Assembly: GCA_029261715.1 (NCBI GenBank)
Contig: JAJDAT010000015.1
Span: 124,001 to 188,000 of the forward strand
Direction of reading: 5' to 3'
Source of the DNA: Nitrospinia bacterium
GTDB lineage: Bacteria > Nitrospinota > Nitrospinia > Nitrospinales > JAJDAT01
DNA: 64,000 nt
Below are positions 1-64,000 of the stretch, piece by piece. The notes under the pieces were generated by a model. The model had not been told where the DNA came from, did no database searches, and saw only the letters and a program-made list of their open reading frames with translations. The position numbers were made by a program, and so were the translations under genes. Position 1 is the stretch's first letter. Each line of letters starts with the position of its first letter.

Positions 1-1
1 C

Positions 2-205
2 GGAGCTAATGGAATATTAATTTTGATCCCTTGTGCATTAATTTTGAATCAATGGGCATCCATTGGTTCATTCGATACCAAATTCTATCTCGTTCAGATT
101 GTAGAACTAGTTGCCGGTGCAGTTAATTTAACTTTAATGGGTTTTAATATACAAGATGGCTTAATAATGACAGGAAAACTTACTAATAGAGTAACCGCCA
201 AATAG
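2..205 (+). CDS. C-terminal end of a membrane protein (partial)
   Basis: The reading frame is open from base 2 and ends at TAG 203-205, so the gene begins outside the window. About 67 residues are visible. They hold a hydrophobic stretch (ILILIPCALIL) and a second, weaker one (YLVQIVELVAGAVNLTLMGF), then a short polar tail, which suggests the last two membrane segments of an integral membrane protein. A TTG at 23 is only an internal codon. The stop lies just before the Shine-Dalgarno AGGAG of the next gene, so the two are probably cotranscribed. I do not recognise the family. Confidence 0.55.
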   Translation, partial: GANGILILIPCALILNQWASIGSFDTKFYLVQIVELVAGAVNLTLMGFNIQDGLIMTGKLTNRVTAK

Positions 206-217
206 GAGTTCCATAAG

Positions 218-796
218 TTGGATTACACAATTGTAAAATTTGTACATATTCTTGGGGCTATTCTGATTGGGGCAGGCTTGATTGGTGTTTGGTTATCTGA
301 TCTGCGGTCTCGCCAGTTTCGGGACCTAAAATTGTTTGCAGAATCAGTTCGCAATATTGCGGTTTTTTACGATGGGGTCGTGGTCCCTGGAGCTATCCAA
401 TTGCTACTATCAGGAACATAGATGGTTATGGATTTATTTCCCGGTTGGTCATTCCTCAAAAGCCCTTGGTTAGCGGGCATGGTTTTATTATTTTTATTAG
501 AGTTCATTGAGGGTAATACAATTACGAGACTATATTTTATGAGATTGCGGAGGATGACTCAAGAAGCCTTAAAAACAGGTCAAATTTCTCTGGAATTAGA
601 GAAGGAGCGTGGAAAAACTCTTCCTTCTTTCACTCATTACCTCGACTTACCCATGCTGTTTCTCATCGTTGCATTAGGAGCCATCAAACCGGCGACATGG
701 ACAATGTTTTTCATCGGCTCTATCATTGCCATTGGCATGGCTATAGCGTTATCGATTTTTATTCCTAAGTTATATCCCTGGGGACAAGAGAAATAA
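218..796 (+). pseudogene. DUF2269-like integral membrane protein split by an in-frame TAG
   Basis: Two open stretches, 218-421 and 422-796, lie in the same frame and are separated only by TAG at 419-421. The next codon is ATG. Joined, they would give a 192-residue four-helix membrane protein. It has an N-terminal VKFVHILGAILIGAGL helix, a second helix around VVVPGAIQLLL, the stop, then WLAGMVLLFLLEFIEG and two C-terminal helices. The layout resembles the DUF2269 family of predicted integral membrane proteins. The start is TTG at 218, supported by AGGAG nine bases upstream. A one-base change (for example TGG to TAG) would explain the break. Alternatives are readthrough, two separate polypeptides or a sequencing error. 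The family assignment is moderate; the in-frame stop is directly visible. Confidence 0.6.
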
Positions 797-1006
797 AATC
801 CGAAATAGAGTCCAAGCATTCGAACATCCGCTTTGGTCATTTGCGGACTTAATGTCAGCACAATTAAACTGTGAACCTACTAATGAATTATCAGTTGCTC
901 TAAAATTCTACCTTGACAAATCATTGAAACCTTCTTTTTACCAAAACGACTTATTATTCAAACGAGAAATCAACTTAAAGTATATAACCACAGTCAGGTC
1001 AAAATG

Positions 1007-1041
1007 AAAAAGGACTTATGAATACAATCGCAAGTCCTTTT
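1007..1041. terminator. Bidirectional hairpin terminator between convergent genes
   Basis: The inverted repeat AAAAGGACTT / AAGTCCTTTT has a 14-base loop, with A-rich sequence on the left and T-rich sequence on the right. It lies between the DUF2269-like gene (+) and the TPR-like gene (-), and could terminate both. Confidence 0.6.
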
Positions 1042-1078
1042 GAAGATTGGGTTTCTTTCCGCTCGCAAAAGAAAAACT

Positions 1079-3085
1079 TTATATCTTACGCTTCAACTTA
1101 ATGATACCTCCCGTCTCAACTTTTTCAACCTCACTGGTTTCCCAGGAAAACCGTTTGAAAGAAGGAAAATTAACTTTCAATTCTTTTATTTTATCGCGAT
1201 CGCTTTTAAGAACATCAGGAAAATGTTGATCTATAGCATAAAAATACTGCAATGCTATTTCGCCAGTATTTTTTTCACCCGAACACAATCGACCTATTTT
1301 TAAAAAAAGATGAAAATTGTTTTTATCAATTCTGTTTAAAATTCCATGTTCTATAGCTCTCAAAAAGCATTGGCTGGAATGCAACTTTTCAATCGCATGA
1401 TTATTTTTAAAAATCTTCTTTTGTGGAAGCTCCTTTTTCAGTTTATCATGCCGCTGAAGCATTTTTTTCTTTATGCTATTTGCGATGGAGAATCTTCCTT
1501 TTACGAAACTTTCAAAAAACCTAATTTTCTCTTCTTCAACTAATTTTTGAGCAGGAGGTAAAGCTTTATCACTCTCCATAGTAATCATTATTTTTTTTTC
1601 TTTCCGCTTTTCGCCCTTATCTTCTCCGGAAAAATACCTTTCCTTAATATTTTTTATTATTCTTCTGTTAATTTGTTTTTTTTCTAAAGAATCAAAAGAA
1701 AGAGTTTTTAAAGTATCCAGGCAGAGAGAAGAAAAACTATTTGGAATATCCTCCTTATAGTCTTTTGTCGTTTCTTCAATTTCCTTAATAACTATTTTTT
1801 CAAACTCTAAAAGAGCTGGAAGATTTTTCGCCTCTTCCTGTTCATATTGCATTAGCCCAAGGTATAAGTATACAAGTGGCGCCGAAACTTGGTTTTGAAC
1901 CTCAGATTTTTTTGACAATACTAAGTGAATACAATTTTGAACAACGGCAAACTGTTTCGTCTCCCAAAGCGCCTCTAAAAGAAGCTCAGCCGCTGGAACA
2001 TCCCAAGGATGCTTCTCTATATAATTATCTAAACAATCAACTATTTCGCTATGTAGGCTTTTTTTTCGAAACAACTTTGACGCTTCAGCGCAAAGCCCAG
2101 GATCGGCGAGATAGGATTTTTTGAGCATAGCAACCCCTTCCGCTTCCTGCTCTTTTTTCCCATTAATTTTTTTTTCGCCAAGATAAAAATGGGCCCGCGG
2201 GCACTCCGAATCTAGCTTTTTTATTCTTTCAAAAGTTTCTAAAAGTTTGGAAAGATTTTTATCTTTATAATAAAGCGGCAACAAATCAATCAAATGATTT
2301 AAAGGATATTTACTCTCGGCAAGTAATTCATAAATCTCAATAGCTTTTTTAAATCTCCCCTCGCTTTCGCGCATCTTAGCCTCCCTCACGCGTTTTTCTT
2401 CACTATGCCTATCCCCTGTTGCATTCTCCCACTTGTAAACAGAATCGTTTAATTTTTCTTTTAATTGATCTAAGTTTGTAACATCTATATTCGGTAGGGC
2501 TGCATCCCAGTAATTATTAGCTGCACGTTCAAACGACTTCCAATTCTCCCATTCTGGAGTAAACTCTTTATAGTCGTTAGACTCCACAAAAGCGATAATC
2601 AAAGTTTCTTTTAAAGGTCCCTGCCTTATGTTCCGAAGAATATTTAAAATATTATTATAATCTTCTTTTTTCAGTTTATTTTTAATAACCAATAGAGCCA
2701 ACACATATGACTGAACAGCTCTTTTAATTCTATCTATTTGGTTAATGTCATAAGGTTTTTCTTGCAGACTAATAAACATATTCCTTAACTGATTATTAAA
2801 CGAAAGGAAGGGAAGCGCTTTTTCAATCTCTTTTTTCTGTTCTTCTTCTTTTTCAAGACTGGAAATGCTTTGAAGTAAATTTATTGAAGCGGTACATTCT
2901 CGAAGATTTTGAAGAGCGGCGCTGGAATCTTTATGGCTATCGCACTTGCTACCAAGGTCTTTCCCTAAAAGAAGTCTTATCCCCGTATCGTCGAGAGCAA
3001 AGATTCTTTTTCTTGCATCTTCTTTAATTTCCTTTAAGAAATTATGCGCGGCTAATTTTGGGTCTTGCCCTATAGGAGTGGACAT
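1079..3085 (-). CDS. Large cytoplasmic TPR-like helical repeat protein, unknown function
   Basis: This 668-residue protein has no signal peptide or membrane segment. It is predicted to be almost entirely helical and lysine/glutamate-rich. Residues of about 240-400 read as degenerate TPR-like helix pairs (for example RFKKAIEIYELLAES, LLETFERIKKLDSECPRAHFYLGE, AAELLLEALWETKQFAVVQN). The C-terminal 170 residues are strongly basic (KRKEKK, KKKMLQRHDKLKKELPQKK). It stands alone, convergent with the membrane gene to its left and followed by a long non-coding stretch. The Shine-Dalgarno before the chosen ATG is weak. TPR folds usually scaffold protein contacts; no catalytic motif is visible, so no function is proposed. 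Confidence 0.75.
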   Translation of the reverse strand: MSTPIGQDPKLAAHNFLKEIKEDARKRIFALDDTGIRLLLGKDLGSKCDSHKDSSAALQNLRECTASINLLQSISSLEKEEEQKKEIEKALPFLSFNNQLRNMFISLQEKPYDINQIDRIKRAVQSYVLALLVIKNKLKKEDYNNILNILRNIRQGPLKETLIIAFVESNDYKEFTPEWENWKSFERAANNYWDAALPNIDVTNLDQLKEKLNDSVYKWENATGDRHSEEKRVREAKMRESEGRFKKAIEIYELLAESKYPLNHLIDLLPLYYKDKNLSKLLETFERIKKLDSECPRAHFYLGEKKINGKKEQEAEGVAMLKKSYLADPGLCAEASKLFRKKSLHSEIVDCLDNYIEKHPWDVPAAELLLEALWETKQFAVVQNCIHLVLSKKSEVQNQVSAPLVYLYLGLMQYEQEEAKNLPALLEFEKIVIKEIEETTKDYKEDIPNSFSSLCLDTLKTLSFDSLEKKQINRRIIKNIKERYFSGEDKGEKRKEKKIMITMESDKALPPAQKLVEEEKIRFFESFVKGRFSIANSIKKKMLQRHDKLKKELPQKKIFKNNHAIEKLHSSQCFLRAIEHGILNRIDKNNFHLFLKIGRLCSGEKNTGEIALQYFYAIDQHFPDVLKSDRDKIKELKVNFPSFKRFSWETSEVEKVETGGIIKLKRKI

Positions 3086-3797
3086 GGCGACGAACCTATC
3101 AATTTTTCAGAAAAAATAAAAATCGAATAATATTTTTTTCTATTTGCCAGGAGGGGAATTGTGTTCTAAAAGAGCGCAAGACGTTAAAAGAATTCGATTT
3201 AAAAAAACTCTTTCAAAAATCTATTACACAATTTTTGCTGATTATCGTTTTAAACTAGTGAGATCTACAGAAGAAAAGCAGCTTCAGCGCGTATTATGAT
3301 AACCTCTCTGAATAAGAATAAAGCAATAAATCTATCGCCAAAATTCGAAACGCAGACATGAGGCCCCCCCTCTTTCAGCGTTTTTAGATAAACAATTCTA
3401 GCATATTTTTGACATCAAAAATCAAAGATAGTTATTATTTTTTACCATATAACAAACAATTTAAGATTCGGATAAAAGCAGACTTCAATCTTAAGAAAAG
3501 TTAGCTTTTACAAAGTAATATCACCTCCTACCTCCGTATTTCAAAAAACCGGAAGACTAACTAGAAAAGTCTTTCGAGCGTCTCACAAAAATACAATAGT
3601 GAATTAGACTTTCTCTTTAATCAACACGTACAACACATCAGACCTTACATTTATTTTCTTTTTCAATATGGGTACAACAAATACAAAACTGAATTAACAG
3701 AGTGATATTAGAGATTTAAATCTTAAGGGAAAGAAAATCTTATATACAATTTGAATTGTTTTACTGCATGGAGGGAAAATTTTGGAAAGAGTGGAAT
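3086..3797. other. Gene-poor AT-rich intergenic region
   Basis: I see no convincing gene in these 712 bases. A very strong Shine-Dalgarno-like sequence (AGGAGGTGAT on the - strand near 3519-3528) is followed only by a few codons before a stop. A run of seven C residues occurs near 3364. The region may hold the promoter of the leftward TPR-like gene. Confidence 0.5.
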
Positions 3798-3986
3798 TTA
3801 GGCAACTGCTTTTAGAAACCAATTGTTCATAGTTTCTTTTCTCACAGTATCTTTTAAATCTTTCCTAAATTCCTTTTTCGCTCTCTCACGACTATAAGCT
3901 TTTTTGTTATCTTGCTTTTTCACATGATAACGTTTGCTTTGAAGTTGCTTTGCAACAAAATTGATTGGCTTCTTTCTAATTTCCAT
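3798..3986 (-). CDS. Small basic protein, unknown function
   Basis: This 62-residue protein is very rich in Lys and Arg (MEIRKKPINF..., RERAKKEFRKDLKDTVRKE) and ends in an aromatic/hydrophobic tail (NNWFLKAVA). The ATG at 3986 is preferred over a TTG one codon earlier because AGGAG lies seven bases upstream of it. The composition suggests binding to RNA, DNA or ribosomes, but I do not recognise a family; it is not a match to ribosomal protein bS21. It is isolated, with long non-coding DNA on its downstream side. Confidence 0.55.
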   Translation of the reverse strand: MEIRKKPINFVAKQLQSKRYHVKKQDNKKAYSRERAKKEFRKDLKDTVRKETMNNWFLKAVA

Positions 3987-4252
3987 CAATTAACTCCTTT
4001 TAATTTAATTTAATTTTCCGTGACAGAATTAAGTCTAAGTCCAACCACAAACTATGTCAAAAAATAAATTCGAGCCGACTTACGCCGCGTTAAAAATTTT
4101 TTCATAATCCCACTTTCAGTGAAGGAATTGCACCAATGGTTCGATTCGGCCCTGGCGTTATATTTTCCTATCGGTTGTGGTCTGGCAGACTATTTAGTAA
4201 AATAATAAAAAACTCCTAATAAATGCTTAAATTTCCCATAAAGTTTATATAA

Positions 4253-5614
4253 ATGTTAAAGAAACTATTGATCACTCCCGGAGTGATATTAGGCGTTCTT
4301 TCATTCTTTTACTTAGCTCAAACTAAGGAAAAGCCTAAAAAAATTCCTATCACTGAACGGGCAAAACCGGTTCGAGTCCTTCCAATCTCTATGGTTTCAT
4401 TAACTCCTCGGGCTGTCGGCTTTGGATATGTTCAACCCGAAAAGGTATGGAAAGCAATAGCAGAAGTTGGAGGAAAGATCGTCGAAATCCACCCCAATCT
4501 AAAAAAGGGAGTATTTTTAAATAAAGGAGAACTCCTATTCCGCATTAGACCTGATCAAAGCCAATTTGCAGTTGAAAAAACCAAAGCAGATATATTGAAT
4601 ATAAAAGCTCAAGTTGCAGAACTTGATCAAAATCAAATCAATACACAACGTCAATTGGAGATTGAAGAAAGGTCTCTGGAAATCAATCAAAAAGAGCTAA
4701 AACGAAAAGAACAACTCTTTGACGAAGGTGTTATATCTAAATCGGAACTGGATAAAGAAAACCAAAGATTATTAATTCAAAGAAATGTAGTAGAAAATTA
4801 TAAGGGGGTTTTGAACAGGATTCCCTCCGAACGGCGAGCTTTAGGAGCCACTTTATCCGCGAATCAGTCTCGACTAGGGGAAGCGCAAATCGATCTAGAA
4901 AAAACGATTATTAAAGTTCCCTTTCCAAGCCGAGTCTCCCAAGTTAACGTCGAACAGGGACAAGCCGCTAATGTTGGGCAAACGCTCGCTACCACTGATA
5001 GCGTCGAGGTTTCAGAAATCGAAGCCCAAATTCCGCGATATGTTCTAAAAAACTTAGTTCCTCATGGTCGTAACAATCCAATGAACTTAGAAACATTTAA
5101 AAATATCACTCGAGGGGACGAGAAACAATTTTTAGGCTTTAAAGCCTTAGTTCGTTTAGATCTTCAAGGACAAAAAATAGAGTGGAAAGCTCGATTTTCT
5201 AGAATAGCCGAAACTGATCCTAAAACTGGAGCGATTGGAGTCGTCGTCGCTGTGGACGACCCTTATTTAAAAACTCAACCTGGAAGACGTCCACCACTAC
5301 AAAAAAATATGTACTGCGAAGTAGAGTTATTTGGAAAACCTTTACAAAAATCGATCGTCATCCCTCGTTCCTCCTTATATAAAAATTACGTCTATCTAAT
5401 CAACTCCGAAAATCGGCTTGAGAAACGACAAGTTGTGCCAGGCTTTTACCAAGGGAATCTGGTAACTATTGAATCGGGCCTTCAAACAGGAGAACAATTA
5501 GTCGTGAGCGATCTTGTTCCAGCTATCGACGGCATGTTATTAGCTCCTCAAATTGATGAAGAACTCCTTTCCAATCTAATCGCTGAAGCGACTTTTCAAC
5601 CCGAGGTTGAATGA
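4253..5614 (+). CDS. RND efflux periplasmic adaptor (membrane fusion protein)
   Basis: This 453-residue protein bridges an inner-membrane RND pump to an outer-membrane channel. It begins with an uncleaved-type membrane anchor (residues 5-24) without a lipobox cysteine. Next come the first half of a lipoyl/barrel-sandwich domain (VGGKIVEIHPNLKKGVFLNKGELLF), a long coiled-coil hairpin of about residues 95-215, and the second lipoyl half (IKVPFPSRVSQVNVEQGQAANVGQ). Beta-barrel and membrane-proximal domains follow (LQKNMYCEVELFG, GLQTGEQLVVSDLVPAIDGM). Its stop overlaps the start of the pump gene (ATGA), showing translational coupling. No TolC-type channel gene is nearby, so the pump must borrow one. 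Confidence 0.92.
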   Translation: MLKKLLITPGVILGVLSFFYLAQTKEKPKKIPITERAKPVRVLPISMVSLTPRAVGFGYVQPEKVWKAIAEVGGKIVEIHPNLKKGVFLNKGELLFRIRPDQSQFAVEKTKADILNIKAQVAELDQNQINTQRQLEIEERSLEINQKELKRKEQLFDEGVISKSELDKENQRLLIQRNVVENYKGVLNRIPSERRALGATLSANQSRLGEAQIDLEKTIIKVPFPSRVSQVNVEQGQAANVGQTLATTDSVEVSEIEAQIPRYVLKNLVPHGRNNPMNLETFKNITRGDEKQFLGFKALVRLDLQGQKIEWKARFSRIAETDPKTGAIGVVVAVDDPYLKTQPGRRPPLQKNMYCEVELFGKPLQKSIVIPRSSLYKNYVYLINSENRLEKRQVVPGFYQGNLVTIESGLQTGEQLVVSDLVPAIDGMLLAPQIDEELLSNLIAEATFQPEVE

Positions 5615-8600
5615 ATTCGTCCAAATCGGCTTTAGAGTTTTTTGCCGAACATCCCACTGCGTCAAACTTATTGATGGTCACATTTCTTCTTCTTGGAGTT
5701 TTTGTTCTTAAGGATATTCGCCGAGAAACATTTCCAGATTTCTCTCCTTCGGAAGTAGAAATCACCGTAAAATATCCAGGCGCCAACGCCGAAGAAGTCG
5801 AAGAATCTATCAGTCAAAAAATCGAAACAGCTCTGGAAGAGGTAAGCGAAACATTAGAGGTCCGAAGCGAATCGTTAGAAAACAGGTCGCGAGTGGTAGC
5901 AGAAATGCTCGAAGGCGGAAATATGATTCAGTTTTTAGACGATATCAAAACTGAAGTCGAGGCCATCGATGATTTTCCCAAAGAAACAGAAAAACCGGTT
6001 ATCAAACTATTGGGGCGAACGGATGCAGTGGTGTCGATTGCCATAACTGGCCCCATGTCAGTTTCCGACTTAAAATTTTTCTGTGAACAATTGAAAGATA
6101 AACTTCTTGCATTAAACGAAATTTCGCAAGTAGATCTCCAAGGTTTTTCAGATCATCAAATCCAAATACAAGTGCGCGCCAAAAAATTAATGCAGTTCGG
6201 CCTTAGTATTAATGATATTACCAACGTCATTTCCAGTCAAAACATCGACCTACCCGCAGGAACGCTTGAAACTCCAAACAAAGAAGTCCTCATCCGTTTT
6301 TCCGATGAACGTCAAACAGTCATCGAATATCAAGATTTACCGATTATCTCTGCCGCCACAGGTCAGGAAGTTCGTTTGGGAGATATTGCAAAAATCGTCG
6401 ACCGCTTTGAATTAGACGAAGAAAAGATTATTTTCAACGGACAAAGGGCCGGTATCTTAACTATAAAGAAATTAAAAAGAGAAGACTCTCTAAAAATTAT
6501 TCAAGCAATCCGAAACTTTTTGGACAAAGAACGCCAAATTTCTCCTCCAAAAGTTCAGTTTACCCTAACTAAAAATATGACGGATATCGTCAAAGACCGC
6601 ATACAGATGCTGGTAACTAATGGGATTGAAGGTTTAATTTTAGTATTTCTAACGCTCTGGCTCTTTTTTTCAATTCGCTTTTCATTTTGGGTTGTCATGG
6701 GGCTTCCAGTTTCGTTTTTGGCTGCGCTATTCGCCATGAACGGAATCGACTTCTCTATTAACATGCTAACAATGGTGGGATTGTTGTTAGCCTTAGGTTT
6801 GGTCATGGACGACGCAATCGTTATTTCTGAAAATGTCGCTTCTCATTTAGCTAAAGGTAAGTCTCCTTTAGAAGCCGCTATAGCTGGTACTAAAGAAGTA
6901 ACGCCAGGAGTAGTTTCTTCTTTCTTAACAACTCTAGTTATTTTCGGCTCCATTCCACTACTAATTGAAGGCGAGATCGGAAAAGTTCTTTGGGTCATGC
7001 CAGTCGTTTTAATCTTAACTCTGTCTGTAAGCTTGATTGAAGCTTTTTTCATTTTGCCAAATCACTTGGCTCATTCCCTCAAAAAAGCCAGCGACGAAAA
7101 CCCAAATCGATTCCGTCAAAAATTCGAAAAAACTCTAGACTCTTTTCGAGAAAACCTTTTGGGGAAATTAGTCGACTGGGGAGTCCATTGGCGTTATCTC
7201 CTTATCGGATTAGTCTTATTCGTATTTTTATTTACTCTAGGATTGGTCGCGGGAGGAAAAGTTAAATTTATTGGTTTTCCAGAAATAGACGGAGACGTTT
7301 TAGAATGTCGGATCCTTCTTCCTCAAGGAACCCCAATAACGCAAACAGAAAAAATAGTTCAAAACGCTTTGGACGCCCTTGATAAAATAAACAAAGAACT
7401 AACTAAGATCCAGCCAGGCGGGCAATATTTAGTACAAAATACTCTAGCTCAATTCAACAAAAATGTGGATGCCCATGAATCGGGTCCCCATGTTGCTACC
7501 ATTTCTGTAGATCTGTTAAAAGCGGAAATTAGAAACGCGACGCTCGACGAGATTGCTACCCGTTGGCGAAAGGAATTAGAAGGTTTATCCGATGTCATTC
7601 AAATTACTTTTAAAGAACCAGCCATTGGACCGGGTGGTTTGCCAATTGATATTCGACTGCAAGGCAACAACTTTGATCGCCTTAAAAAAACTTCTATCGA
7701 ACTTCAAGATTGGTTACGCCAATATAAAGGCGTCTGGGATCTAACCGACGACCTTAGACCCGGCAAACCAGAAGTCCGCGTTGGAATGAAAAGTGGAGCC
7801 TTAGCAAGAGGCCTTGACGCCTCCATGATTGCTAATCAACTTCGCGCCGCTTTTTATGGAAGAACTGCAAATGAAATCCAAGTAGGATCTGAATCGTACG
7901 AAATCGATGTTCGACTAGCCGAAGAAGATCAAGATAGTTTGGCGGATTTGGAACTTTTTCATATAACAACCCCTAATGGAAAGCTCTATCCTTTAGGAGC
8001 CATTGCCGACATAAGCGCCGGCAGAGGTTTAGCCCGAATAGCAAGGGTTGACTCCGTTCGCACTGTCACCATCCAGGGTGATGTGGATTCTCAAATAGCT
8101 AACGCCCAGGAAATCATCGAAGAAACAAAAAGTCTATTTCTACCGGGACTTATGGAAAGATATCCCGATATCACTTATTCGATAGAAGGACAATTAAAAG
8201 ATTCTAAAACCACCGGTAAATCAATGGGAGTGGCTTTTTTACTGGGCATCTTCGGTATTTTTGTATTATTAAGTTTTCAATTTAAAAGCTATATCCAACC
8301 CTTTCTAATCATGTCGGCTATTCCGCTTTCTCTCATCGGAGTTATCGCTGGTCATGCTTTTATGGGCTTAGATCTTTCGATGGTAAGCATAATGGGTTTC
8401 GTATCTTTAACGGGAGTTGTCATTAACGACTCAATTTTATTAGTCGAATTTATAAAAATTGGAATTCGTCAAGGAAACTCTTTAGCAGAATCCGCCAAAC
8501 AGGCCAGCCGTCAAAGGTTCCGGGCTGTTCTCTTAACCTCATTAACAACCATTGCGGGACTTTTCCCATTGTTATTAGAAAAAAGTCTTCAAGCTCAAGT

Positions 8601-8718
8601 GTTAATACCTTTGGTAACTAGCCTAATTTTTGGGTTGATGGCCTCTACGTTTTTAGTTTTAATTGTCGTCCCAGTTCTTTACGTTATATTCTCTGATTTT
8701 GGAGAGATTTCAGCCTAA
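5611..8718 (+). CDS. RND-family efflux pump (AcrB/HAE1-like permease)
   Basis: This 1035-residue inner-membrane proton-driven exporter is of normal family length. The first helix is near residues 18-36, followed by the porter domain (TVKYPGANAEEVEESISQKIE). The next helix bundle starts near residue 335. The fourth-helix motif LGLVMDDAIVISENV carries the paired aspartates of the proton relay. The second half repeats the layout, with a periplasmic loop and the SLTGVVINDSILLVEFIK helix. It overlaps the adaptor gene by four bases, so both are made from one transcript. Motifs favour the hydrophobic/amphiphilic efflux branch over the heavy-metal (CusA) branch, but the substrate cannot be read from sequence. 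Confidence 0.93.
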   Translation: MNSSKSALEFFAEHPTASNLLMVTFLLLGVFVLKDIRRETFPDFSPSEVEITVKYPGANAEEVEESISQKIETALEEVSETLEVRSESLENRSRVVAEMLEGGNMIQFLDDIKTEVEAIDDFPKETEKPVIKLLGRTDAVVSIAITGPMSVSDLKFFCEQLKDKLLALNEISQVDLQGFSDHQIQIQVRAKKLMQFGLSINDITNVISSQNIDLPAGTLETPNKEVLIRFSDERQTVIEYQDLPIISAATGQEVRLGDIAKIVDRFELDEEKIIFNGQRAGILTIKKLKREDSLKIIQAIRNFLDKERQISPPKVQFTLTKNMTDIVKDRIQMLVTNGIEGLILVFLTLWLFFSIRFSFWVVMGLPVSFLAALFAMNGIDFSINMLTMVGLLLALGLVMDDAIVISENVASHLAKGKSPLEAAIAGTKEVTPGVVSSFLTTLVIFGSIPLLIEGEIGKVLWVMPVVLILTLSVSLIEAFFILPNHLAHSLKKASDENPNRFRQKFEKTLDSFRENLLGKLVDWGVHWRYLLIGLVLFVFLFTLGLVAGGKVKFIGFPEIDGDVLECRILLPQGTPITQTEKIVQNALDALDKINKELTKIQPGGQYLVQNTLAQFNKNVDAHESGPHVATISVDLLKAEIRNATLDEIATRWRKELEGLSDVIQITFKEPAIGPGGLPIDIRLQGNNFDRLKKTSIELQDWLRQYKGVWDLTDDLRPGKPEVRVGMKSGALARGLDASMIANQLRAAFYGRTANEIQVGSESYEIDVRLAEEDQDSLADLELFHITTPNGKLYPLGAIADISAGRGLARIARVDSVRTVTIQGDVDSQIANAQEIIEETKSLFLPGLMERYPDITYSIEGQLKDSKTTGKSMGVAFLLGIFGIFVLLSFQFKSYIQPFLIMSAIPLSLIGVIAGHAFMGLDLSMVSIMGFVSLTGVVINDSILLVEFIKIGIRQGNSLAESAKQASRQRFRAVLLTSLTTIAGLFPLLLEKSLQAQVLIPLVTSLIFGLMASTFLVLIVVPVLYVIFSDFGEISA

Positions 8719-8849
8719 TTCATTGCCTTATACTAAATCCTAAATTCTAATCTCAGCAAAACAAAAAATAAATTTAAACGTCAATCATTCTAGACCACAT
8801 AAATTTTCAATCTGATTATCGGATTACTAAATAGCAATGAATATGAGTT

Positions 8850-10415
8850 TCACATCCCCATCTTAAAGCTCAAATATTCGGCGACAACTTCTTTTACTTC
8901 TCGTTTTTTTTCATCTACCTCAAAGTTTAGTTGTGTCATTGCAGTAGCATCGATAACATTTTCTAAAAAAGACAACGCTTCTTTGAGTTCTGGAAATTTT
9001 TTGATAGTTTCATTTCGAATAACCGGAGCTGCGTAATAAGGAGGGAAAAAATGTTTATCGTCTTTAAGGGAAACTAATTGATAAGCAGGTATACGACCGT
9101 CTGTCGAAAAACCATCAATAACATCAACTTCACCTCTAGATATCGCTAGATAAGTTAAGCTTGGGTCAAGGTCTTTGACGTTTCGAAATTCAATACCATA
9201 CTCATTTTTTAAGTTTCTATATCCGTCTGGCCTTTCTTGGAATTCTGGCGAAAATCCTGCCACTAAATTCGAAGCTGAAGAGCTCAAATCGGAAATGCTC
9301 TTCCAATTATTCTTTCTTGCGTCTTCTTTACGAACCGTAAGCGTGTAAGTATTATTAAAACCAAAAGGTTTTAACCAAATTAGATTAAACCTTTCGCGAT
9401 AAAGCTTTGCCGTCAAAATGTAAGCCTGATCCGGATTCGAAATAACCTTCTCATTTAAGACCGCAACCAACCCCGTCCCTGTATATTCGGCATATAAATC
9501 AATTTCCCCTTGCTTTAACGCTTCATGACATATTAGCGTGCCTCCCAAGTTAAATTTTCTTTCTACGTGAAGGTTGGTTTTCTTTTCTATTACTTGCGCC
9601 ATTAATTCTCCTAAAATATGCTGCTCTGTAAAATTTTTAGAAGCGATTTGAACAACGCCATTTTTATTCTCGGAGGTTTGTTTTGAGGCATTTGAAGAAT
9701 TAAATACGATCCCAATTAACATAAAGACTAGAATTAAAATTGCAGCTACTTTTTGAAACTTAAATATCGAATCTAACTTTTTCTTTGGTTGAAATGATTT
9801 TTCTAATGTACTTAATACAAAATCCACGATCAAAGCTAATATGGCCGACGGAATTGCCCCCAAACAAATCAATCGCGTATTTGAAAGAGCAAGACCTCGA
9901 TTAATGAACTCTCCCAAACCACCTGCCCCAATAAAAGCGGACAAAGTCGCAATACCAACACCTACGACTGCCGCTGTTCGGATACCTGCCATAATTACCG
10001 GGACAGCAATAGGTATTCTTACTAATCTTATTTCCTGCCAATTTGTCATTCCCAACCCAATTGCAGCTTCGAGAGTCTCTTTGGGAATGGATCGAAGCCC
10101 TACAAGCGTATTTCGAACTATTGGGAGCAGAGCATAAAGGATAAGGGCCGTTAATGCTGGTAACACTCCTATCTTCTGAAATAAAACTAAAAGAATTACC
10201 AGTATGGCGAGGCTTGGAATCGTTTGTAAAATACTAACAGTCGCAAGAAGCAAACCGCTTAGTTTTGAACTGCGAAAAGTTAGAATCCCAAGAGAAACGC
10301 CAAGGAAAGCAGCTATTCCCGTAGATATCCCCATTAAAAAAAGATGTTCATAGGTCCTTTGCCAAAGTTCGGGAAGTCGCTCTAAGAAATAATCCACTAA
10401 CGAAGATTCAAACAT
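8850..10415 (-). CDS. Fused ABC permease and substrate-binding protein, betaine/choline (OpuC/ProWX) type
   Basis: Residues of about 15-215 form a binding-protein-dependent permease domain; the coupling-loop region reads EAAIGLGMTNWQEIRLVRIPIAVPVIMAG. After another membrane helix near 223-240, residues 250-521 form an OpuAC/ProX-type substrate-binding domain (VQIASKNFTEQHILGELMAQVIE, YAEYTGTGLVAVL, DVIDGFSTDGRI). Fusion of permease and binding protein is known in the OpuC/choline-type quaternary-amine importers. The gene starts within the stop codon of the ATPase gene (TAATG), so the pair is translationally coupled. The role is uptake of a compatible solute such as glycine betaine, choline or carnitine; the exact ligand is uncertain. 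Confidence 0.9.
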   Translation of the reverse strand: MFESSLVDYFLERLPELWQRTYEHLFLMGISTGIAAFLGVSLGILTFRSSKLSGLLLATVSILQTIPSLAILVILLVLFQKIGVLPALTALILYALLPIVRNTLVGLRSIPKETLEAAIGLGMTNWQEIRLVRIPIAVPVIMAGIRTAAVVGVGIATLSAFIGAGGLGEFINRGLALSNTRLICLGAIPSAILALIVDFVLSTLEKSFQPKKKLDSIFKFQKVAAILILVFMLIGIVFNSSNASKQTSENKNGVVQIASKNFTEQHILGELMAQVIEKKTNLHVERKFNLGGTLICHEALKQGEIDLYAEYTGTGLVAVLNEKVISNPDQAYILTAKLYRERFNLIWLKPFGFNNTYTLTVRKEDARKNNWKSISDLSSSASNLVAGFSPEFQERPDGYRNLKNEYGIEFRNVKDLDPSLTYLAISRGEVDVIDGFSTDGRIPAYQLVSLKDDKHFFPPYYAAPVIRNETIKKFPELKEALSFLENVIDATAMTQLNFEVDEKKREVKEVVAEYLSFKMGM

Positions 10416-11167
10416 TAAAGATAATCCTTAAAAATGGACAGTTGTTTAGCTGTTTTGGCAAAAAGGCTTTTTACAAAATCCGTTTTTGGATTTTCAAACA
10501 AATCGTTTTTTGTTCCAATTTGTTCAAGGCGTCCATCATGAAGAACGGCAATACGATCGCTTAAAACCAAGGCTTCCACAATATCGTGAGTCACAAAAAC
10601 TACGGTTTTACCTAACCGTTGTTTTAGTTCCAAAAACTCACGTTGCAATATATCCCGGGTGATTGCATCTAGCGCCCCAAAAGGTTCATCCATTAAGAGA
10701 TAGGAGGGGTCTGCCGCTAAAGCTCTAGCAACGCCTACACGCTGCTGCTGTCCACCAGAAAGTTCGTCCGGAAACTTTTTTTTAGAGCTTGAGGGTAAAC
10801 GAACCAGTTCTAAAAGTTCCTTACATCTAATTTCTAACTTTTCTCGCGACCAATTTAAAAGACGAGGCACTATCGTAATATTTTCTTCGACAGTCATATG
10901 GGGAAGAAGGCCAACTCCCTGGACGACATAACCTATTGAACGCCTGAGAACTATAGGATCTTTATTATTTAAATCTTTACCTTCGAACAATATCTTTCCA
11001 GCAGTCGGTTCAACCAAACGATTTATCATTCTTAGGGCTGTAGACTTACCTGAACCGGAAGATCCCAATAGAACTAAGATTTCTCCTTCGATAACTTCGA
11101 GAGAAAAATTATCCAAAGCCTTTGAAACGCCGTCATAAGTTTTAGAGACAGAATCGAAAACAATCAT
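10415..11167 (-). CDS. ABC transporter ATPase for quaternary-amine uptake (ProV/OpuCA-like)
   Basis: This 250-residue ATP-binding subunit powers the importer encoded directly downstream. Visible motifs are Walker A GSSGSGKST (near residue 37), Q-loop VVQGVGLLPHMTVEEN, signature LSGGQQQRVGVARALA, Walker B YLLMDEPFGALD and the H-loop VFVTHDIVEAL. The YVVQGVGLLPHMTV wording is typical of the OpuCA/ProV branch. It lacks the C-terminal CBS domains used by some OpuCA/ProV proteins to sense ionic strength, so regulation must differ. It is the first gene of a two-gene leftward operon. Confidence 0.92.
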   Translation of the reverse strand: MIVFDSVSKTYDGVSKALDNFSLEVIEGEILVLLGSSGSGKSTALRMINRLVEPTAGKILFEGKDLNNKDPIVLRRSIGYVVQGVGLLPHMTVEENITIVPRLLNWSREKLEIRCKELLELVRLPSSSKKKFPDELSGGQQQRVGVARALAADPSYLLMDEPFGALDAITRDILQREFLELKQRLGKTVVFVTHDIVEALVLSDRIAVLHDGRLEQIGTKNDLFENPKTDFVKSLFAKTAKQLSIFKDYL

Positions 11168-11388
11168 TTGTTTCTAAACAACCATATAATTGGTAGAACC
11201 TTAGAAATTAACATTTTGTCTAATTCGCCATCGCATAGATTTTTAATTTTTGAAAATCTATTTAAGATTAAAATTATTTAAGCAAACAGGTGAAATTAAT
11301 TATAAAACTAAATCGAAAAAGATTACCCATTTTGAGGTATCCTTATCAAGTTTAGCGTTTAGGCAACCTTTAGCAATCCTCTTATTTA

Positions 11389-12699
11389 ATGCAAAAAATA
11401 TTAAAAACAAAAGCTGTCGCTTGTTTTCTAATTATAACGATAGCATTGATAATAATCGAAGTTGGTTCTTTTTCTTTCTTCTACATTAAGTATGGAAAGT
11501 CTATTCCAAAAGAAGAAATTCATAAAACGCTTCTCCCTTCAAACGAGACTATCCAAACTGCGGAAGTAGAAGACCCTCCTCCCACTTTAATGAAAGATCA
11601 TGTTTTACATCCTTATCTAGGATATGTGCGCAACTATAAAAAATCACAGCACATTTTTGACGAAAAAGTTGTCAAAATCCCAGTTAATCCACATGGTTTT
11701 TTTGGCATTTCCCCCTTGGAAAAGAAGAATAAAGACGAAATCCATATAGCTCTTATGGGCGGCTCTGTCGCTACTCAATTGTTTCTATACTCGAAAGATC
11801 AATTAATTAAAAAACTTAAAGAAAGCGCATTTTTTAAAAACAAAAAACTCAAAATCATTTCCATGGCTTTGGGAGGAATGAAACAACCTCAACAATTGTT
11901 AGCTTTAAATCTATTTTTAACTCTTGGAGGGAAATTTGATATTGTAATTAATTTGGATGGTTTTAATGAAATCGCTTTACCGTATTTAGAAAACATTCCA
12001 GTTAACGTTTATCCTTTTTATCCAAGGTTTTGGCATTTCTATGCAGCTAAAGCTATAGATACAGATGTGGCCGGAATGATTGGAAAAGGAGTGTTGATAA
12101 AAGAAGAAAGAGAATATTGGAGAAAAGTTTTCTCTTGGGGCTCATTGAAACATAGCTCTTTTTTCTTAACAGTTTGGTACGCCCTCAATAAACAGAAACA
12201 AAACGAATTCACAAAAATTCACAACCAAATTAGAGAGTCTTTAAAACTTCGACTAAAATCACCTCAACAAACTGGACCTGAATATACTTTTGATTCTCCA
12301 GATTCTTTATTCAAAGATTCAGCAGATGTTTGGAAAAATTCTTCCCTTCAAATGTCAAAAATATCCAAATCCAACGACATTAAATATTTCCACTTCTTAC
12401 AACCTAATCAATATTTGAAAAACTCAAAGGTTTTTACTGAGGAAGAAAAAAAGACCGCATTAGCTGGCGAATCCCAGCCTTTTGCCAAAGCTGTGAGGAA
12501 GGGCTATCCATTCTTAATGGAAGCTGGGCAGAGTTTAAAAAACTCTGGAATTCAGTTTGAAGATTTAACCGCTCTTTTTAAAAAAGAAACTCAAACTATC
12601 TACAAAGATTTTTGTTGTCATTATAATCAATATGGCAACGATTTACTTGCAACCAAGATTGCTAACGTTATTAGCAACCACAATTTTAATGAGAATTAA
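11389..12699 (+). CDS. Membrane-anchored SGNH/GDSL-hydrolase-like protein
   Basis: This 436-residue protein has an N-terminal membrane anchor (residues 8-30) and an extracytoplasmic domain. The SGNH blocks are present in altered form: IALMGGSVATQLF for the nucleophile serine block, SMALGGMKQPQQLLAL for block II, VINLDGFNEI for block III and DFCCHYNQYGNDLLA for the C-terminal histidine block. Such anchored SGNH proteins are often O-acetyl esterases or transferases acting on surface polysaccharides. A related gene begins at 63654. The gene ends one base before the convergent neighbour ends. The exact substrate is unknown. Confidence 0.7.
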   Translation: MQKILKTKAVACFLIITIALIIIEVGSFSFFYIKYGKSIPKEEIHKTLLPSNETIQTAEVEDPPPTLMKDHVLHPYLGYVRNYKKSQHIFDEKVVKIPVNPHGFFGISPLEKKNKDEIHIALMGGSVATQLFLYSKDQLIKKLKESAFFKNKKLKIISMALGGMKQPQQLLALNLFLTLGGKFDIVINLDGFNEIALPYLENIPVNVYPFYPRFWHFYAAKAIDTDVAGMIGKGVLIKEEREYWRKVFSWGSLKHSSFFLTVWYALNKQKQNEFTKIHNQIRESLKLRLKSPQQTGPEYTFDSPDSLFKDSADVWKNSSLQMSKISKSNDIKYFHFLQPNQYLKNSKVFTEEEKKTALAGESQPFAKAVRKGYPFLMEAGQSLKNSGIQFEDLTALFKKETQTIYKDFCCHYNQYGNDLLATKIANVISNHNFNEN

Positions 12700-13797
12700 T
12701 TACCCGCGATCGGCTTCCTGGACTTCGCTAAGGACCGCCTGCCCCGCTCTGGAACTAATAAATTTTTGTTGATCGTATCCTAATAACATTTCCCAAGCAA
12801 AATCTTTATAATTATCGATTAATGGAATCGCAACATCATTGAGCATCCACTGTCCATGCATTTTATCTACTTTAATATGTAGATCCCAATATCCTTGAGC
12901 TTTCTCGGATAGATTCAATCGCTCGGCACAGGAGCTATAATTATTAAATGAATATGGCACCGAAATCTCTGTATATAGTAGACCGCCTATATAACGTAAA
13001 AAATGACGGTTGCGGTCACAAAGATAAAAACTATGATTGATGTTCGCTAAAACCTGCCACGGAACTGAATAAAAATAGGTTTCAGGTTTTGTTTCCATTC
13101 CTAACTCCACAAGCATTTCCGAGAAATAGAAGGAATGTTTCCGCTGCAACCGACCCGCTCCATATTCTTCAATCAACAAACGGGTGAGCATAGATTGCAC
13201 TTCATTACCAACTCCGCCTACCATGCGAGATAGCTGGCTCGCTTCAACCAAACCGTCTAAGGAAGAAATAGCTAGTAAACAACGGTATCCTTTTTCGGTC
13301 ATGTTATTCTTAAAATAAGAATCAGTTTCAGTCGGCTCAGGCTCCAGATCTGCTTCCGCGCGTTTCTTCAGTCCATTTTCTATATTTTCTTCCTTCAAAC
13401 CATTTGCTTGCAATTGTTCTTTCTCCCACTCCTGCCAAGCAAACTCAATTCTATTTCTTATACCAGCCAAATAGGGAGAACATTCGTTATCATAATTGGA
13501 CAAATTGTCATACCAAAACAGTTTCATCCTATTAATACGATAAAGAATTCTTTGTAGAAAAAGATGAGAATGATGCGAATCGCTCTCGCTTTCATAGGCA
13601 TCCGCTACCGCTTCTTCAATAGCTATTTCTAAAGCTTCGGTTAAAGAAGGATTCTCTCTAATCTGTTCGTCGAGATTATTGAGATTTAATAATTGGACAA
13701 ACTGACCTTCAACTTCGTCAAGATCATGTTCCGCAAGATCAAGACCAATTTCGAAATCAGATAAAAAGTTAAGTTCAGAGATATTTTTATTTTGCAT
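12700..13797 (-). CDS. Haem-oxygenase-like diiron oxidase (HDO) family candidate
   Basis: This 365-residue cytoplasmic helical protein carries the ligand pattern of iron-containing redox enzymes with a haem-oxygenase fold. Glu211 and His221 lie in IEEYGAGRLQRKH, Glu277 in LLYTEIS, and His307, Asp311 and His314 in DLHIKVDKMH. That six-residue set (E, H, E, H, D, H) is typical of HDO enzymes, which activate O2 on amino-acid-like or fatty-acid-like substrates. The first 165 residues are acidic and less recognisable. It is divergently transcribed from egtD across a 154-base gap, suggesting a shared promoter region and perhaps a shared pathway. The substrate is unknown. Confidence 0.75.
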   Translation of the reverse strand: MQNKNISELNFLSDFEIGLDLAEHDLDEVEGQFVQLLNLNNLDEQIRENPSLTEALEIAIEEAVADAYESESDSHHSHLFLQRILYRINRMKLFWYDNLSNYDNECSPYLAGIRNRIEFAWQEWEKEQLQANGLKEENIENGLKKRAEADLEPEPTETDSYFKNNMTEKGYRCLLAISSLDGLVEASQLSRMVGGVGNEVQSMLTRLLIEEYGAGRLQRKHSFYFSEMLVELGMETKPETYFYSVPWQVLANINHSFYLCDRNRHFLRYIGGLLYTEISVPYSFNNYSSCAERLNLSEKAQGYWDLHIKVDKMHGQWMLNDVAIPLIDNYKDFAWEMLLGYDQQKFISSRAGQAVLSEVQEADRG

Positions 13798-13951
13798 GAT
13801 GGACTACAGCGCTTTAAGGTAAATAAAAAATATAATATTAAGTCCACGACTCTTTGATAGGGCGTAAAACGACCTTTATTGCGGTCTTGGAACTGAAAAG
13901 TGTGCTCAAGTTTAACATGCTTTAACAAATATTTCAAAATTCGGAATTCCA

Positions 13952-14947
13952 ATGGATATTAAATTTACAGACCTTTGCTTAAAAAACCCCGAAAATTCAA
14001 CCTTAACTCAATTTGCAGAGGAAATTGATAAAGGCTTGTCTCTAGAAAACAAACGCCTTCCATCTTGGCTAATCTACGATAATGAAGGTAGTGTTCTGTT
14101 TCAAGAAATAAACAGTCTTGAAGGATATCATCCAACTTATTGCGAAACAGAGATATTTCATGCACATAAAGAAGACATTGCTAAACTGATATCGAATCAA
14201 CCGTTCAACTTGATTGAATTAGGCGCAGGAGATGGACGAAAAACAACTATATTGCTGAATTATTTTATCGAAAAGAAATTAGACATAAACTATATCCCGA
14301 TAGATGTATCGGAAGGAGCAATAAGAAACCTATCTAATTCTTTAAAAGATCGATTTGAAAACGATTCCCTAAACTTTCATGGTTTGACTGCCGACTATTT
14401 TCAAGGAATCAATTGGCTAAACGAAAACAGCTCTCAACGTAATTTGGTTTTCTTTTTAGGCTCTAGTATTGGTAATTTTGATATTATTTCCGCTCAGAGA
14501 TTTTTGAAACACTTAAAAGACTCTTTGAGCGAAAACGATCTTGTATTAATCGGTTTCGACCTAATGAAAGACCCAAAGTTATTACACGCAGCTTATAACG
14601 ATCCGCAAGGAGTATTTCAAAAGTTTAATCTTCATTTATTAGATCGCATTAATGAAGAACTTGGAGGAAACTTTAATACAAATAAATTTATTCAGTCAGG
14701 GACTTATAACGCTAAATCACGCGCAGTGGAAAGTTTTATATATAGTGTCGAAGAACAAACCGTTAGATTGAACTCTTTAGATAAGGAATTTCATTTCGAT
14801 TTATGGGAAGGGATGCAAACAGAGCATTCTTACAAATATACGATTCCAATTATTGAAAAACTAGCTGAGGGTTCTGGTTTTGAAATTGTTAACCACTTCT
14901 TCGACCAAAATCATTACTTTGTCGACTCTTTATGGAAACTTAAATAA
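13952..14947 (+). CDS. egtD: L-histidine N-alpha-methyltransferase (EgtD-like), ergothioneine pathway
   Basis: This 331-residue SAM-dependent enzyme would trimethylate histidine to hercynine, the first step of ergothioneine synthesis. It shows the EgtD signatures LPSWLIYDNEGSVLFQEI, YHPTYCETEI, the SAM motif LIELGAGDGRKT (residues 88-99), FLGSSIGNF with Asn175, YNDPQG with Tyr215, and the histidine-selecting Glu291 and Ser293 in TEHSYKY. Length matches the family. No egtB, egtC or egtE lies in the window, so either the rest of the pathway is elsewhere or the hercynine-like product has another use. The divergent neighbour is a candidate O2-activating enzyme. Confidence 0.88.
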   Translation: MDIKFTDLCLKNPENSTLTQFAEEIDKGLSLENKRLPSWLIYDNEGSVLFQEINSLEGYHPTYCETEIFHAHKEDIAKLISNQPFNLIELGAGDGRKTTILLNYFIEKKLDINYIPIDVSEGAIRNLSNSLKDRFENDSLNFHGLTADYFQGINWLNENSSQRNLVFFLGSSIGNFDIISAQRFLKHLKDSLSENDLVLIGFDLMKDPKLLHAAYNDPQGVFQKFNLHLLDRINEELGGNFNTNKFIQSGTYNAKSRAVESFIYSVEEQTVRLNSLDKEFHFDLWEGMQTEHSYKYTIPIIEKLAEGSGFEIVNHFFDQNHYFVDSLWKLK

Positions 14948-15002
14948 AACTCAGAAGAATTAAAATTAAGGGCGTTGCTTTGGGGGAGAGGAAAGAATAA
15001 AA

Positions 15003-15028
15003 AAACGGCGGGGAAAACCCCGCCGTTT
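15003..15028 (-). terminator. Rho-independent terminator of the cold-shock gene
   Basis: A perfect 11-bp GC-rich stem (AAACGGCGGGG / CCCCGCCGTTT) with an AAAA loop is followed on the - strand by a T run. It lies ten bases beyond the stop of the cold-shock gene. Confidence 0.9.
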
Positions 15029-15037
15029 AATATTTAT

Positions 15038-15238
15038 TTAAACAACCGTTACGTTAGAAGCCTGAGGACCTTTTTGTCCCATGGTTCTTTCAAATTCTAC
15101 GGCTTGACCTTCTTTTAGAGTCTTAAAGCCATCCCCACCGATGCTTGAGAAATGGACAAAACAATCTTCGCCTTCGCTAGATTCGATAAAGCCAAAACCT
15201 TTACTATCGTTAAACCATTTTACTGTTCCTGTAGCCAT
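15038..15238 (-). CDS. CspA-family cold-shock protein
   Basis: This 66-residue single OB-fold protein binds single-stranded nucleic acids as an RNA chaperone. It has the RNP-1 motif KGFGFIE and the RNP-2-like CFVHFSSI, starting [16 protein letters not shown] as in CspA proteins. The start has AGGAGA seven bases upstream. It is monocistronic, bounded by a strong terminator. The long AT-rich untranslated region upstream resembles the structured leaders of cold-shock mRNAs. Paralogue identity (CspA, CspE and so on) cannot be decided. Confidence 0.95.
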
Positions 15239-15716
15239 TATTTGATTCTCCTAAAATTTTTTGGGGGAAAATATATTTATTAAAAAGAAAGACAATCATC
15301 CCCAATTTGATTGGGCCTTAAAAATTTCCTAGTGAGATCTTTTAGGAGGAAAAAATAAAGATGGGCGGGTGGTCCTACCAAACAGCTTTTAATAATTCTT
15401 CGAAAAATTTTCTGCACAACAATATTTATAGACCATTTAAAAATTTACCTTTTAATTATAGCACTTTTTCAAATTATTTAGAATAAAAAGTAAAGAAATA
15501 GTTAAATCGGTCTTAAATCTTAGGGACAATAAATACCAAAAAAAAACTCAAATCTTAATATTCCGCTTTATTCTTTCTTATAATCTCTGGTAAATAGTTG
15601 AATTTTCTATTCTTTATCAACCAGCTTGCATTCTTAAGCCGAGGAAATAGTTTCATTTTTGATCTTTAAGCCTTAGCGCTGCAATCAAAAACCAACCATT
15701 TCAAAGTTTATTGAGA
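15239..15716. other. Leader/promoter region of the cold-shock gene with a possible small + strand ORF
   Basis: This 478-base gap should hold the promoter and leader of the leftward cold-shock gene. It contains a short inverted repeat (CCCAATTTGATTGGG, 15301-15315). On the + strand, AGGAGGA (15344-15350) precedes an ATG at 15361 that opens a 41-codon frame ending at 15486 (MGGWSYQTAFNNSSK...). The spacing of ten bases is slightly long and the peptide has no recognisable feature, so it may be chance. Confidence 0.35.
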
Positions 15717-16028
15717 TCATTTAATATCTTGACTAGAATAAAGTCGCACCGCTAATCCATTTACCCCCGACCTGACAACGTATCCTTTCAATAATATCTT
15801 GGAAGCTTCGTCGTTTAATTTATTCATGGTTTCGGGTGAAAACGCTAAATTAATTTGAACTTGAGAGTTTATGGTAAATAGTTTATTCGTAATAAAATAA
15901 ACTCCCAAAGAGTTTATATTGAGCGTATGAGCGTCAAAAACAACTTCCTTTTCTCCATCTACCGAAGAAATAGATGCCGGAAGACTTAAATTAAACCTTC
16001 GTTTCCCTCTTTTTTCTATAGTTTCCAT
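15717..16028 (-). CDS. Single-domain PilZ protein (cyclic-di-GMP binding candidate)
   Basis: This 103-residue cytoplasmic protein has both PilZ motifs. An Arg-rich N-terminal RxxxR-type box (RGKRRFNL, residues 7-14) is followed by the D/NxSxxG-type box TLNINSLGVYF. The length is a stand-alone PilZ domain with no effector attached. Such proteins act as cyclic-di-GMP receptors in motility, secretion or polysaccharide control. No GGDEF or EAL gene lies in the window, although YfiR proteins, classically linked to a diguanylate cyclase, occur at two sites. It is flanked on the upstream side by transposase remnants. Confidence 0.85.
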   Translation of the reverse strand: METIEKRGKRRFNLSLPASISSVDGEKEVVFDAHTLNINSLGVYFITNKLFTINSQVQINLAFSPETMNKLNDEASKILLKGYVVRSGVNGLAVRLYSSQDIK

Positions 16029-16084
16029 TTTTTGATTCTTAACTTTTCATTTTTGGACTTAGTTTAAAAATTTATTTGGGTTCC

Positions 16085-16261
16085 TTACTTCCCACTCTCC
16101 TGTGAGCGGCACTTCAAATAAGTATCTATCCAGTGTATTACCTCAGATTTTCTTAAGTGATTTTCGGAACAAATACTTGTTAAAGTTTCATGACCATTAA
16201 AAACTTTAAAAGCTATCTCCATTTTCCTTTTTTCTGTCAAAGTTTGGATCGGAGGTTTCAT
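16085..16261 (-). CDS. Short helix-turn-helix protein resembling a transposase OrfA N-terminus
   Basis: A 58-residue frame (MKPPIQTLTEKRKMEIAFKV...) is preceded by GAGGG five bases before the ATG. The sequence LTEKRKMEIAFKVFNGHET followed by LTSICSENHLRKSEVIHWI has the spacing and hydrophobic pattern of the helix-turn-helix that opens IS3-type OrfA and related transposase subunits. There is no partner OrfB, so it is either a fragment or a small DNA-binding protein left by an element. It sits between a decayed IS256-type transposase and the PilZ gene, on the same strand. Confidence 0.45.
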   Translation of the reverse strand: MKPPIQTLTEKRKMEIAFKVFNGHETLTSICSENHLRKSEVIHWIDTYLKCRSQESGK

Positions 16262-16570
16262 AAAATACCCTCAAGTTGTGTAAAAAAAACAACTGGTGAA
16301 GCTTGCTGCCTGGCTATTTCTCACCAATTAAATTGGCATAGTAATATTACTTACTACGTAATAATCTTAAACTATCGAGTATGTGCTTGAAATACCGCAA
16401 AAGTGGTATTTTGATCTAATTAAAATTTAATCGTCCTTGTTTTCAACACATTCAAATAAAAAATGAAACCCTATGAAGCCGCCCAAAATATAAAATCCAC
16501 TTTTACTAACTTAAAAAATTGACGAGAATTTACGAACTCCTTACCATAAAAATTATTCAAACTTTAAAGA
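16262..16570. other. Stretch with decayed transposase sequence
   Basis: This 309-base gap holds the out-of-frame remnant of the IS256-type transposase C-terminal part (16474-16503) and the Shine-Dalgarno of the short helix-turn-helix gene. Nothing else was recognised. Confidence 0.4.
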
Positions 16571-17380
16571 CTAACTATTTGCCATATTGCAAAACTTATC
16601 CCCTTCAGATAATCCTCCACGGTATACCTCATGCCACGCTTTCCAAAAACTTAATGAAGGATTCCCTATAATTAAATTTCTATCTATTTCTAACCCACGA
16701 CGACTTAGATTGGTTAAAACCTTCTTCCACGGTTGATAGTCGTAAAATGAATCAATTTGGAAGTCCAGCAACTCTTTATTATTATTTTCGTCCGCCCCGA
16801 TAATAACCAATATATGCTGAGAAGATTTTTCAAGTTTGGCTGGAGGATTAATAACTTCAATCCAATAATGTGAATATTTTTCAGACGAAAAACTTCTGGT
16901 CTCCCAAACCGCGAGTTCCTCTTTCCAAATATTTTTCAATCGAACACACATTGATTCTGGAAAACAAGAGGTATTCGAACCCGCTAATAATCTTAATGCC
17001 TCAAATAAGTTTCCTGATAACTTCCCTTGTAAATAATACCAAGGGAACAATTCTGTGAGTTCATTTGTTCTTTTTAAGTAACCAGGAATGACCTTTGATT
17101 TAAAGTTGATACCTGTGCGATTTCGATCTCTTACCCGAGGAACCCTAATCAAAATTTCACCAATACCAGTATGAATTTTTCTCTGAGGTAAATAGCCGTT
17201 TCGGACAACGCTTGGTCGTCCCCAATTATCCAGAACATTTCGATATTGCAGTAAAAAATATTCTAATTCGACATTCATAACTTTGTTCAACAAACGATCC
17301 GCCCCTTCGCGAAGAACTTCAGTCAAAATACAATTATTTTTCATTTTTTTTGGAAACGAAATGATATTGTCCTTTTTCAT
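16571..17380 (-). pseudogene. Decayed IS256/Mutator-family transposase, catalytic residues lost
   Basis: The 269-residue frame matches the N-terminal two-thirds of IS256-type transposases: MNVELEYFLLQYR, NGYLPQRKIHTGIGEILIRVPRVRDRN, then the catalytic core. The motif normally WLDG has become YWIEV, and the second catalytic aspartate (normally GDG) reads IIGNPSLSFWKAWHEVY. Both active-site Asp residues are therefore replaced. The product stops early (IS256 members have about 400 residues). A further decayed piece resembling the next family motif (KVDFIFWAAS, 16474-16503) lies downstream, out of frame with it. No terminal inverted repeats were recognised. It is a dead element, though the long intact frame leaves domestication possible. 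Confidence 0.7.
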
Positions 17381-17471
17381 AATTCAGCTTTTATTTTGAG
17401 TTTTAGATTTAACTATCAACTATTTCTCGCTTCAAAAAAACCAAGCCTTATAAATTTTAGGCAATTTCAAT

Positions 17472-17918
17472 TTATATTAGTTTTATACTTTGCCCAGCGC
17501 TAGTAACTGAAATTTCCCCTCCCCAACGACAGGACAACTTACACCCCATATGGACAGCAGGAACATTATCAACTAGAGTATCTGGAGAACCTGAAACCCA
17601 AGCATCTGTATTAGACATGCAAGGGGTGGGCGTTAAAACTCCCATGGCTCCCGCAGTTGACGCCACCACAGCAGGATTACCTATTGAAGTACACATTCCA
17701 AAGGAATGAATATTAACAAAAGGCTTACCATCCAAAATATTAGCTGGAGATCGACCACCAGACTCAGCGTTAACTTCCGCAATATTATTCTGAACCTCAA
17801 CGGGAGCATTATAATTAGTCGATTGCACTAAGCTTTTTTTGGGCAGTATTCTTAAAGAACTTTGGGATGTACCTCTACTACAATGTAGAGTAGCTCCATC
17901 TACTACAAGTAAATCCAT
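17472..17918 (-). CDS. PAAR-like DUF4280 protein
   Basis: This 148-residue protein matches the DUF4280 (PAAR-like) pattern: LVVDGATLHCSRGTSQSSLRILP at the start, then FVNIHSFGMCTSIGNP, GVLTPTPCMSNTDAWVSGSP, and a final KLSCRWGGEISVTSAGQ. PAAR-like proteins cap the spike of contractile injection systems such as type VI secretion, and usually sit beside toxin or VgrG genes. Here no injection-system gene is in the window. The ATG at 17918 is chosen over a GTG four codons upstream because GGAGG lies five bases before it. It lies next to transposase remnants, which fits acquisition by transfer. Confidence 0.85.
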   Translation of the reverse strand: MDLLVVDGATLHCSRGTSQSSLRILPKKSLVQSTNYNAPVEVQNNIAEVNAESGGRSPANILDGKPFVNIHSFGMCTSIGNPAVVASTAGAMGVLTPTPCMSNTDAWVSGSPDTLVDNVPAVHMGCKLSCRWGGEISVTSAGQSIKLI

Positions 17919-18187
17919 ATTCACCTCCACAAGTTAATACGGATTTTAAATGACTGTATAAGGTAGATGAATACCTAAAAAGTGGTATTTTGCTCTTCAG
18001 ATCAAAATATTTACTTTAAGAAATAAATAAAAAATTCTAAAAATCGGATACTTAAAGGCAAGTGTTATAGGATAGGCTTAAAACTTTTGAGTTATATAGG
18101 TAGGTTTGTTCCAAACTATTTTAAAAAATTATCTTTTTACGTTTTAAAATTTTTTAACGCTTTTTATCAATTTAAATCCCAATAAAA

Positions 18188-18964
18188 TTACTTCGAATTT
18201 ATATAAGAAATTAGCTTTAACCTAGATTTCACCCCCAGCTTCTGAAAAATAGATTTAATATGGGTTTTTACCGTTTCTAAGCTAATAAAAAGTAGCTTTG
18301 CTATCTCTTGATTATTCATACTATCTGTAATCAAATTACATATCTCTATTTCCCTTGGCGTTAACCCGATTTTTTCTAGATAAGAGTTAATTCGATGAGA
18401 TTTATTTTTATTGAGTAAATCGCTTATTTGATCTAAGTCAAGATTTCCTTCGACGTTTTTAACGTCATTTGCATCCGTTTTGATTGAGTCTTCAATTTTC
18501 TGAAAATCAAATATCTCTACCGCTTCTTCCAATCCCTTCTCTAACTTGGCGTTAACGTTTTCAAGTTGAATTTTTTCAAAACACCTTTGAAGTGTATGCA
18601 AAAGCTCAATCGGATCGAAGGGCTTAAATAAAATATCATAAGCTCCTTTCTTCAACGCTTCGACAGAAAAACTTTTCTGAGGATATGCAGTGACCAGCAC
18701 GGTTAAAACTTTTGGAGACAATTTGTTCAATGTTGAAATCAAATCAAATCCATTTTGTTTTCCTAAATAAATATCGACCAAAGCGACATGTGGATGAAAA
18801 TCTTTTAATTTTTCTAAAACTCCTTCTTCTGAATAAGCCAAATCAATTTTATAATCACTGACTTCAAGTAACTGACCTGTAATTTGGGCAAAGTCTCTAT
18901 CGTCATCAACAATCAATATTTTTTTGAGGGCTATATCAAAACCTATGTCTTTGCTATCTTTCAA
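18188..18964 (-). CDS. Response regulator, receiver plus LuxR-type helix-turn-helix (module 1)
   Basis: This 258-residue regulator has an N-terminal receiver domain with the acidic pair in ILIVDDD, the phospho-acceptor Asp64 in ALVDIYLG, a Thr in VLVTAYP and the Lys in LFKPFD. A linker of about 60 residues, longer than in NarL-type proteins, leads to a C-terminal LuxR helix-turn-helix (GLTPREIEICNLITDSMNNQEIAKLLFISLETVKTHIKSIFQKLGV). It starts six bases after the kinase gene, so both form one operon. It is the likely target of that kinase. A perfect-arm palindrome just upstream of the kinase gene (20507-20524) could be its binding site. Confidence 0.92.
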   Translation of the reverse strand: MKDSKDIGFDIALKKILIVDDDRDFAQITGQLLEVSDYKIDLAYSEEGVLEKLKDFHPHVALVDIYLGKQNGFDLISTLNKLSPKVLTVLVTAYPQKSFSVEALKKGAYDILFKPFDPIELLHTLQRCFEKIQLENVNAKLEKGLEEAVEIFDFQKIEDSIKTDANDVKNVEGNLDLDQISDLLNKNKSHRINSYLEKIGLTPREIEICNLITDSMNNQEIAKLLFISLETVKTHIKSIFQKLGVKSRLKLISYINSK

Positions 18965-18970
18965 AATCTT

Positions 18971-20461
18971 TTACACATTTAGAGTTATTAAAGGAAGCCA
19001 CAATTTAACAGTCGTGTTCTGTTCTGGCTGACTTTCAATTTCAACACCACCGTTATGTTCCTGCATAATTTCTTTGATAATCGACAATCCTAACCCGACG
19101 CCAAAGCTTTTTGTGCTAAACAAGGGAGTGAAAATCTTTTCTAAATCTGTAGACGCAATCCCTATTCCATTATCTATGAAGTAAATTTCGACTTGATTTT
19201 CTTTTCTTAAAGTTTTTATTATTATTTGATCTATTTTTTCTTTTTGATTAAAAATATCATGGTTCTTTTTCTCTGATAAAGCATGAAACGCATTTTCTAA
19301 TACATTTAATACAACTCGACGAAATCGTTCTCTATCAATTTCAACAACTGCGTTTGACAAAAAATTCCCATCAATTTTAACGCCATCCGGGAAATTCACT
19401 TCGCCTAATAGTTCATATAGCCAAGAATCAATTTCAATATTTTCAGTTTTCTTAATATTTGGATTTGCAAAGTCCAAAAGATCATCAATGATCAAATTAC
19501 AACGTAAAATATTACGTTCTATAATTTCTAAAGTTGGCTCCACATTAAAATCCCCTTTTTGTATTAACTTTTCTACAGTAAAAAGTCCCGTTCGCACTGT
19601 TCCAAGAGGATTACGAAGCTCATGACTAACTTTAGCTGACAATTCTCCTAATAAAGCGAGTCTTTCTTTTTGAAGTAATTCGGCTTGAGTTTTTTCTAAT
19701 TCTTCAGTTCTTTCATTGACTAAGGTTTCTAAGCGGTCGCGGTATTTTAATAATTCCTGATTTCTATTTTGAATCTGCGACAACATTTCATTAAAACCTG
19801 CGTACAATTTTCCTATTTCATCTTTCCCTGAATATTCCGGAGCTCTAATCGAGTAATCGGGTACCTGAGAAATTTTATCCACTATATCTGAGAGAAAACG
19901 AATCGGTGTTGAAACAATTCCTTGAAGAAATAGAGATAAAATATAAGCAATAAATAAAGTGAATAATAATATTAAAATTACATTTTGAGTGCGTTTTTTT
20001 ACTTGAGCTTTAATCCCTTCAACATGAGCGTATAAGAAAATTTTCCCAACTTCTTTTCCTTTTAAAAGAATAGGACTCAACGCTTCAAAATGGTCAGAAA
20101 AAATTAAATAACCGTTATTTTTTAAGTTTGGGTTTGGAAGCGTTTTATTTTCAACCCTCGAAAATTTTGCAAATACTTCTCCTTTTGAATCATAAATTGC
20201 GGCAAATTCTATTTGAGGCTCGCTTTTTAGAGAAGCGAGTATTTTATTTGCAAAAGACGCATCTTTAAAAACGAGAGGAGAAAGCACGTTAACGCCTATT
20301 GTCTTGGCTAATACAGTTAAATGCTGAGCCATTTCCTCTTTAAATTCACTGAGATCGTTATAAACAACGATACTGCTATGAAGAACTAAGGTAAATATCA
20401 CAAGCGAAAGTAAAATAAAAATCATCTTCCGCTTAAGAGTCATTTTCCCCAAAAAACTCAT
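18971..20461 (-). CDS. CHASE8-HAMP sensor histidine kinase (HisKA type, module 1)
   Basis: This 496-residue membrane kinase has a first helix at 13-33, a periplasmic CHASE8-like domain at 34-158 (YNDLSEF, IEFAAIYDSKGEVFAKFSR, ILLKGKEVGKIFLYA) and a second helix at 160-181. HAMP follows (DYSIRAPEYSGKDEIGKLYAGFNEML), then a coiled coil, a HisKA domain with His280 in VSHELRNPLG, and a HATPase domain (NVLENAFHAL, IDNGIGI, GVGLGLSIIKEI). The sensor half strongly resembles that of the second kinase at 51594-53033, although the kinase halves are of different classes. In the Pseudomonas YfiN system the same CHASE8-HAMP arrangement receives YfiR inhibition; a yfiR-like gene lies upstream here. Confidence 0.93.
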   Translation of the reverse strand: MSFLGKMTLKRKMIFILLSLVIFTLVLHSSIVVYNDLSEFKEEMAQHLTVLAKTIGVNVLSPLVFKDASFANKILASLKSEPQIEFAAIYDSKGEVFAKFSRVENKTLPNPNLKNNGYLIFSDHFEALSPILLKGKEVGKIFLYAHVEGIKAQVKKRTQNVILILLFTLFIAYILSLFLQGIVSTPIRFLSDIVDKISQVPDYSIRAPEYSGKDEIGKLYAGFNEMLSQIQNRNQELLKYRDRLETLVNERTEELEKTQAELLQKERLALLGELSAKVSHELRNPLGTVRTGLFTVEKLIQKGDFNVEPTLEIIERNILRCNLIIDDLLDFANPNIKKTENIEIDSWLYELLGEVNFPDGVKIDGNFLSNAVVEIDRERFRRVVLNVLENAFHALSEKKNHDIFNQKEKIDQIIIKTLRKENQVEIYFIDNGIGIASTDLEKIFTPLFSTKSFGVGLGLSIIKEIMQEHNGGVEIESQPEQNTTVKLWLPLITLNV

Positions 20462-20506
20462 TTATTAACTCACTTATATTTGCTTCTTTTTTAATTCGAA
20501 TTAGTC

Positions 20507-20524
20507 ACTATCTACCTAGATAGT
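20507..20524. promoter_or_regulatory. 18-bp palindrome upstream of the module 1 kinase, candidate operator
   Basis: ACTATCTACCTAGATAGT has two perfect 8-bp arms around CC and lies 45 bases before the kinase start. LuxR/NarL-type regulators bind sites of about this size, so autoregulation by the module 1 regulator is a reasonable inference. The rest of the 366-base gap (20462-20827) shows no gene. Confidence 0.5.
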
Positions 20525-20827
20525 TCTTCGAAAACTGGGAGCAAACAAAAAAACATTAACTTCTATTCCTATAGATTTAATAATCAAACACACTTTCTTG
20601 CGTTGGTTAATCCTACTCTTTCTCCAATAATATTAACAGCCTAATTATAGGCATACAGGCAATTCAAATAAGAGAAATAAACTAAGAAAATTATTAAAGA
20701 ATTGAAATTGAGAATTAAGGAATGAAGACCTTTTTTCTATATTCTCAAAGGCGGGATTAACGTATTAATTAAAACGATTAGACCAAAACGTTATGAAATT
20801 AGCTTTAGTAAAGGGAAGGAAGATCGT

Positions 20828-21478
20828 TTAATTCAAGCCTAAAGCACTTCTTTTTATCGGGGCATTGGCATATTCAAAACCTGATTCTTCAATTAATTCA
20901 GAAGCGTTCAGCGCAAGTTTAAGTAATTGAGAGCTTAATTCTAAGCCGGAAGATTCTATAGCGGATTTATTGATCTTAAAGTTTAAGTTTCCTCTATTAA
21001 CCACTAACTCAACGCCTCCACCAGAATTCGAAAATCCCATATTTTCACCAACGATTAAGACAGGTTTTTTATTGGCAAAGTTTAATATAGAACTCAAAGG
21101 TGGGCTTCCTACTTCTCTAACAAATAAAATATGGCAATCTAGAATATGTTCAAGAGGAACATCATATTTTATTGCGATTGATTTACCTCTCAATTCATGC
21201 TTTGGCTCCAGCCCACCTAATGATTGTATATCGGAAGTTCTTCCCGATACACAGAGGACCCATTTGTCTTCTGATAATGAAACTTTAGATTTATTAGGCC
21301 AATCGACATAAAAAAACAAATTATAGATGAGGCCCATCTTAAGAGCTTCTTCACTTAATTTCTCTTCTGCAGAAAATGCCATAGAAGGCATTCCACTGAA
21401 AAATATAACTGTCACGAGTAAACAGTAAACAGAAAATCGGTAGGTTTTATAAATGATAGATGTTGCTAGTTTTAGCAT
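20828..21478 (-). CDS. YfiR-family (DUF4154) periplasmic protein, module 1
   Basis: This 216-residue protein has a signal peptide (CLLVTVIFFSGMPSMAFSA, cleavage near residue 36). The mature part fits YfiR: MGLIYNLFFYVDWP, WVLCVSG, DCHILFVRE, PVLIVGENMGFSNSGGGVELV, LNFKINKSAIESSGLELSSQLLKLA. Cys76 and Cys115 are 39 residues apart, the same spacing as one structural disulfide of Pseudomonas YfiR; the second pair is absent. YfiR represses a CHASE8 sensor in the periplasm and responds to redox state. Here its likely partner is the CHASE8 kinase downstream. It is divergent from a TonB receptor gene. Confidence 0.9.
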   Translation of the reverse strand: MLKLATSIIYKTYRFSVYCLLVTVIFFSGMPSMAFSAEEKLSEEALKMGLIYNLFFYVDWPNKSKVSLSEDKWVLCVSGRTSDIQSLGGLEPKHELRGKSIAIKYDVPLEHILDCHILFVREVGSPPLSSILNFANKKPVLIVGENMGFSNSGGGVELVVNRGNLNFKINKSAIESSGLELSSQLLKLALNASELIEESGFEYANAPIKRSALGLN

Positions 21479-21856
21479 TTCTTTTAAATTAAGCTTTAAA
21501 ACTATCCAGTTTTAACTTTTTTAATTGAATTAAATGAATGTAATATTCAGTTAAAAGATCAAAATATTTTTTAAAATTTTAACGCTGTTTTTTTTAATAT
21601 AACAGATCATGTTGATTTAATTATATATTTTTAAAATCATTTCCGCAGTGACCCACATCACATATTAGAAGTTGGTTTTTAGAAAAAAGACATTCACTTC
21701 TTTAAAACCTCATTCTTCAGTGATTTTCGTAAGACGAATAAAAAAAGAAAAAGGTTTTTTGATATTAAGAGTTAAAGACTTTTTCCAGGAAAAATTTGCT
21801 ATATTTACTAACAATTTCACGAGAAAAACCTTAAAAAACCAGTCAGGAAAACTATT
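21479..21856. promoter_or_regulatory. Divergent promoter region between yfiR-like and TonB receptor genes
   Basis: This very AT-rich 378-base region must contain the promoters for both divergent genes. It holds an inverted repeat AAAACTATCCAGTTTT (21498-21513), 20 bases upstream of the yfiR-like start, which shares the ACTATC core with the palindrome at 20507. No gene was found in it. Confidence 0.4.
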
Positions 21857-23899
21857 TTGAGATTTACCACAGGCATTGCATTAATTTTTTTCGTCCTGTT
21901 TGCAAAATCTACCTCTTCTGCTCCGTTAGAAAATGCAAATCAGATTCAAGCCTCAGGTCAAAAGGTCACAGCCTTAATGAAAGCGACTTCCTTGAGTCTG
22001 CCAGAAATAATCAACATGAAAGTTTCCACGCCCTCTAGAAAAGAAGAGAAGCTATTTAAAACATCCTCGGCTATTTATGTCATCACTAAAGAAGAAATCC
22101 GGCGCTCGGGTCTAAATACCGTTCCCGAATTACTACGATTAGTTCCTGGGGTACAAGTTGCAAGATTAAATTCTAATGATTGGGCCGTAGGCGTACGCGG
22201 TCAAAAAGGAAGACTTACTTCTAATTTACTCGTATTAATGGATGGTCGCGCCATTTACTCTCCAATCTTAGGCGGGACTTTCTGGAGTCAACAATCTTTC
22301 ATTCTAGAAAACATTGAACGTATTGAAGTCATACGAGGGCCTGGGGCAACGCTTTGGGGACCAAACGCCTTTAATGGAATCATAAATATCATCACCAAAA
22401 ACTCAAACTTAACTCAAAATAATTTAATATCTGGAGGAACTGGGACCGAAGATAAAGGAGTTGCAAACTTACGTTTTAGCGGAAAAATTAAAAAGGATTT
22501 CACCTATCGAGTTAGCGCACAATATTTTAAAACAGACGAATATGTTCTATCTAATGGCGAAAACGCACGAGACAACGCTAATGGAGAAAGAGCAGAATTT
22601 CGTATGGATTGGGAAAAATCTTTAAAGAATTCATTTTCATTCCAAGGAGCTTATTCTAAAAATAAGTTCATGAATCCTGGTTCAGATTTAGGGGTTCCTG
22701 TTTCATTAACACAACCTTTTGCAGTCCAAAAAGATTCTAATGCAATTCTTGAAGAATACTATTTTCTAGGGCGGTGGAAACATACTAGCTCGAATCAGTC
22801 AGACATGGCGCTTCAGCTCTATTATGATTATTCAAATATTGAAGTGTCTGTTAATCCGAGAGTGCATACTTTTGACATAGACTTTCAACACAGGTCTTCA
22901 TTTTGGAAAAACAACGAAGTTTTGTGGGGCATTGGAAATAGAACATACTTTGATCGTTTTAATGAAACTTTTGATACTGTTTTTACCTCTGCAAGCAGAG
23001 TCACAAATATTTTCACTGCCTTCATTCAAGATCAAATAACCATCGTACCCAATAAACTAGCGTTAACCGTTGGATCAAAACTTCAAATCAATCCCTACAC
23101 AAAACCACTCTTTCATCCTACAGTCAGACTCACTTGGACTCCTAACGATAAAAACACATTATGGGCTGCCTTTTCCAGACCGACCAAAATACCCTCAAGG
23201 GGAGAAGATAACTCAGGTAGCATAAAAACCGCAATTGCGCTTTCTCCTGACGGAACGCCAATAGTATTCTCTACTTCCGGCAACTTAAACTCTGACGAAT
23301 ACTTATCTAATAATTATGAAGTGGGCTATCGTATTCAACTCAACGACAACATATTTGTGGACGCAACTGGCTTTTACTTTGATATTGAAAAAAACTTTTC
23401 TTTAAGACAAGAAACATTTTTCGAAACAAACCCTCAGCCCGAACATCTTGTAGTCGCAAACATTATTGGAAATGAAGGCTCCGGAGAATCTTATGGAATT
23501 GAATTGGCCACCAAATGGAAAGTTTTCGATTATTGGAAATTAAACTTTGCTTGGAATTGGCTAGAGAGAAATCAGTTTCCTGATTTCCAAAATATAGAAG
23601 AAGACGATCCAAAATTTCAATTCTCAGCGCGTTCTTATTTTGATTTGTTTCAAAATTTTGAAATCGATTCCGCTCTTTATTATGTAGGTCAAAATGCTCA
23701 TAAAGGAGTGCCCGGTTACACCCGGTTAGACTTACGATTGGGATGGCATCCTAAAAACAATTTAGAACTTAGCTTTTCAGCTCAAAACCTTCTGGACCCT
23801 CAACATCCCGAAGATATTCAATCTCCAGCGCTTCCACTTCCATTGGGTTTTTCCGAAGTTCAAAGGAGTTATTTTGGTAAATTAACCTATTTATTCTGA
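21857..23899 (+). CDS. TonB-dependent outer-membrane receptor, module 1
   Basis: This 680-residue receptor has a signal peptide (FTTGIALIFFVLFAKSTSSA), then an extension of about 45 residues. The plug domain follows (SAIYVITKEEIRRSGLNTVPELLRLVPGVQVARL, VLMDGRAIYSP, ERIEVIRGPGATLWGPNAFNGIINIITK). A 22-strand-type barrel ends in the aromatic terminus GKLTYLF. The plug wording matches the second receptor at 57073-59082, showing paralogy. The start is TTG, with AGGAAA eight bases upstream. The substrate cannot be read from sequence; siderophore, cobalamin or metal complexes are usual. It is divergent from a yfiR-like gene and followed by a Nudix gene 38 bases downstream. Confidence 0.93.
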   Translation: MRFTTGIALIFFVLFAKSTSSAPLENANQIQASGQKVTALMKATSLSLPEIINMKVSTPSRKEEKLFKTSSAIYVITKEEIRRSGLNTVPELLRLVPGVQVARLNSNDWAVGVRGQKGRLTSNLLVLMDGRAIYSPILGGTFWSQQSFILENIERIEVIRGPGATLWGPNAFNGIINIITKNSNLTQNNLISGGTGTEDKGVANLRFSGKIKKDFTYRVSAQYFKTDEYVLSNGENARDNANGERAEFRMDWEKSLKNSFSFQGAYSKNKFMNPGSDLGVPVSLTQPFAVQKDSNAILEEYYFLGRWKHTSSNQSDMALQLYYDYSNIEVSVNPRVHTFDIDFQHRSSFWKNNEVLWGIGNRTYFDRFNETFDTVFTSASRVTNIFTAFIQDQITIVPNKLALTVGSKLQINPYTKPLFHPTVRLTWTPNDKNTLWAAFSRPTKIPSRGEDNSGSIKTAIALSPDGTPIVFSTSGNLNSDEYLSNNYEVGYRIQLNDNIFVDATGFYFDIEKNFSLRQETFFETNPQPEHLVVANIIGNEGSGESYGIELATKWKVFDYWKLNFAWNWLERNQFPDFQNIEEDDPKFQFSARSYFDLFQNFEIDSALYYVGQNAHKGVPGYTRLDLRLGWHPKNNLELSFSAQNLLDPQHPEDIQSPALPLPLGFSEVQRSYFGKLTYLF

Positions 23900-23937
23900 C
23901 CGTTTCTTTTTTAATTTTTTTATGGCTTTTATTTAAA

Positions 23938-24573
23938 ATGAACAACCAAAACGTAATTGTAGAAGTTTATAACGATGATTTCTCTTTTGCTGGAACTATG
24001 TCGCGCGAGCAAGCGCAGAAAGAAGAACGCTGGGTACGCGTTTCACATCTATGGATCATAAGCCTTAAAACGGATACACTTCTTCTCCAAAAAAGATCGA
24101 ATAGTAAAAAGTTTTTTCCTGGAAAATTTGACATAACAGCCGCTGGACATTATGCAGTCGGTGAGGAATTACAAACAGGGGTTTTAGAAATGTCTAAGGA
24201 ACTTGGAGTTGATATTCTCTTTAACGATTTAATTCCTTTAGGAGTCCGTCACAATATTATTCCAACTCCAGAATTGACCGTTCGGCAATTCTGTCACGCG
24301 TTTTTTTTGGCAAGCGACCGTCAAGTGACTAACTTTTCTCTTAACCCAGAAACCAGTGAAGGTCTGGTTTCTATTTCAATTGACGCGGGGTTAAAACTTT
24401 GGGAGGGAGAAACATCCTCGATTGAAGCGTCTTTCTTGGAAGCAAAATCTAAAAAAGAAAGAATTATCAATATTTCTAAAAACGATTTTTTACCGCGAGT
24501 CGATCCTTACTATTATAAAGTCTTCATCTTAGCCAAACGCTTTTTAGCTGGCGAAAAGCACTTAGTTATCTAG
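23938..24573 (+). CDS. Nudix-fold protein with an altered Nudix box
   Basis: This 211-residue protein is built like cytoplasmic Nudix hydrolases related to isopentenyl-diphosphate isomerase: MSREQAQKEERWVRVSHLWI, LLLQKRSNSKKFFPGKFDITAAGH, then the box GHYAVGEELQTGVLEMSKELGV. The usual REUxEE part reads L-E-M-S-K-E. The conserved Arg has become Leu and one metal-binding Glu has become Lys, so hydrolase activity may be changed or lost. It follows the TonB receptor on the same strand by 38 bases and ends in a strong terminator region, so the two may be cotranscribed. Confidence 0.8.
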   Translation: MNNQNVIVEVYNDDFSFAGTMSREQAQKEERWVRVSHLWIISLKTDTLLLQKRSNSKKFFPGKFDITAAGHYAVGEELQTGVLEMSKELGVDILFNDLIPLGVRHNIIPTPELTVRQFCHAFFLASDRQVTNFSLNPETSEGLVSISIDAGLKLWEGETSSIEASFLEAKSKKERIINISKNDFLPRVDPYYYKVFILAKRFLAGEKHLVI

Positions 24574-24595
24574 TTTTTATTATCATAAAAACTAG
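24570..24595. terminator. Palindromic terminator hairpin
   Basis: A perfect 11-bp inverted repeat (CTAGTTTTTAT / ATAAAAACTAG, loop TATC) overlaps the stop of the Nudix gene. It lies between convergent genes and can work in both directions. Confidence 0.7.
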
Positions 24596-24597
24596 AA

Positions 24598-24630
24598 AGG
24601 GTTTCCAATCCAAGTTATAAAGGAAACCCT
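24598..24630. terminator. Second hairpin between convergent genes
   Basis: A 9-bp inverted repeat (AGGGTTTCC / GGAAACCCT) with a 15-base loop lies three bases after the previous hairpin and before the end of the leftward SDR gene. Confidence 0.5.
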
Positions 24631-24656
24631 ATTCTTAACCCGATAGATTTATTTTC

Positions 24657-25415
24657 TTAGCCTACAGATTGCGGGAGCATTTCTCCGCATTGCTTTTCTA
24701 CAGCTTTCGGATCATTTCTATAGTCATCATAAAGTTGTACTGCCATTTGATCTATAAAAACGTCTTCTTTTTCTCCTTCGATGGCGTCTAAGATTCCTTC
24801 AGCAGTCTCTTCCGGCGCTCCCTTTTCCATTTCAATACCCTTTGCCATATCCGTATCTATTGGCCCTGGGTAAATTCCGATCACTTTAGTTTCTTGAGAA
24901 GCAAGTTCAGCCCGTACTCCCTGCGTCAAAGAAGAAAGAGCGGCTTTAGAGGCTGAGTAAGATCCTAAAATTGGAAAGTTAACCAAACTAGCAACAGAAA
25001 GAATATTAACGATACTTCCTCCACCGTTCTTTTTTAATACAGGCGCAAAAGCTCGAATCATTTCAAGAGTTCCAAAATAGTTCACTTCCATTTCTTGTCG
25101 CGCAGAGTCTAAATTGTCTTCAGCAATTAAACCGCTATAATTAGCTATTCCCGCATTGTTAATAAGTACATTAACACCTTCAGCTTTTTGCACAGCTAGT
25201 TCTATCTGATCTTTCTTTGTAATATCGAGCGATACAAGCTCCACAGTCCTACCAAGTTTCTCCAAACACGTAGAATTATTATTTCTAAATGTTTCCGTAA
25301 CACGCATTGCGGCAAAAACCTTTTTAACTCCGCGTTTTGAGAGAGCTTCAACTATTGACTTACCTATTCCACGGTTACTACCTGTTACTAACGCTACTGC
25401 ATTTTCTATCTTCAT
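24657..25415 (-). CDS. Short-chain dehydrogenase/reductase
   Basis: This 252-residue NAD(P)-dependent oxidoreductase has the Rossmann motif VTGSNRGIGKSI (residues 10-21), the structural motif LINNAGIANYS, and the catalytic Ser and YSASKAA (Tyr-x-x-x-Lys), with IYPGPIDTDMAKG after it. It is the second gene of a leftward operon. The tautomerase gene ends 23 bases before it, and the start has AGGAG. A TetR gene further upstream, and an operator-like site before the tautomerase, suggest induction by a small molecule. The substrate is unknown; aldehydes or quinone-like electrophiles are plausible. Confidence 0.92.
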   Translation of the reverse strand: MKIENAVALVTGSNRGIGKSIVEALSKRGVKKVFAAMRVTETFRNNNSTCLEKLGRTVELVSLDITKKDQIELAVQKAEGVNVLINNAGIANYSGLIAEDNLDSARQEMEVNYFGTLEMIRAFAPVLKKNGGGSIVNILSVASLVNFPILGSYSASKAALSSLTQGVRAELASQETKVIGIYPGPIDTDMAKGIEMEKGAPEETAEGILDAIEGEKEDVFIDQMAVQLYDDYRNDPKAVEKQCGEMLPQSVG

Positions 25416-25438
25416 CTCTTTCTCCTTCGTAAATAAAA

Positions 25439-25660
25439 TTATTTTTTAGCTTCAATCATTTCTTGTACAGCAGAAGTCGTAACTAGGTCGCCGCCGACAC
25501 CCCACTGTCCAGACGGCACATCCTCAACGACTACCCAAGTAACTGGACGAACACCCTCTCCTTCTACAGAAATAATAGCTTCCGTAACTTTTTTAATCAT
25601 TTCCTGCTTTTGCTCTAAAGTTAAAACCCCGCTGATTCCTTTAATTTGAGCTAATGGCAT
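25439..25660 (-). CDS. 4-oxalocrotonate tautomerase-family protein
   Basis: This 73-residue protein is chosen to start at the second ATG, giving MPLAQIKGI. Once Met is removed, the N-terminal Pro is the catalytic base of this superfamily. GGAG lies eight bases before that ATG and only two before the earlier one. The body (LTLEQKQEMIKKVTEAII, VTWVVVEDVPSGQWGVGGDLV) matches the small 4-OT fold that works as an oligomer. It precedes the SDR gene and follows an operator-like site shared with the TetR gene. Confidence 0.88.
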   Translation of the reverse strand: MPLAQIKGISGVLTLEQKQEMIKKVTEAIISVEGEGVRPVTWVVVEDVPSGQWGVGGDLVTTSAVQEMIEAKK

Positions 25661-25695
25661 TTCCATTTCTCCAACTTAATGTTTAAGTTACTTCT

Positions 25696-25709
25696 GAACC
25701 ATTTGGTCC
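25696..25709. promoter_or_regulatory. Candidate TetR operator before the tautomerase/SDR operon
   Basis: GAACCATTTGGTCC is an inverted repeat (one mismatch from GGACC/GGTCC) followed by AAAATT. Nearly the same sequence (GGTCCAAAATT) occurs at the TetR gene's own upstream site. It lies 36 bases upstream of the tautomerase start. Confidence 0.6.
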
Positions 25710-25730
25710 AAAATTAATTAAAAAAAACTT

Positions 25731-26318
25731 TTAGTCCAATGCTTGCAATACGACTCCGTTTATTTCTTTTACCATTACAGGGTTAGCACCTGCTTTGATC
25801 ATAGTTTGAACTCCACAAATATTACTCACTAAATATCGAGCAATAGGTAAGGGTTTTTTGTCCAGAGGCACCTCTCCCTCTTTTTGAGCGCGTTTAACGG
25901 CCATTAAAAAAATATCAGTCGTTTTCTTTGTAGCCTTACTTATTAAATCAGCCACTGTTGGGTCCTTTTGGGCAAATTCATTGGCGCAATTCATAATAAG
26001 GCATCCTTTATGATCGCATGAAGATTTTGCTTTTTCCGCTAAAGCGTTGAAGGCGCCTTCTATAAAAGATCGGCCAGATTCGGCGTTTTCAAGGGCATTA
26101 GTCAGTTCCTTAGTAATAATATCCTGATAACGCTGAATACAACTTTGTAGTAATTTATGCTTACTTTCAAAAGTTTGGTAAAAACTGCTCTTCGATAAAT
26201 TCATCGCCTCAATTAAATCTTGCAAAGAAGTAGCTTCGTAGCCTTTAGTCCAAAAGACCTCCAAAGCGGCTTCCAAAGTCTCGTCAAATTCAAATTCTTT
26301 AGGTCGACCAATTATCAT
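25731..26318 (-). CDS. TetR-family transcriptional regulator
   Basis: This 195-residue repressor has an N-terminal helix-turn-helix (GRPKEFEFDETLEAALEVFWTKGYEATSLQDLIEAMNLSKSSFYQTFESKHKLL) and a C-terminal ligand domain with the GCLIMNCANEF motif seen in the YxaF/LmrA/NemR-like branch. That branch often responds to quinones or other electrophiles, sometimes through cysteines; cysteines are present at SSCDHKGCLIMNC. Matching inverted repeats lie before this gene and before the tautomerase/SDR operon. This is strong internal evidence for autoregulation and control of the operon. Confidence 0.9.
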   Translation of the reverse strand: MIIGRPKEFEFDETLEAALEVFWTKGYEATSLQDLIEAMNLSKSSFYQTFESKHKLLQSCIQRYQDIITKELTNALENAESGRSFIEGAFNALAEKAKSSCDHKGCLIMNCANEFAQKDPTVADLISKATKKTTDIFLMAVKRAQKEGEVPLDKKPLPIARYLVSNICGVQTMIKAGANPVMVKEINGVVLQALD

Positions 26319-26331
26319 AGCTCACAGTATA

Positions 26332-26345
26332 GGACTAATCGGTCC
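26332..26345. promoter_or_regulatory. Candidate TetR operator before the TetR gene
   Basis: GGACTAATCGGTCC is an inverted repeat (GGAC/GTCC arms) followed by AAAATT, 14 bases upstream of the TetR start. It shares GGTCCAAAATT with the site at 25696-25709. Confidence 0.6.
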
Positions 26346-26421
26346 AAAATTCAACATTATCCTACAATATTTTTATTTTGATACTAAATTAAGGTTCTAT
26401 AAATATAATTACTACCTGATT

Positions 26422-26850
26422 TTAACAGCCGCCGGAAAACCATTTTTGAGCGTCGCACACTCGACCTCCTTTTAACGCGCAAGTTCCCTGCTCTGGCATT
26501 ACCAAGGTCTGTTGTTTTGTTATGCTATATTTACCGCCTCGAATCGCGCAATACCTTGCCGCGTTGGTCAAATACCCTGTTACTTTTATTCCCCCAACTC
26601 GGCAACGTCCTTGATAAAGAGCCCATTCCTCGCATTGTCTATTGTCTTCAAATAAGCAAACGCCATATTCTGATCCAGTTCCATCTTTTTCAATTTTTAT
26701 TTGTCCGCCTTTTTTGACACAGTTAACTGAAGCGGGATTTGCCAAACCAATTTTTGCTTCCGGTTTTTCAGAAACAGCAACACAACCTATCCCTAGAATA
26801 AAATAGGATATTACAAGCAACTTAACTAATAGATCCAAAATATTTTTCAT
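26422..26850 (-). CDS. Lipoprotein with two DUF333-like domains
   Basis: This 142-residue protein has an N-terminal hydrophobic segment ending in a lipobox-like ILGIGC (Cys near residue 23), so it is probably lipidated. Two DUF333-like units follow. The first is ANPASVNCVKKGGQIKI, then YGVCLFEDNRQCEEWALYQGRC. The second is YCAIRGGKYSI, then GTCALKGGRVCDAQKWFSGGC. The many paired cysteines suggest disulfides and a periplasmic or surface location. DUF333 is also called a haemolysin-inhibitor-like domain, but its function is not known. It sits 28 bases downstream of the O-methyltransferase gene and may be cotranscribed with it. Confidence 0.8.
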   Translation of the reverse strand: MKNILDLLVKLLVISYFILGIGCVAVSEKPEAKIGLANPASVNCVKKGGQIKIEKDGTGSEYGVCLFEDNRQCEEWALYQGRCRVGGIKVTGYLTNAARYCAIRGGKYSITKQQTLVMPEQGTCALKGGRVCDAQKWFSGGC

Positions 26851-26878
26851 ACAATAATCCTATTTTTAAAAATAACGA

Positions 26879-27931
26879 CTATGGCTTTCTTGCCTGAGTC
26901 AAGGAGTAGTAAGTATATACGGGAGTGATAGAAATATCGACAAAACCACATTCTGTTAAGATATCTTCCATCTCCTGCGATGAAAACATTTTCCCCTGTG
27001 CAGCTCGCATCATAAGCATGGTAAACGATGAAACGGCCAATGGACCATCTTTAGTATCATTTAATAATTGCTCATATACAAAAATCCGACCATCCGATGG
27101 GAGGTTTTCAAACGCTTTACGAGCAAGTTCCAGGGATTCGGGTTGCATCCAATCGTGAAAAACATTTGCAAAGAAAATTCCGTCATACCCTTTTGGCCAA
27201 GTTTTTTTAAACATATCTGCGCCGTATGTATCAATTCGATCTTCAAAACCAAATTCTTTAACATACTTTTCCGTTTCGATACAGACTTGAGGCCATTCCA
27301 AAATGGTACACCTAATATCGGGATTAAAGTTTGCCGCAGATATGGAAAAACACCCAGAACCTCCGCCAACATCAAGTAGTTTTTTTACACCTTGAAAAAC
27401 CCCTTGGTTGGCTAACGACATAGCTCCCGGAAAAGAAGCGTTATGCATCACCTCAGTGGTACTCTTTGCCCACTCAGGACCAAAATCACCTTTCTTCCAA
27501 TTATCCGTATTTGGTTTGTCTTTTGGTATCGAAGTCGTTGTAGAAAAAGGATCGTTTAGCAACGCTTCTTTTACGCCATCATGAGTTGGCATGTCGTAAC
27601 GAACCATTTTTAATAGCCCACCTTTATAATATGGACTATTCGGTAGTAGAAAGTTTCTTGAATCCAAGGTTAAGCAAAACTTTCCATTTTGCTGAACTAA
27701 AAATCCCAAAGAAGTTAAAATACCCAGTAACGCTTCCGTACCTCTAAAACTCAAAAAGAACTTCCTTGCGATGGACAAGGACGATGCGGGTTCCTGTTCT
27801 AAAAAAGAGAATAATCCTAATTCATCGGCAACTGTCAGAGACGGTAAATGATTAGACGAAAGCCAAGTATCCCAAATCAATTTATCTGAGCAATTTGGCG
27901 CGTCTAATGGTATTTTTTTTTCTTTGCTCAA
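26879..27931 (-). CDS. SAM-dependent O-methyltransferase (plant/hydroxyneurosporene type)
   Basis: This 350-residue enzyme has an N-terminal helical dimerisation domain (LSSNHLPSLTVADELGLFSFLEQ) and a C-terminal Methyltransf_2-type domain. The SAM motif is KLLDVGGGSGCFSISAA, followed by CTILEWPQV and FFANVFHDWMQPES; the FHDW histidine is the usual catalytic base. The start is TTG, six bases after GGAGG. The family methylates hydroxyl groups of small aromatic or polyketide-like molecules; the substrate is unknown. No biosynthetic cluster is visible around it. Confidence 0.88.
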   Translation of the reverse strand: MSKEKKIPLDAPNCSDKLIWDTWLSSNHLPSLTVADELGLFSFLEQEPASSLSIARKFFLSFRGTEALLGILTSLGFLVQQNGKFCLTLDSRNFLLPNSPYYKGGLLKMVRYDMPTHDGVKEALLNDPFSTTTSIPKDKPNTDNWKKGDFGPEWAKSTTEVMHNASFPGAMSLANQGVFQGVKKLLDVGGGSGCFSISAANFNPDIRCTILEWPQVCIETEKYVKEFGFEDRIDTYGADMFKKTWPKGYDGIFFANVFHDWMQPESLELARKAFENLPSDGRIFVYEQLLNDTKDGPLAVSSFTMLMMRAAQGKMFSSQEMEDILTECGFVDISITPVYTYYSLTQARKP

Positions 27932-28095
27932 TTTAAGCCTCCAGTTTTGTGGCTCTAAATGTAGTTTGTGAAATAGAATAAATTAATTATCTAGAAACAA
28001 AACCATTTTTAAACGCTCATCCAACAGCAAAGAAAAACATTCATGAAACTAATCTATAAAAAAGAAAATTAAAATTCTATAAAGTGAAATTATCA

Positions 28096-29088
28096 TTATT
28101 GAATTTTGATTTGAAAATGATTGCCTTGTAAATCTATAAACCATAAAAGCCCATTATCGTTTCTGTTAGTATCTTCTACAACTAAAAAACCATCATTTAT
28201 ACTATCACTAAAACGAACAATCCCTTCCCAATTGTGTGCCTTTCCGTCGGATAGAATTCTTATTTCTTCTTCTGTGGAGAGAACAAACACATCATTTTGA
28301 ATTTCAAATCTAAGCTTATTTATAAAGAAGTTTTTACGATCTTTACGACTTATAACCCAAAATTTAGAAAACGTTGAATCGTTAGCAGTGGCATCCGTAA
28401 TTCGGTCTCGATCTGAAAGAATCAAAACTGAGAAGTTTTTTCCAACTCTACCATCATCAATAGAGCGAACAATGAACGGAGAATTACCACTTTCACCTTT
28501 CCCCGAATATTCATGAATCACAATCGCCTTCCCATCGATAAATATTAAAGCTTCTTCTCCCGAATTACTTTTTCTAGAGATTTTTAATATTTTTTTTCGT
28601 TTTTCAAAATCTACATCATAAATTCTAGTCGGAATCCCATTATTATCTCTTTCTAATCTCCCCTTAACCAAATAACTTCTATTTTTCTTCATTTCAATAG
28701 TTAAGAAGACATCTTCATCATTAAAAGCAATTGCTTCATAACCTTGATAATTTCTATCCCAATTGCCTGGTACATTTTTAACTTCGAATCTTATGGTCTG
28801 TAATGTCAAACTACTACTTCCATTAATTTTAATATCATCCTTTTTAACGTAAAAAATACATCCACTTCTGGGCCCATGCCTAGGTCTAACAGGCAATGAA
28901 AATTCTCCAGGATATTGCGGAAGTAAAATCAGATAATCTCCAGCCCAAGCCATCCCCGAAAACTCCGCATTTTTTAAATCAAAGTTATTTTGACCTTGAC
29001 ATGCGGCGGCTAAGCTATTGGGTAATATCAAACTCTGAGAACCTAAAAACATAAAAAAAACAATTATTACTCTAGAAAACTTTTTCAT
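28096..29088 (-). CDS. Secreted beta-propeller-like protein, unknown function
   Basis: This 330-residue protein has a clear signal peptide (VIIVFFMFLGSQSLILPNSLAA). The mature part is beta-rich with repeated propeller-like phrases: FSGMAWAGDYLILLPQYP, YEAIAFNDEDVFLTIE, EALIFIDGKAIVIHEY, NWEGIVRFSDSINDGFLVVEDTN. The EAIAF and WEGIVRF pieces recall the esterase-like phytase or SdiA-regulated propeller families, but the match is weak. A GAGGGG Shine-Dalgarno supports the start. It is divergent from the ABC-F gene. Confidence 0.65.
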   Translation of the reverse strand: MKKFSRVIIVFFMFLGSQSLILPNSLAAACQGQNNFDLKNAEFSGMAWAGDYLILLPQYPGEFSLPVRPRHGPRSGCIFYVKKDDIKINGSSSLTLQTIRFEVKNVPGNWDRNYQGYEAIAFNDEDVFLTIEMKKNRSYLVKGRLERDNNGIPTRIYDVDFEKRKKILKISRKSNSGEEALIFIDGKAIVIHEYSGKGESGNSPFIVRSIDDGRVGKNFSVLILSDRDRITDATANDSTFSKFWVISRKDRKNFFINKLRFEIQNDVFVLSTEEEIRILSDGKAHNWEGIVRFSDSINDGFLVVEDTNRNDNGLLWFIDLQGNHFQIKIQ

Positions 29089-29213
29089 CGCTACCCCTCA
29101 TAACTGTAACAAGTTAGAAAAAACCAAATTAATTTTACGCTTTAGAGAATGCTTTTGTGTTTAAATAATAGATCGTGCCTTTTGGTTTTACTGTAATCCT
29201 TTTTAACGCCCTC

Positions 29214-31010
29214 ATGTCTGTTCTAATAAATTGCCAATCGCTATATAAATCTTTCGACCATCATAAAATATTAGAAGACCTAAATTTTAGCGTTTTTGAA
29301 AACGATAAATTAGCCATTGTTGGTGATAATGGGTCTGGTAAGTCAACTTTACTTAATATTTTAGCAAAAATCGAATCTGCCGACGAAGGCATTGTCTCTT
29401 ATCGTTCGGGTCTTAGAGCCTTTTATGTTCCTCAAAATTTCCCACACAAGCTAGATTCTTCAATCCTCGAAACAGTTCTAGACTCAAACCAGACTCGTGG
29501 TGCGCCTTCAATAGAATTCGAACAACAAGCAGTCAAATACTTAACCCAAGCTGGGTTTAAAGATTTAAATATTGCAGTAAAAGAACTATCTGGAGGCTGG
29601 AAAAAAAGATTAGAAATTACTAGAGGATTAGCCAACGAACCAGATGTTTTACTATTAGATGAACCTACAAACCATTTAGATGAAGCTGGTATTTATTGGT
29701 TAGAAACCATTTTACAAAAAGCTTCTTTTGCCTGGGTTGCGGCTAGTCATGATCGTTATTTTATAGACAAAGCGGCAAAAAAAACCGCCGAAGTAAATAA
29801 CGCTTACCCCAAAGGACTTCAAACCGTCGAAGGCGGATACAGCGATATTCTCGTTTTTAAAAAGCAGTTCTTTGAATCACAAAGCAAGTTAAAACAATCT
29901 CTTTCTTCTAAAGTTCGTAGAGAAGAAGAGTGGTTAAGCCGGGGTCCAAGAGCGAGAACGACAAAGGCCAAATTTAGAATCGAGGATGCGCAACGTTTAA
30001 AGACAGAGCTTCAAGAAACACAAAATCGATTAACAAAACAAAACGTTAAAATTGAATTTGATCATTCAAATAGAAAGACTACAAAACTTATCGAAACGAT
30101 AGATCTCAGTAAAGCGTATGAAGATAAAACAATCATTGAAAAACTGAATTTAATCGTTTCCAAAAAAAATCGCATGGGAATTTTAGGTTTTAACGGTTCT
30201 GGAAAATCTACTTTATTAAAATTATTTCAAAAAGAACTTGAGCCGGATTCAGGAAAAGTACTTCACGCCAACAATCTGAAAACAGTCTATTTCGACCAAA
30301 ACAGAGAACGACTCGATCCTGAATCAACCCTTCAGGAAGCTTTGTCTTCTACAGGCGATTCCGTAATTTATAGAGATGAGTCTGTGCATATTATTACCTG
30401 GGCAAATAGGTTTCGATTCTCAGCCGACAATCTACCCTTAAAAATTAAAAAGTTTTCTGGCGGTGAACAGGCAAGAGTTTTAATTGCCGGCTTAACATTA
30501 GAATCTGGAGACGTACTTCTTTTAGACGAGCCTACAAATGATTTAGATATATCGACTCTCGAAATATTGGAAGATAGCCTTATAGATTTTCCTGGAGCAA
30601 TTATTATAGTCTCGCATGACCGTTACCTCATAAACAAAGTATGCGATACCTTTATTGGCTTAAAAGGTAATGGAGAGGCTAAAATATATTCAGACTATTC
30701 GCACTGGGAAAATGAAATTTCTCAATCCAACAACACAAAGAAAATCGCAAAAAAACAACCCACTGTTAGAAAAAAATCAAATAGCAATGGAAAGCTTTCC
30801 TATAACGAGCAAAGAGAATTTGACGGTATGGAAGAAAAGATACTTGTCGCTGAGTCGGCTTTAGAAAAGTTGTCACAACAAGAAAACTCAGTGGCTAGCT
30901 CGTCTAATCCAAAGGAAGCCGAAGAATATTATTCAAAACTCCATGAAACTCAACAAGAAGTGGAACAACTCTATGCAAGATGGGCCGAGCTAGAGAATAA
31001 AACAAAATAG
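29214..31010 (+). CDS. ABC-F ATPase, Uup-like
   Basis: This 598-residue soluble protein has two ABC domains and no membrane segment. Walker A motifs are GDNGSGKSTLL and GFNGSGKSTLL, signatures are LSGGWKKRLEITRGL and FSGGEQARVLIAGL, and Walker B motifs are LLLDEPTNHLDE and LLLDEPTNDLDI. The interdomain linker (SRGPRARTTKAKFRIEDAQ) and a C-terminal coiled coil (EMEEKILVAESALEKLSQQ-like region) match Uup rather than EttA. Such proteins act on the ribosome or on branched DNA. The ATG at 29214 (MSVLINCQSLYKSF) is chosen over a GTG 13 codons upstream because the family begins there. It heads a rightward set with two RNA-methyltransferase-like genes. Confidence 0.92.
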   Translation: MSVLINCQSLYKSFDHHKILEDLNFSVFENDKLAIVGDNGSGKSTLLNILAKIESADEGIVSYRSGLRAFYVPQNFPHKLDSSILETVLDSNQTRGAPSIEFEQQAVKYLTQAGFKDLNIAVKELSGGWKKRLEITRGLANEPDVLLLDEPTNHLDEAGIYWLETILQKASFAWVAASHDRYFIDKAAKKTAEVNNAYPKGLQTVEGGYSDILVFKKQFFESQSKLKQSLSSKVRREEEWLSRGPRARTTKAKFRIEDAQRLKTELQETQNRLTKQNVKIEFDHSNRKTTKLIETIDLSKAYEDKTIIEKLNLIVSKKNRMGILGFNGSGKSTLLKLFQKELEPDSGKVLHANNLKTVYFDQNRERLDPESTLQEALSSTGDSVIYRDESVHIITWANRFRFSADNLPLKIKKFSGGEQARVLIAGLTLESGDVLLLDEPTNDLDISTLEILEDSLIDFPGAIIIVSHDRYLINKVCDTFIGLKGNGEAKIYSDYSHWENEISQSNNTKKIAKKQPTVRKKSNSNGKLSYNEQREFDGMEEKILVAESALEKLSQQENSVASSSNPKEAEEYYSKLHETQQEVEQLYARWAELENKTK

Positions 31011-31073
31011 ATTAAAAATAGACTCAGAACTATTTTAATCAATACGTAGCGCTAAGAACGCGATTAAAAAAAA

Positions 31074-32039
31074 TTGAATCTCTCTACTGACGAAAATAAC
31101 AGCGAATTTAAAACCCAAGAAACAACCGGAGCCGCTTATCTAGCCGCAGAAGGTTTCTTCGAACAATTAAAAAGCGAATTAAAAGGAATAACTAAAGTTC
31201 ATGATCGATTAATCTTAACGGATCAACCACTTCAAAAATCTTATTGGGCTCAAAATATATGGCAAAACCCAATAATCATCCCAATTAAATCTATTAAAGA
31301 TGGCGCTCAAAAATTAAAAGCAATACAACGCAATTGGAATCTTTACTCTTTTCAACTTCATAGACGCGCAAAATTAATTCAAGAAAGCTTGCCGTATGTT
31401 TCTTGTTCTCCGATTCAGTTTCCATCTCCTCCGCCCAAAGGGAAATTAGGTTCCTGGACTTTGTTAGACTCCAACATTATATTGGCTTCTCCAGAATGTT
31501 CGAGTGTGTTCCCTAACGGCGAAGTTCATTTTATAGAAGATAAAGAAGGTCCTCCTAACAGAGCTTATTTAAAGCTCCAAGAAGCCCTCATGGCCATAGG
31601 GACATTGCCACAACCTGGAGATTTTTGCTTAGATTTTGGAGGAAGCCCAGGTGGTTGGGCTTGGGTTTTACAAAAACTTGGAGCTACCGTGCTAAGCGTT
31701 GATAGGTCTCCTCTTGATCCAAAAATCGCAAACCTTCCTAGAGTTCAATTCGAAAAAAAAGACGCTTTTTCTTTTGTACCCTCTTATGTTAAAAAAACTT
31801 CCAATAAAGTCGATTGGATATTTTGGGACGTTATTTGTTACCCAGAAAAAACATTTGAATGGATTTCAAAATGGGTAGAATCTGATTTTTGTAAAAATTT
31901 TATCGTCACTATAAAATTCCAGGGAAATAATGATTACAAAATATCAGAACACTTTTCAAAAATACCAGGAAGTAAACTTGTGCATCTTTATCAAAACAAA
32001 CATGAATTGACTTGGATGTTGACCAAAGACACTATTTAA
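31074..32039 (+). CDS. FtsJ/RlmM-like RNA 2'-O-methyltransferase candidate
   Basis: This 321-residue protein has a SAM-binding Rossmann domain in its C-terminal half: FCLDFGGSPGGWAWVLQKLGATVLSVDRSPLD, then DWIFWDVICYP, FIVTIKFQG and a final HELTWML. The DFGGSPGGW motif with K/D residues in this order matches RlmM and FtsJ-type ribose methyltransferases. The N-terminal 150 residues are divergent. The start is a TTG with no good Shine-Dalgarno and is uncertain. Its stop is four bases before an Rsm22-like gene, so both are probably translated together and act on rRNA. Confidence 0.75.
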   Translation: MNLSTDENNSEFKTQETTGAAYLAAEGFFEQLKSELKGITKVHDRLILTDQPLQKSYWAQNIWQNPIIIPIKSIKDGAQKLKAIQRNWNLYSFQLHRRAKLIQESLPYVSCSPIQFPSPPPKGKLGSWTLLDSNIILASPECSSVFPNGEVHFIEDKEGPPNRAYLKLQEALMAIGTLPQPGDFCLDFGGSPGGWAWVLQKLGATVLSVDRSPLDPKIANLPRVQFEKKDAFSFVPSYVKKTSNKVDWIFWDVICYPEKTFEWISKWVESDFCKNFIVTIKFQGNNDYKISEHFSKIPGSKLVHLYQNKHELTWMLTKDTI

Positions 32040-32043
32040 TTCG

Positions 32044-33021
32044 ATGAAACCTTCTTACGCAAATTTACCCAACTTCGTCCAAGAGGCTATTGAGAAGGAG
32101 ATGGGAACAAAAGATTTTAATAATATCCAAACTGCGTGCGCTGATTTATCTTCTAAATATCAAAAACGAACAGGCGCTTATTTTGCGTCGAATGAGCATC
32201 GACTTGCCTATTTAACAGTTAGAGCTCCTTCTACTTTTGGAGCTATAAAAAATGTTCTTGAAAAAATAAATCATTACGACGATTTTTCAGAAATACAAAG
32301 TTTTTTAGACGCTGGCTCTGGTCCTGGTTGTGGCCTCTGGGCGGCTATGGAAGAATTTCAAAATTTACGACAGGCAACCTTACTGGAGAAAGATTCATTA
32401 ATTGCAGAAATGGGCAAATCCATTATTGAATCTTCAAGTTATAGCGAGCTTAGCTCTATTCAATGGTTACAAATGAGTTTAAGCAATTTGGATTACGAGC
32501 TTCAACCTCATGACTTGGTATTGGCTTCTTACTCGCTAGGAGAAATTTCAAACTATCTTGATGTCGCTAAATCTCTTTGGGAAAAAACAAAAAAATGGCT
32601 GGTTATCATTGAACCTGGAGATCGATCAGGTTTTGAACGAATCAAAAAAATTCGAAAAATCCTTATTGAAAAAGGGGCAAAAATAGCGGCACCTTGTCCA
32701 CACGATCAAGATTGCCCTTTACCAGAGAACGATTGGTGCCATTTTTCTCAGAAGATACTTCGCAGTAATTATCATAAGAAATTAAAAATTGGATCGTTAC
32801 CCTACGAAGAAGAGAAGTTTTCTTATGTTGTGTTTACGCGATCAAACTTAGCAGAAAGGACAGCAAGGGTAATTAAGCGCCCTAAAAAAGGATCAGGGCA
32901 TATTATATTAGATCTTTGTCTTCCCGAAAATATAGAGAGAAAAACTATTTCTAAAAAGGATAGAGAAAAATATCGAACAGCAAAGAAGCTATCTTGGGGA
33001 GATATTTGGGAGTTTACTTAG
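32044..33021 (+). CDS. Rsm22-family small-subunit rRNA methyltransferase-like protein
   Basis: This 325-residue protein has a SAM fold (SFLDAGSGPGCGLWAAMEEF, residues 87-104), an SYSLGEISN segment and the Rsm22 cysteine block. Cys218 and Cys224 lie in PCPHDQDCPL and Cys232 in DWCHF, with a further Cys292 near the end. The same cysteine pattern binds an iron-sulfur cluster in the mitochondrial relative METTL17, which helps assemble the small ribosomal subunit. Translational coupling to the preceding methyltransferase fits a ribosome-biogenesis role. Its 3' end overlaps the convergent cyclase gene by eight bases. Confidence 0.88.
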   Translation: MKPSYANLPNFVQEAIEKEMGTKDFNNIQTACADLSSKYQKRTGAYFASNEHRLAYLTVRAPSTFGAIKNVLEKINHYDDFSEIQSFLDAGSGPGCGLWAAMEEFQNLRQATLLEKDSLIAEMGKSIIESSSYSELSSIQWLQMSLSNLDYELQPHDLVLASYSLGEISNYLDVAKSLWEKTKKWLVIIEPGDRSGFERIKKIRKILIEKGAKIAAPCPHDQDCPLPENDWCHFSQKILRSNYHKKLKIGSLPYEEEKFSYVVFTRSNLAERTARVIKRPKKGSGHIILDLCLPENIERKTISKKDREKYRTAKKLSWGDIWEFT

Positions 33022-35233
33022 AAGTCATGACAAAAGAACCGTCCCAATCGTCTGGTAACGTTTTAGGATCCAACGCTTTAACTCGGTCAATCATTCTTAT
33101 AACGGCTTTATCTCCTGGCCGAAAATTTTCAGCGTATTTAAAAAGTTTTAAAGCCCCTTCAAAATCTTTTTGCAAATATTTTTCAAAACCGCCTGCGTAA
33201 TTATCGTAATAAGCAAAAAGATCCGGTTCGATATGATCGGAAATAAATCCATAAACTTCATAAACTTTTACCGCCCTCGTTTTTCCTTTTGCTATGATAA
33301 CGTCCAAGGTCCGCGTTAAAAATTTATTCGGAGTGAGAGCGTTATGAGTTTCCTCTGATATCATCAAAAAAGTGCCGTATTGTTTATTTGCGGATTCTAA
33401 CCTTGCCGACAAGTTAACAGCGTCGCCCATTACAGAATAATAAAAAACTTGTTCAGACCCCAAGTTCCCAAAAAACATACCGCTGGAGTTAATTCCCGTT
33501 CGCACTCTTAGTGGCGGTAAATCTCTCTTCGCCCATTCAATACAAAGTTCCGCCAACCGCTTTTGCATTTTCAGTCCTACAGTCACCGCTCTTTCTGGAT
33601 GATCCGGCATAGGAAGCGGAGCTCCATAAGTAGACATTACCAAATCACCCGCATATTGGTTAACCGTTCCTTCTGCCTTTAAAATAATAGCGGTCATCTC
33701 GGTAAAATATTCTGTCATCAGTTTAGCCATTCCGACTGGACCTAACTTTTCGGCAACAGCCGTAAAACCTTCCAAGTCGCTAAACATAACGGTCATATAT
33801 CTCTTTTCCCCACCAGACTTTAGAAGTTCAGGTCGTTCAATAAGTTGATTGACCATAACCGGGGAAAGATATTTTGAAAAAGCTTTTTGAATAAATCGCT
33901 TTTTCTTATCTTCAATGTAGAAATGATAAAGCGACGATCCACTAAATATAAAGATTTTGGCAAACACGGGGAAAGCTATGTTCAGCCATAACCCCTTTTC
34001 AATAAAAAGAAAATAATCAAAACCGACATAAGCGATAATTCCAATGCCAAGGGTTCCAACCATAATCCAAGGCTTCCAATATACAGACCCAAACCCAAAA
34101 ACAATTCCCCAAAAAATGATTATTGCCAAATCTAAAAACGGCAACCAATTGGGACGGACTAAAAAGTCTTCGCTCAAAATATTTTCAATTACATTAGCGT
34201 GAACTTCGACTTCTGGAAATTTTGGTCCGTAAGGAGTGGTAACGCTATCGTAGGTTCCTTTAGCCGTGCCGCCGATTAAAACAATTTTATCTTTTAACTT
34301 ATCGGCTCCAACTTTACCGTTCAAAATATCGGTGGCAGAAATATATGAAAAAGTCCCAGAATGACCACGGTAATTAACCAACATTTCTCCTCTTCGAGAA
34401 ACGGGTATATCTAAAGGCCCTAAGTGAACGGCAGAAAAACCAGAATCATCGGCGTCGATTTTTAAACGCTCTTTTTTGGCGTGCTTAAGTATTTGCAGAG
34501 TTATAGGAGAATAAAATCCCTCTCCAAATTTAACAACCATTGGAGCCCATCGAACCACACCATCGGAATCAGGTCGATAAAGAGAAAACCCAGACCCCAC
34601 GGCGGCTTGACTCATCTCTGGCAAACTGACTTCCACTTCAGACGCTGTAACAACAATATCAGGCTGGTGTATAGAATCGGACTTCGACAGATTCTCATAA
34701 ATGGATGGCTCTAAAAGTTTTTTGAGCTTTTCACCTGGCGATGGCCCTAGCTCTTCGCTCATATAAAAAATAAAAGCCAAAATAGTCCGCTTGGAAGAAG
34801 CAATTGCCTCTACAAACCGCCTATCGGAAGCTCCCGCATCATTAAGCCAATTTTTCAAAGTTTCTTTAGAAACACCATCTTCGTTTTTAATACCTTCCCT
34901 AACATTATCCATGGGAATGAACAAATCATTTTCCGGGAAAAATATATTGAAAGCGACAGCTTTTGCGTCTGCTTCAGCTAATTTATCAATTAATTGCGCA
35001 TGCAAAGTCCTTGGCCAAGGCCATCGCCCTTGCTCCTTTAAACTTTGCTCATCAATAGCTGCAATCACGACCTGGTCTTTCACGGAATGAGATTCTTCCC
35101 GTGAGACTATTTTTAAGTCGTAAGCTTTTTGCTCCAATGATTCAAAAAATTGGAGATCCAAAAAATAGATCAACACAGTAACAACGATTAAAGCGGCAGG
35201 AATACCCGCATTATTTAAAAATTTGGAATTCAT
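33014..35233 (-). CDS. CHASE2-domain class III adenylate/guanylate cyclase
   Basis: This 739-residue membrane protein has a first helix at residues 11-30, a periplasmic CHASE2 domain to about 350 (DQVVIAAIDEQSLKEQGRWPWPR, KDKIVLIGGTAKGTYDSVTTP), then three helices at about 360-440. A class III cyclase domain follows from about 480 to 690. Metal-binding Asp residues are in FSDLEGFT and YAGDLVM, and the Asn/Arg pair is in GDAVNLSARLE. The substrate-selecting Lys usually seen in the NK(Y/F)xGD segment reads Gln here (VNQYAGD), so the nucleotide preference is uncertain. A C-terminal extension is TPR-like (FEKYLQKDFEGALKLFKYAE). The gene is monocistronic. Confidence 0.92.
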   Translation of the reverse strand: MNSKFLNNAGIPAALIVVTVLIYFLDLQFFESLEQKAYDLKIVSREESHSVKDQVVIAAIDEQSLKEQGRWPWPRTLHAQLIDKLAEADAKAVAFNIFFPENDLFIPMDNVREGIKNEDGVSKETLKNWLNDAGASDRRFVEAIASSKRTILAFIFYMSEELGPSPGEKLKKLLEPSIYENLSKSDSIHQPDIVVTASEVEVSLPEMSQAAVGSGFSLYRPDSDGVVRWAPMVVKFGEGFYSPITLQILKHAKKERLKIDADDSGFSAVHLGPLDIPVSRRGEMLVNYRGHSGTFSYISATDILNGKVGADKLKDKIVLIGGTAKGTYDSVTTPYGPKFPEVEVHANVIENILSEDFLVRPNWLPFLDLAIIIFWGIVFGFGSVYWKPWIMVGTLGIGIIAYVGFDYFLFIEKGLWLNIAFPVFAKIFIFSGSSLYHFYIEDKKKRFIQKAFSKYLSPVMVNQLIERPELLKSGGEKRYMTVMFSDLEGFTAVAEKLGPVGMAKLMTEYFTEMTAIILKAEGTVNQYAGDLVMSTYGAPLPMPDHPERAVTVGLKMQKRLAELCIEWAKRDLPPLRVRTGINSSGMFFGNLGSEQVFYYSVMGDAVNLSARLESANKQYGTFLMISEETHNALTPNKFLTRTLDVIIAKGKTRAVKVYEVYGFISDHIEPDLFAYYDNYAGGFEKYLQKDFEGALKLFKYAENFRPGDKAVIRMIDRVKALDPKTLPDDWDGSFVMTSK

Positions 35234-35398
35234 TCAAAAGTAATGTTAAGTTTTCGTGACAATTTATTCTGTAGAATACACGTCTTTTTAGATTTCTGAA
35301 ACCGTATAATTCATAATACTTTATAAGCAATATCTATTGGTTGTCTTTCAACAATTTTGGGTACTATAATAAGAAAAATACGATAAATAATCTACACA

Positions 35399-36529
35399 AT
35401 GAAAAATCTTCATAAAAAGCTATTACATAGCCTCATTTTAGTTTCAGTTTTTTTTGCTCATTTCCCCTTGGAGGTTTCAGCTCTCCAAATTGAAAAAAAG
35501 ACTATTGTTACCCCTCTCTTTCATATAGATAAAATTTATACATCCATGATGGGTCCGAGCTCCAGTCAAAAGTTTTCTTTGATAGAAAATGAACCTAGAC
35601 AACTTTTGTGGATAACAGGCTATAAATCGAGAGTTTTAGACGCCAACGATCCAAAAACAGAATTAAAAGATTTCATGTGTCATAGTAATCTAAATATAGA
35701 TATTAAAAATCATAGGACTCTGTTTGGATGGCGACAATATCCTAGCGAAAGATTTTTCACTCTATCCGAAGGCCGTGAAGCTATCAATTTCCCCAAAGGT
35801 TTTGGCATTCCAGTTTATTCAGACGAAATTTTCAAATTGGACTCGCAAGCTTTGAATCACAATATCGAAAATCCTAACGTCCGAGTAAAAATTGAAAACG
35901 TTATCTCTTTCGTGCGCAACAAAAGCTTGAAAACTCCTATGAAACCGCTAGTTATGAGCGCGGCAAACGGATTAGCTCTTTTAAAGGGGAAAGACGGCTA
36001 CTATGGCGTATTGAGCGGAGACCATTCAAAACATGGCGCTGGCTCAAGCAAGGGAGTAAACGCACATAACGCAAAAGTAAGGAAAGATATTTTTGGTCGG
36101 GAGTTTACAGGGCATTGGGAAGTTCCCCCAGGAAGGCATACCTACAAAACATTAGTCACTCGATGGATGAATTTGCCGTACGACACTAGCGCCCACTTTA
36201 TTTCGGCGCATGTTCACCCTTTTGCAGAATCCCTAGAATTGAAAGATCTAAAAACCGGAAATATTATTTTTAAAACCAAAATTGAAAATCAAAAAAATAA
36301 AATTGGATTGGCTCTAGTTCCTACCCTATCAAGCGAAGAAGGAAAACCTCTGTACAAAGACCGAGAATACGAACTCATTTCAGTTTATAACAATACTTCC
36401 AACAAACCCATTACGGTAATGGCAGTCATGTTTTTATATCTTTTTGATAAAGAATTCGATCAAACCAACTTAAATAACTCAACTTTAAACTGGTTTAAGA
36501 GCTTAATCCCCAGAATTCCAAAAATATAA
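35399..36529 (+). CDS. Secreted copper type II monooxygenase-like protein (PHM/DBM fold candidate)
   Basis: This 376-residue protein has a signal peptide (LILVSVFFAHFPLEVSA). Its order of motifs follows peptidylglycine hydroxylating monooxygenase. FMCHSNLNI with His95 stands where the CuH site begins, INFPKGFGIPVY matches the usual PKGxGF strand, and LNHN has His154. Then come HWEVPPGRHTY, and HVHPFAESLEL with His271/His273 as the CuM pair. Finally VMAVMFLYLF has Met344, 71 residues after the second His (about 70 in PHM). Only one His of the usual HH pair is present. If active, it would hydroxylate a substrate with O2 and a reductant in the periplasm. The assignment is from motif reading only. 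Confidence 0.55.
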   Translation: MKNLHKKLLHSLILVSVFFAHFPLEVSALQIEKKTIVTPLFHIDKIYTSMMGPSSSQKFSLIENEPRQLLWITGYKSRVLDANDPKTELKDFMCHSNLNIDIKNHRTLFGWRQYPSERFFTLSEGREAINFPKGFGIPVYSDEIFKLDSQALNHNIENPNVRVKIENVISFVRNKSLKTPMKPLVMSAANGLALLKGKDGYYGVLSGDHSKHGAGSSKGVNAHNAKVRKDIFGREFTGHWEVPPGRHTYKTLVTRWMNLPYDTSAHFISAHVHPFAESLELKDLKTGNIIFKTKIENQKNKIGLALVPTLSSEEGKPLYKDREYELISVYNNTSNKPITVMAVMFLYLFDKEFDQTNLNNSTLNWFKSLIPRIPKI

Positions 36530-36562
36530 GAGCCTACCTCTAGCCCTATTATCGTAAATCTT

Positions 36563-38743
36563 TTAGGGCTTATCGATTCCCATGTGTTTAAAAATCTGCC
36601 CCATCGCTCCCAGAAAATTACTGTTTTGCTCGGTCTTCATTTCTTTTTCGCTTTTTTCCTCGTCCCAAATATTGACCTGGATCATAGGAGGTTTCTCCAT
36701 TTGATTTTCTAAAGCTTTCCCAGAGTGGACCGGAGCATGGCATGTTTGATTCTGACATAAATAAACAGCTGCATTTCCATTCTCTGGCCGCTTTCCTTGA
36801 GCCATCGGAAAAACCTCATCGGTTTCCGTGCCTTCTGAATAAACCAAAATTTTATTGGGGATATAATCATGTTGAGCTTTCCGATACATCTCTTGAAAAG
36901 CGGGATCTTCTTTTGGACCAACAAAAACCATTTCTGTCGGCGAACAAAGCAATGTGTCTAAAGCCGCTAACAAACCGTTGCAGGAAGCAGGCTGTTCTTC
37001 GATCAATCCTTGAAACGCTTTGATAGTTTCTTCGCCCTTTTTTAAAATTGCATCATCTCCTGCCATTCGCCCTATTTTTATCAAGCAAAGAGCAGCGATA
37101 GCATTAGCGGAGAAGATCGCTTCATCTTGAGGATTTTTAGGTCGAATGGGTAGCGGATCGTTCAACTCTCCATAAATAAAAAACCCGCCCTCTTTAGCGT
37201 CCCAGAATTCATCTATCATCGTAAGAGCTAATTCCTTCGCTCTTAAAAACCATTTCAAATCAAAGTTGGCTTCATAAAGACTTAAATAACCTTCAATTAA
37301 ATAAGCATAATCTTCTAAAAAACCAGTTATTTTCGATTGACCATCTTTATAAATTCTTAATAGTTTCCCGTCAGAAACCATTTCAGACCAAATAAACTCC
37401 GAACACTTTACGGCAGAGTCTAAAAAACTTTCTTTACCTAGTACTGCATATCCTTTGGAAAAAGCAGTAATAGCTAATCCGTTCCAAGCGACTATTAATT
37501 TCTTATCTGTTCCGGGTTTTGGTCTTTCGGATCTTTTCTTCAATAAGGTTTCTTTCGCTTTGCTCAGAATATGACTCACTTCAAATATCGCAATACCCTC
37601 TTCTTCAGAAATTTTTTCCATCGAATCGGCATTTGTTAGAACATTAGTTTTTCCTTCAAAGTTGCCTGCAGAAGTAATTCCAAATGCCCTTGCAGCTACC
37701 TTGCCATGCTTTGGTCCCAATACCTCTAAAACTTCTTTAATGCTCCAAACATAGTATTTACCTTCAACTCCCTCTGTATCCGCATCTTGGCTGGCATAAA
37801 AATACCCCAAAGAGTCAGTCATCTCTTTTTGCATAAACTCTAAAGTTTCAGACGCAATGCCATGATACATACCCTGCTTCGTTGCCTGAAACGTATCCAA
37901 AAATAATTTCACTAAAAGAGCGTTATCGTAGAGCATCTTTTCAAAATGGGGAACCAACCACTCTCTATCAGTCGCATAGCGATGAAAACCGCCGGCTAAC
38001 TGATCGTAAATGCCCCCTTTGGACATTTGAGTTAAGCTCTTATCCAGCATCTCCATAGATCGCTGGTCGGCTGTTCTTTTCCAATTACGAAGTAAAACTT
38101 CATAGTTCATGGGCTCAGGAAACTTCATCCCCATTCCAAAACCACCATGAGCATCGTCAAAACGTTCGTCTAAAAAAACTGCCGACTGTTCAATTGGTTT
38201 CCAATCTAAGGAAGAAGTCGTGGTAGGAATCTCGCCTCGTTGCAACATCTTTTTGATAACAATATTAGATCTGGTCAAAACCTTCTCGTTTTCTTTTGCG
38301 TGCATTTCCAATGCTTCTTCCATTATTTGGACAAAACCCGGACGGTTATATTTTGCGACCGGCGGGTAATAAGTACCTCCCAAATACGCTTTCAAGCCTG
38401 GAGTCAAAAACAAACTAATCGGCCAACCGCCATGACCGGTCAAAGCGATCACTGATTTCATATAAACAGAGTCAACATCTGGCCTTTCTTCGCGATCCAC
38501 TTTTATATTTACAAATCCCTCGTTCATTACTTTGGCTATTTCAGGGTTTTCAAAACTCTCATGAGCCATTACATGACACCAATGACAAGCGGAATAACCT
38601 ATGCTTAAGAAAATAGGCTTATTTTCATTTTTAGCTTTTTCCAAAGCCTCTTGGCCCCAGGGATACCAATCCACCGGGTTATCTTTATGCTGCAATAAAT
38701 AGGGACTGGTCTCGTCCTTCATTCGATTGATGCCGTCTGTCAT
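36563..38743 (-). CDS. YyaL/DUF255 thioredoxin-domain protein (DsbH plus (alpha/alpha)6 barrel)
   Basis: This 726-residue protein has an N-terminal thioredoxin-like DUF255 domain ([39 protein letters not shown] with a Cxx[27 protein letters not shown]). A long six-hairpin glycosidase-like domain follows ([53 protein letters not shown]). It is the bacterial counterpart of human SPATA20; its biochemical role is unknown. The ATG at 38743 is chosen over a TTG five codons upstream because GGAGGAG lies six bases before it. It stands alone on the - strand. Confidence 0.92.
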
Positions 38744-38934
38744 CAAAAACTCCTCCAATATTAAAAACCAAGGGCTAAAGTTAAGGCTCTAAATTAAGTT
38801 ATAGAATTAAACAACTAATTGTAATTTGGATAATTCTCTATTAAAAGGAATTTAACGCCCAAAATTCAAGGTTTTTTTAAGGAAAACACAAAAGAAGCTA
38901 CAAATTAAACTAATATTTCGAAATTTAAATTTAA

Positions 38935-40461
38935 TTATTTTAGTTTAAATATAAACAAATTTTCCGGATCTGAATAAACTGCTTCAAAGTTCTCTGTAAG
39001 ATATTGCTTAAAGTTAGAATACTTTTGTAGGGTATGTGGCTCGCAATTAGCGTAATACTCCGCACCCTCCTCCATAAAGTCTTTCATCGCCTTAATATGA
39101 TCGGTCTCAAAAGATGTTGTATCAAAAAACAATTCGTAATGTTTTTTATACAGCTCTCTTTCCATATAAAATAACCACCCAATCCTCTGACTATAATAAA
39201 GAAGCCCCGTTTGTTCATTGTACGAAGTCAGTAATAAACCGTTTTGAGGAACTACTTTTTTTACAATATCTGCGCATTCGATGAGCCTATTTTGAGAGTC
39301 GTTGGTTTGCATATAAATTTGGGCGGTACTCACATTCACTAAAGAAATAGTAATTAACGCCGCAAAAATTCCAAAAAAAGGAACTCTTGGTAATTTTGCC
39401 GTTAAATGCGCAATGCCTGCGGCTAAGAGAGGAAGCAATGGGAGGTGGTAATAAAAATGGGTCGCAGTATGGACGTTAAAGAAAAAGTAATAAATGGCTA
39501 GAGAAAATAAAATTGGACCGAAAAAATATCTCTTTTCAGTATCTTTGAACAGTTTCACAAAAGATATTAGTAAAATAATCCCAACAATCCAATCGAGCCC
39601 ATCCGACCTACCAGTAAGAAATGAATACCGAAACTGCATCCAGATACTTGAATAGTAATTAAAGTTTTCTGTCGAAAAAAATAGTTCAGGTCTAAACCAG
39701 TTTCCTATTTGATAATTTGAAGTAATTTCGTTCGGGAATTTGGAGTGCACCCATCCTCCATAAACAGTCCATAAGAGCACTGGGATAAAACAAATCAACA
39801 AGAATGAAATTACCTTTGTTAACTTTATTTTTTTTGAGGAATGAAGTCGCCATAATAAAGCGATCAACGGAACAACAAGCAAGATTGCCATATGGGATTT
39901 TGTTAAACAAGCCAGCGATACCAAGAGAACCAAACGCCAACTGGAAAGCTCAAAATCCTTTTTCGAATAGCAGCTATCCAATTCTAGTAAAACCCAGAGA
40001 TACCAAAAAAGAGCAAACGTATCGGGCTGAAAACTCCTTGCGGTGATTATTCCTATAAACGTAAATAAATAAAAAATCACCCCCACAAAAACGGCTCTCG
40101 CAGGATAATGTCGTTTAAGCAAAAGCCACCATATTCCCGCGCCAAATATTCCAAAAACTGCGGAATAGAATTTACCGATGGGCTCAATCGGAAAACCTGT
40201 TAACTTTGACGACAACGCTGTAATCAAATTAAATAAAGGAAATTCTAAAACTACATAGACATTATCGGGACCGTATCGATCTACTCTGGGCAAGAATATA
40301 TTGAACGAATCTATTATTAAATTGCGCGAGATTTCAGCAGTCTGCGTTTGCCTGCTTTCCATTATCTCGACGATAGGTTGATTCAGGTTCTGTAAGCGCA
40401 CTGCAAAACCAATAATAAAAATACCAACTATAGCTACAGACCACGCTAATTGTTTTTTCAA
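38935..40461 (-). CDS. GT39/ArnT-like membrane glycosyltransferase
   Basis: This 508-residue polytopic protein has about ten membrane helices and begins with LAWSVAIVGIFIIGFAVRL. The first extracytoplasmic loop carries an acidic motif (EIMESRQTQTAEISRNLI), and SFQPDTFALFWYL follows, as in PMT/ArnT family GT-C enzymes that use lipid-linked sugars. The C-terminal tail is a soluble domain of about 120 residues. The acceptor (lipid A, protein or glycan) cannot be told from sequence. It is monocistronic, separated from mlaA by an interspersed-repeat-like element and a terminator. Confidence 0.8.
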   Translation of the reverse strand: MKKQLAWSVAIVGIFIIGFAVRLQNLNQPIVEIMESRQTQTAEISRNLIIDSFNIFLPRVDRYGPDNVYVVLEFPLFNLITALSSKLTGFPIEPIGKFYSAVFGIFGAGIWWLLLKRHYPARAVFVGVIFYLFTFIGIITARSFQPDTFALFWYLWVLLELDSCYSKKDFELSSWRLVLLVSLACLTKSHMAILLVVPLIALLWRLHSSKKIKLTKVISFLLICFIPVLLWTVYGGWVHSKFPNEITSNYQIGNWFRPELFFSTENFNYYSSIWMQFRYSFLTGRSDGLDWIVGIILLISFVKLFKDTEKRYFFGPILFSLAIYYFFFNVHTATHFYYHLPLLPLLAAGIAHLTAKLPRVPFFGIFAALITISLVNVSTAQIYMQTNDSQNRLIECADIVKKVVPQNGLLLTSYNEQTGLLYYSQRIGWLFYMERELYKKHYELFFDTTSFETDHIKAMKDFMEEGAEYYANCEPHTLQKYSNFKQYLTENFEAVYSDPENLFIFKLK

Positions 40462-40490
40462 GTTTGGAGTCCTAGGGAGTGAAATACGTT

Positions 40491-40543
40491 GAGGATCTGC
40501 CTAGATTCTTCGTCGCTTCGCTGAAGCTCCTCTAGAATGACAT
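40491..40543. repeat. Interspersed repeat-like palindromic element
   Basis: The sequence around CTAGATTCTTCG, then CTTCGCTGAAG, then CTCTAGAATGACATG has the wording of a class of intergenic repeats common in bacterial genomes (GATTCTTCGCT...AGAATGACA). Its partly inverted arms (CTTCG/CGAAG-like, CTAGA/TCTAG) could fold. Only one copy is in the window, so its repetitive nature is not shown here. Confidence 0.4.
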
Positions 40544-40666
40544 GAATTTGGAATTTCAATGTAGCTCAAGACTTTTTTATCAATCACTCTTTGAACCAAT
40601 TCCTGTATCAATTAACAACTATCTATTAGGAATCGTCCATTTTGCTTATTATACTTCCAAAAAAAA

Positions 40667-40698
40667 ATGGGTTTACGAGTAAAAACTCATAAACCCAT
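40667..40698 (-). terminator. Rho-independent terminator of mlaA
   Basis: A 14-bp inverted repeat (ATGGGTTTACGAGT / ACTCATAAACCCAT, one mismatch) with an AAAA loop is followed on the - strand by a run of T. It lies 70 bases beyond the end of the mlaA-like gene. Confidence 0.85.
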
Positions 40699-40768
40699 CT
40701 ATTGATTTTAAAGTTCAGCAAAAATCCACAAGCATTGCCAAGCGCTTGAACCTTAATTTTTTTTAAAT

Positions 40769-41845
40769 TTATTCTCTAATCAGTTTTTCTCGGTATTGAT
40801 GATTAAAGTCTCTTAGGCTGATGTAAGGATCAACCGCGTTCTCTTTAAGATCTTTATAGTCATCGACAATAAACGAAGTTGAATTAACTCTTTCTTCAGC
40901 TGTGATGCCGGCTCCCACTACAAATGAAGGAGAAAACCAAAACGCTGGGTTAAGCAAGGAATCAAAAACCTTTCCTACCAAGTTTCTTGGAGAAGACGGT
41001 CCAAAGAATGGCAATACTAAATATGGGCCAGAACCGACGTCATACGAACCTAATACTTGTTCCATATCTTCGTTTACGGGCTCTACTTCATAGTAATCAC
41101 CTGCCACATCAAATAATCCACCAATGCCTACCGTACTATTTAACACCAAACGCCCTATCACTCTTGCAGCCTTATCTAAATCTCCTTGCAATAAGCTACT
41201 TACAAAGTTCACTGGGCTGGCAGCGTTTGCAAAAACATTTTTTATTCCTAATCGAAACTGTTCCGGGACCCAGTCTCTATATACTGTGGCAACTGGCTCA
41301 ATCATATAATCGTACATACCATCATTCACGCCTTGCATGAATCGGTTATATCCCTCGTATGGATCTTTAATCTGAGGGTATTCTGGGTGTTCATCGGCAA
41401 AAGGCTCATCAGATGAATTAAATTCAGGCATTTCAAAACCTTCTGCGCTATCTGATTGAATATCTGTTGGGAATTCTTTCCGGATTTCAATATCGGCTTT
41501 AGGAGTGATTTGAGCTACTTCGGAAATTTTTTCGGCATCAGGTTTAACAGCGGCCTTATCGCTAACATCTTCACTCTTTGGAGCTACTTCTGGAGTCACT
41601 GTCGGAATCCTAGCAATATTTTGAACCAAATCTATTGCCGAAACCGCCACGGTTGACTCTGCCGAACTAGCCATCATAACCTTAGGGCTTGACTTCTCTA
41701 TCGTTATTGAAACATTCGCTATGTTCTGAACTAAATCAATTGCCGGTTCATTATCTCCCGGTTGTCCAAAAACAAATCCTGGGAAAAAACTTAGCCCCGA
41801 AACAAACGCTATTACCCCAAAAAGTCTACATTGCGAAAATTTCAC
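40769..41845 (-). CDS. mlaA: MlaA (VacJ) family outer-membrane lipid-asymmetry protein with N-terminal extension
   Basis: Residues of about 160-345 are a typical MlaA domain: DPYEGYNRFMQGVNDGMYDYMIEPVATVYRDWVPEQFR, GDLDKAARVIGRLVLNSTVGIGGLFD, GSYDVGSGPYLVLPFFGPSSPRNLVG. MlaA removes misplaced phospholipids from the outer leaflet of the outer membrane. The signal peptide (FGVIAFVSGLSFFPGFVFG) lacks the usual lipobox cysteine. An extension of about 130 residues contains the 9-residue phrase AIDLVQNIA twice (35-43 and 70-78) and is rich in Val, Ser and Lys. No mlaFEDCB genes lie nearby. Confidence 0.92.
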   Translation of the reverse strand: MKFSQCRLFGVIAFVSGLSFFPGFVFGQPGDNEPAIDLVQNIANVSITIEKSSPKVMMASSAESTVAVSAIDLVQNIARIPTVTPEVAPKSEDVSDKAAVKPDAEKISEVAQITPKADIEIRKEFPTDIQSDSAEGFEMPEFNSSDEPFADEHPEYPQIKDPYEGYNRFMQGVNDGMYDYMIEPVATVYRDWVPEQFRLGIKNVFANAASPVNFVSSLLQGDLDKAARVIGRLVLNSTVGIGGLFDVAGDYYEVEPVNEDMEQVLGSYDVGSGPYLVLPFFGPSSPRNLVGKVFDSLLNPAFWFSPSFVVGAGITAEERVNSTSFIVDDYKDLKENAVDPYISLRDFNHQYREKLIRE

Positions 41846-42076
41846 TTTATTACCCTCTTATTCTTAATAAGATAAAACCTTTAATTTATGAAATATAACA
41901 AATACTTAATGTTTTTTCACCAAATATTAAGGAAACCTTTGCTGCAACAATATTGCCCGTATATTTGACTGTCTTTGAATAAGTCGTAAAAAACAGCCAA
42001 ACATTTCAGCAATATATATATATTTTTATCTATAAAGCCTTACTTATCGGATAGATAGCAAAGATTAATTAGAAAA

Positions 42077-42820
42077 TTATGAGGTTGGTTCCGGCATAGC
42101 GTCTTTCAGCTTAGCTAGAGTTTTTTCAGGAATCTTAACGTTTCTTTCCCTTGCATTCGCCACTACCTTCCACGCGTCTTTATATTGGCTCAAAGAATAA
42201 TAGGCATCTACCATCACATCCATTGCAATCCCATTACTTGGGTTAACGCTTAAAGCTTGCTTAAGCCTTTCAACGGCATCTTTGCTGTGGCCTAGAGCTA
42301 ATAAAGCGGCGCCCCAATAAGCAAAAGCATTGCTATTTTCTGGATCTAACTTAATGACATGAAGATACTTTTGGACTGCCTCTTCATACTTATGCTCCAT
42401 ATATAGAGTAAGTCCCCAATAAAGGAATGTTTTGGGATTATATTTGTCAATTTTCGCTGATTTTTCAAATTTTTCAATTGCTTCAAAGAATTTTTTCGTC
42501 TTTACCAGCGAAATACCCCACCAAGTATAGGTGGAGGAATCTTTGGGATTACGGGCTATAACATCTTGAGCCATTTTTTGCGCTTCTTCATGCTTACCTA
42601 AAGCGATCAACTCTTTTATATCGTTAGAGGTTGTCTGAAAAGAATCTACTTTAAAATCTTTTACTTCTTGCTCCGTTTTTGCAAGTTGTTCTGCTTTAAT
42701 ACGAGCTTTTTCCATCCTCTTACGCTCGCTTTCAAAACCTCTTTGCATCGAAAAATATAAAAATCCTGCAAATATAAGAAAACAACAAAGAATCCAAACA
42801 ACTTTCACTCTTGTGGGCAT
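42077..42820 (-). CDS. Membrane-anchored TPR protein
   Basis: This 247-residue protein has one N-terminal membrane helix (VVWILCCFLIFAGFLYFSM), a charged coiled-coil stretch (ESERKRMEKARIKAEQLAKTEQEV) and four to five TPR units from about residue 70 (KHEEAQKMAQDVIARNPKDSSTYTWWG, KKFFEAIEKFEKSAKIDKYNPKTFLYWG, HKYEEAVQKYLHVIKLDPENSNAFAYWG, HSKDAVERLKQALSVNPSNG). The regular xYWG endings mark recent repeat expansion. It likely scaffolds other proteins at the membrane. The ATG at 42820 is preferred to a TTG two codons upstream. It lies downstream of the spermidine-synthase-like gene on the same strand. Confidence 0.85.
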   Translation of the reverse strand: MPTRVKVVWILCCFLIFAGFLYFSMQRGFESERKRMEKARIKAEQLAKTEQEVKDFKVDSFQTTSNDIKELIALGKHEEAQKMAQDVIARNPKDSSTYTWWGISLVKTKKFFEAIEKFEKSAKIDKYNPKTFLYWGLTLYMEHKYEEAVQKYLHVIKLDPENSNAFAYWGAALLALGHSKDAVERLKQALSVNPSNGIAMDVMVDAYYSLSQYKDAWKVVANARERNVKIPEKTLAKLKDAMPEPTS

Positions 42821-43025
42821 AAGCAAACCAACCTTATTATCTTTTAAGCTTTATAAAAGTATATAAACGCCACAACTTACCTTACAAAAAGAACGACTTA
42901 AGATAATTTGCGCTTTTAATTTTTTAGAAATTCCTTTAAGAACTGATTAAATCTAAAACGATATAAAAGACAAAGGTCTATTCGACCTTGGGGGACAGTC
43001 AGTATATATTGTTAGCTAACCGGGA

Positions 43026-46000
43026 TCAAAGTTTCTTTAATAATCTTTCCGCATTTTGAATCAATTTTTCGTTACCTTCGTCAGTTTCCAAATTAATGAA
43101 TTTCCTTAGATATTCTTGGGCTTTACCGCCATGGCGCTTCATATAATGAACTCCAAGGTAGTAATATGCCAGAGAATACTTTGTATCCAAGCTTAACGCT
43201 TTTTCAAAAGACTGTCTTGCCAGCTCCACTTCTTTCTGAAATGAATAGGCCAACCCCAAATAAAGAAACACTTCTGGATCTGTTGTACGCCAAGCTAAAA
43301 TATCCTTTAGGACTTTTTCCGCTGCGATGGCCTTACCGCCAGCTAAATAGGTTTTTACTAAATTAATAGAACTGAATAAATAATAAGGATTAATCTCAGA
43401 AGCATTTGAATAAGCTATTTCAGCTAGTTCACTTTCCCCCATAGCTGAATAAACATTACCCTGATTCAAAAATGTCATCAAGTGCTTAGGGTCTAAACTC
43501 AATATTTCCGAATAAAAAGAAAGTGCATAGTCATAGTTTCCTCGGTCAAATGCAGTTAACGCTTTTTCTAATAAATTATCTATTCTAGCTTTACGTTTGA
43601 TTTCAGCCATTTGGCTCTCAGATCGTTTCAGTCCTTTTATCTTTTCAATTATCTCTTCCCGACTATCACTTTCTAGATTTTCAAATTCTACTAAACCAGG
43701 ATCAATTTTAAAAAAAGGCGATATTTGCCGTACTAAAGTCCCTCTATCATCTTTGTATAAATACTTTGGAGCTTGGAACTCCAGGCTTAGGTCGTCATCC
43801 GTATGAATTGGGGCCTTTTTACTAAATTCCGATGTCGATTTCTTAGGCATAATCATTAGGCTCATTAAGTCGACAATGTTATAAATCCCAATACTTTCTA
43901 GATCTGCTTTAGCGACAGGGTCTTCAAACAACTTTAAAACTCTTTCATAAGAAATCCTATAAGGAGAGTTTGATCCGATTAATAAATAATCGTCTCCCAC
44001 AATAGATTCCCACATCGTTACGGTAGAAAAAGCCTGATTAAATGTTTTTACAATGGATTTAAAGTTACTTGGCGACATATTTGTGTGAACCCAAATACAA
44101 ACAACGCCACCTGGGTTGAGCCTATTTTTGCTCAACTCAAAAAACTCTTGGGTAAATAAGGCTCCAATTCCCGATATCCAAGGATTCGAAGGTTCTGAAA
44201 TAATTACATCGTATTTTTCTTCCGTTAAAGCTATATGGTTTCTTCCATCCTCTAAGATTAGTTTGAGTCGAGGATCTTCCATTGCAAAATGACTAAATGG
44301 CCCAAAAAAACTAGCTCCTTCTACAACTGTTTTAGAAATTTCTACTAGATCTATTTTCTTAAGGGGAAACCTCTCCACCGCTCCCGCTGTTATTCCACTA
44401 CCCATTCCTATGACTAAGGCCGATTCAGAATTGGGATGCAATAATAACGGAAGGTAACCGGACAACAACTGGGTTCGCATATCCAACGCTAGCGAGGCGT
44501 CGGTTTTCCCATTAACCCTTAAAAAAATATTTCCAGAAACCGATAACTCTGTCGTAACCGTCGCATGCATTCCTTCGCGATAAAACAAAATCTTATTACT
44601 TTTTTCCACCGCTTGGTCTAAATCTTTGATGCGATACGGCATGTAAGAACCGCTTGAAATTATGGCTTTATCCCATTTAGGAAAAACAGATCCAGCAAAA
44701 TAACACACTAATAAAACAGCAGGTAAAACATATGACTTAAAATTAAACGAGGCTTTCGATAAAAAGACTATCAACAAAATTCCCAATACAACATTTAGTA
44801 ACGCCGCAATAAAAATAGATTTTTCAAGTCCTAAGAAAGGGACAAGGAAAAATCCTCCTATAAACGATCCAATAATAGCTCCGATAGTATTTGAAGAATA
44901 AGCCGAGGCAACTGTTTTACCTACCTTGGTCAGTCCTCCCGAAACAGTTTTAATGACTACGGGGAATTGAGCGCCCATTAAAAATGTGGGTAAAAAAATG
45001 AACGAAAAAATTATCCCAAAATTAACTAATTGAACCGTTTCAAATTCAACTCCAAGCTTTTGGTATCCCCACCGGTTAATAAATGGCACCAAAGCAAATA
45101 AAGGCAATACAAACAGAGCAGACAATCCAATACCTATTTGGATACCGCCTAAGGCGAACTTTAAATCTTTTATACGAGCGCAAAACCGTGAATAAATCGC
45201 CGCCCCCAAAGCCAAGCCAAGAATAAATGCGGTAACAATTAAGCTGAATGCGTAAACGGAGGACCCTAATACAAGTGAAAATACTCGGTTCCAGGCCACT
45301 TGATAAATCATGGCCGAAACACCAGAAAAACTAAAAGCTAGTAGAATCCAAAATCGTTCCTTTTCCTGAATCGGGTCTAAACTCGGCGACGGGGTTTCTT
45401 TTTTCTCTTCAGCGCTTGTATTGCCGAAATTTCTAAAAAAAACTAAAACTAGAAGACCAATAACTATGTTTACTCCTGCAGCTAACCAAATGGACTTCTG
45501 CAAACCAAGAGCTGGCATTATTACAAAAGCGCTTCCTAGCGCCCCAGCGACCGCGCCAAAAGTATTAGTTGCATAGGCTAAACCTGCGTCTTGCCCTACT
45601 GTTGCGTCATTTCTGGAAAAAAACCTGCTTATAACGGGTAAAGTCGCTCCCATCAAAACAGTGGGAACAATCAATATGAAAGAGGAGACTAAAAAGCGGA
45701 AAAAACTCGCCTGGAGGTAACGTCCTTGATAATTAGCATAAATCCATTTAAGAATGGGTAGAGACCATTCGATAAGATAAGGAACTAAAATGCAAAATAG
45801 CCCAATCAAAATTTCTAGAACGCCATATATCCTAATGGGCTTCGGAAACTTGTCGGCAATCCTTCCTCCTAAAATACTACCTAGAGCCAATCCTCCCATA
45901 AAAGTCGTTAAAACTGCTGCTACAGAATAATGGGTATTGCCCATTACCATTGCAAACAACCGAGTCCATACGACTTCGTAAATAAGCCCCGTTATTCCCG

Positions 46001-46049
46001 AGAAAAAAAAGAATAGGAGAATCCAAATTCTGGAATGTCTATAGTTCAA
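43026..46049 (-). CDS. MFS-like membrane domain fused to spermidine-synthase-like and TPR domains
   Basis: This is a 1007-residue protein. Residues 1-450 hold 12 or more helices in two related MFS-like halves, each opening with SGxxGLIYEVVWTRLFA- or SGVSAMIYQVAWNRVFS-type wording. Residues of about 470-720 are a spermine/spermidine-synthase-like domain with the SAM motif ALVIGMGSGITAG, IDLVEIS, and DVIISEPSNPWISG. Residues of about 830-1007 are TPR units (GNYDYALSFYSEILSLDPKHLM...). This three-part fusion is known from environmental bacteria but not characterised; polyamine synthesis is doubtful. The start is a TTG with no ATG near it. Confidence 0.88.
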   Translation of the reverse strand: MNYRHSRIWILLFFFFSGITGLIYEVVWTRLFAMVMGNTHYSVAAVLTTFMGGLALGSILGGRIADKFPKPIRIYGVLEILIGLFCILVPYLIEWSLPILKWIYANYQGRYLQASFFRFLVSSFILIVPTVLMGATLPVISRFFSRNDATVGQDAGLAYATNTFGAVAGALGSAFVIMPALGLQKSIWLAAGVNIVIGLLVLVFFRNFGNTSAEEKKETPSPSLDPIQEKERFWILLAFSFSGVSAMIYQVAWNRVFSLVLGSSVYAFSLIVTAFILGLALGAAIYSRFCARIKDLKFALGGIQIGIGLSALFVLPLFALVPFINRWGYQKLGVEFETVQLVNFGIIFSFIFLPTFLMGAQFPVVIKTVSGGLTKVGKTVASAYSSNTIGAIIGSFIGGFFLVPFLGLEKSIFIAALLNVVLGILLIVFLSKASFNFKSYVLPAVLLVCYFAGSVFPKWDKAIISSGSYMPYRIKDLDQAVEKSNKILFYREGMHATVTTELSVSGNIFLRVNGKTDASLALDMRTQLLSGYLPLLLHPNSESALVIGMGSGITAGAVERFPLKKIDLVEISKTVVEGASFFGPFSHFAMEDPRLKLILEDGRNHIALTEEKYDVIISEPSNPWISGIGALFTQEFFELSKNRLNPGGVVCIWVHTNMSPSNFKSIVKTFNQAFSTVTMWESIVGDDYLLIGSNSPYRISYERVLKLFEDPVAKADLESIGIYNIVDLMSLMIMPKKSTSEFSKKAPIHTDDDLSLEFQAPKYLYKDDRGTLVRQISPFFKIDPGLVEFENLESDSREEIIEKIKGLKRSESQMAEIKRKARIDNLLEKALTAFDRGNYDYALSFYSEILSLDPKHLMTFLNQGNVYSAMGESELAEIAYSNASEINPYYLFSSINLVKTYLAGGKAIAAEKVLKDILAWRTTDPEVFLYLGLAYSFQKEVELARQSFEKALSLDTKYSLAYYYLGVHYMKRHGGKAQEYLRKFINLETDEGNEKLIQNAERLLKKL

Positions 46050-46289
46050 AATAAATCAGCTAGATAGAGACTAAATTGTAGGAAAAATGAGGGTCTATTG
46101 AATCATTAATAAAAGGAATTTGCAAACCCTTGGCATCATATTTTAAAGAGAAAATACTCAATAAGACAAAAATGAGGGCCTAGAAACTATCAGGAAGGAA
46201 ATAAACGAAAGTGGCCGGAAGGATTAAACCAATCTAAAGCAGAAGCACAAAACGATTTTAAAAAGCAAAGCAGTCTTAACAAGTAAAAT

Positions 46290-46592
46290 CTACGCAGAGG
46301 CCGCTTCTTTCGCTCTGTGTTTTCCTAACTCTTGATTCAAAGATTCAATAGTTTTATCACTTTTTCTTAGATTAGATTTCAATTTTATACTACCAAAAAC
46401 AGTATTAAGCTTTGCTAGAAAGTAACCTATCAAAAAAGATGAAAGAATCACGTATAACAAAGAGATATGGGTCGTGTGTGAATGAAAATTCCAATCATAA
46501 TAAGTAATTTCCACAGGAACCATATTCTTTACAGAAAAGGACGTAATAATTATCAAAAGCAAAATATTAAAAATGAGTTTAAAAGTCAGCAT
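46290..46592 (-). CDS. LapA-domain (DUF1049) small membrane protein
   Basis: This 100-residue protein has two membrane helices (FNILLLIIITSFSVKNMVPVEI and ISLLYVILSSFLIGYFLAKL) and a C-terminal coiled coil (KTIESLNQELGKHRAKE), the layout of LapA proteins. In E. coli, LapA works with LapB in controlling LpxC and lipopolysaccharide synthesis. No lapB lies next to it. It follows the acidic-repeat membrane protein by 53 bases and is probably cotranscribed. Confidence 0.8.
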   Translation of the reverse strand: MLTFKLIFNILLLIIITSFSVKNMVPVEITYYDWNFHSHTTHISLLYVILSSFLIGYFLAKLNTVFGSIKLKSNLRKSDKTIESLNQELGKHRAKEAASA

Positions 46593-46645
46593 AGAAATCC
46601 AAGCGTTTTTTGGGTAAATATTTAAATAAATTAATTATATAGGTT

Positions 46646-48049
46646 TTAATGCCCTGATTTCAATTCTTCTACCGAGGGTAACTCCTCGTCAATCTCCTCA
46701 CCTTCGTGATGGTCGCTTGCAGCCAAGCGAATCTCCCCTACATGAGACGCTGTAGATTCTTCATCTGCAGGGGCTAAGGCTGGAATCACATCAGATTCAA
46801 CTTCAGTAGCTGCATGGGGTTCAGCTTCTTCACCATGCTCTTCGGCTGCTGCTTCTTCGTGGCCTTCAGACTCTTCTGCGGCTTCTTCACCATGCTCTTC
46901 GGCTGCTGCTTCTTCGTGGCCTTCAGACTCTTCTGCTGCTTCTTCACCATGTTCTTCGGCTGAAGCTTCTTCGTGGCCTTCAGACTCTTCTGCTGCTTCT
47001 TCACCGTGTTCTTCGGCAGAAGCTTCTTCTTCACCATCGCCAGATTCTTCTGCGGCTTCTTCACCATGTTCTTCGGCTGAAGCTTCTTCGTGGCCTTCAG
47101 ACTCTTCTGCTGCTTCTTCACCGTGTTCTTCGGCAGAAGCTTCTTCTTCACCATCGCCAGATTCTTCTGCAGCTTCTTCACCATGTTCTTCGGCAGAAGC
47201 TTCTTCTTCACCATCGCCAGATTCTTCTGCGGCTTCTTCACCATGTTCTTCGGCAGAAGCTTCTTCTTCACCATCGCCAGATTCTTCTGCGGCTTCTTCA
47301 CCGTGTTCTTCGGCAGAAGCTTCTTCTTCACCATCGCCAGATTCTTCTGCGGCTTCTTCACCATGTTCTTCGGCAGAAGCTTCTTCTTCACCATCGCCAG
47401 ATTCTTCTGCAGCTTCTTGATCCCCTGAAGCCGAAGAACCTTCCAATTTCTTTAATAAACTTTCAATATTAGAAACTACGCTATTTGAACTAGCTAACAC
47501 TTCAGAATCAGCATTCGCCGTTACGCCTTTAATTGCGACTAGAGCTCGTTTAAGCTCCATAATGGCCATTTTTTTCTCATAATCGCCTACCGCGTTCTCA
47601 AGCTTATGAAGGCCTTCATCTAAAGAGCCAACCTTCCCGTCAAGCTCAGAAATTGAAGAGTTAGTTTTTTCTAATCCATCTCCTACTGCCTTAACATCCG
47701 TATCCAATCTAGCAACTGAGGATTCAATCTTCTTATCTGCCTCAGATAAAGAGTTATCCAATCCGCTTATACGAGTTTCGAGATCGCTAATAAAATAAAA
47801 GTTAAACACCAAAGCCAACCCAGCGGCTCCTAACCCAACTATTGCGATCACTTTCATAAAACCCATTTCCTCTTGATCTTTATCAATTGGCTCAATGGGA
47901 GGCGCGCTACTGTGAGACTCCTCAGCAGAATAACTTTCTGAGCTACCCTGTTCATAATAAGTGCTGGCGTCTTCTCTTTCTTCTCTTTTAATGGCTTCTA
48001 TCCGCTCTTCTTGTGTTTTCTTCTCGGATTCGTTTTTTTTCTCGGTCAT
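46646..48049 (-). CDS. Membrane protein with coiled coil and highly acidic tandem-repeat tail
   Basis: This 467-residue protein has a charged cytoplasmic N-terminus (1-63), one membrane helix at 66-87 (VIAIVGLGAAGLALVFNFYF), and a coiled coil at about 90-165 made of leucine/serine heptads (LDNSLSEADKKIESSVARLD). From residue 212 to 409 there are about ten near-identical units of 19 or 20 residues (EEHGEEAAEESGDGEEEASA or EEHGEEAAEESEGHEEASA). The tail is extremely acidic with periodic histidines and would lie outside the inner membrane. Function is unknown; metal or cation binding, or spacing, are possible. GGAGAAATC before ATG supports the start. Confidence 0.85.
   Translation of the reverse strand: MTEKKNESEKKTQEERIEAIKREEREDASTYYEQGSSESYSAEESHSSAPPIEPIDKDQEEMGFMKVIAIVGLGAAGLALVFNFYFISDLETRISGLDNSLSEADKKIESSVARLDTDVKAVGDGLEKTNSSISELDGKVGSLDEGLHKLENAVGDYEKKMAIMELKRALVAIKGVTANADSEVLASSNSVVSNIESLLKKLEGSSASGDQEAAEESGDGEEEASAEEHGEEAAEESGDGEEEASAEEHGEEAAEESGDGEEEASAEEHGEEAAEESGDGEEEASAEEHGEEAAEESGDGEEEASAEEHGEEAAEESEGHEEASAEEHGEEAAEESGDGEEEASAEEHGEEAAEESEGHEEASAEEHGEEAAEESEGHEEAAAEEHGEEAAEESEGHEEAAAEEHGEEAEPHAATEVESDVIPALAPADEESTASHVGEIRLAASDHHEGEEIDEELPSVEELKSGH
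46823..47416. repeat. Coding tandem repeat, 57/60-bp units
   Basis: About ten units of 60 or 57 bp encode the acidic tail of the membrane protein. Five 60-bp copies at one end are nearly identical; the other end mixes 57-bp units. Because the period is a multiple of three, other frames stay open through it too. Confidence 0.9.
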
Positions 48050-48155
48050 GATTTCTCCAAAATCAAAATTTCTGAACCAACTATCGACGTGACAAGCTTT
48101 TCTTTAATGGCCAATTACTTGATTTAACTACTATAAATATCGCTTAAAAACAAAA

Positions 48156-48180
48156 AAGCTCTTCTCTAAACTAAGAGCTT
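48156..48180 (-). terminator. Hairpin terminator upstream of the acidic-repeat gene
   Basis: An 8-bp inverted repeat (AAGCTCTT / AAGAGCTT) is followed on the - strand by a T run. There is no - strand gene on its upstream side, so it may end a short transcript or act as an attenuator in the leader of the acidic-repeat gene, which starts 107 bases further on. The rest of the 302-base gap (48050-48351) shows no gene. Confidence 0.5.
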
Positions 48181-48351
48181 AATTTGAAAAAATATTTTAT
48201 TGAATTATACTTATATTTTAGAAACCTTCTTAAGTATAAGGAAGGGGTCCAAAGAATTGCGTCCCTTTTTAATACAACAAACCACCAACTTAATAATATA
48301 AAACGAAAAAGCTTATAGCTTTCACCGTTTCTAAAGAGACAGGGCAAAAAA

Positions 48352-49290
48352 ATGAATACAGATTTTACTAATCGCCCCCTCACTTTGTCAAGAAAAATTA
48401 AATCCCCCTTTTCTTTGTTTTTACTAATTGGCTTTTTTGCAATAAATGGGGCTATCTCATTGGCAAAAGGAAACTTTTCAGTCATTTCTCAGGTTGAAGA
48501 GATATCAAAATACCCCAAAAATAAAATTGTTTTTTTAGATTCACGTTCTACTTTTAAATTTCTTTTAGGGCATATTCCTGGCGCCGTTCATTTGCCAAAT
48601 TGGAAGGATTTCACGGAAACTAGAAATGGAGTTCCCGGATTAATTATTCAGGATTTATCTATCTTAGCGAATAAATTCTCTAGTCTTGGAATCGATAAAA
48701 GCAAAAAAATAATACTATATGGAGATCCCCATGATCCCTGGCGAACGGACGGACGTTTTCTATGGATGTTTCATTATTTAGGTTTTGAGAATATCTCTAT
48801 TTTAGAGGGTGGCACTAAACTCTGGCAAAAAAATGGAAATAAAATTGAACGAGGACGAGGCTCCAAAGTCATAAAAACCAAACTCACAGAATCGGATCTT
48901 AAACTGAACAATTCGGTAATTGCCAACAGTAATTGGATTAGCAAGCGGTTGGGAGACCCTAATTTATCCATAATCGATACTCGAACATTAAAAGAATTCA
49001 AAGGATCTACTCCTTATGGCTCTCAAAAGGGAGGGCATATTCCCGGCGCGGTTCATATCGATTGGAGGGATTTTTTTAACGAAGAAGGGCTATTAAAAAG
49101 CAGGAACACTTTGGTTGGCACTTTAGAGCAATACAATATAACAGCTAATAAGGAAGTCGTTGTTTACTGCACCGGAGGGGTCCGATCAGCTATGGCCTAT
49201 TTTGTTTTGAAATATCTAGGATTTAAAACGAGAAATTACGACGGATCTTGGTGGGATTGGAGTTCTACAAAGTTACCAGCAGAGCTTTAA
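48352..49290 (+). CDS. Exported tandem-rhodanese sulfurtransferase
   Basis: This 312-residue protein has an N-terminal hydrophobic segment (FSLFLLIGFFAINGAISLA), so it is exported or anchored. Two rhodanese domains follow. The first (IVFLDSRSTFKFLLGHIPGAVHLPNW) has no cysteine in its loop (YGDPHDPW) and is presumably structural. The second (IIDTRTLKEFKGS, GGHIPGAVHIDW) has the catalytic loop VVYCTGGVRSAMA. The layout is that of thiosulfate or mercaptopyruvate sulfurtransferases (SseA-like) acting in the periplasm. It stands alone. Confidence 0.9.
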   Translation: MNTDFTNRPLTLSRKIKSPFSLFLLIGFFAINGAISLAKGNFSVISQVEEISKYPKNKIVFLDSRSTFKFLLGHIPGAVHLPNWKDFTETRNGVPGLIIQDLSILANKFSSLGIDKSKKIILYGDPHDPWRTDGRFLWMFHYLGFENISILEGGTKLWQKNGNKIERGRGSKVIKTKLTESDLKLNNSVIANSNWISKRLGDPNLSIIDTRTLKEFKGSTPYGSQKGGHIPGAVHIDWRDFFNEEGLLKSRNTLVGTLEQYNITANKEVVVYCTGGVRSAMAYFVLKYLGFKTRNYDGSWWDWSSTKLPAEL

Positions 49291-49358
49291 GCCTCTTTAA
49301 ACTGTAAATAACGTAATTACACTCAATACAAATCTACTTCTATGTAACTATTTTAGAG

Positions 49359-49556
49359 CTAACTTATTTCCGGTAGCTTATCACCAAAAATTTGCTTAAA
49401 AACTTTAGTATTCTCTAAATGAAGTTTTTTTTCGAAATCAGTATCGTGTTTTTGAACGATTGAAGTATTTGAATTTATCGGTGCAGATTTTTCTTTTTTT
49501 TGCGTTTTTTTTGTATTTGAGACTCTGAAGTAAGAATTGCCTTTCAATACTCTCAT
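49359..49556 (-). CDS. Small basic hypothetical protein
   Basis: This 65-residue frame (MRVLKGNSYFRVSNTKKTQKKEKSA...) is Lys-rich and ends with IFGDKLPEIS. It has no signal peptide or helix and only a weak Shine-Dalgarno. It fits the - strand direction of the genes upstream. No family was recognised; it may not be real. Confidence 0.3.
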   Translation of the reverse strand: MRVLKGNSYFRVSNTKKTQKKEKSAPINSNTSIVQKHDTDFEKKLHLENTKVFKQIFGDKLPEIS

Positions 49557-49636
49557 CGAAATTAAGCCTATTTAGAGGTTTTCCTAAACGCTGTTCTTAA
49601 ACGTTGAATTTAAACCATTCACATTTCTATTTCTTA

Positions 49637-50005
49637 TCAAACACTTACTAAACTGCCACAAATTTTAGATATCATGGGAAAATCTTTCGCTTTATCTAGA
49701 AAAAAATCCGCTCCTAATTTTTCGCATTTTTTGCGAAAAATTGGTAAAGAATGATTAGTTAAAATCATTATCTTTGTGGGATATTCTGTTGCCTTGACTA
49801 CTTTGATAAAGTCCATCCCGTTTCCATCAGGTAACTGAAGATCTAAGATCATTAAATCTGGTTTCAACCAGGGTAATACTTCTCTCGCTTCATTTAAACT
49901 AGCAACCCTACCAATGGACTGAACGTTTTTAATTTCAGATAACATGGATAAGATCCGTTCTCCAACCGGTTCTGAGTCATCAACAACCAAAACTTTCATT
50001 TTCAT
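49637..50005 (-). CDS. Stand-alone receiver-domain response regulator
   Basis: This 122-residue single receiver domain has all active residues: the acidic pair in VLVVDDS, phospho-acceptor Asp55 in LMILDLQLPD, Thr in MILTNHS and Lys in FLDKAKD. The ATG at 50005 is chosen because AAGGA lies four bases upstream; an in-frame upstream extension of 17 codons is less likely. With no output domain, it may relay phosphate or act by protein contact, as CheY-like proteins do. It follows a pseudo-receiver gene and module 2 on the same strand. Confidence 0.88.
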   Translation of the reverse strand: MKMKVLVVDDSEPVGERILSMLSEIKNVQSIGRVASLNEAREVLPWLKPDLMILDLQLPDGNGMDFIKVVKATEYPTKIMILTNHSLPIFRKKCEKLGADFFLDKAKDFPMISKICGSLVSV

Positions 50006-50113
50006 TATATCCTTCCAAATCATCTGTTTTTCATTCAACATAATTTTAAGTTTCAATATTTTTGGATTGGTTAATTTTCAAAAACGACATTGGTTATTCT
50101 TCCCTTAATACGA

Positions 50114-50518
50114 TCAAGAATTCGAAGCGGCATCAGCTTTAGAATCAAGCATTTTCTGGATCGTTTCGTCAAACGTCTCTAGATCAATAGGGCTTCCTGT
50201 GTAATAAAAAACTTGACCAAATAATATTTCTTTTTCATATAAAACCGCTTCTTTTTCGTTTACTAAGACAAGATAATTTGGATCTTCTTCAGGAAACTGG
50301 TATTTGATGGAGACCATTAATTCGGAAGCTAACATTTCGGGAAGTACGCTAGGGCAAATGATTAAACGATAACTTTTTTCTTTAAGATAGGATAAAACTC
50401 CTTCTGCCCCATTGACAATATCGACATTTCCATAACCTCGATTTTCTAATTTAACTTTAAGATATAGACTGTACAAAGTATTGTCGTCTACTATTAAAAT
50501 CTCAGCATTTTTAACCAT
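50114..50518 (-). CDS. Pseudo-receiver protein lacking the phospho-acceptor
   Basis: This 134-residue protein aligns with receiver domains: ILIVDDNTLYSLYLKVKLENRGY at the start, then the strand usually holding the phospho-acceptor reads LIICPSVLPEM, with Pro where Asp is expected. The conserved Lys before the last loop is also gone (YYTGSPIDL). It cannot be phosphorylated in the usual way. Such pseudo-receivers work as docking or anti-adaptor domains. It lies between the NarL-type module 2 and a normal stand-alone receiver, all on the same strand. Confidence 0.8.
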   Translation of the reverse strand: MVKNAEILIVDDNTLYSLYLKVKLENRGYGNVDIVNGAEGVLSYLKEKSYRLIICPSVLPEMLASELMVSIKYQFPEEDPNYLVLVNEKEAVLYEKEILFGQVFYYTGSPIDLETFDETIQKMLDSKADAASNS

Positions 50519-50615
50519 TTTACTTTCCCCTTATTCCGCAATCTTTAAGTAAATAGCTTTTTGCTTTCTGGCGATCATCGTTTATCACTAAAGTCTAAAT
50601 CTTTGGATTACTTGA

Positions 50616-50702
50616 TTAAAAAAAGACAAAAAAACCAAAAAATCCTAGTGTAAACAACGCCGTAAGCCCAATTGTCCGACATCCTAATTCTTCAATAGAC
50701 AT
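50616..50702 (-). CDS. Candidate small membrane peptide (28 residues)
   Basis: AGAGG lies seven bases before an ATG that opens a 28-codon frame, MSIEELGCRTIGL followed by TALFTLGFFGFFVFF. The second half is a single hydrophobic helix long enough to cross the membrane. It lies between the module 2 regulator and the pseudo-receiver on the same strand, 129 bases downstream of a palindromic operator-like site. Single-pass small proteins often regulate membrane kinases. Chance cannot be excluded for so short a frame. Confidence 0.4.
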   Translation of the reverse strand: MSIEELGCRTIGLTALFTLGFFGFFVFF

Positions 50703-50830
50703 TTACTTTCCTCTAAAAAGATTAACGCTGACGAATGAATTAGTATTCAATTGAACTTGATTTTAATAAATACCTACGAGATGCACAGTCCCTAAAACCT
50801 TTAATTTCTTATAGAAGTTTCCTCGTAACA

Positions 50831-50848
50831 TGTAGTGGTTCCCCTACA
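50831..50848. promoter_or_regulatory. 18-bp palindromic motif, candidate operator for the module 2 regulator
   Basis: TGTAGTGGTTCCCCTACA has arms TGTAG/CTACA and an almost symmetrical centre. Very similar sequences occur at 56946-56982 before the module 2 cytochrome gene. Here it lies upstream of the small membrane peptide and pseudo-receiver genes. The remaining parts of the 425-base stretch 50519-50943 show nothing else beyond the small peptide frame. Confidence 0.55.
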
Positions 50849-50943
50849 GAAAAAATTGACCACTAAAATTGCGAGGTTCAAAAAAAGAACTTTAATAAAC
50901 GTGACTAAATTAGGAGGGTTCTAAGAAGAAAGGAGAGAAAGAT

Positions 50944-51591
50944 CTAAATATTTTCTACTAAATCGTTCTGGAGGGCGTATAAGGTGAGTTGAGCGTTATT
51001 CTTTATATTCATTTTTTCCAGAATACGAACACGATGGGTACTAATGGTATTGGGACTAACACAAAGCTCTTTAGCAATTTCAGAAACGGTTTTTCCAGAG
51101 GCTAATAAACACATAACTTGAAACTCACGATCGGAAAGAGTTTCATGAGGAGCTTTATCAGTATCAAAAACACTAAACGCAAGCTTTTCTGTAAGCTGTG
51201 GACTAATAAATTTAAACCCATCGTAAATTTTTCTAATAGCTCGAACAAGTTGATCTCCAGCGCTTTCTTTGGTCAAATACCCAGACGCCCCAGCTTTTAG
51301 ATACCTAACCGCAAAACGATCTTCTGAATACATGCTTAATACAAGCACTGGTAACTTGGGATAATTGAGCCTTATCTCCTTTAAGGTTTCTAACGACGGT
51401 TTTCCAGGCATTGATATATCTAATACAACAACATCAAGGTCATCGTTGGCAACTTTTTCTAAAACCTGTTGTCCACTCCCCGCTTCACATGCAACGACAA
51501 TATCATCCGTTTTTGAAAGAAGTTGCGCTAGACCTTCCCGAACGACAACATGATCGTCGGCGATTAGAACCTTTATTTTATTTTTTTTCAT
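50944..51591 (-). CDS. NarL/FixJ-type response regulator (module 2)
   Basis: This 215-residue regulator has a receiver with phospho-acceptor Asp58 (VVVLDISMPG), the acidic pair in VLIADDH and Lys in GYLTKES. A C-terminal LuxR-type helix-turn-helix follows (TLSDREFQVMCLLASGKTVSEIAKELCVSPNTISTHRVRILEKM). Length and linker are those of NarL/UhpA proteins. It starts two bases after the kinase gene ends, so they are tightly coupled; the HisKA_3 class of that kinase matches NarL-type partners. Operator-like palindromes at 50831 and 56965 are plausible targets. Confidence 0.94.
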   Translation of the reverse strand: MKKNKIKVLIADDHVVVREGLAQLLSKTDDIVVACEAGSGQQVLEKVANDDLDVVVLDISMPGKPSLETLKEIRLNYPKLPVLVLSMYSEDRFAVRYLKAGASGYLTKESAGDQLVRAIRKIYDGFKFISPQLTEKLAFSVFDTDKAPHETLSDREFQVMCLLASGKTVSEIAKELCVSPNTISTHRVRILEKMNIKNNAQLTLYALQNDLVENI

Positions 51592-51593
51592 TA

Positions 51594-53033
51594 TTACTTA
51601 ACTTGATAAACATTCATTTTTTCTTTGGCATCCATAAAACTATCTTCCAGAGGAATATTAACCCGAATCGAAGTTCCAAAACCGGATTGGCTTAAAATCA
51701 AAACTTCCCCTCCCCAAACGCGCGCGCGCTCCCGCATTCCCATTAATCCAAGCGATTGAGGATTAGACAGGTCAGGGGTTGAGATTCCTTTTCCATTATC
51801 AATAATTTCAAGCAATAAAGAATCTTTTATTTTTTGCAATTTTACCTGAATTTTTGAAGCGTCAGCATGTCGGGCGATATTTGTCAAAGTTTCCTGATAT
51901 ATCCTAAATAATGCCATTGCAAGATCAGGTTGTAAGGGTACTTCTTGAACGTTAAACTCCAACTTCCATTTTCCACCTATTCTTTCTTGAAAATCTTCAG
52001 CGTACCATTCTAGCGCTTCTGAAAGGCCAAGGTGATCCAAAACCTCTGGACGCAAATCGGTTGCAATTTTTCTAACTGTATCGATAGTTTGGTCAACAAA
52101 TACTAATATCCCCTCAATCTTTACGTCAAGATCGTTGGAGTCTTCTGGAAACATATTTTTTAAAGAAGTTAGATCCATTTTTAATGCCGTTAACATTTGC
52201 CCTAATTCGTCATGCACCTCTCTAGAAATTCGCGCGCTCTCTTCTTCTCTAATTGATTGCATCCTATTATTCAAATGACGAAGTTGATCGCATGAGTTTT
52301 CTAGATTTTGTTTGAATTCAACTAAGTCTTTATCCCTTACTTCGATTTGAGCCAACATCTCGTTAAATTGTTTGTAGAGTAATCCGATTTCATCAGAGCT
52401 GTCATGGTAAGCCCTAATAGAATAATCACCTTTTTGGGAAATACGTTTCTCCATAGCGGCTAAAGCAATGATAGGCTTCGAAATTATACTTTGCAGTGGA
52501 ATTGAAAGAGCTAACGAAATAGCCAAAGTAATCAATAAAATAAAACTTACAAGATAGATATAACTTTCAATCTGAGCGTTAAATTCATCCATGTCTGCAT
52601 AAAGGTATACCTTCCCGATGGACTTTCCTTTCAAAAAAATATTTTGAAATATTTCAAAATGTCCATCTATAAAATCATATGCTTTAGATTTTAAACTTGG
52701 GGGCTGAAAAAGAGAGGAAGAATTACGGGAGTACTGAACAAAAAGTTTGCCCTCCGCATCATAAAGCGCGGCAAATTCGACTTGTTTTTCTCTGCGTAAA
52801 AGAGATTCAAAGATTTCATTTCCTCTTTTAGAATCTTCGAATAGAAGAGCCGCTCGTGTCATACTTCCGGCAGAACCTGCTATAGCCAAGTTATGGCGAA
52901 CAAGGTTTTTTTTGAAAATACTGAGGTCGTTGTATGAAAACAGGCTGGTAGCAACTAATAGCGTTAATAACGCCATTGAAAGTAAAATTAAAATCAGTTT
53001 ACCACGAAGATTAAACCTCCTAAACCCGAGCAT
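51594..53033 (-). CDS. CHASE8-HAMP sensor histidine kinase (HisKA_3 type, module 2)
   Basis: This 479-residue membrane kinase has a first helix at 12-32, a periplasmic CHASE8-like domain at 33-155 (YNDLSIF, VEFAALYDAEGKLFVQYSR, IFLKGKSIGKVYLYAD) and a second helix at 160-181. HAMP follows (DYSIRAYHDSSDEIGLLYKQFNEML), then a HisKA_3 domain with His274 in EVHDELGQML, and a HATPase domain (IDNGKGIS, SLGLMGMRERA). The sensor half is a clear paralogue of the module 1 kinase, but the catalytic half is of the NarX/DegS class. Its start overlaps the yfiR-like stop by one base (TAATG), implying coupled synthesis with that periplasmic protein. Confidence 0.93.
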   Translation of the reverse strand: MLGFRRFNLRGKLILILLSMALLTLLVATSLFSYNDLSIFKKNLVRHNLAIAGSAGSMTRAALLFEDSKRGNEIFESLLRREKQVEFAALYDAEGKLFVQYSRNSSSLFQPPSLKSKAYDFIDGHFEIFQNIFLKGKSIGKVYLYADMDEFNAQIESYIYLVSFILLITLAISLALSIPLQSIISKPIIALAAMEKRISQKGDYSIRAYHDSSDEIGLLYKQFNEMLAQIEVRDKDLVEFKQNLENSCDQLRHLNNRMQSIREEESARISREVHDELGQMLTALKMDLTSLKNMFPEDSNDLDVKIEGILVFVDQTIDTVRKIATDLRPEVLDHLGLSEALEWYAEDFQERIGGKWKLEFNVQEVPLQPDLAMALFRIYQETLTNIARHADASKIQVKLQKIKDSLLLEIIDNGKGISTPDLSNPQSLGLMGMRERARVWGGEVLILSQSGFGTSIRVNIPLEDSFMDAKEKMNVYQVK

Positions 53034-53644
53034 TAATCAACTTCTAGCGCGATATCCAATAATTCTGAATCGACTCGAAGACCACTCCTTTTTATTGCCT
53101 CTTTATTGAGAGTAAATTGAATGGTGTCATTTTTAATTAGAAAATTGATTGCTGGCTTTCTCTCACCTTGCGACGGGGCTTCGCTAATGACTAAAACAGG
53201 GGAATTTCCTACTTTCTTGAGTATCTTGTCCATTAGGGAGTTTTCGACTTTTGGAACAAAAAGTATATGACAGTCGTACCATGGGTCCTTCATACCAAGT
53301 CGAAGAATACTCATTGGTCTTCCTTGATTATTCAAGTTCTCCGCTAAAACTTCTAAAAGATTCCCAAATGGATCGCGTCCAATTACGCACATTGAAAAAT
53401 CAAAAGGAGCATATAACGTATCGCTTAAAGCTGCAGTTTCTTCAGGCCATTGAATAAATTGGGTAAAATTATATAAAAACCCGGCTTTTAAAGCATACTC
53501 GACCGACTCATCCTTAAAAGCTAACGCCTTTCCATTCATCGTTAAAAACGAGAATGTGAAAACAACTAATAAGACCCAAAACTGTAGGATAGAACGACGA
53601 AAAGGAAATAATTCAGAAAATTGTTCTATAAATTTTTTAATCAT
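53033..53644 (-). CDS. YfiR-family (DUF4154) periplasmic protein, module 2
   Basis: This 203-residue protein has a signal segment at about 20-42 (WVLLVVFTFSFLTMNGKALA) and the YfiR core: AGFLYNFTQFIQWPEE, FSMCVIGRDPFG, DCHILFVPK, SPVLVISEAP, IQFTLNKEAIKRSGLRVDSELLDIA. Cys86 and Cys125 are 39 residues apart, exactly as in the module 1 copy. In Pseudomonas, YfiR binds the periplasmic CHASE8 domain of YfiN and keeps it off. Here it is translationally coupled to a CHASE8 kinase, so it is probably that kinase's periplasmic modulator. Confidence 0.92.
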   Translation of the reverse strand: MIKKFIEQFSELFPFRRSILQFWVLLVVFTFSFLTMNGKALAFKDESVEYALKAGFLYNFTQFIQWPEETAALSDTLYAPFDFSMCVIGRDPFGNLLEVLAENLNNQGRPMSILRLGMKDPWYDCHILFVPKVENSLMDKILKKVGNSPVLVISEAPSQGERKPAINFLIKNDTIQFTLNKEAIKRSGLRVDSELLDIALEVD

Positions 53645-53804
53645 TTATTTTTAATTTCTCAAGTATCTACTTCCAAGAATAGAATTAATTCAGTTCCATT
53701 AATTATTATACGACCTTACAAAAATATTTTTTCAAAAAAGTGGGCAAGACTTTTCCAAAAAGTTCAAAAAGTCACTTAAATCAAACTTTTTTTTAGCATT
53801 TTGA

Positions 53805-56762
53805 TCATGGCAAATCTTTTTTCAACGATACAAGTTTAAACCTCCAATTTTCCACATTTTCGTCCAATTCCAAGTGAGTCACAAGATAATAAAGCCGTTC
53901 CGCCGCTTTACCACCCGTGGCAAAACGATCTCGTAAAAAATACGGGGGAATGGATTGATAATACAATCCTACCTCTACGGATTTTGCTTCTGGAACCTCG
54001 CTAAGAGGAATTTGATAAGTTAAATGGTTCTTGCCAATTTCATTCGGTTGAGGATTGATCTGTTTTCCTTTTTCATATGGCGCCGTTTCTTCACTAAAAG
54101 GCCCGTATACCGACCAACCTTTAGGCAAAATTCGGTTATCTTTATAATCGTTAAACAAGCCTAAAAAACTAGTCGTTAGTTTTCCCTCGTCATTGGTTTC
54201 GCGGTTCTCATAAATTTGCACTTGGTTCTGCTTTGTAATTAGAGAATAATTATCCTGGAGTTCGCTAGGCTCACGAGTAAACTCACTCGGCAACCAATCG
54301 CCATTTTGATCTATCAAAACCCCAGCTGGCGAAGTTCTACCCGAAGACCAGAGAATTTGATTACCATCTGCTCCGCCAAGAACGCTAAATTGGAGAAAGG
54401 CGCGTCGAAAGCCAACACCTGTCGGAAATTTATGGCCGCCTAAATTGGTCACCGTAACTTTGGCTTCCAAATTCCCACCAACCTTCTTGAGACTATCGAT
54501 GTCTAACTTCGCAGTTTTATTCCTTGCCTGCCAAAGTATCTCCTCTTGCGATAAGTCAAGCCGGTCTACCGCATTCACTGTAGCTAAGGGAGGAGCCGGA
54601 ACCAATGGATCAGTTTTATTAAAACCCATAAGATCTGAAAACTGACTAAACATATCTGAAACAAAGTAATTCAAACCTACTAAAGTGTGGCGGCGGAATT
54701 CGGAATAAGGTTGCAACGTGATTTTTTTGCTCGAAGCCCTGTGTGTGGTATCTGGAAAATCTGGAGTTTCAATATTAGCTATCTCAAACGGAGGTAATGT
54801 TCCCGTTTTCCCCTGAGCTTGAAGTTTTGGCGGAAACCCATTAAGCATATGACATCCAGCGCACGTTACGTTATCAGTTTTAAAAGAGCTGTTATCCCAC
54901 TCCATCCAAGTTGTTTGCTCATTTGAATGGGAATAGTCGTTAAAAGGTTTTTTAACAACTCCTTGCGCATCTTTTAAAGGAATTTTTGGAGGTTGTACAG
55001 TATGGCACGATCCACAAAGACCGCTATCTTTAATTTGTTTGCCATATTTTGGAGTAATTCCAAGAGCCTGATTCATGGGGTACGTCGTTATATTCTGGTC
55101 TTGGACCGGACCATAAACTTCATTTGGAGGACCTACATGAAATTTTGCCGTAAAAGTGGAAGGTTCGCCTAAACCCTCGGGAGTAATATGATGGCACACA
55201 GTGCAGGACACACCATCGCGGGCTAAGCCGCCATATTTAGCATTCTTCGCTAACTCCTTGTCCTTACTTCCCGGTTGCGCGTAAAGCATCTTTTCGGTGA
55301 AGTTCTTAAATTTTTCGCCTTTTTTCTTTCGATCCAAATCATACTGCCGCTTCCCCATAACCGCGTGACAACTCAAACAGAGGTTGGAGATAGAATCTTT
55401 ATATCCTGGCCGGAGAATTTGTTCAGATTCCAACTGAGCGTGAAAAACAGGATCGCGCCCCGCTAACCCCATCAAAGAAACCGACCACTCTCCGTATGGC
55501 GACAAATTGTATTGATTATTTTCATCGCCAGCTACGATCATATTGGGCCAACGAAGATTTTGCAAATAGCTTGCATCGTGGCACCCAAAACAAGAATCGC
55601 TAGCAACAAACTCATCAAGACCTTCAACTGATGGAACCACATGGTCGGTCAAGAGATTCGAGGACAAGGCAAACTTCTTAACTTGACTCTTCGTAGGCAT
55701 ATTTTTTACAAAAGAAGGAGGATTATCTTTGAATAATTCCTTAAATAAATCCACCACGGGCTGATTGACATAAGTACTTCCTAAAGGAGGAGCCATGGAC
55801 AAAATATTTCCAACCGCAAAATTTCCATGAGTGCCTCTATCCTGGTTTTTCGACATATTTTTATCTTGTTCAGATGTTGGCGTCGAGTAAGGAGGCTGTT
55901 CAATATATGTAAAGGAAAGAACATTTTTACCTTCGATATTGTCCTTAGTCGCAAAGGTCAACTGGTCGTTATCTGCTGATGAATGACACGAAAGGCAAAA
56001 TGACAGCCCATATTGGGCGGATATGAAAAGTCTTTTGTCTGTAGTAGGACTCCAAGGTGGATAAAATAAATACCATAACCAACCGTCTTTGGTTGATTCG
56101 TTACTTCGGACCATAACTGCCCAGCCGTTAATTTCTTTCGGGTCCGGCGATTTCTCACTTGGCTGCGGGTCGCTGAAGAACATTTCCTTAATCATCACAG
56201 AATTATTTGCTATTTCTCCTTTACGATCACCTTTTAACCAGTCGACCATATCATCTGAATAATAGATACGGACACGCGCGTGTGTCATAAAACTCTGCCC
56301 GTTGATAAACGGACCGGTCATTCGGATATTGTCTTTTACTGAAGGATCGTGGTCGTGCTCCCAGGAATGGTAGCATTCAGAAACAAAAAAAAGCGACATG
56401 GCCCCGATTTGCCACAGAGGCACAGTAATCGTTTCTTTAGGAGGATTCATATCGGCTAATATCAGTTTAAAAGCTAAATTGGCAGCTTCACATAGCAATG
56501 AATTAGACGCTGCCTTTCCCTCTATAGCAGATATTATATCTTCAACAGCTTTCAAACGATCCTTCGGAACTTCAGCCATATTGATTATCTTATCTACACC
56601 TTTTATGTCGTTGATGTCTTTCTTTACGTCTTGTTTTACATCTTTAATGTCCCTTTCTATGTATTTTTCAATTTCTTCAATTACTAGAGCCTGGGATATA
56701 GATGTAAAAGGCAAAAAAAGGAGAGTAGAAATAATTATGAACGAGAATAATCTTGTGTGCAT
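53805..56762 (-). CDS. Hexahaem c-type cytochrome with a P460-like N-terminal region
   Basis: This 985-residue exported protein (signal FIIISTLLFLPFTSISQA) has six CxxCH motifs: CLSCH at 256, then CFGCH, CLSCH, CTVCH, CGSCH and CAGCH. The part up to the first haem (IKEMFF, GWAVMVRSNE, GWLWYLFYPPW, YGLSFCLSCH) has the wording of cytochrome P460-type proteins. The C-terminal 250 residues have no haem and are beta-rich (VTNLGGHKFPTGVGFRRAFLQF). It should carry or catalyse electron transfer in the periplasm or at the surface. It lies between the module 2 TonB receptor and yfiR-like genes on the same strand, with repeated operator-like motifs upstream. Confidence 0.88.
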   Translation of the reverse strand: MHTRLFSFIIISTLLFLPFTSISQALVIEEIEKYIERDIKDVKQDVKKDINDIKGVDKIINMAEVPKDRLKAVEDIISAIEGKAASNSLLCEAANLAFKLILADMNPPKETITVPLWQIGAMSLFFVSECYHSWEHDHDPSVKDNIRMTGPFINGQSFMTHARVRIYYSDDMVDWLKGDRKGEIANNSVMIKEMFFSDPQPSEKSPDPKEINGWAVMVRSNESTKDGWLWYLFYPPWSPTTDKRLFISAQYGLSFCLSCHSSADNDQLTFATKDNIEGKNVLSFTYIEQPPYSTPTSEQDKNMSKNQDRGTHGNFAVGNILSMAPPLGSTYVNQPVVDLFKELFKDNPPSFVKNMPTKSQVKKFALSSNLLTDHVVPSVEGLDEFVASDSCFGCHDASYLQNLRWPNMIVAGDENNQYNLSPYGEWSVSLMGLAGRDPVFHAQLESEQILRPGYKDSISNLCLSCHAVMGKRQYDLDRKKKGEKFKNFTEKMLYAQPGSKDKELAKNAKYGGLARDGVSCTVCHHITPEGLGEPSTFTAKFHVGPPNEVYGPVQDQNITTYPMNQALGITPKYGKQIKDSGLCGSCHTVQPPKIPLKDAQGVVKKPFNDYSHSNEQTTWMEWDNSSFKTDNVTCAGCHMLNGFPPKLQAQGKTGTLPPFEIANIETPDFPDTTHRASSKKITLQPYSEFRRHTLVGLNYFVSDMFSQFSDLMGFNKTDPLVPAPPLATVNAVDRLDLSQEEILWQARNKTAKLDIDSLKKVGGNLEAKVTVTNLGGHKFPTGVGFRRAFLQFSVLGGADGNQILWSSGRTSPAGVLIDQNGDWLPSEFTREPSELQDNYSLITKQNQVQIYENRETNDEGKLTTSFLGLFNDYKDNRILPKGWSVYGPFSEETAPYEKGKQINPQPNEIGKNHLTYQIPLSEVPEAKSVEVGLYYQSIPPYFLRDRFATGGKAAERLYYLVTHLELDENVENWRFKLVSLKKDLP

Positions 56763-56945
56763 TATCTACCTCCGAAAAATAGTTTGCTGTTTTTGACTTC
56801 TTAGAGAAAGACCTAACCAATTTTAGGCGAGCTAATTTAAAAAAGTTCCGATTTCAGTTTTCGAATGCGGCTATCTTCTTCCTTTTCTAACGTATTATCA
56901 AAAAAACAAACAAAAAGTTGTATCCCTCATGCCTTTATTTATTCC

Positions 56946-56982
56946 TAGTGATTTCCTTACACCCTGTAGTGATTTCCCTATA
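56946..56982. promoter_or_regulatory. Two direct repeats of TAGTGATTTCC before the cytochrome gene
   Basis: TAGTGATTTCCTTAC and TGTAGTGATTTCCCTATA lie 21 bp apart (two helical turns), about 180 bases upstream of the cytochrome start. The second copy matches the palindrome at 50831-50848 at 15 of 18 positions. They are candidate binding sites of the module 2 regulator. The rest of the gap 56763-57072 has no gene. Confidence 0.55.
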
Positions 56983-57072
56983 AATTAGAACCGTAACCAA
57001 TATTATTAATAGAAAAAAAGAATTTCATCCGCTCGAACGTCAAGAAAGCTACCGCTTGACAAAAGTTTTGCA

Positions 57073-59082
57073 TTAAAACTGCCATGTGAGTTTCCCATAA
57101 TAACCACGCGGAGTTTCCGTCGGAGCCGTGAATGAAACATCCGCCCCGACCGTTGATTCTGGGTGTCGCGAGTCTTGAAGATTCTGTCCCACTAAACTCA
57201 ATTCTAGATCTTTCGAAGGACGCCAGCCTAATCTCAAATCCAAGCGTGTATAGCTTGGAACTCTCTGATTTGGTAAAGCTCCGACATAATAAACCATTGT
57301 GTCGAACTCGAAGTTATATGGTAAATCGAGGAAGGACCTTAAGTTCCATTGAACGTCGGGGTCATTGTCTTCCGCGTTATCGTCATTCGGGAACAAGTTG
57401 ATATTTAGCCAAGTCAAAGACCCTTTTAATTGCCAATAATCAGTCGGTTCCCACTGAGCTGCGGCTTCAACTCCAAATATTTCTGCTTCTCTTGCGTGAG
57501 TAACATTTACAGGTAAAACAAGATGAGCTGGGCTAGGTTCAGCCTCAAAAAATGGGCTTCCTGTTGCAGTATCGAACAGATTCTCATATTCGTTAATATA
57601 AGACGTGAAATCGAATAGCAATCGATCGGTGGGTTGAATCCGATATCCAATTTCGTACGCGAGGAGCACATCGGCGGTTTCGTCTTGATCTGGAAAAACG
57701 CTGACATCTATTGGCGTCCCATCTCCGGTCGATGCAACGGAAAGCCGAATCCTTCCTCCTTTATCAAGCCGATTAGGAATTCGAACCGCCCGTGAAAAGG
57801 CCGTCCAAATTGTTTGCGTATTTGTAGGAGTCCAAGTAAACCGAACATTAGGCTCATATTCGAAACCGGTGAAACGGGTCAATTCAAACTTGGAACCCAC
57901 TGTCATAGTTAATCGGTTTTTTAATAGCTCTATCTCATCTTGGAAAAAGAGGTTACTATTTGTGTATTCTCTGCTATCAGGTAACGCTTGTATGGAAAAA
58001 CTATTGTCATATTCATCTATGATAGCTCGAATCCCCGCTCCCCAGACGATATGATGACGGTTGCGCCAGCGGAATTGGTGCTGAGCTTCTAGATCAAGAG
58101 TATTAATTTCTGAAGTGATCGTTGTAGCAGATCGGTATGCCCGATCATAAAAGGCCTGAACAGACAATTCAGATTGGTTGGGAAAAATATGCTTCCAGCG
58201 GCCCAACAAGTTGAAACCCGTGGTATCGGAATCGAAATCTTTGGTTTCCGTAAAAGGAGGAGTAAGAGAAACGACATTATTGAGACCTCTTACCCCGCTT
58301 TTACCGATATAATAATCTGCCAGAAGTGCATACGAATCACTTTTCGATTTATCCCAATCGGATCGAAACCCTGCGCGGGCAACTTCCCCGTCATCAAACG
58401 CTTCCTTGCCATCAGGGAATTCAAAAGTGTTTCGGTTGGTATATTTCGCAAACCCACGGTAAGCAATACCATTGTCAAGTGTTCCTCCATAGCGAACGGA
58501 CCCGATCCCTCTTTCTAAATTCCCGCTCACTCCGCTCACAACTCCGCCCTGGGTTTCATCACTATATTTTGTAATGATATTAATAACACCGTTGACAGCG
58601 TTCGATCCCCATATGGTGGCTCCGGGGCCCCGGATTACTTCGATACGATCTATATCTTCCAACATGGTATCCTGTTGATCCCAATACACCCCGGAAAACA
58701 ACGTGGAATAAACAACACGGCCGTCGATCAATACCAACAACTTGTCTGCAAAAATCTCGTTGAATCCACGAGAGGCAATTGCCCACTCGTTGTGACTATA
58801 TTGAGCCACCTCTAAACCAGGAGCCATACGAAGAGCTTCCATAATACTAGTCGCCCCAGAACGTCGAATATCCTCTTGCGTGATAACGTAAATCGCGGAA
58901 GCTGCGTCAAAAAACTTCTCTTCCCTTTTTGATACAGACGTAATGGTCATTTTGACTAAATTTTGCAAACTCGTCTTAGCTAACTTTAAAACAAGCTGCT
59001 CCTTACCCTCTTTTCCTTCAACCTTTTCAATTTGAAAAGCAAACGCTACCAAACAAACTAAAAAAAACACTCGAAACCACAT
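57073..59082 (-). CDS. TonB-dependent outer-membrane receptor, module 2
   Basis: This 669-residue receptor has a signal peptide (MWFRVFFLVCLVAFAFQI). The plug is near residues 45-175 (SAIYVITQEDIRRSGATSIMEALRMAPGLEVAQYS, VLIDGRVVYSTLFSG, DRIEVIRGPGATIWGSNAVNGVINIITK). The barrel ends in YYGKLTWQF with the usual terminal Phe. The ATG at 59082 is chosen because AGAGGA lies just upstream and the signal peptide starts there; an upstream in-frame ATG adds 21 unlikely residues. The plug and the final DLRLGW..NLELS-type strand resemble the module 1 receptor. The ligand is unknown. Confidence 0.93.
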   Translation of the reverse strand: MWFRVFFLVCLVAFAFQIEKVEGKEGKEQLVLKLAKTSLQNLVKMTITSVSKREEKFFDAASAIYVITQEDIRRSGATSIMEALRMAPGLEVAQYSHNEWAIASRGFNEIFADKLLVLIDGRVVYSTLFSGVYWDQQDTMLEDIDRIEVIRGPGATIWGSNAVNGVINIITKYSDETQGGVVSGVSGNLERGIGSVRYGGTLDNGIAYRGFAKYTNRNTFEFPDGKEAFDDGEVARAGFRSDWDKSKSDSYALLADYYIGKSGVRGLNNVVSLTPPFTETKDFDSDTTGFNLLGRWKHIFPNQSELSVQAFYDRAYRSATTITSEINTLDLEAQHQFRWRNRHHIVWGAGIRAIIDEYDNSFSIQALPDSREYTNSNLFFQDEIELLKNRLTMTVGSKFELTRFTGFEYEPNVRFTWTPTNTQTIWTAFSRAVRIPNRLDKGGRIRLSVASTGDGTPIDVSVFPDQDETADVLLAYEIGYRIQPTDRLLFDFTSYINEYENLFDTATGSPFFEAEPSPAHLVLPVNVTHAREAEIFGVEAAAQWEPTDYWQLKGSLTWLNINLFPNDDNAEDNDPDVQWNLRSFLDLPYNFEFDTMVYYVGALPNQRVPSYTRLDLRLGWRPSKDLELSLVGQNLQDSRHPESTVGADVSFTAPTETPRGYYGKLTWQF

Positions 59083-59476
59083 ATTTCCTCTCTTGGTTTT
59101 AAAGCTCGATAGAGAATCATCGACTTTGTTACTTTTTTGTAACATATTTCTCGAGAATTTTCTTTACCAAAAACTCATACAAACAAAATATTTATGCCAA
59201 GAGAGAGTTATAGATACCCTCCCTCAGACGGAAAAATGCTATTTGGATAACCCTATACTTTATATAAACTTTCTATTAAATTTATTCTTAATTTGATGAA
59301 TAAGACACCTCAGTAGTAAAACTTGAAATAAATCCATACCTGAGTTATAACTTCGCTAAGCCAATTAAATTTCTAAAAAGTCTTATATTTTATCGAAAAA
59401 TGAGGGCACTCAGTTAGACGCTCTAAAGAGCTTATTGAAATTGAAAAAATAAATGGAATTAAAAGGAGGCTAGAGA
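59083..59476. other. Divergent intergenic region
   Basis: This AT-rich gap of 394 bases should contain the promoters of the leftward TonB receptor and the rightward decarboxylase gene. The decarboxylase has AAGGAGG seven bases before its ATG. No other gene or repeat was recognised. Confidence 0.4.
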
Positions 59477-60526
59477 ATGAGTTCACACCAACCAATCGTT
59501 CAAAGATTGATACAGCTTTTAGAAGTAAAACCCGAATTGAAACCAGCCCTCGAAAAATCAATTCGCCTTGCTGAATGTTTGAATGTGTTAACCCTTGAGG
59601 ATTATTTCAAGTTTTTAAATGGGATGGTGAAAATGATTCCTAATGAAAGAACTTCGCTTCCGATAGTTTTGGAGTTCTTCTACCTTATAAATCAGCCTGC
59701 CGATAACAAACTTTCAAAAGACCCCTTATTCCAACAATGGGTAGTCGCATTCACTCAAGAGTGGGGAAGTTTTCTTGATACTTTGGAATCTGCGAAAGAT
59801 TTAGATACGTGGTACACCGATCCGGCTTTCAGAATTGGCGATTTTTTTCAAGGCCCTAGCGGTTGGTTAACTTTTAACCAATTCTTTGCGCGAGAAATTA
59901 GACCAGGGAAAAGACCAATAGATGGTCTCTGTGACGACAGCGTTGTTGTCTCTCCTGGCGACAGTATCTTTGCTGGTCAGTCACCGATCAATGACGATTC
60001 AGAAATAACTGTAAAAGGCTTAAAATGGCGAATATCTGAACTTCTAGATATTGCCGACCACCCGGAAGCCAGTCAGGCTCTTAAAGACAGGTTCAAAGAC
60101 GGGATTTTTATGCATAGTTTTCTTAACGTAAATGACTACCATAGATTTCATACTCCTGTTGCCGGAAAGATTTTATATCAATGGAACATTATGGGAAAAG
60201 TGAGTTTGGATGTATATAAACAAGCCGATGGCTCATTCAACGCCAAAGATGGCTCTACTTTCCAATTCACTCAAGAACGGGGACTGACGATTTTTGAATC
60301 GGATTCTATTGGGTATGTGGCTGTATTGCCCATAGGAATGGGGTTTGTATCGTCGGTCAATTTTACCGGGGAAGTCGGAGCAACTCTTTCTAAAGGAGAG
60401 GAGTATGGTTATTTCGCATTTGGAGGTTCCGATATTGTTATGCTGTTTGAAAAAGATAAAGTCAACATTACAGCGGAGGTAGGCACGCATTATAATCAGG
60501 GAATTAAAATTGCGAAGACTGTATAA
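59477..60526 (+). CDS. Phosphatidylserine-decarboxylase-family protein
   Basis: This 349-residue protein has an N-terminal region of about 110 residues and then a PSD-type domain: LTFNQFFAREIRPGKRPID, VVSPGDSIFAG, VNDYHRFHTPVAGKI, IGMGFVSSVNFTGEVGATLSKGEEYGYFAFGGSDIVMLFEK. The self-cleavage motif, GST in classical enzymes, reads GGSD with Ser318 as the likely source of the pyruvoyl group. The N-terminal extension and lack of a membrane anchor are like the soluble PSD-like amino-acid decarboxylases (the PsiD type), so the substrate may not be phosphatidylserine. The gene is monocistronic. Confidence 0.85.
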   Translation: MSSHQPIVQRLIQLLEVKPELKPALEKSIRLAECLNVLTLEDYFKFLNGMVKMIPNERTSLPIVLEFFYLINQPADNKLSKDPLFQQWVVAFTQEWGSFLDTLESAKDLDTWYTDPAFRIGDFFQGPSGWLTFNQFFAREIRPGKRPIDGLCDDSVVVSPGDSIFAGQSPINDDSEITVKGLKWRISELLDIADHPEASQALKDRFKDGIFMHSFLNVNDYHRFHTPVAGKILYQWNIMGKVSLDVYKQADGSFNAKDGSTFQFTQERGLTIFESDSIGYVAVLPIGMGFVSSVNFTGEVGATLSKGEEYGYFAFGGSDIVMLFEKDKVNITAEVGTHYNQGIKIAKTV

Positions 60527-60687
60527 TAGCTTCCAATCAACCATCGGCACTAGGAATAAGATACAGTGGAAACCGCCTAATTATATACAAAGCTACCTGC
60601 CATTATGCAGCGTCGAAATTAAATCAAGAAGGAGCGAGAAAAAATTTAGCTAAACTCTGGAGGGAGTTTCCAGCAGATCAATCTAGA

Positions 60688-62838
60688 TCAAATAAATTTC
60701 TTTAATATGAAATTATTAAATTCGTATGTACTGCAACAATGGTCATTGGGCTCGTGCCAATTTATCTCCCAGGACACTTTCATTAGGAACTGATCTTTGG
60801 TCAAATTTATATCTTTATTCAGTTCAACCTCTCTGAACCACTTAAGGTTTGTACTCCCATATGTATTGATCACCTTATCAGGGTTTAAAATAACAGAAGA
60901 AAATTCTTGATTTGGGTTCTCTTTATTTATAAATACAATTGAGAGGCGCCTCATTCTATAATTAGGACCTCTCCAGAAATAATAATTTTCAATATCCCCT
61001 CTTAAAAAATACTTTCCATCTTTCTTTTTAATATCTAATTTAAACCTAAAAGGGAGCTGTGTATGACTATTAAAAAACACATAATGCCCTCTAAAAGTTT
61101 CCAGCTTTAAACTTGAATCATATTCCTCATCTAAACCCAGCGTATCGGCTTTTATGACAGGATGGAGTTCTTTACCGGATATTCTTGGTCTTTTTAAAAG
61201 CTTTTTCGCATCCAACAGTAAGTTTTCTGACAAATAAGGATTACTCATGTTTCTATAGCACGCTTGATTAAAACGTGGCTTGTATTCATAAGCCAATAGC
61301 TTCCTTGATGCAGCTCCTGTATCAACTACAATTTCATGTACTTTTTTAGCTTCTAAATCCCCATCACGTAAAAACAAATTAAATTGCAAGCCCGCAAGCC
61401 CCGTACTTTCTAAAGGATCAATAACAAAAAAACAGTTTTTTGACGAATCAGCAATTTCTTCTTTAATATTTTCCCCAACCCTGACCGAAGCTAATTCAAC
61501 TCTCTTAGAAGACATAGGATTATAATCTCTAAGATAAACATGTTCATATAGCTCACGCGGTGTAAGGTCAAGTCTTTCCATCAAAGTTCTTAATAAAACC
61601 TTAGATTTTTTGTAAGTATGTTGTTTAAAGTCTTTGGGTTGGACGGAAAGAAATTCCTGAACAAAAGAAACAGAATGGTAAGAAAAATAAATTAGGTACG
61701 ATAGAAAAACACTCGAAAAGAAAACTTTCACGCTCGCTTTTTGAGCCCATCGGAAAATAAAAGCAATAGTCATCACCACAATCAAAATTTGAGAGACGGC
61801 AAAAATATAAGTATACCAAAAGTGACCTTTATAAGGATGACTGAGCTCATAAATTAAACTGGGTATATAAAACATCGCCAAGACAACAATTTCTTTTCGA
61901 CAACTATCAATTCCACTTTTTTTCGCGCGAACCGTAGTGGTCACAACCATAAAATAAAAACAGAATGATAAAACAAACCAATTTAATTCTTTAAAGACAT
62001 CCGAATGGTCATTTCCTTTAAAAAAACTCCTATCGTCTGATATGCGCCTAATTGTATTTTGAACAATTACCATCTTAATAATCTTACCTAAGACCGAAGG
62101 TTCCTGTTCTTCAAAGCTTAAGTCCTCGCCGACATTATTGGGAACATGGTTTTGGCTCTTGTAAACACCATAAGGGAGCAAACACATTAAAATCGAAAAC
62201 AAGCTAACGATCAAAACTTTTGGGCCAATGCGAATTTTAAAAAATGCTAAAACAAAAATAACGACGAAGGCATAAGTGACGACGGAGTAATGGAATTGAA
62301 TTCCTAGACAAACAACTATTCCCAATCCAGCAAGGTACATTGCCTTCCGAGATACAGTTAGCTCCAATAAAAACCATAAAAATAAAATCGTAAATGGGAA
62401 AATATAAGCAGGATTAAATGGAAAAGTTATCGTTCCAATATTTGATAGATTTAAAGAAAAAAGGATTGTGCAAAGCGCTGAAATATAAATCCCAAAAAAT
62501 CTGCGTGTCACCCAAAATAATAACCCTATAGATCCAACACCAAGAATGAAATTAAACGCAAATATAGATTCATATGAATAGTGAAAAAACAAAGGGATGC
62601 ACAAAAAAATGTACATAAAAGGACCCGGTAGTCTGCCGCCATTGCTTAGCTCCGGTCCAGCTAAAGGAAAGCTTACCCCATCAAAAATATTAAAAGCTCG
62701 ATCAAAGTCCCTTGAGATCCATTCATTTAAGAAAACTTCGTCTAAACATTTCCACCTAAGATAAATTCCAACAATTATGAAAAGAGATAAAGGTAAAAAA
62801 GCTATTAACTTTAGTTTTTCTGGAGAAATTTTATTCAT
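60688..62838 (-). CDS. Large GT-C-like polytopic membrane protein
   Basis: This 716-residue protein has about 11 helices in the first 400 residues, starting LIAFLPLSLFIIVGIYLRW. An acidic first loop (NEWISRDFDRAFNIFDG) resembles the catalytic loop of GT-C glycosyltransferases such as GT39. The C-terminal 300 residues are soluble and beta-rich (VELASVRVGENIKEE, FRLDIKKKDGKYFLRG), probably extracytoplasmic. Family assignment is by layout only. Nearby SGNH proteins point to surface glycan assembly or decoration. Confidence 0.6.
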   Translation of the reverse strand: MNKISPEKLKLIAFLPLSLFIIVGIYLRWKCLDEVFLNEWISRDFDRAFNIFDGVSFPLAGPELSNGGRLPGPFMYIFLCIPLFFHYSYESIFAFNFILGVGSIGLLFWVTRRFFGIYISALCTILFSLNLSNIGTITFPFNPAYIFPFTILFLWFLLELTVSRKAMYLAGLGIVVCLGIQFHYSVVTYAFVVIFVLAFFKIRIGPKVLIVSLFSILMCLLPYGVYKSQNHVPNNVGEDLSFEEQEPSVLGKIIKMVIVQNTIRRISDDRSFFKGNDHSDVFKELNWFVLSFCFYFMVVTTTVRAKKSGIDSCRKEIVVLAMFYIPSLIYELSHPYKGHFWYTYIFAVSQILIVVMTIAFIFRWAQKASVKVFFSSVFLSYLIYFSYHSVSFVQEFLSVQPKDFKQHTYKKSKVLLRTLMERLDLTPRELYEHVYLRDYNPMSSKRVELASVRVGENIKEEIADSSKNCFFVIDPLESTGLAGLQFNLFLRDGDLEAKKVHEIVVDTGAASRKLLAYEYKPRFNQACYRNMSNPYLSENLLLDAKKLLKRPRISGKELHPVIKADTLGLDEEYDSSLKLETFRGHYVFFNSHTQLPFRFKLDIKKKDGKYFLRGDIENYYFWRGPNYRMRRLSIVFINKENPNQEFSSVILNPDKVINTYGSTNLKWFREVELNKDINLTKDQFLMKVSWEINWHEPNDHCCSTYEFNNFILKKFI

Positions 62839-63653
62839 AAAAAAAACTTTAGGCTTTGCTTGAAAATAAAATATAAAAGTTATATTTGTGCAAAGTATTT
62901 TGCCCTCAATACCATGAGTTTTTAAATAAGAGTCGCGTTTTGAAGAAAATCAAATTTCCCTCACAAAACATTGCAATAGACCTTGAATTCAAGTTGTAAG
63001 TGAAAAAAGTTAATAAAGTTTTCTTTTTGTAAAAGAGTTTATGTCGAGTTTCAAATCAAAGAGATTTTCTGGGTTTGTGATTAAGACAATGCGTGATGGA
63101 TTTAATTTTGTCATGGATAACCTTGCTCAAGTCGTTTTGATTTTGGCAAATATTATCTAATGAGTCCATTAGTATTTCCATTAAATTCTTTTTTTTAAAA
63201 TGAACATAGGTGAGCAAAATAAATACTCACGGAGAGCACTTGCGAATTTTATTAGACACGGGATATTCATAGACAAAAAGGAATTGTAAAAACAAAAAAT
63301 AAGAGAAGTAGTTTGTCTGAAGAAGCCTGCTCATCGCGAATTTTTACATGAAAAAACTCGAACATTGACCAAAAAGTCAAAAAGTGAGAAACTCCTGGAA
63401 AATCCAATAAAAAATCTCATCTCAAAAGATGAGTTGCCTTATAATTGACAACTTTCTATAATTTTTCATATTCACATGGAAAATCCCCGCTAAAGACTTT
63501 GTTAATTATTAGTTAAAATATTGATGGCGTTTTTCATTCCCTTATGCTTCCTGCAATAAATTCGTTTCTAAGCTATCGAGAAAGAAATTATTTAAAAAAC
63601 CCTCAAAGAAATCAGCATGATTTTTTCGGTCATGCTTTAAAGACTAGCTTTCT
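62839..63653. other. Long intergenic region with two hairpins and a possible small ORF
   Basis: No firm gene was found in 815 bases. A + strand frame at 63041-63160 would encode 39 residues (MSSFKSKRFSGFVIK..., ending in a hydrophobic VVLILANII) but has a weak Shine-Dalgarno. A hairpin at 63613-63639 (CAGCATGA / TCATGCTTT) lies just upstream of the SGNH gene. Confidence 0.35.
63416..63433 (-). terminator. Hairpin terminator without an obvious gene
   Basis: CTCATCT / AGATGAG with a 4-base loop is followed on the - strand by ATTTTTTATT. No - strand gene is seen to its right, so a short untranslated transcript could end here. Confidence 0.45.
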
Positions 63654-64000
63654 ATGTTCGACTTAAAAAGTATTGCCAGTTTTTTTAAATTATCGATCGG
63701 TAGTTTCCTACTCGTTTTTCTAATTTTTGAAGTTATTATTAGATTTTTTTTCCCGCAAAAAATCGAACCAAGCTTATTTATTTCTAAATTTGGAACTTTC
63801 ATTAATCAACATAAGGCCAACATTCATGAAAAATTAACCTACGAAGGTATTCCATATCATCTAAAAATCGACGAACATAATCTGAGAAATTTTAAAACTA
63901 TTACATACAAAAAACCTCCCAATACCTTCCGTATATTATCTCTTGGCGACTCTATGTTTAAAGGCCCAGGATTAGAAGTTGAAGAAATTTTTGCATTTTA
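63654..64000 (+). CDS. Membrane-anchored SGNH/GDSL-like protein (partial, runs off the window)
   Basis: The frame is open from ATG 63654 to the window end, giving 115 residues. An N-terminal membrane helix (LSIGSFLLVFLIFEVIIRFFF) is followed by a linker with NLRNFKTITYKKPPNTFRILSLGDSMFKGPGL. GDSM is the SGNH nucleophile block. The architecture matches the gene at 11389-12699 and alginate O-acetylation-type proteins. The rest is outside the window. Confidence 0.7.
   Translation, partial: MFDLKSIASFFKLSIGSFLLVFLIFEVIIRFFFPQKIEPSLFISKFGTFINQHKANIHEKLTYEGIPYHLKIDEHNLRNFKTITYKKPPNTFRILSLGDSMFKGPGLEVEEIFAF

Follow-up and report, generated by a model that had tools for sequence, protein, structure and literature searches.

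Genes and features of the locus

Five intact open reading frames on the minus strand of the 64,000-nucleotide stretch of Nitrospinia DNA analysed here (the window) encode, in this order, a TonB-dependent receptor (TBDR), a secreted cytochrome, a YfiR-like periplasmic protein, a sensor histidine kinase and a response regulator (Table 1). Their order and places were as originally predicted, and Pfam confirmed their identities. The tight coupling claimed for the last three genes was found as well: the yfiR stop and the kinase start overlap by one base (TAATG), and 2 bases separate the kinase gene from the regulator gene. The cytochrome gene is flanked by gaps of 310 bases (to the TBDR gene) and 160 bases (to yfiR), so that a single five-gene operon is at most a possibility; promoter- and terminator-like matches were no more numerous than in shuffles. 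The TBDR gene likely begins at position 59082 (gene 57073-59082), a start preferred because its ribosome-binding site (GAGGAAAT-ATG) is better than that for 59145.

Table 1. Features of the receptor-YfiR-kinase locus, with positions in the window.
Feature	Position	Strand	Evidence or remark
NarL/UvrY-type response regulator	50944..51591	-	Pfam Response_reg 5e-27 and GerE 2e-18
Sensor histidine kinase, TM-CHASE8-TM-HAMP-HisKA_3-HATPase_c (core)	51594..53033	-	Pfam CHASE8 6e-13, HisKA_3 1e-13
YfiR-like periplasmic protein with signal peptide (core)	53033..53644	-	Pfam PF13689 DUF4154 'YfiR/HmsC-like' 2e-35
Secreted 985-aa cytochrome, six CxxCH and Cytochrome_P460 (not core)	53805..56762	-	Pfam P460 1.5e-6
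TBDR of the TOL_0244 type, no STN (core)	57073..59145	-	Pfam Plug 9e-21, barrel 2e-24
Tandem 14-nt repeat TARGGAAATCACTA, 21-nt spacing; candidate operator	56946..56980	-	~184 nt before the cytochrome start

A HisKA_3 and HATPase_c kinase beside a Response_reg and GerE partner makes up a two-component system. The phosphoacceptor of the kinase, His271, is nearly invariant, and the catalytic part resembles VraS and DesK structures. For the regulator, the nearest NCBIfam models were UvrY/GacA, MctR and NarL, all under cut-off, and a UvrY-type operator (TGTAAG-N6-CTTACA) was rejected as its matches were rarer than chance.

Two single-domain receiver genes (window 49637-50518), likewise on the minus strand, come directly downstream of the module and are possible further partners. 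Window 46646-48049 encodes a protein of 467 aa in which an acidic repeat (GDGEEEASAEEHGEEAAEES) recurs many times in nearly identical form. A paralogous set, module 1 (window 18188-23899), consists of a divergent TBDR, a YfiR, a CHASE8-HisKA kinase, which is of another kinase class, and a LuxR-type regulator.

Conservation of the trio within the phylum

A neighbourhood survey was carried out on 77 genomes of the phylum, in which 63 DUF4154 loci were annotated with models built for this analysis. DUF4154 was present in 29 of the 77 genomes and CHASE8 above cut-off likewise in 29, with both in 27; presence or absence of the two was concordant in 73 of the 77 (Fisher p = 3e-16, genome kinship ignored). 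A TBDR was found no more than two genes upstream at 56 of the 63 DUF4154 loci (on the same strand in 53) and a CHASE8 kinase no more than two genes downstream at 46, both neighbours being present at 40 loci and neither at one, and some of the absent neighbours reflect contig ends. The gaps that separate yfiR from the downstream CHASE8 kinase gene mostly measured -35 to +30 bases, a 4-base overlap being frequent. The association of the three genes is thus far beyond chance, and the core of the module is TBDR, YfiR and CHASE8 kinase, a unit that reaches well beyond the window. Their order is kept in the window with one insert and is contiguous in most relatives.

The genome that contains the window (5.3 Mb, 52 contigs) encodes 14 DUF4154 and 12 CHASE8 genes. 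Eight of its ten TOL_0244-type receptors adjoin a DUF4154 gene (the window receptor is one gene away), and the remaining two sit in a tandem array beside a DUF4154 gene. One TOL_0244-type receptor gene (L012:14005-16017, G000:C14) carries an in-frame TAA that interrupts it and is likely a decaying copy; the adjacent yfiR is intact.

The trio is not uniform. In module 1 and at two further loci (L016, L061) the receptor is divergent, in several genomes TBDR-YfiR pairs occur without an adjoining kinase, and some CHASE8 kinases occur without a YfiR. At four loci (L064, L065, L101, L102) a conserved gene of ~183-193 aa comes after the kinase-less pair; that of L064, the only one scanned, matched no Pfam family.

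Sensor and output domains

The periplasmic domain of the window kinase matched CHASE8 in the profile search, as had been predicted. The sensor half is indeed homologous to YfiN/DgcN, since the NCBIfam DgcN/YfiN model matched residues 9-259 at 3.5e-23. The same model was matched by 47 of the 53 CHASE8 proteins collected, and a model of YfiR-associated kinases by all 53. The replacement of the GGDEF domain by a histidine kinase extends to nearly the whole collection: HATPase_c was detected in 52 of the 53 proteins, HisKA in 41, receivers in 24, HisKA_3 in 3 and GGDEF in none. The HisKA_3/NarL output of the window is accordingly rare (3/53), and its form is common to L073 and L074, which also hold the closest relatives of the window YfiR (37% identity). 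A lack of cyclic-di-GMP enzymes was rejected as the cause of the kinase output; as 21 GGDEF domains are encoded elsewhere in the same genome, this output was not forced by a shortage of such enzymes.

Joint descent of YfiR and the CHASE8 sensor

Tree distances were compared over 46 YfiR-CHASE8 pairs, with 2000 shuffles of partners within genomes, which keep the species relationships. The correlation between YfiR and the periplasmic CHASE8 part was r = 0.77, above all 2000 shuffles (mean 0.34, maximum 0.66), and the result was robust when outliers were removed. Far lower values were obtained when YfiR was compared with the HATPase domains of these kinases (r = 0.27) and when CHASE8 was compared with the HATPase within its own polypeptide (r = 0.23). 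The YfiR trees thus follow the sensor and not the ATPase domain, a pattern to be expected of interacting partners that exchange their output domains, and one that supports YfiR and CHASE8 as such partners. Trees of linked genes may also agree through shared transfer; under linkage alone, however, agreement would be expected with the kinase core too, where it is far lower. The statistics demonstrate that YfiR and the sensor descended together; for contact they are indirect support and no proof. Together with the conserved neighbourhood they support YfiR and CHASE8 as a conserved pair. Receptor and YfiR trees agreed weakly (r = 0.19, p = 0.047), as is expected if receptors were exchanged or are mere suppliers of ligand.

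Relation to named families and known systems

In a search of NCBIfam release 20 with the window proteins, the receptor, YfiR and the kinase's sensor half each had as best model one of three families with the same apparent partnership. These were NF053590 (TOL_0244 family TonB-dependent receptor; 1e-189, 632 bits, cut-off 645), NF053591 (TOL_0243 family YfiR-like periplasmic protein; 5.6e-29, 101 bits, cut-off 125) and NF053592 (sensor histidine kinase, YfiR-like protein-associated; 1.7e-51, 175 bits, cut-off 194). By these scores the window proteins are close relatives and not strict members of the catalogued trio, from which the window also differs in its HisKA_3 and NarL-type output and in the inserted cytochrome gene; the NF053590 cut-off is exceeded by three further receptors encoded in this genome. 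The trio is already recognised by the NCBI curators as three linked families, which lowers its novelty and leaves only the function undescribed. The original statement that the arrangement had not been functionally described therefore stands as regards function, as no functional study of a TBDR-YfiR-CHASE8 kinase trio was found in the full-text literature, where few subscription papers are covered, and is superseded as regards the arrangement itself.

In Pseudomonas, YfiR inhibits YfiN, a CHASE8-HAMP sensor with a GGDEF cyclase. The window module shares the YfiR family and fold and the CHASE8-HAMP sensor with this YfiBNR system of P. aeruginosa (YfiR-DgcN-YfiB in E. coli), but has a histidine kinase where the latter has GGDEF and a TBDR where it has the OmpA-like lipoprotein YfiB; no OmpA-like domain was detected by Pfam in nine genes scanned around the module. 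An AlphaFold model of the window YfiR (pLDDT 87) found P. aeruginosa YfiR chains as its best 15 structural matches (2e-9). One of the two cysteine pairs of P. aeruginosa YfiR is retained: Cys86 and Cys125 of the window protein align with Cys71 and Cys110, a redox-labile pair (PMC4655355), whereas an equivalent of the Cys145-Cys152 disulfide, which is required for the stability of P. aeruginosa YfiR (PMC4655355), is absent.

The FecA-FecR-FecI system likewise combines an outer-membrane receptor with periplasmic and inner-membrane signalling proteins, but its STN domain, FecR and sigma factor were not found in the window module. STN was detected in none of 50 YfiR-linked receptors, by which STN-type signalling was rejected, and neither FecR nor a sigma factor was identified by Pfam in the neighbouring genes that were scanned.

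The receptor itself is of the type of TOL_0244 of Thalassolituus oleivorans, which increases sevenfold with n-C28 alkane and is similar to OmpS (PMC6304351). OmpS of Alcanivorax dieselolei is reportedly essential for alkane detection, and chemotaxis proteins, not a YfiR or a CHASE8 kinase, are described downstream of it (PMC6304351).

A probable trans-envelope relay and its alternatives

The set in the window is best read, with a probability of about 0.6, as a representative of a conserved module in which receptor, YfiR and kinase signal across the envelope as a YfiBNR-like relay, and its purpose is probably the sensing, outside the envelope, of a nutrient about to be imported. The relay may be depicted as follows: The TBDR in the outer membrane would bind and import its ligand. 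The YfiR-like protein in the periplasm would bind the CHASE8 domain of the kinase in the inner membrane and hold it in one state, which by analogy with YfiR and YfiN would be the off state, YfiR inhibiting and not activating the kinase. Occupancy of the receptor, its energised cycling or the imported ligand would alter the availability of YfiR; HAMP would relay the change, the kinase would autophosphorylate and the NarL-type regulator would shift transcription, its simplest target being the receptor's own gene. Relative to YfiBNR, the receptor would take the position of YfiB and the kinase that of the diguanylate cyclase; in P. aeruginosa, YfiR bridges YfiN of the inner and YfiB of the outer membrane (PMC4655355). 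Observed are the gene order with its conservation, the domains, the YfiR fold and the joint evolution of YfiR with the CHASE8 sensor; the inhibiting role of YfiR, the receptor as the input, the ligand and the target genes are inferred.

Counted against the relay are the weak match of receptor and YfiR trees, the missing STN domain, the kinase-less pairs, the YfiR-less kinases and the divergent receptors, and also the window scores just under the NCBIfam cut-offs. Tentatively, and at somewhat less than even odds, the TBDR might be the true input, and the module would then represent a class of TonB-dependent transmembrane signalling, with receptor occupancy being passed through YfiR to interchangeable CHASE8 kinases and no STN, FecR or sigma factor involved. 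To our knowledge, many bacteria have TBDRs with no known route by which the arrival of a substrate is reported to the cell. A conserved trio, with 14 YfiR genes in this genome, would offer a general route for such signalling, would open alkane sensing via OmpS-type receptors to testing, and would mark the YfiR-CHASE8 input as a portable cassette that is joined both to phosphorylation and to cyclic-di-GMP. If the TBDR is the true input, the YfiR-CHASE8 relay would be able to drive phosphorylation besides cyclic-di-GMP and could close the gap between OmpS-type receptors and the regulation of genes.

A rather unlikely alternative is a periplasmic sensor with two parts, YfiR and the CHASE8 kinase, that responds to the state of the envelope or to redox conditions (Cys86 and Cys125); the receptor would then be a mere regulated target and not the input. 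The weakly matching receptor trees and the divergent receptors of module 1, L016 and L061 would suit such a sensor, as would the co-occurrence of the cysteines, both of which are present in 33 of 64 YfiR sequences and neither in 24, with the second only in 7 and the first alone in none; the homologous pair in P. aeruginosa is redox-labile (PMC4655355). Yet the 24 sequences without the pair have the same gene order, and the kinase-less TBDR-YfiR pairs of several genomes suggest that receptor and YfiR belong together. A redox role for YfiR is possible, though 24 of the 64 sequences have neither cysteine, and the redox gating originally suggested has weak support from the correspondence of the pair with that of P. 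aeruginosa and from its co-occurrence.

It appears improbable that YfiR is instead a ligand-binding protein that takes over the solute brought in by the receptor before it acts on CHASE8, in the style of a periplasmic binding protein acting on a kinase. The next structural matches after YfiR were substrate-binding proteins and would agree with it, but these matches are weak (TM ~0.4-0.5), and the known YfiR works through protein contact (PMC4655355). At one locus (L067:6960-7934) a gene for an ABC_sub_bind protein separates yfiR from the kinase gene, which would favour such a ligand binder.

The cytochrome gene and the tandem repeat

Besides Cytochrome_P460, the cytochrome gave a sub-threshold MtrC/MtrF-like Pfam match. 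Among the 77 genomes of the phylum it has no homologue outside this one, and it is thus considered a local addition and was rejected as a conserved component of the module, contrary to its original inclusion in the system; the predicted control of uptake and electron-transfer genes by the module was likewise unsupported. A distant homologue was found on a Paracoccus plasmid, by Nqr-type genes and away from any YfiR gene. At L089, L090, L092, L093 and L098 (four other genomes) a gene of ~290 aa lies between the receptor gene and yfiR; the one scanned by Pfam, that of L090, encodes a GNAT acetyltransferase. The tandem repeat upstream of the cytochrome has exact copies nowhere else in the genome, these two being the only ones, and it was rejected as a shared regulon motif as its near-copies were no more than in a reversed-pattern control.

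That all five genes, the cytochrome included, make up one redox switch controlling uptake and electron transfer is very improbable: the shared strand and order, the P460 and multihaem domains and the repeat as a possible operator would fit it, but the cytochrome is confined to one genome between long gaps, its plasmid homologue stands by Nqr-type genes without YfiR, and an unrelated gene (GNAT) takes its place in other genomes.

Occurrence beyond the phylum

A contig scan with YfiR as the query recovered one relative only, and the trio is also present on a metagenome-assembled contig (L009). Pfam verified a TBDR, a YfiR and a CHASE8 hybrid kinase encoded by overlapping genes on two alphaproteobacterial plasmids, pSRL1 of Sphingobium indicum and a plasmid of Indioceanicola profundi. 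In Sphingobium sp. TomTYG65, the gene immediately after those for TBDR and YfiR encodes a hypothetical protein of 582 aa.
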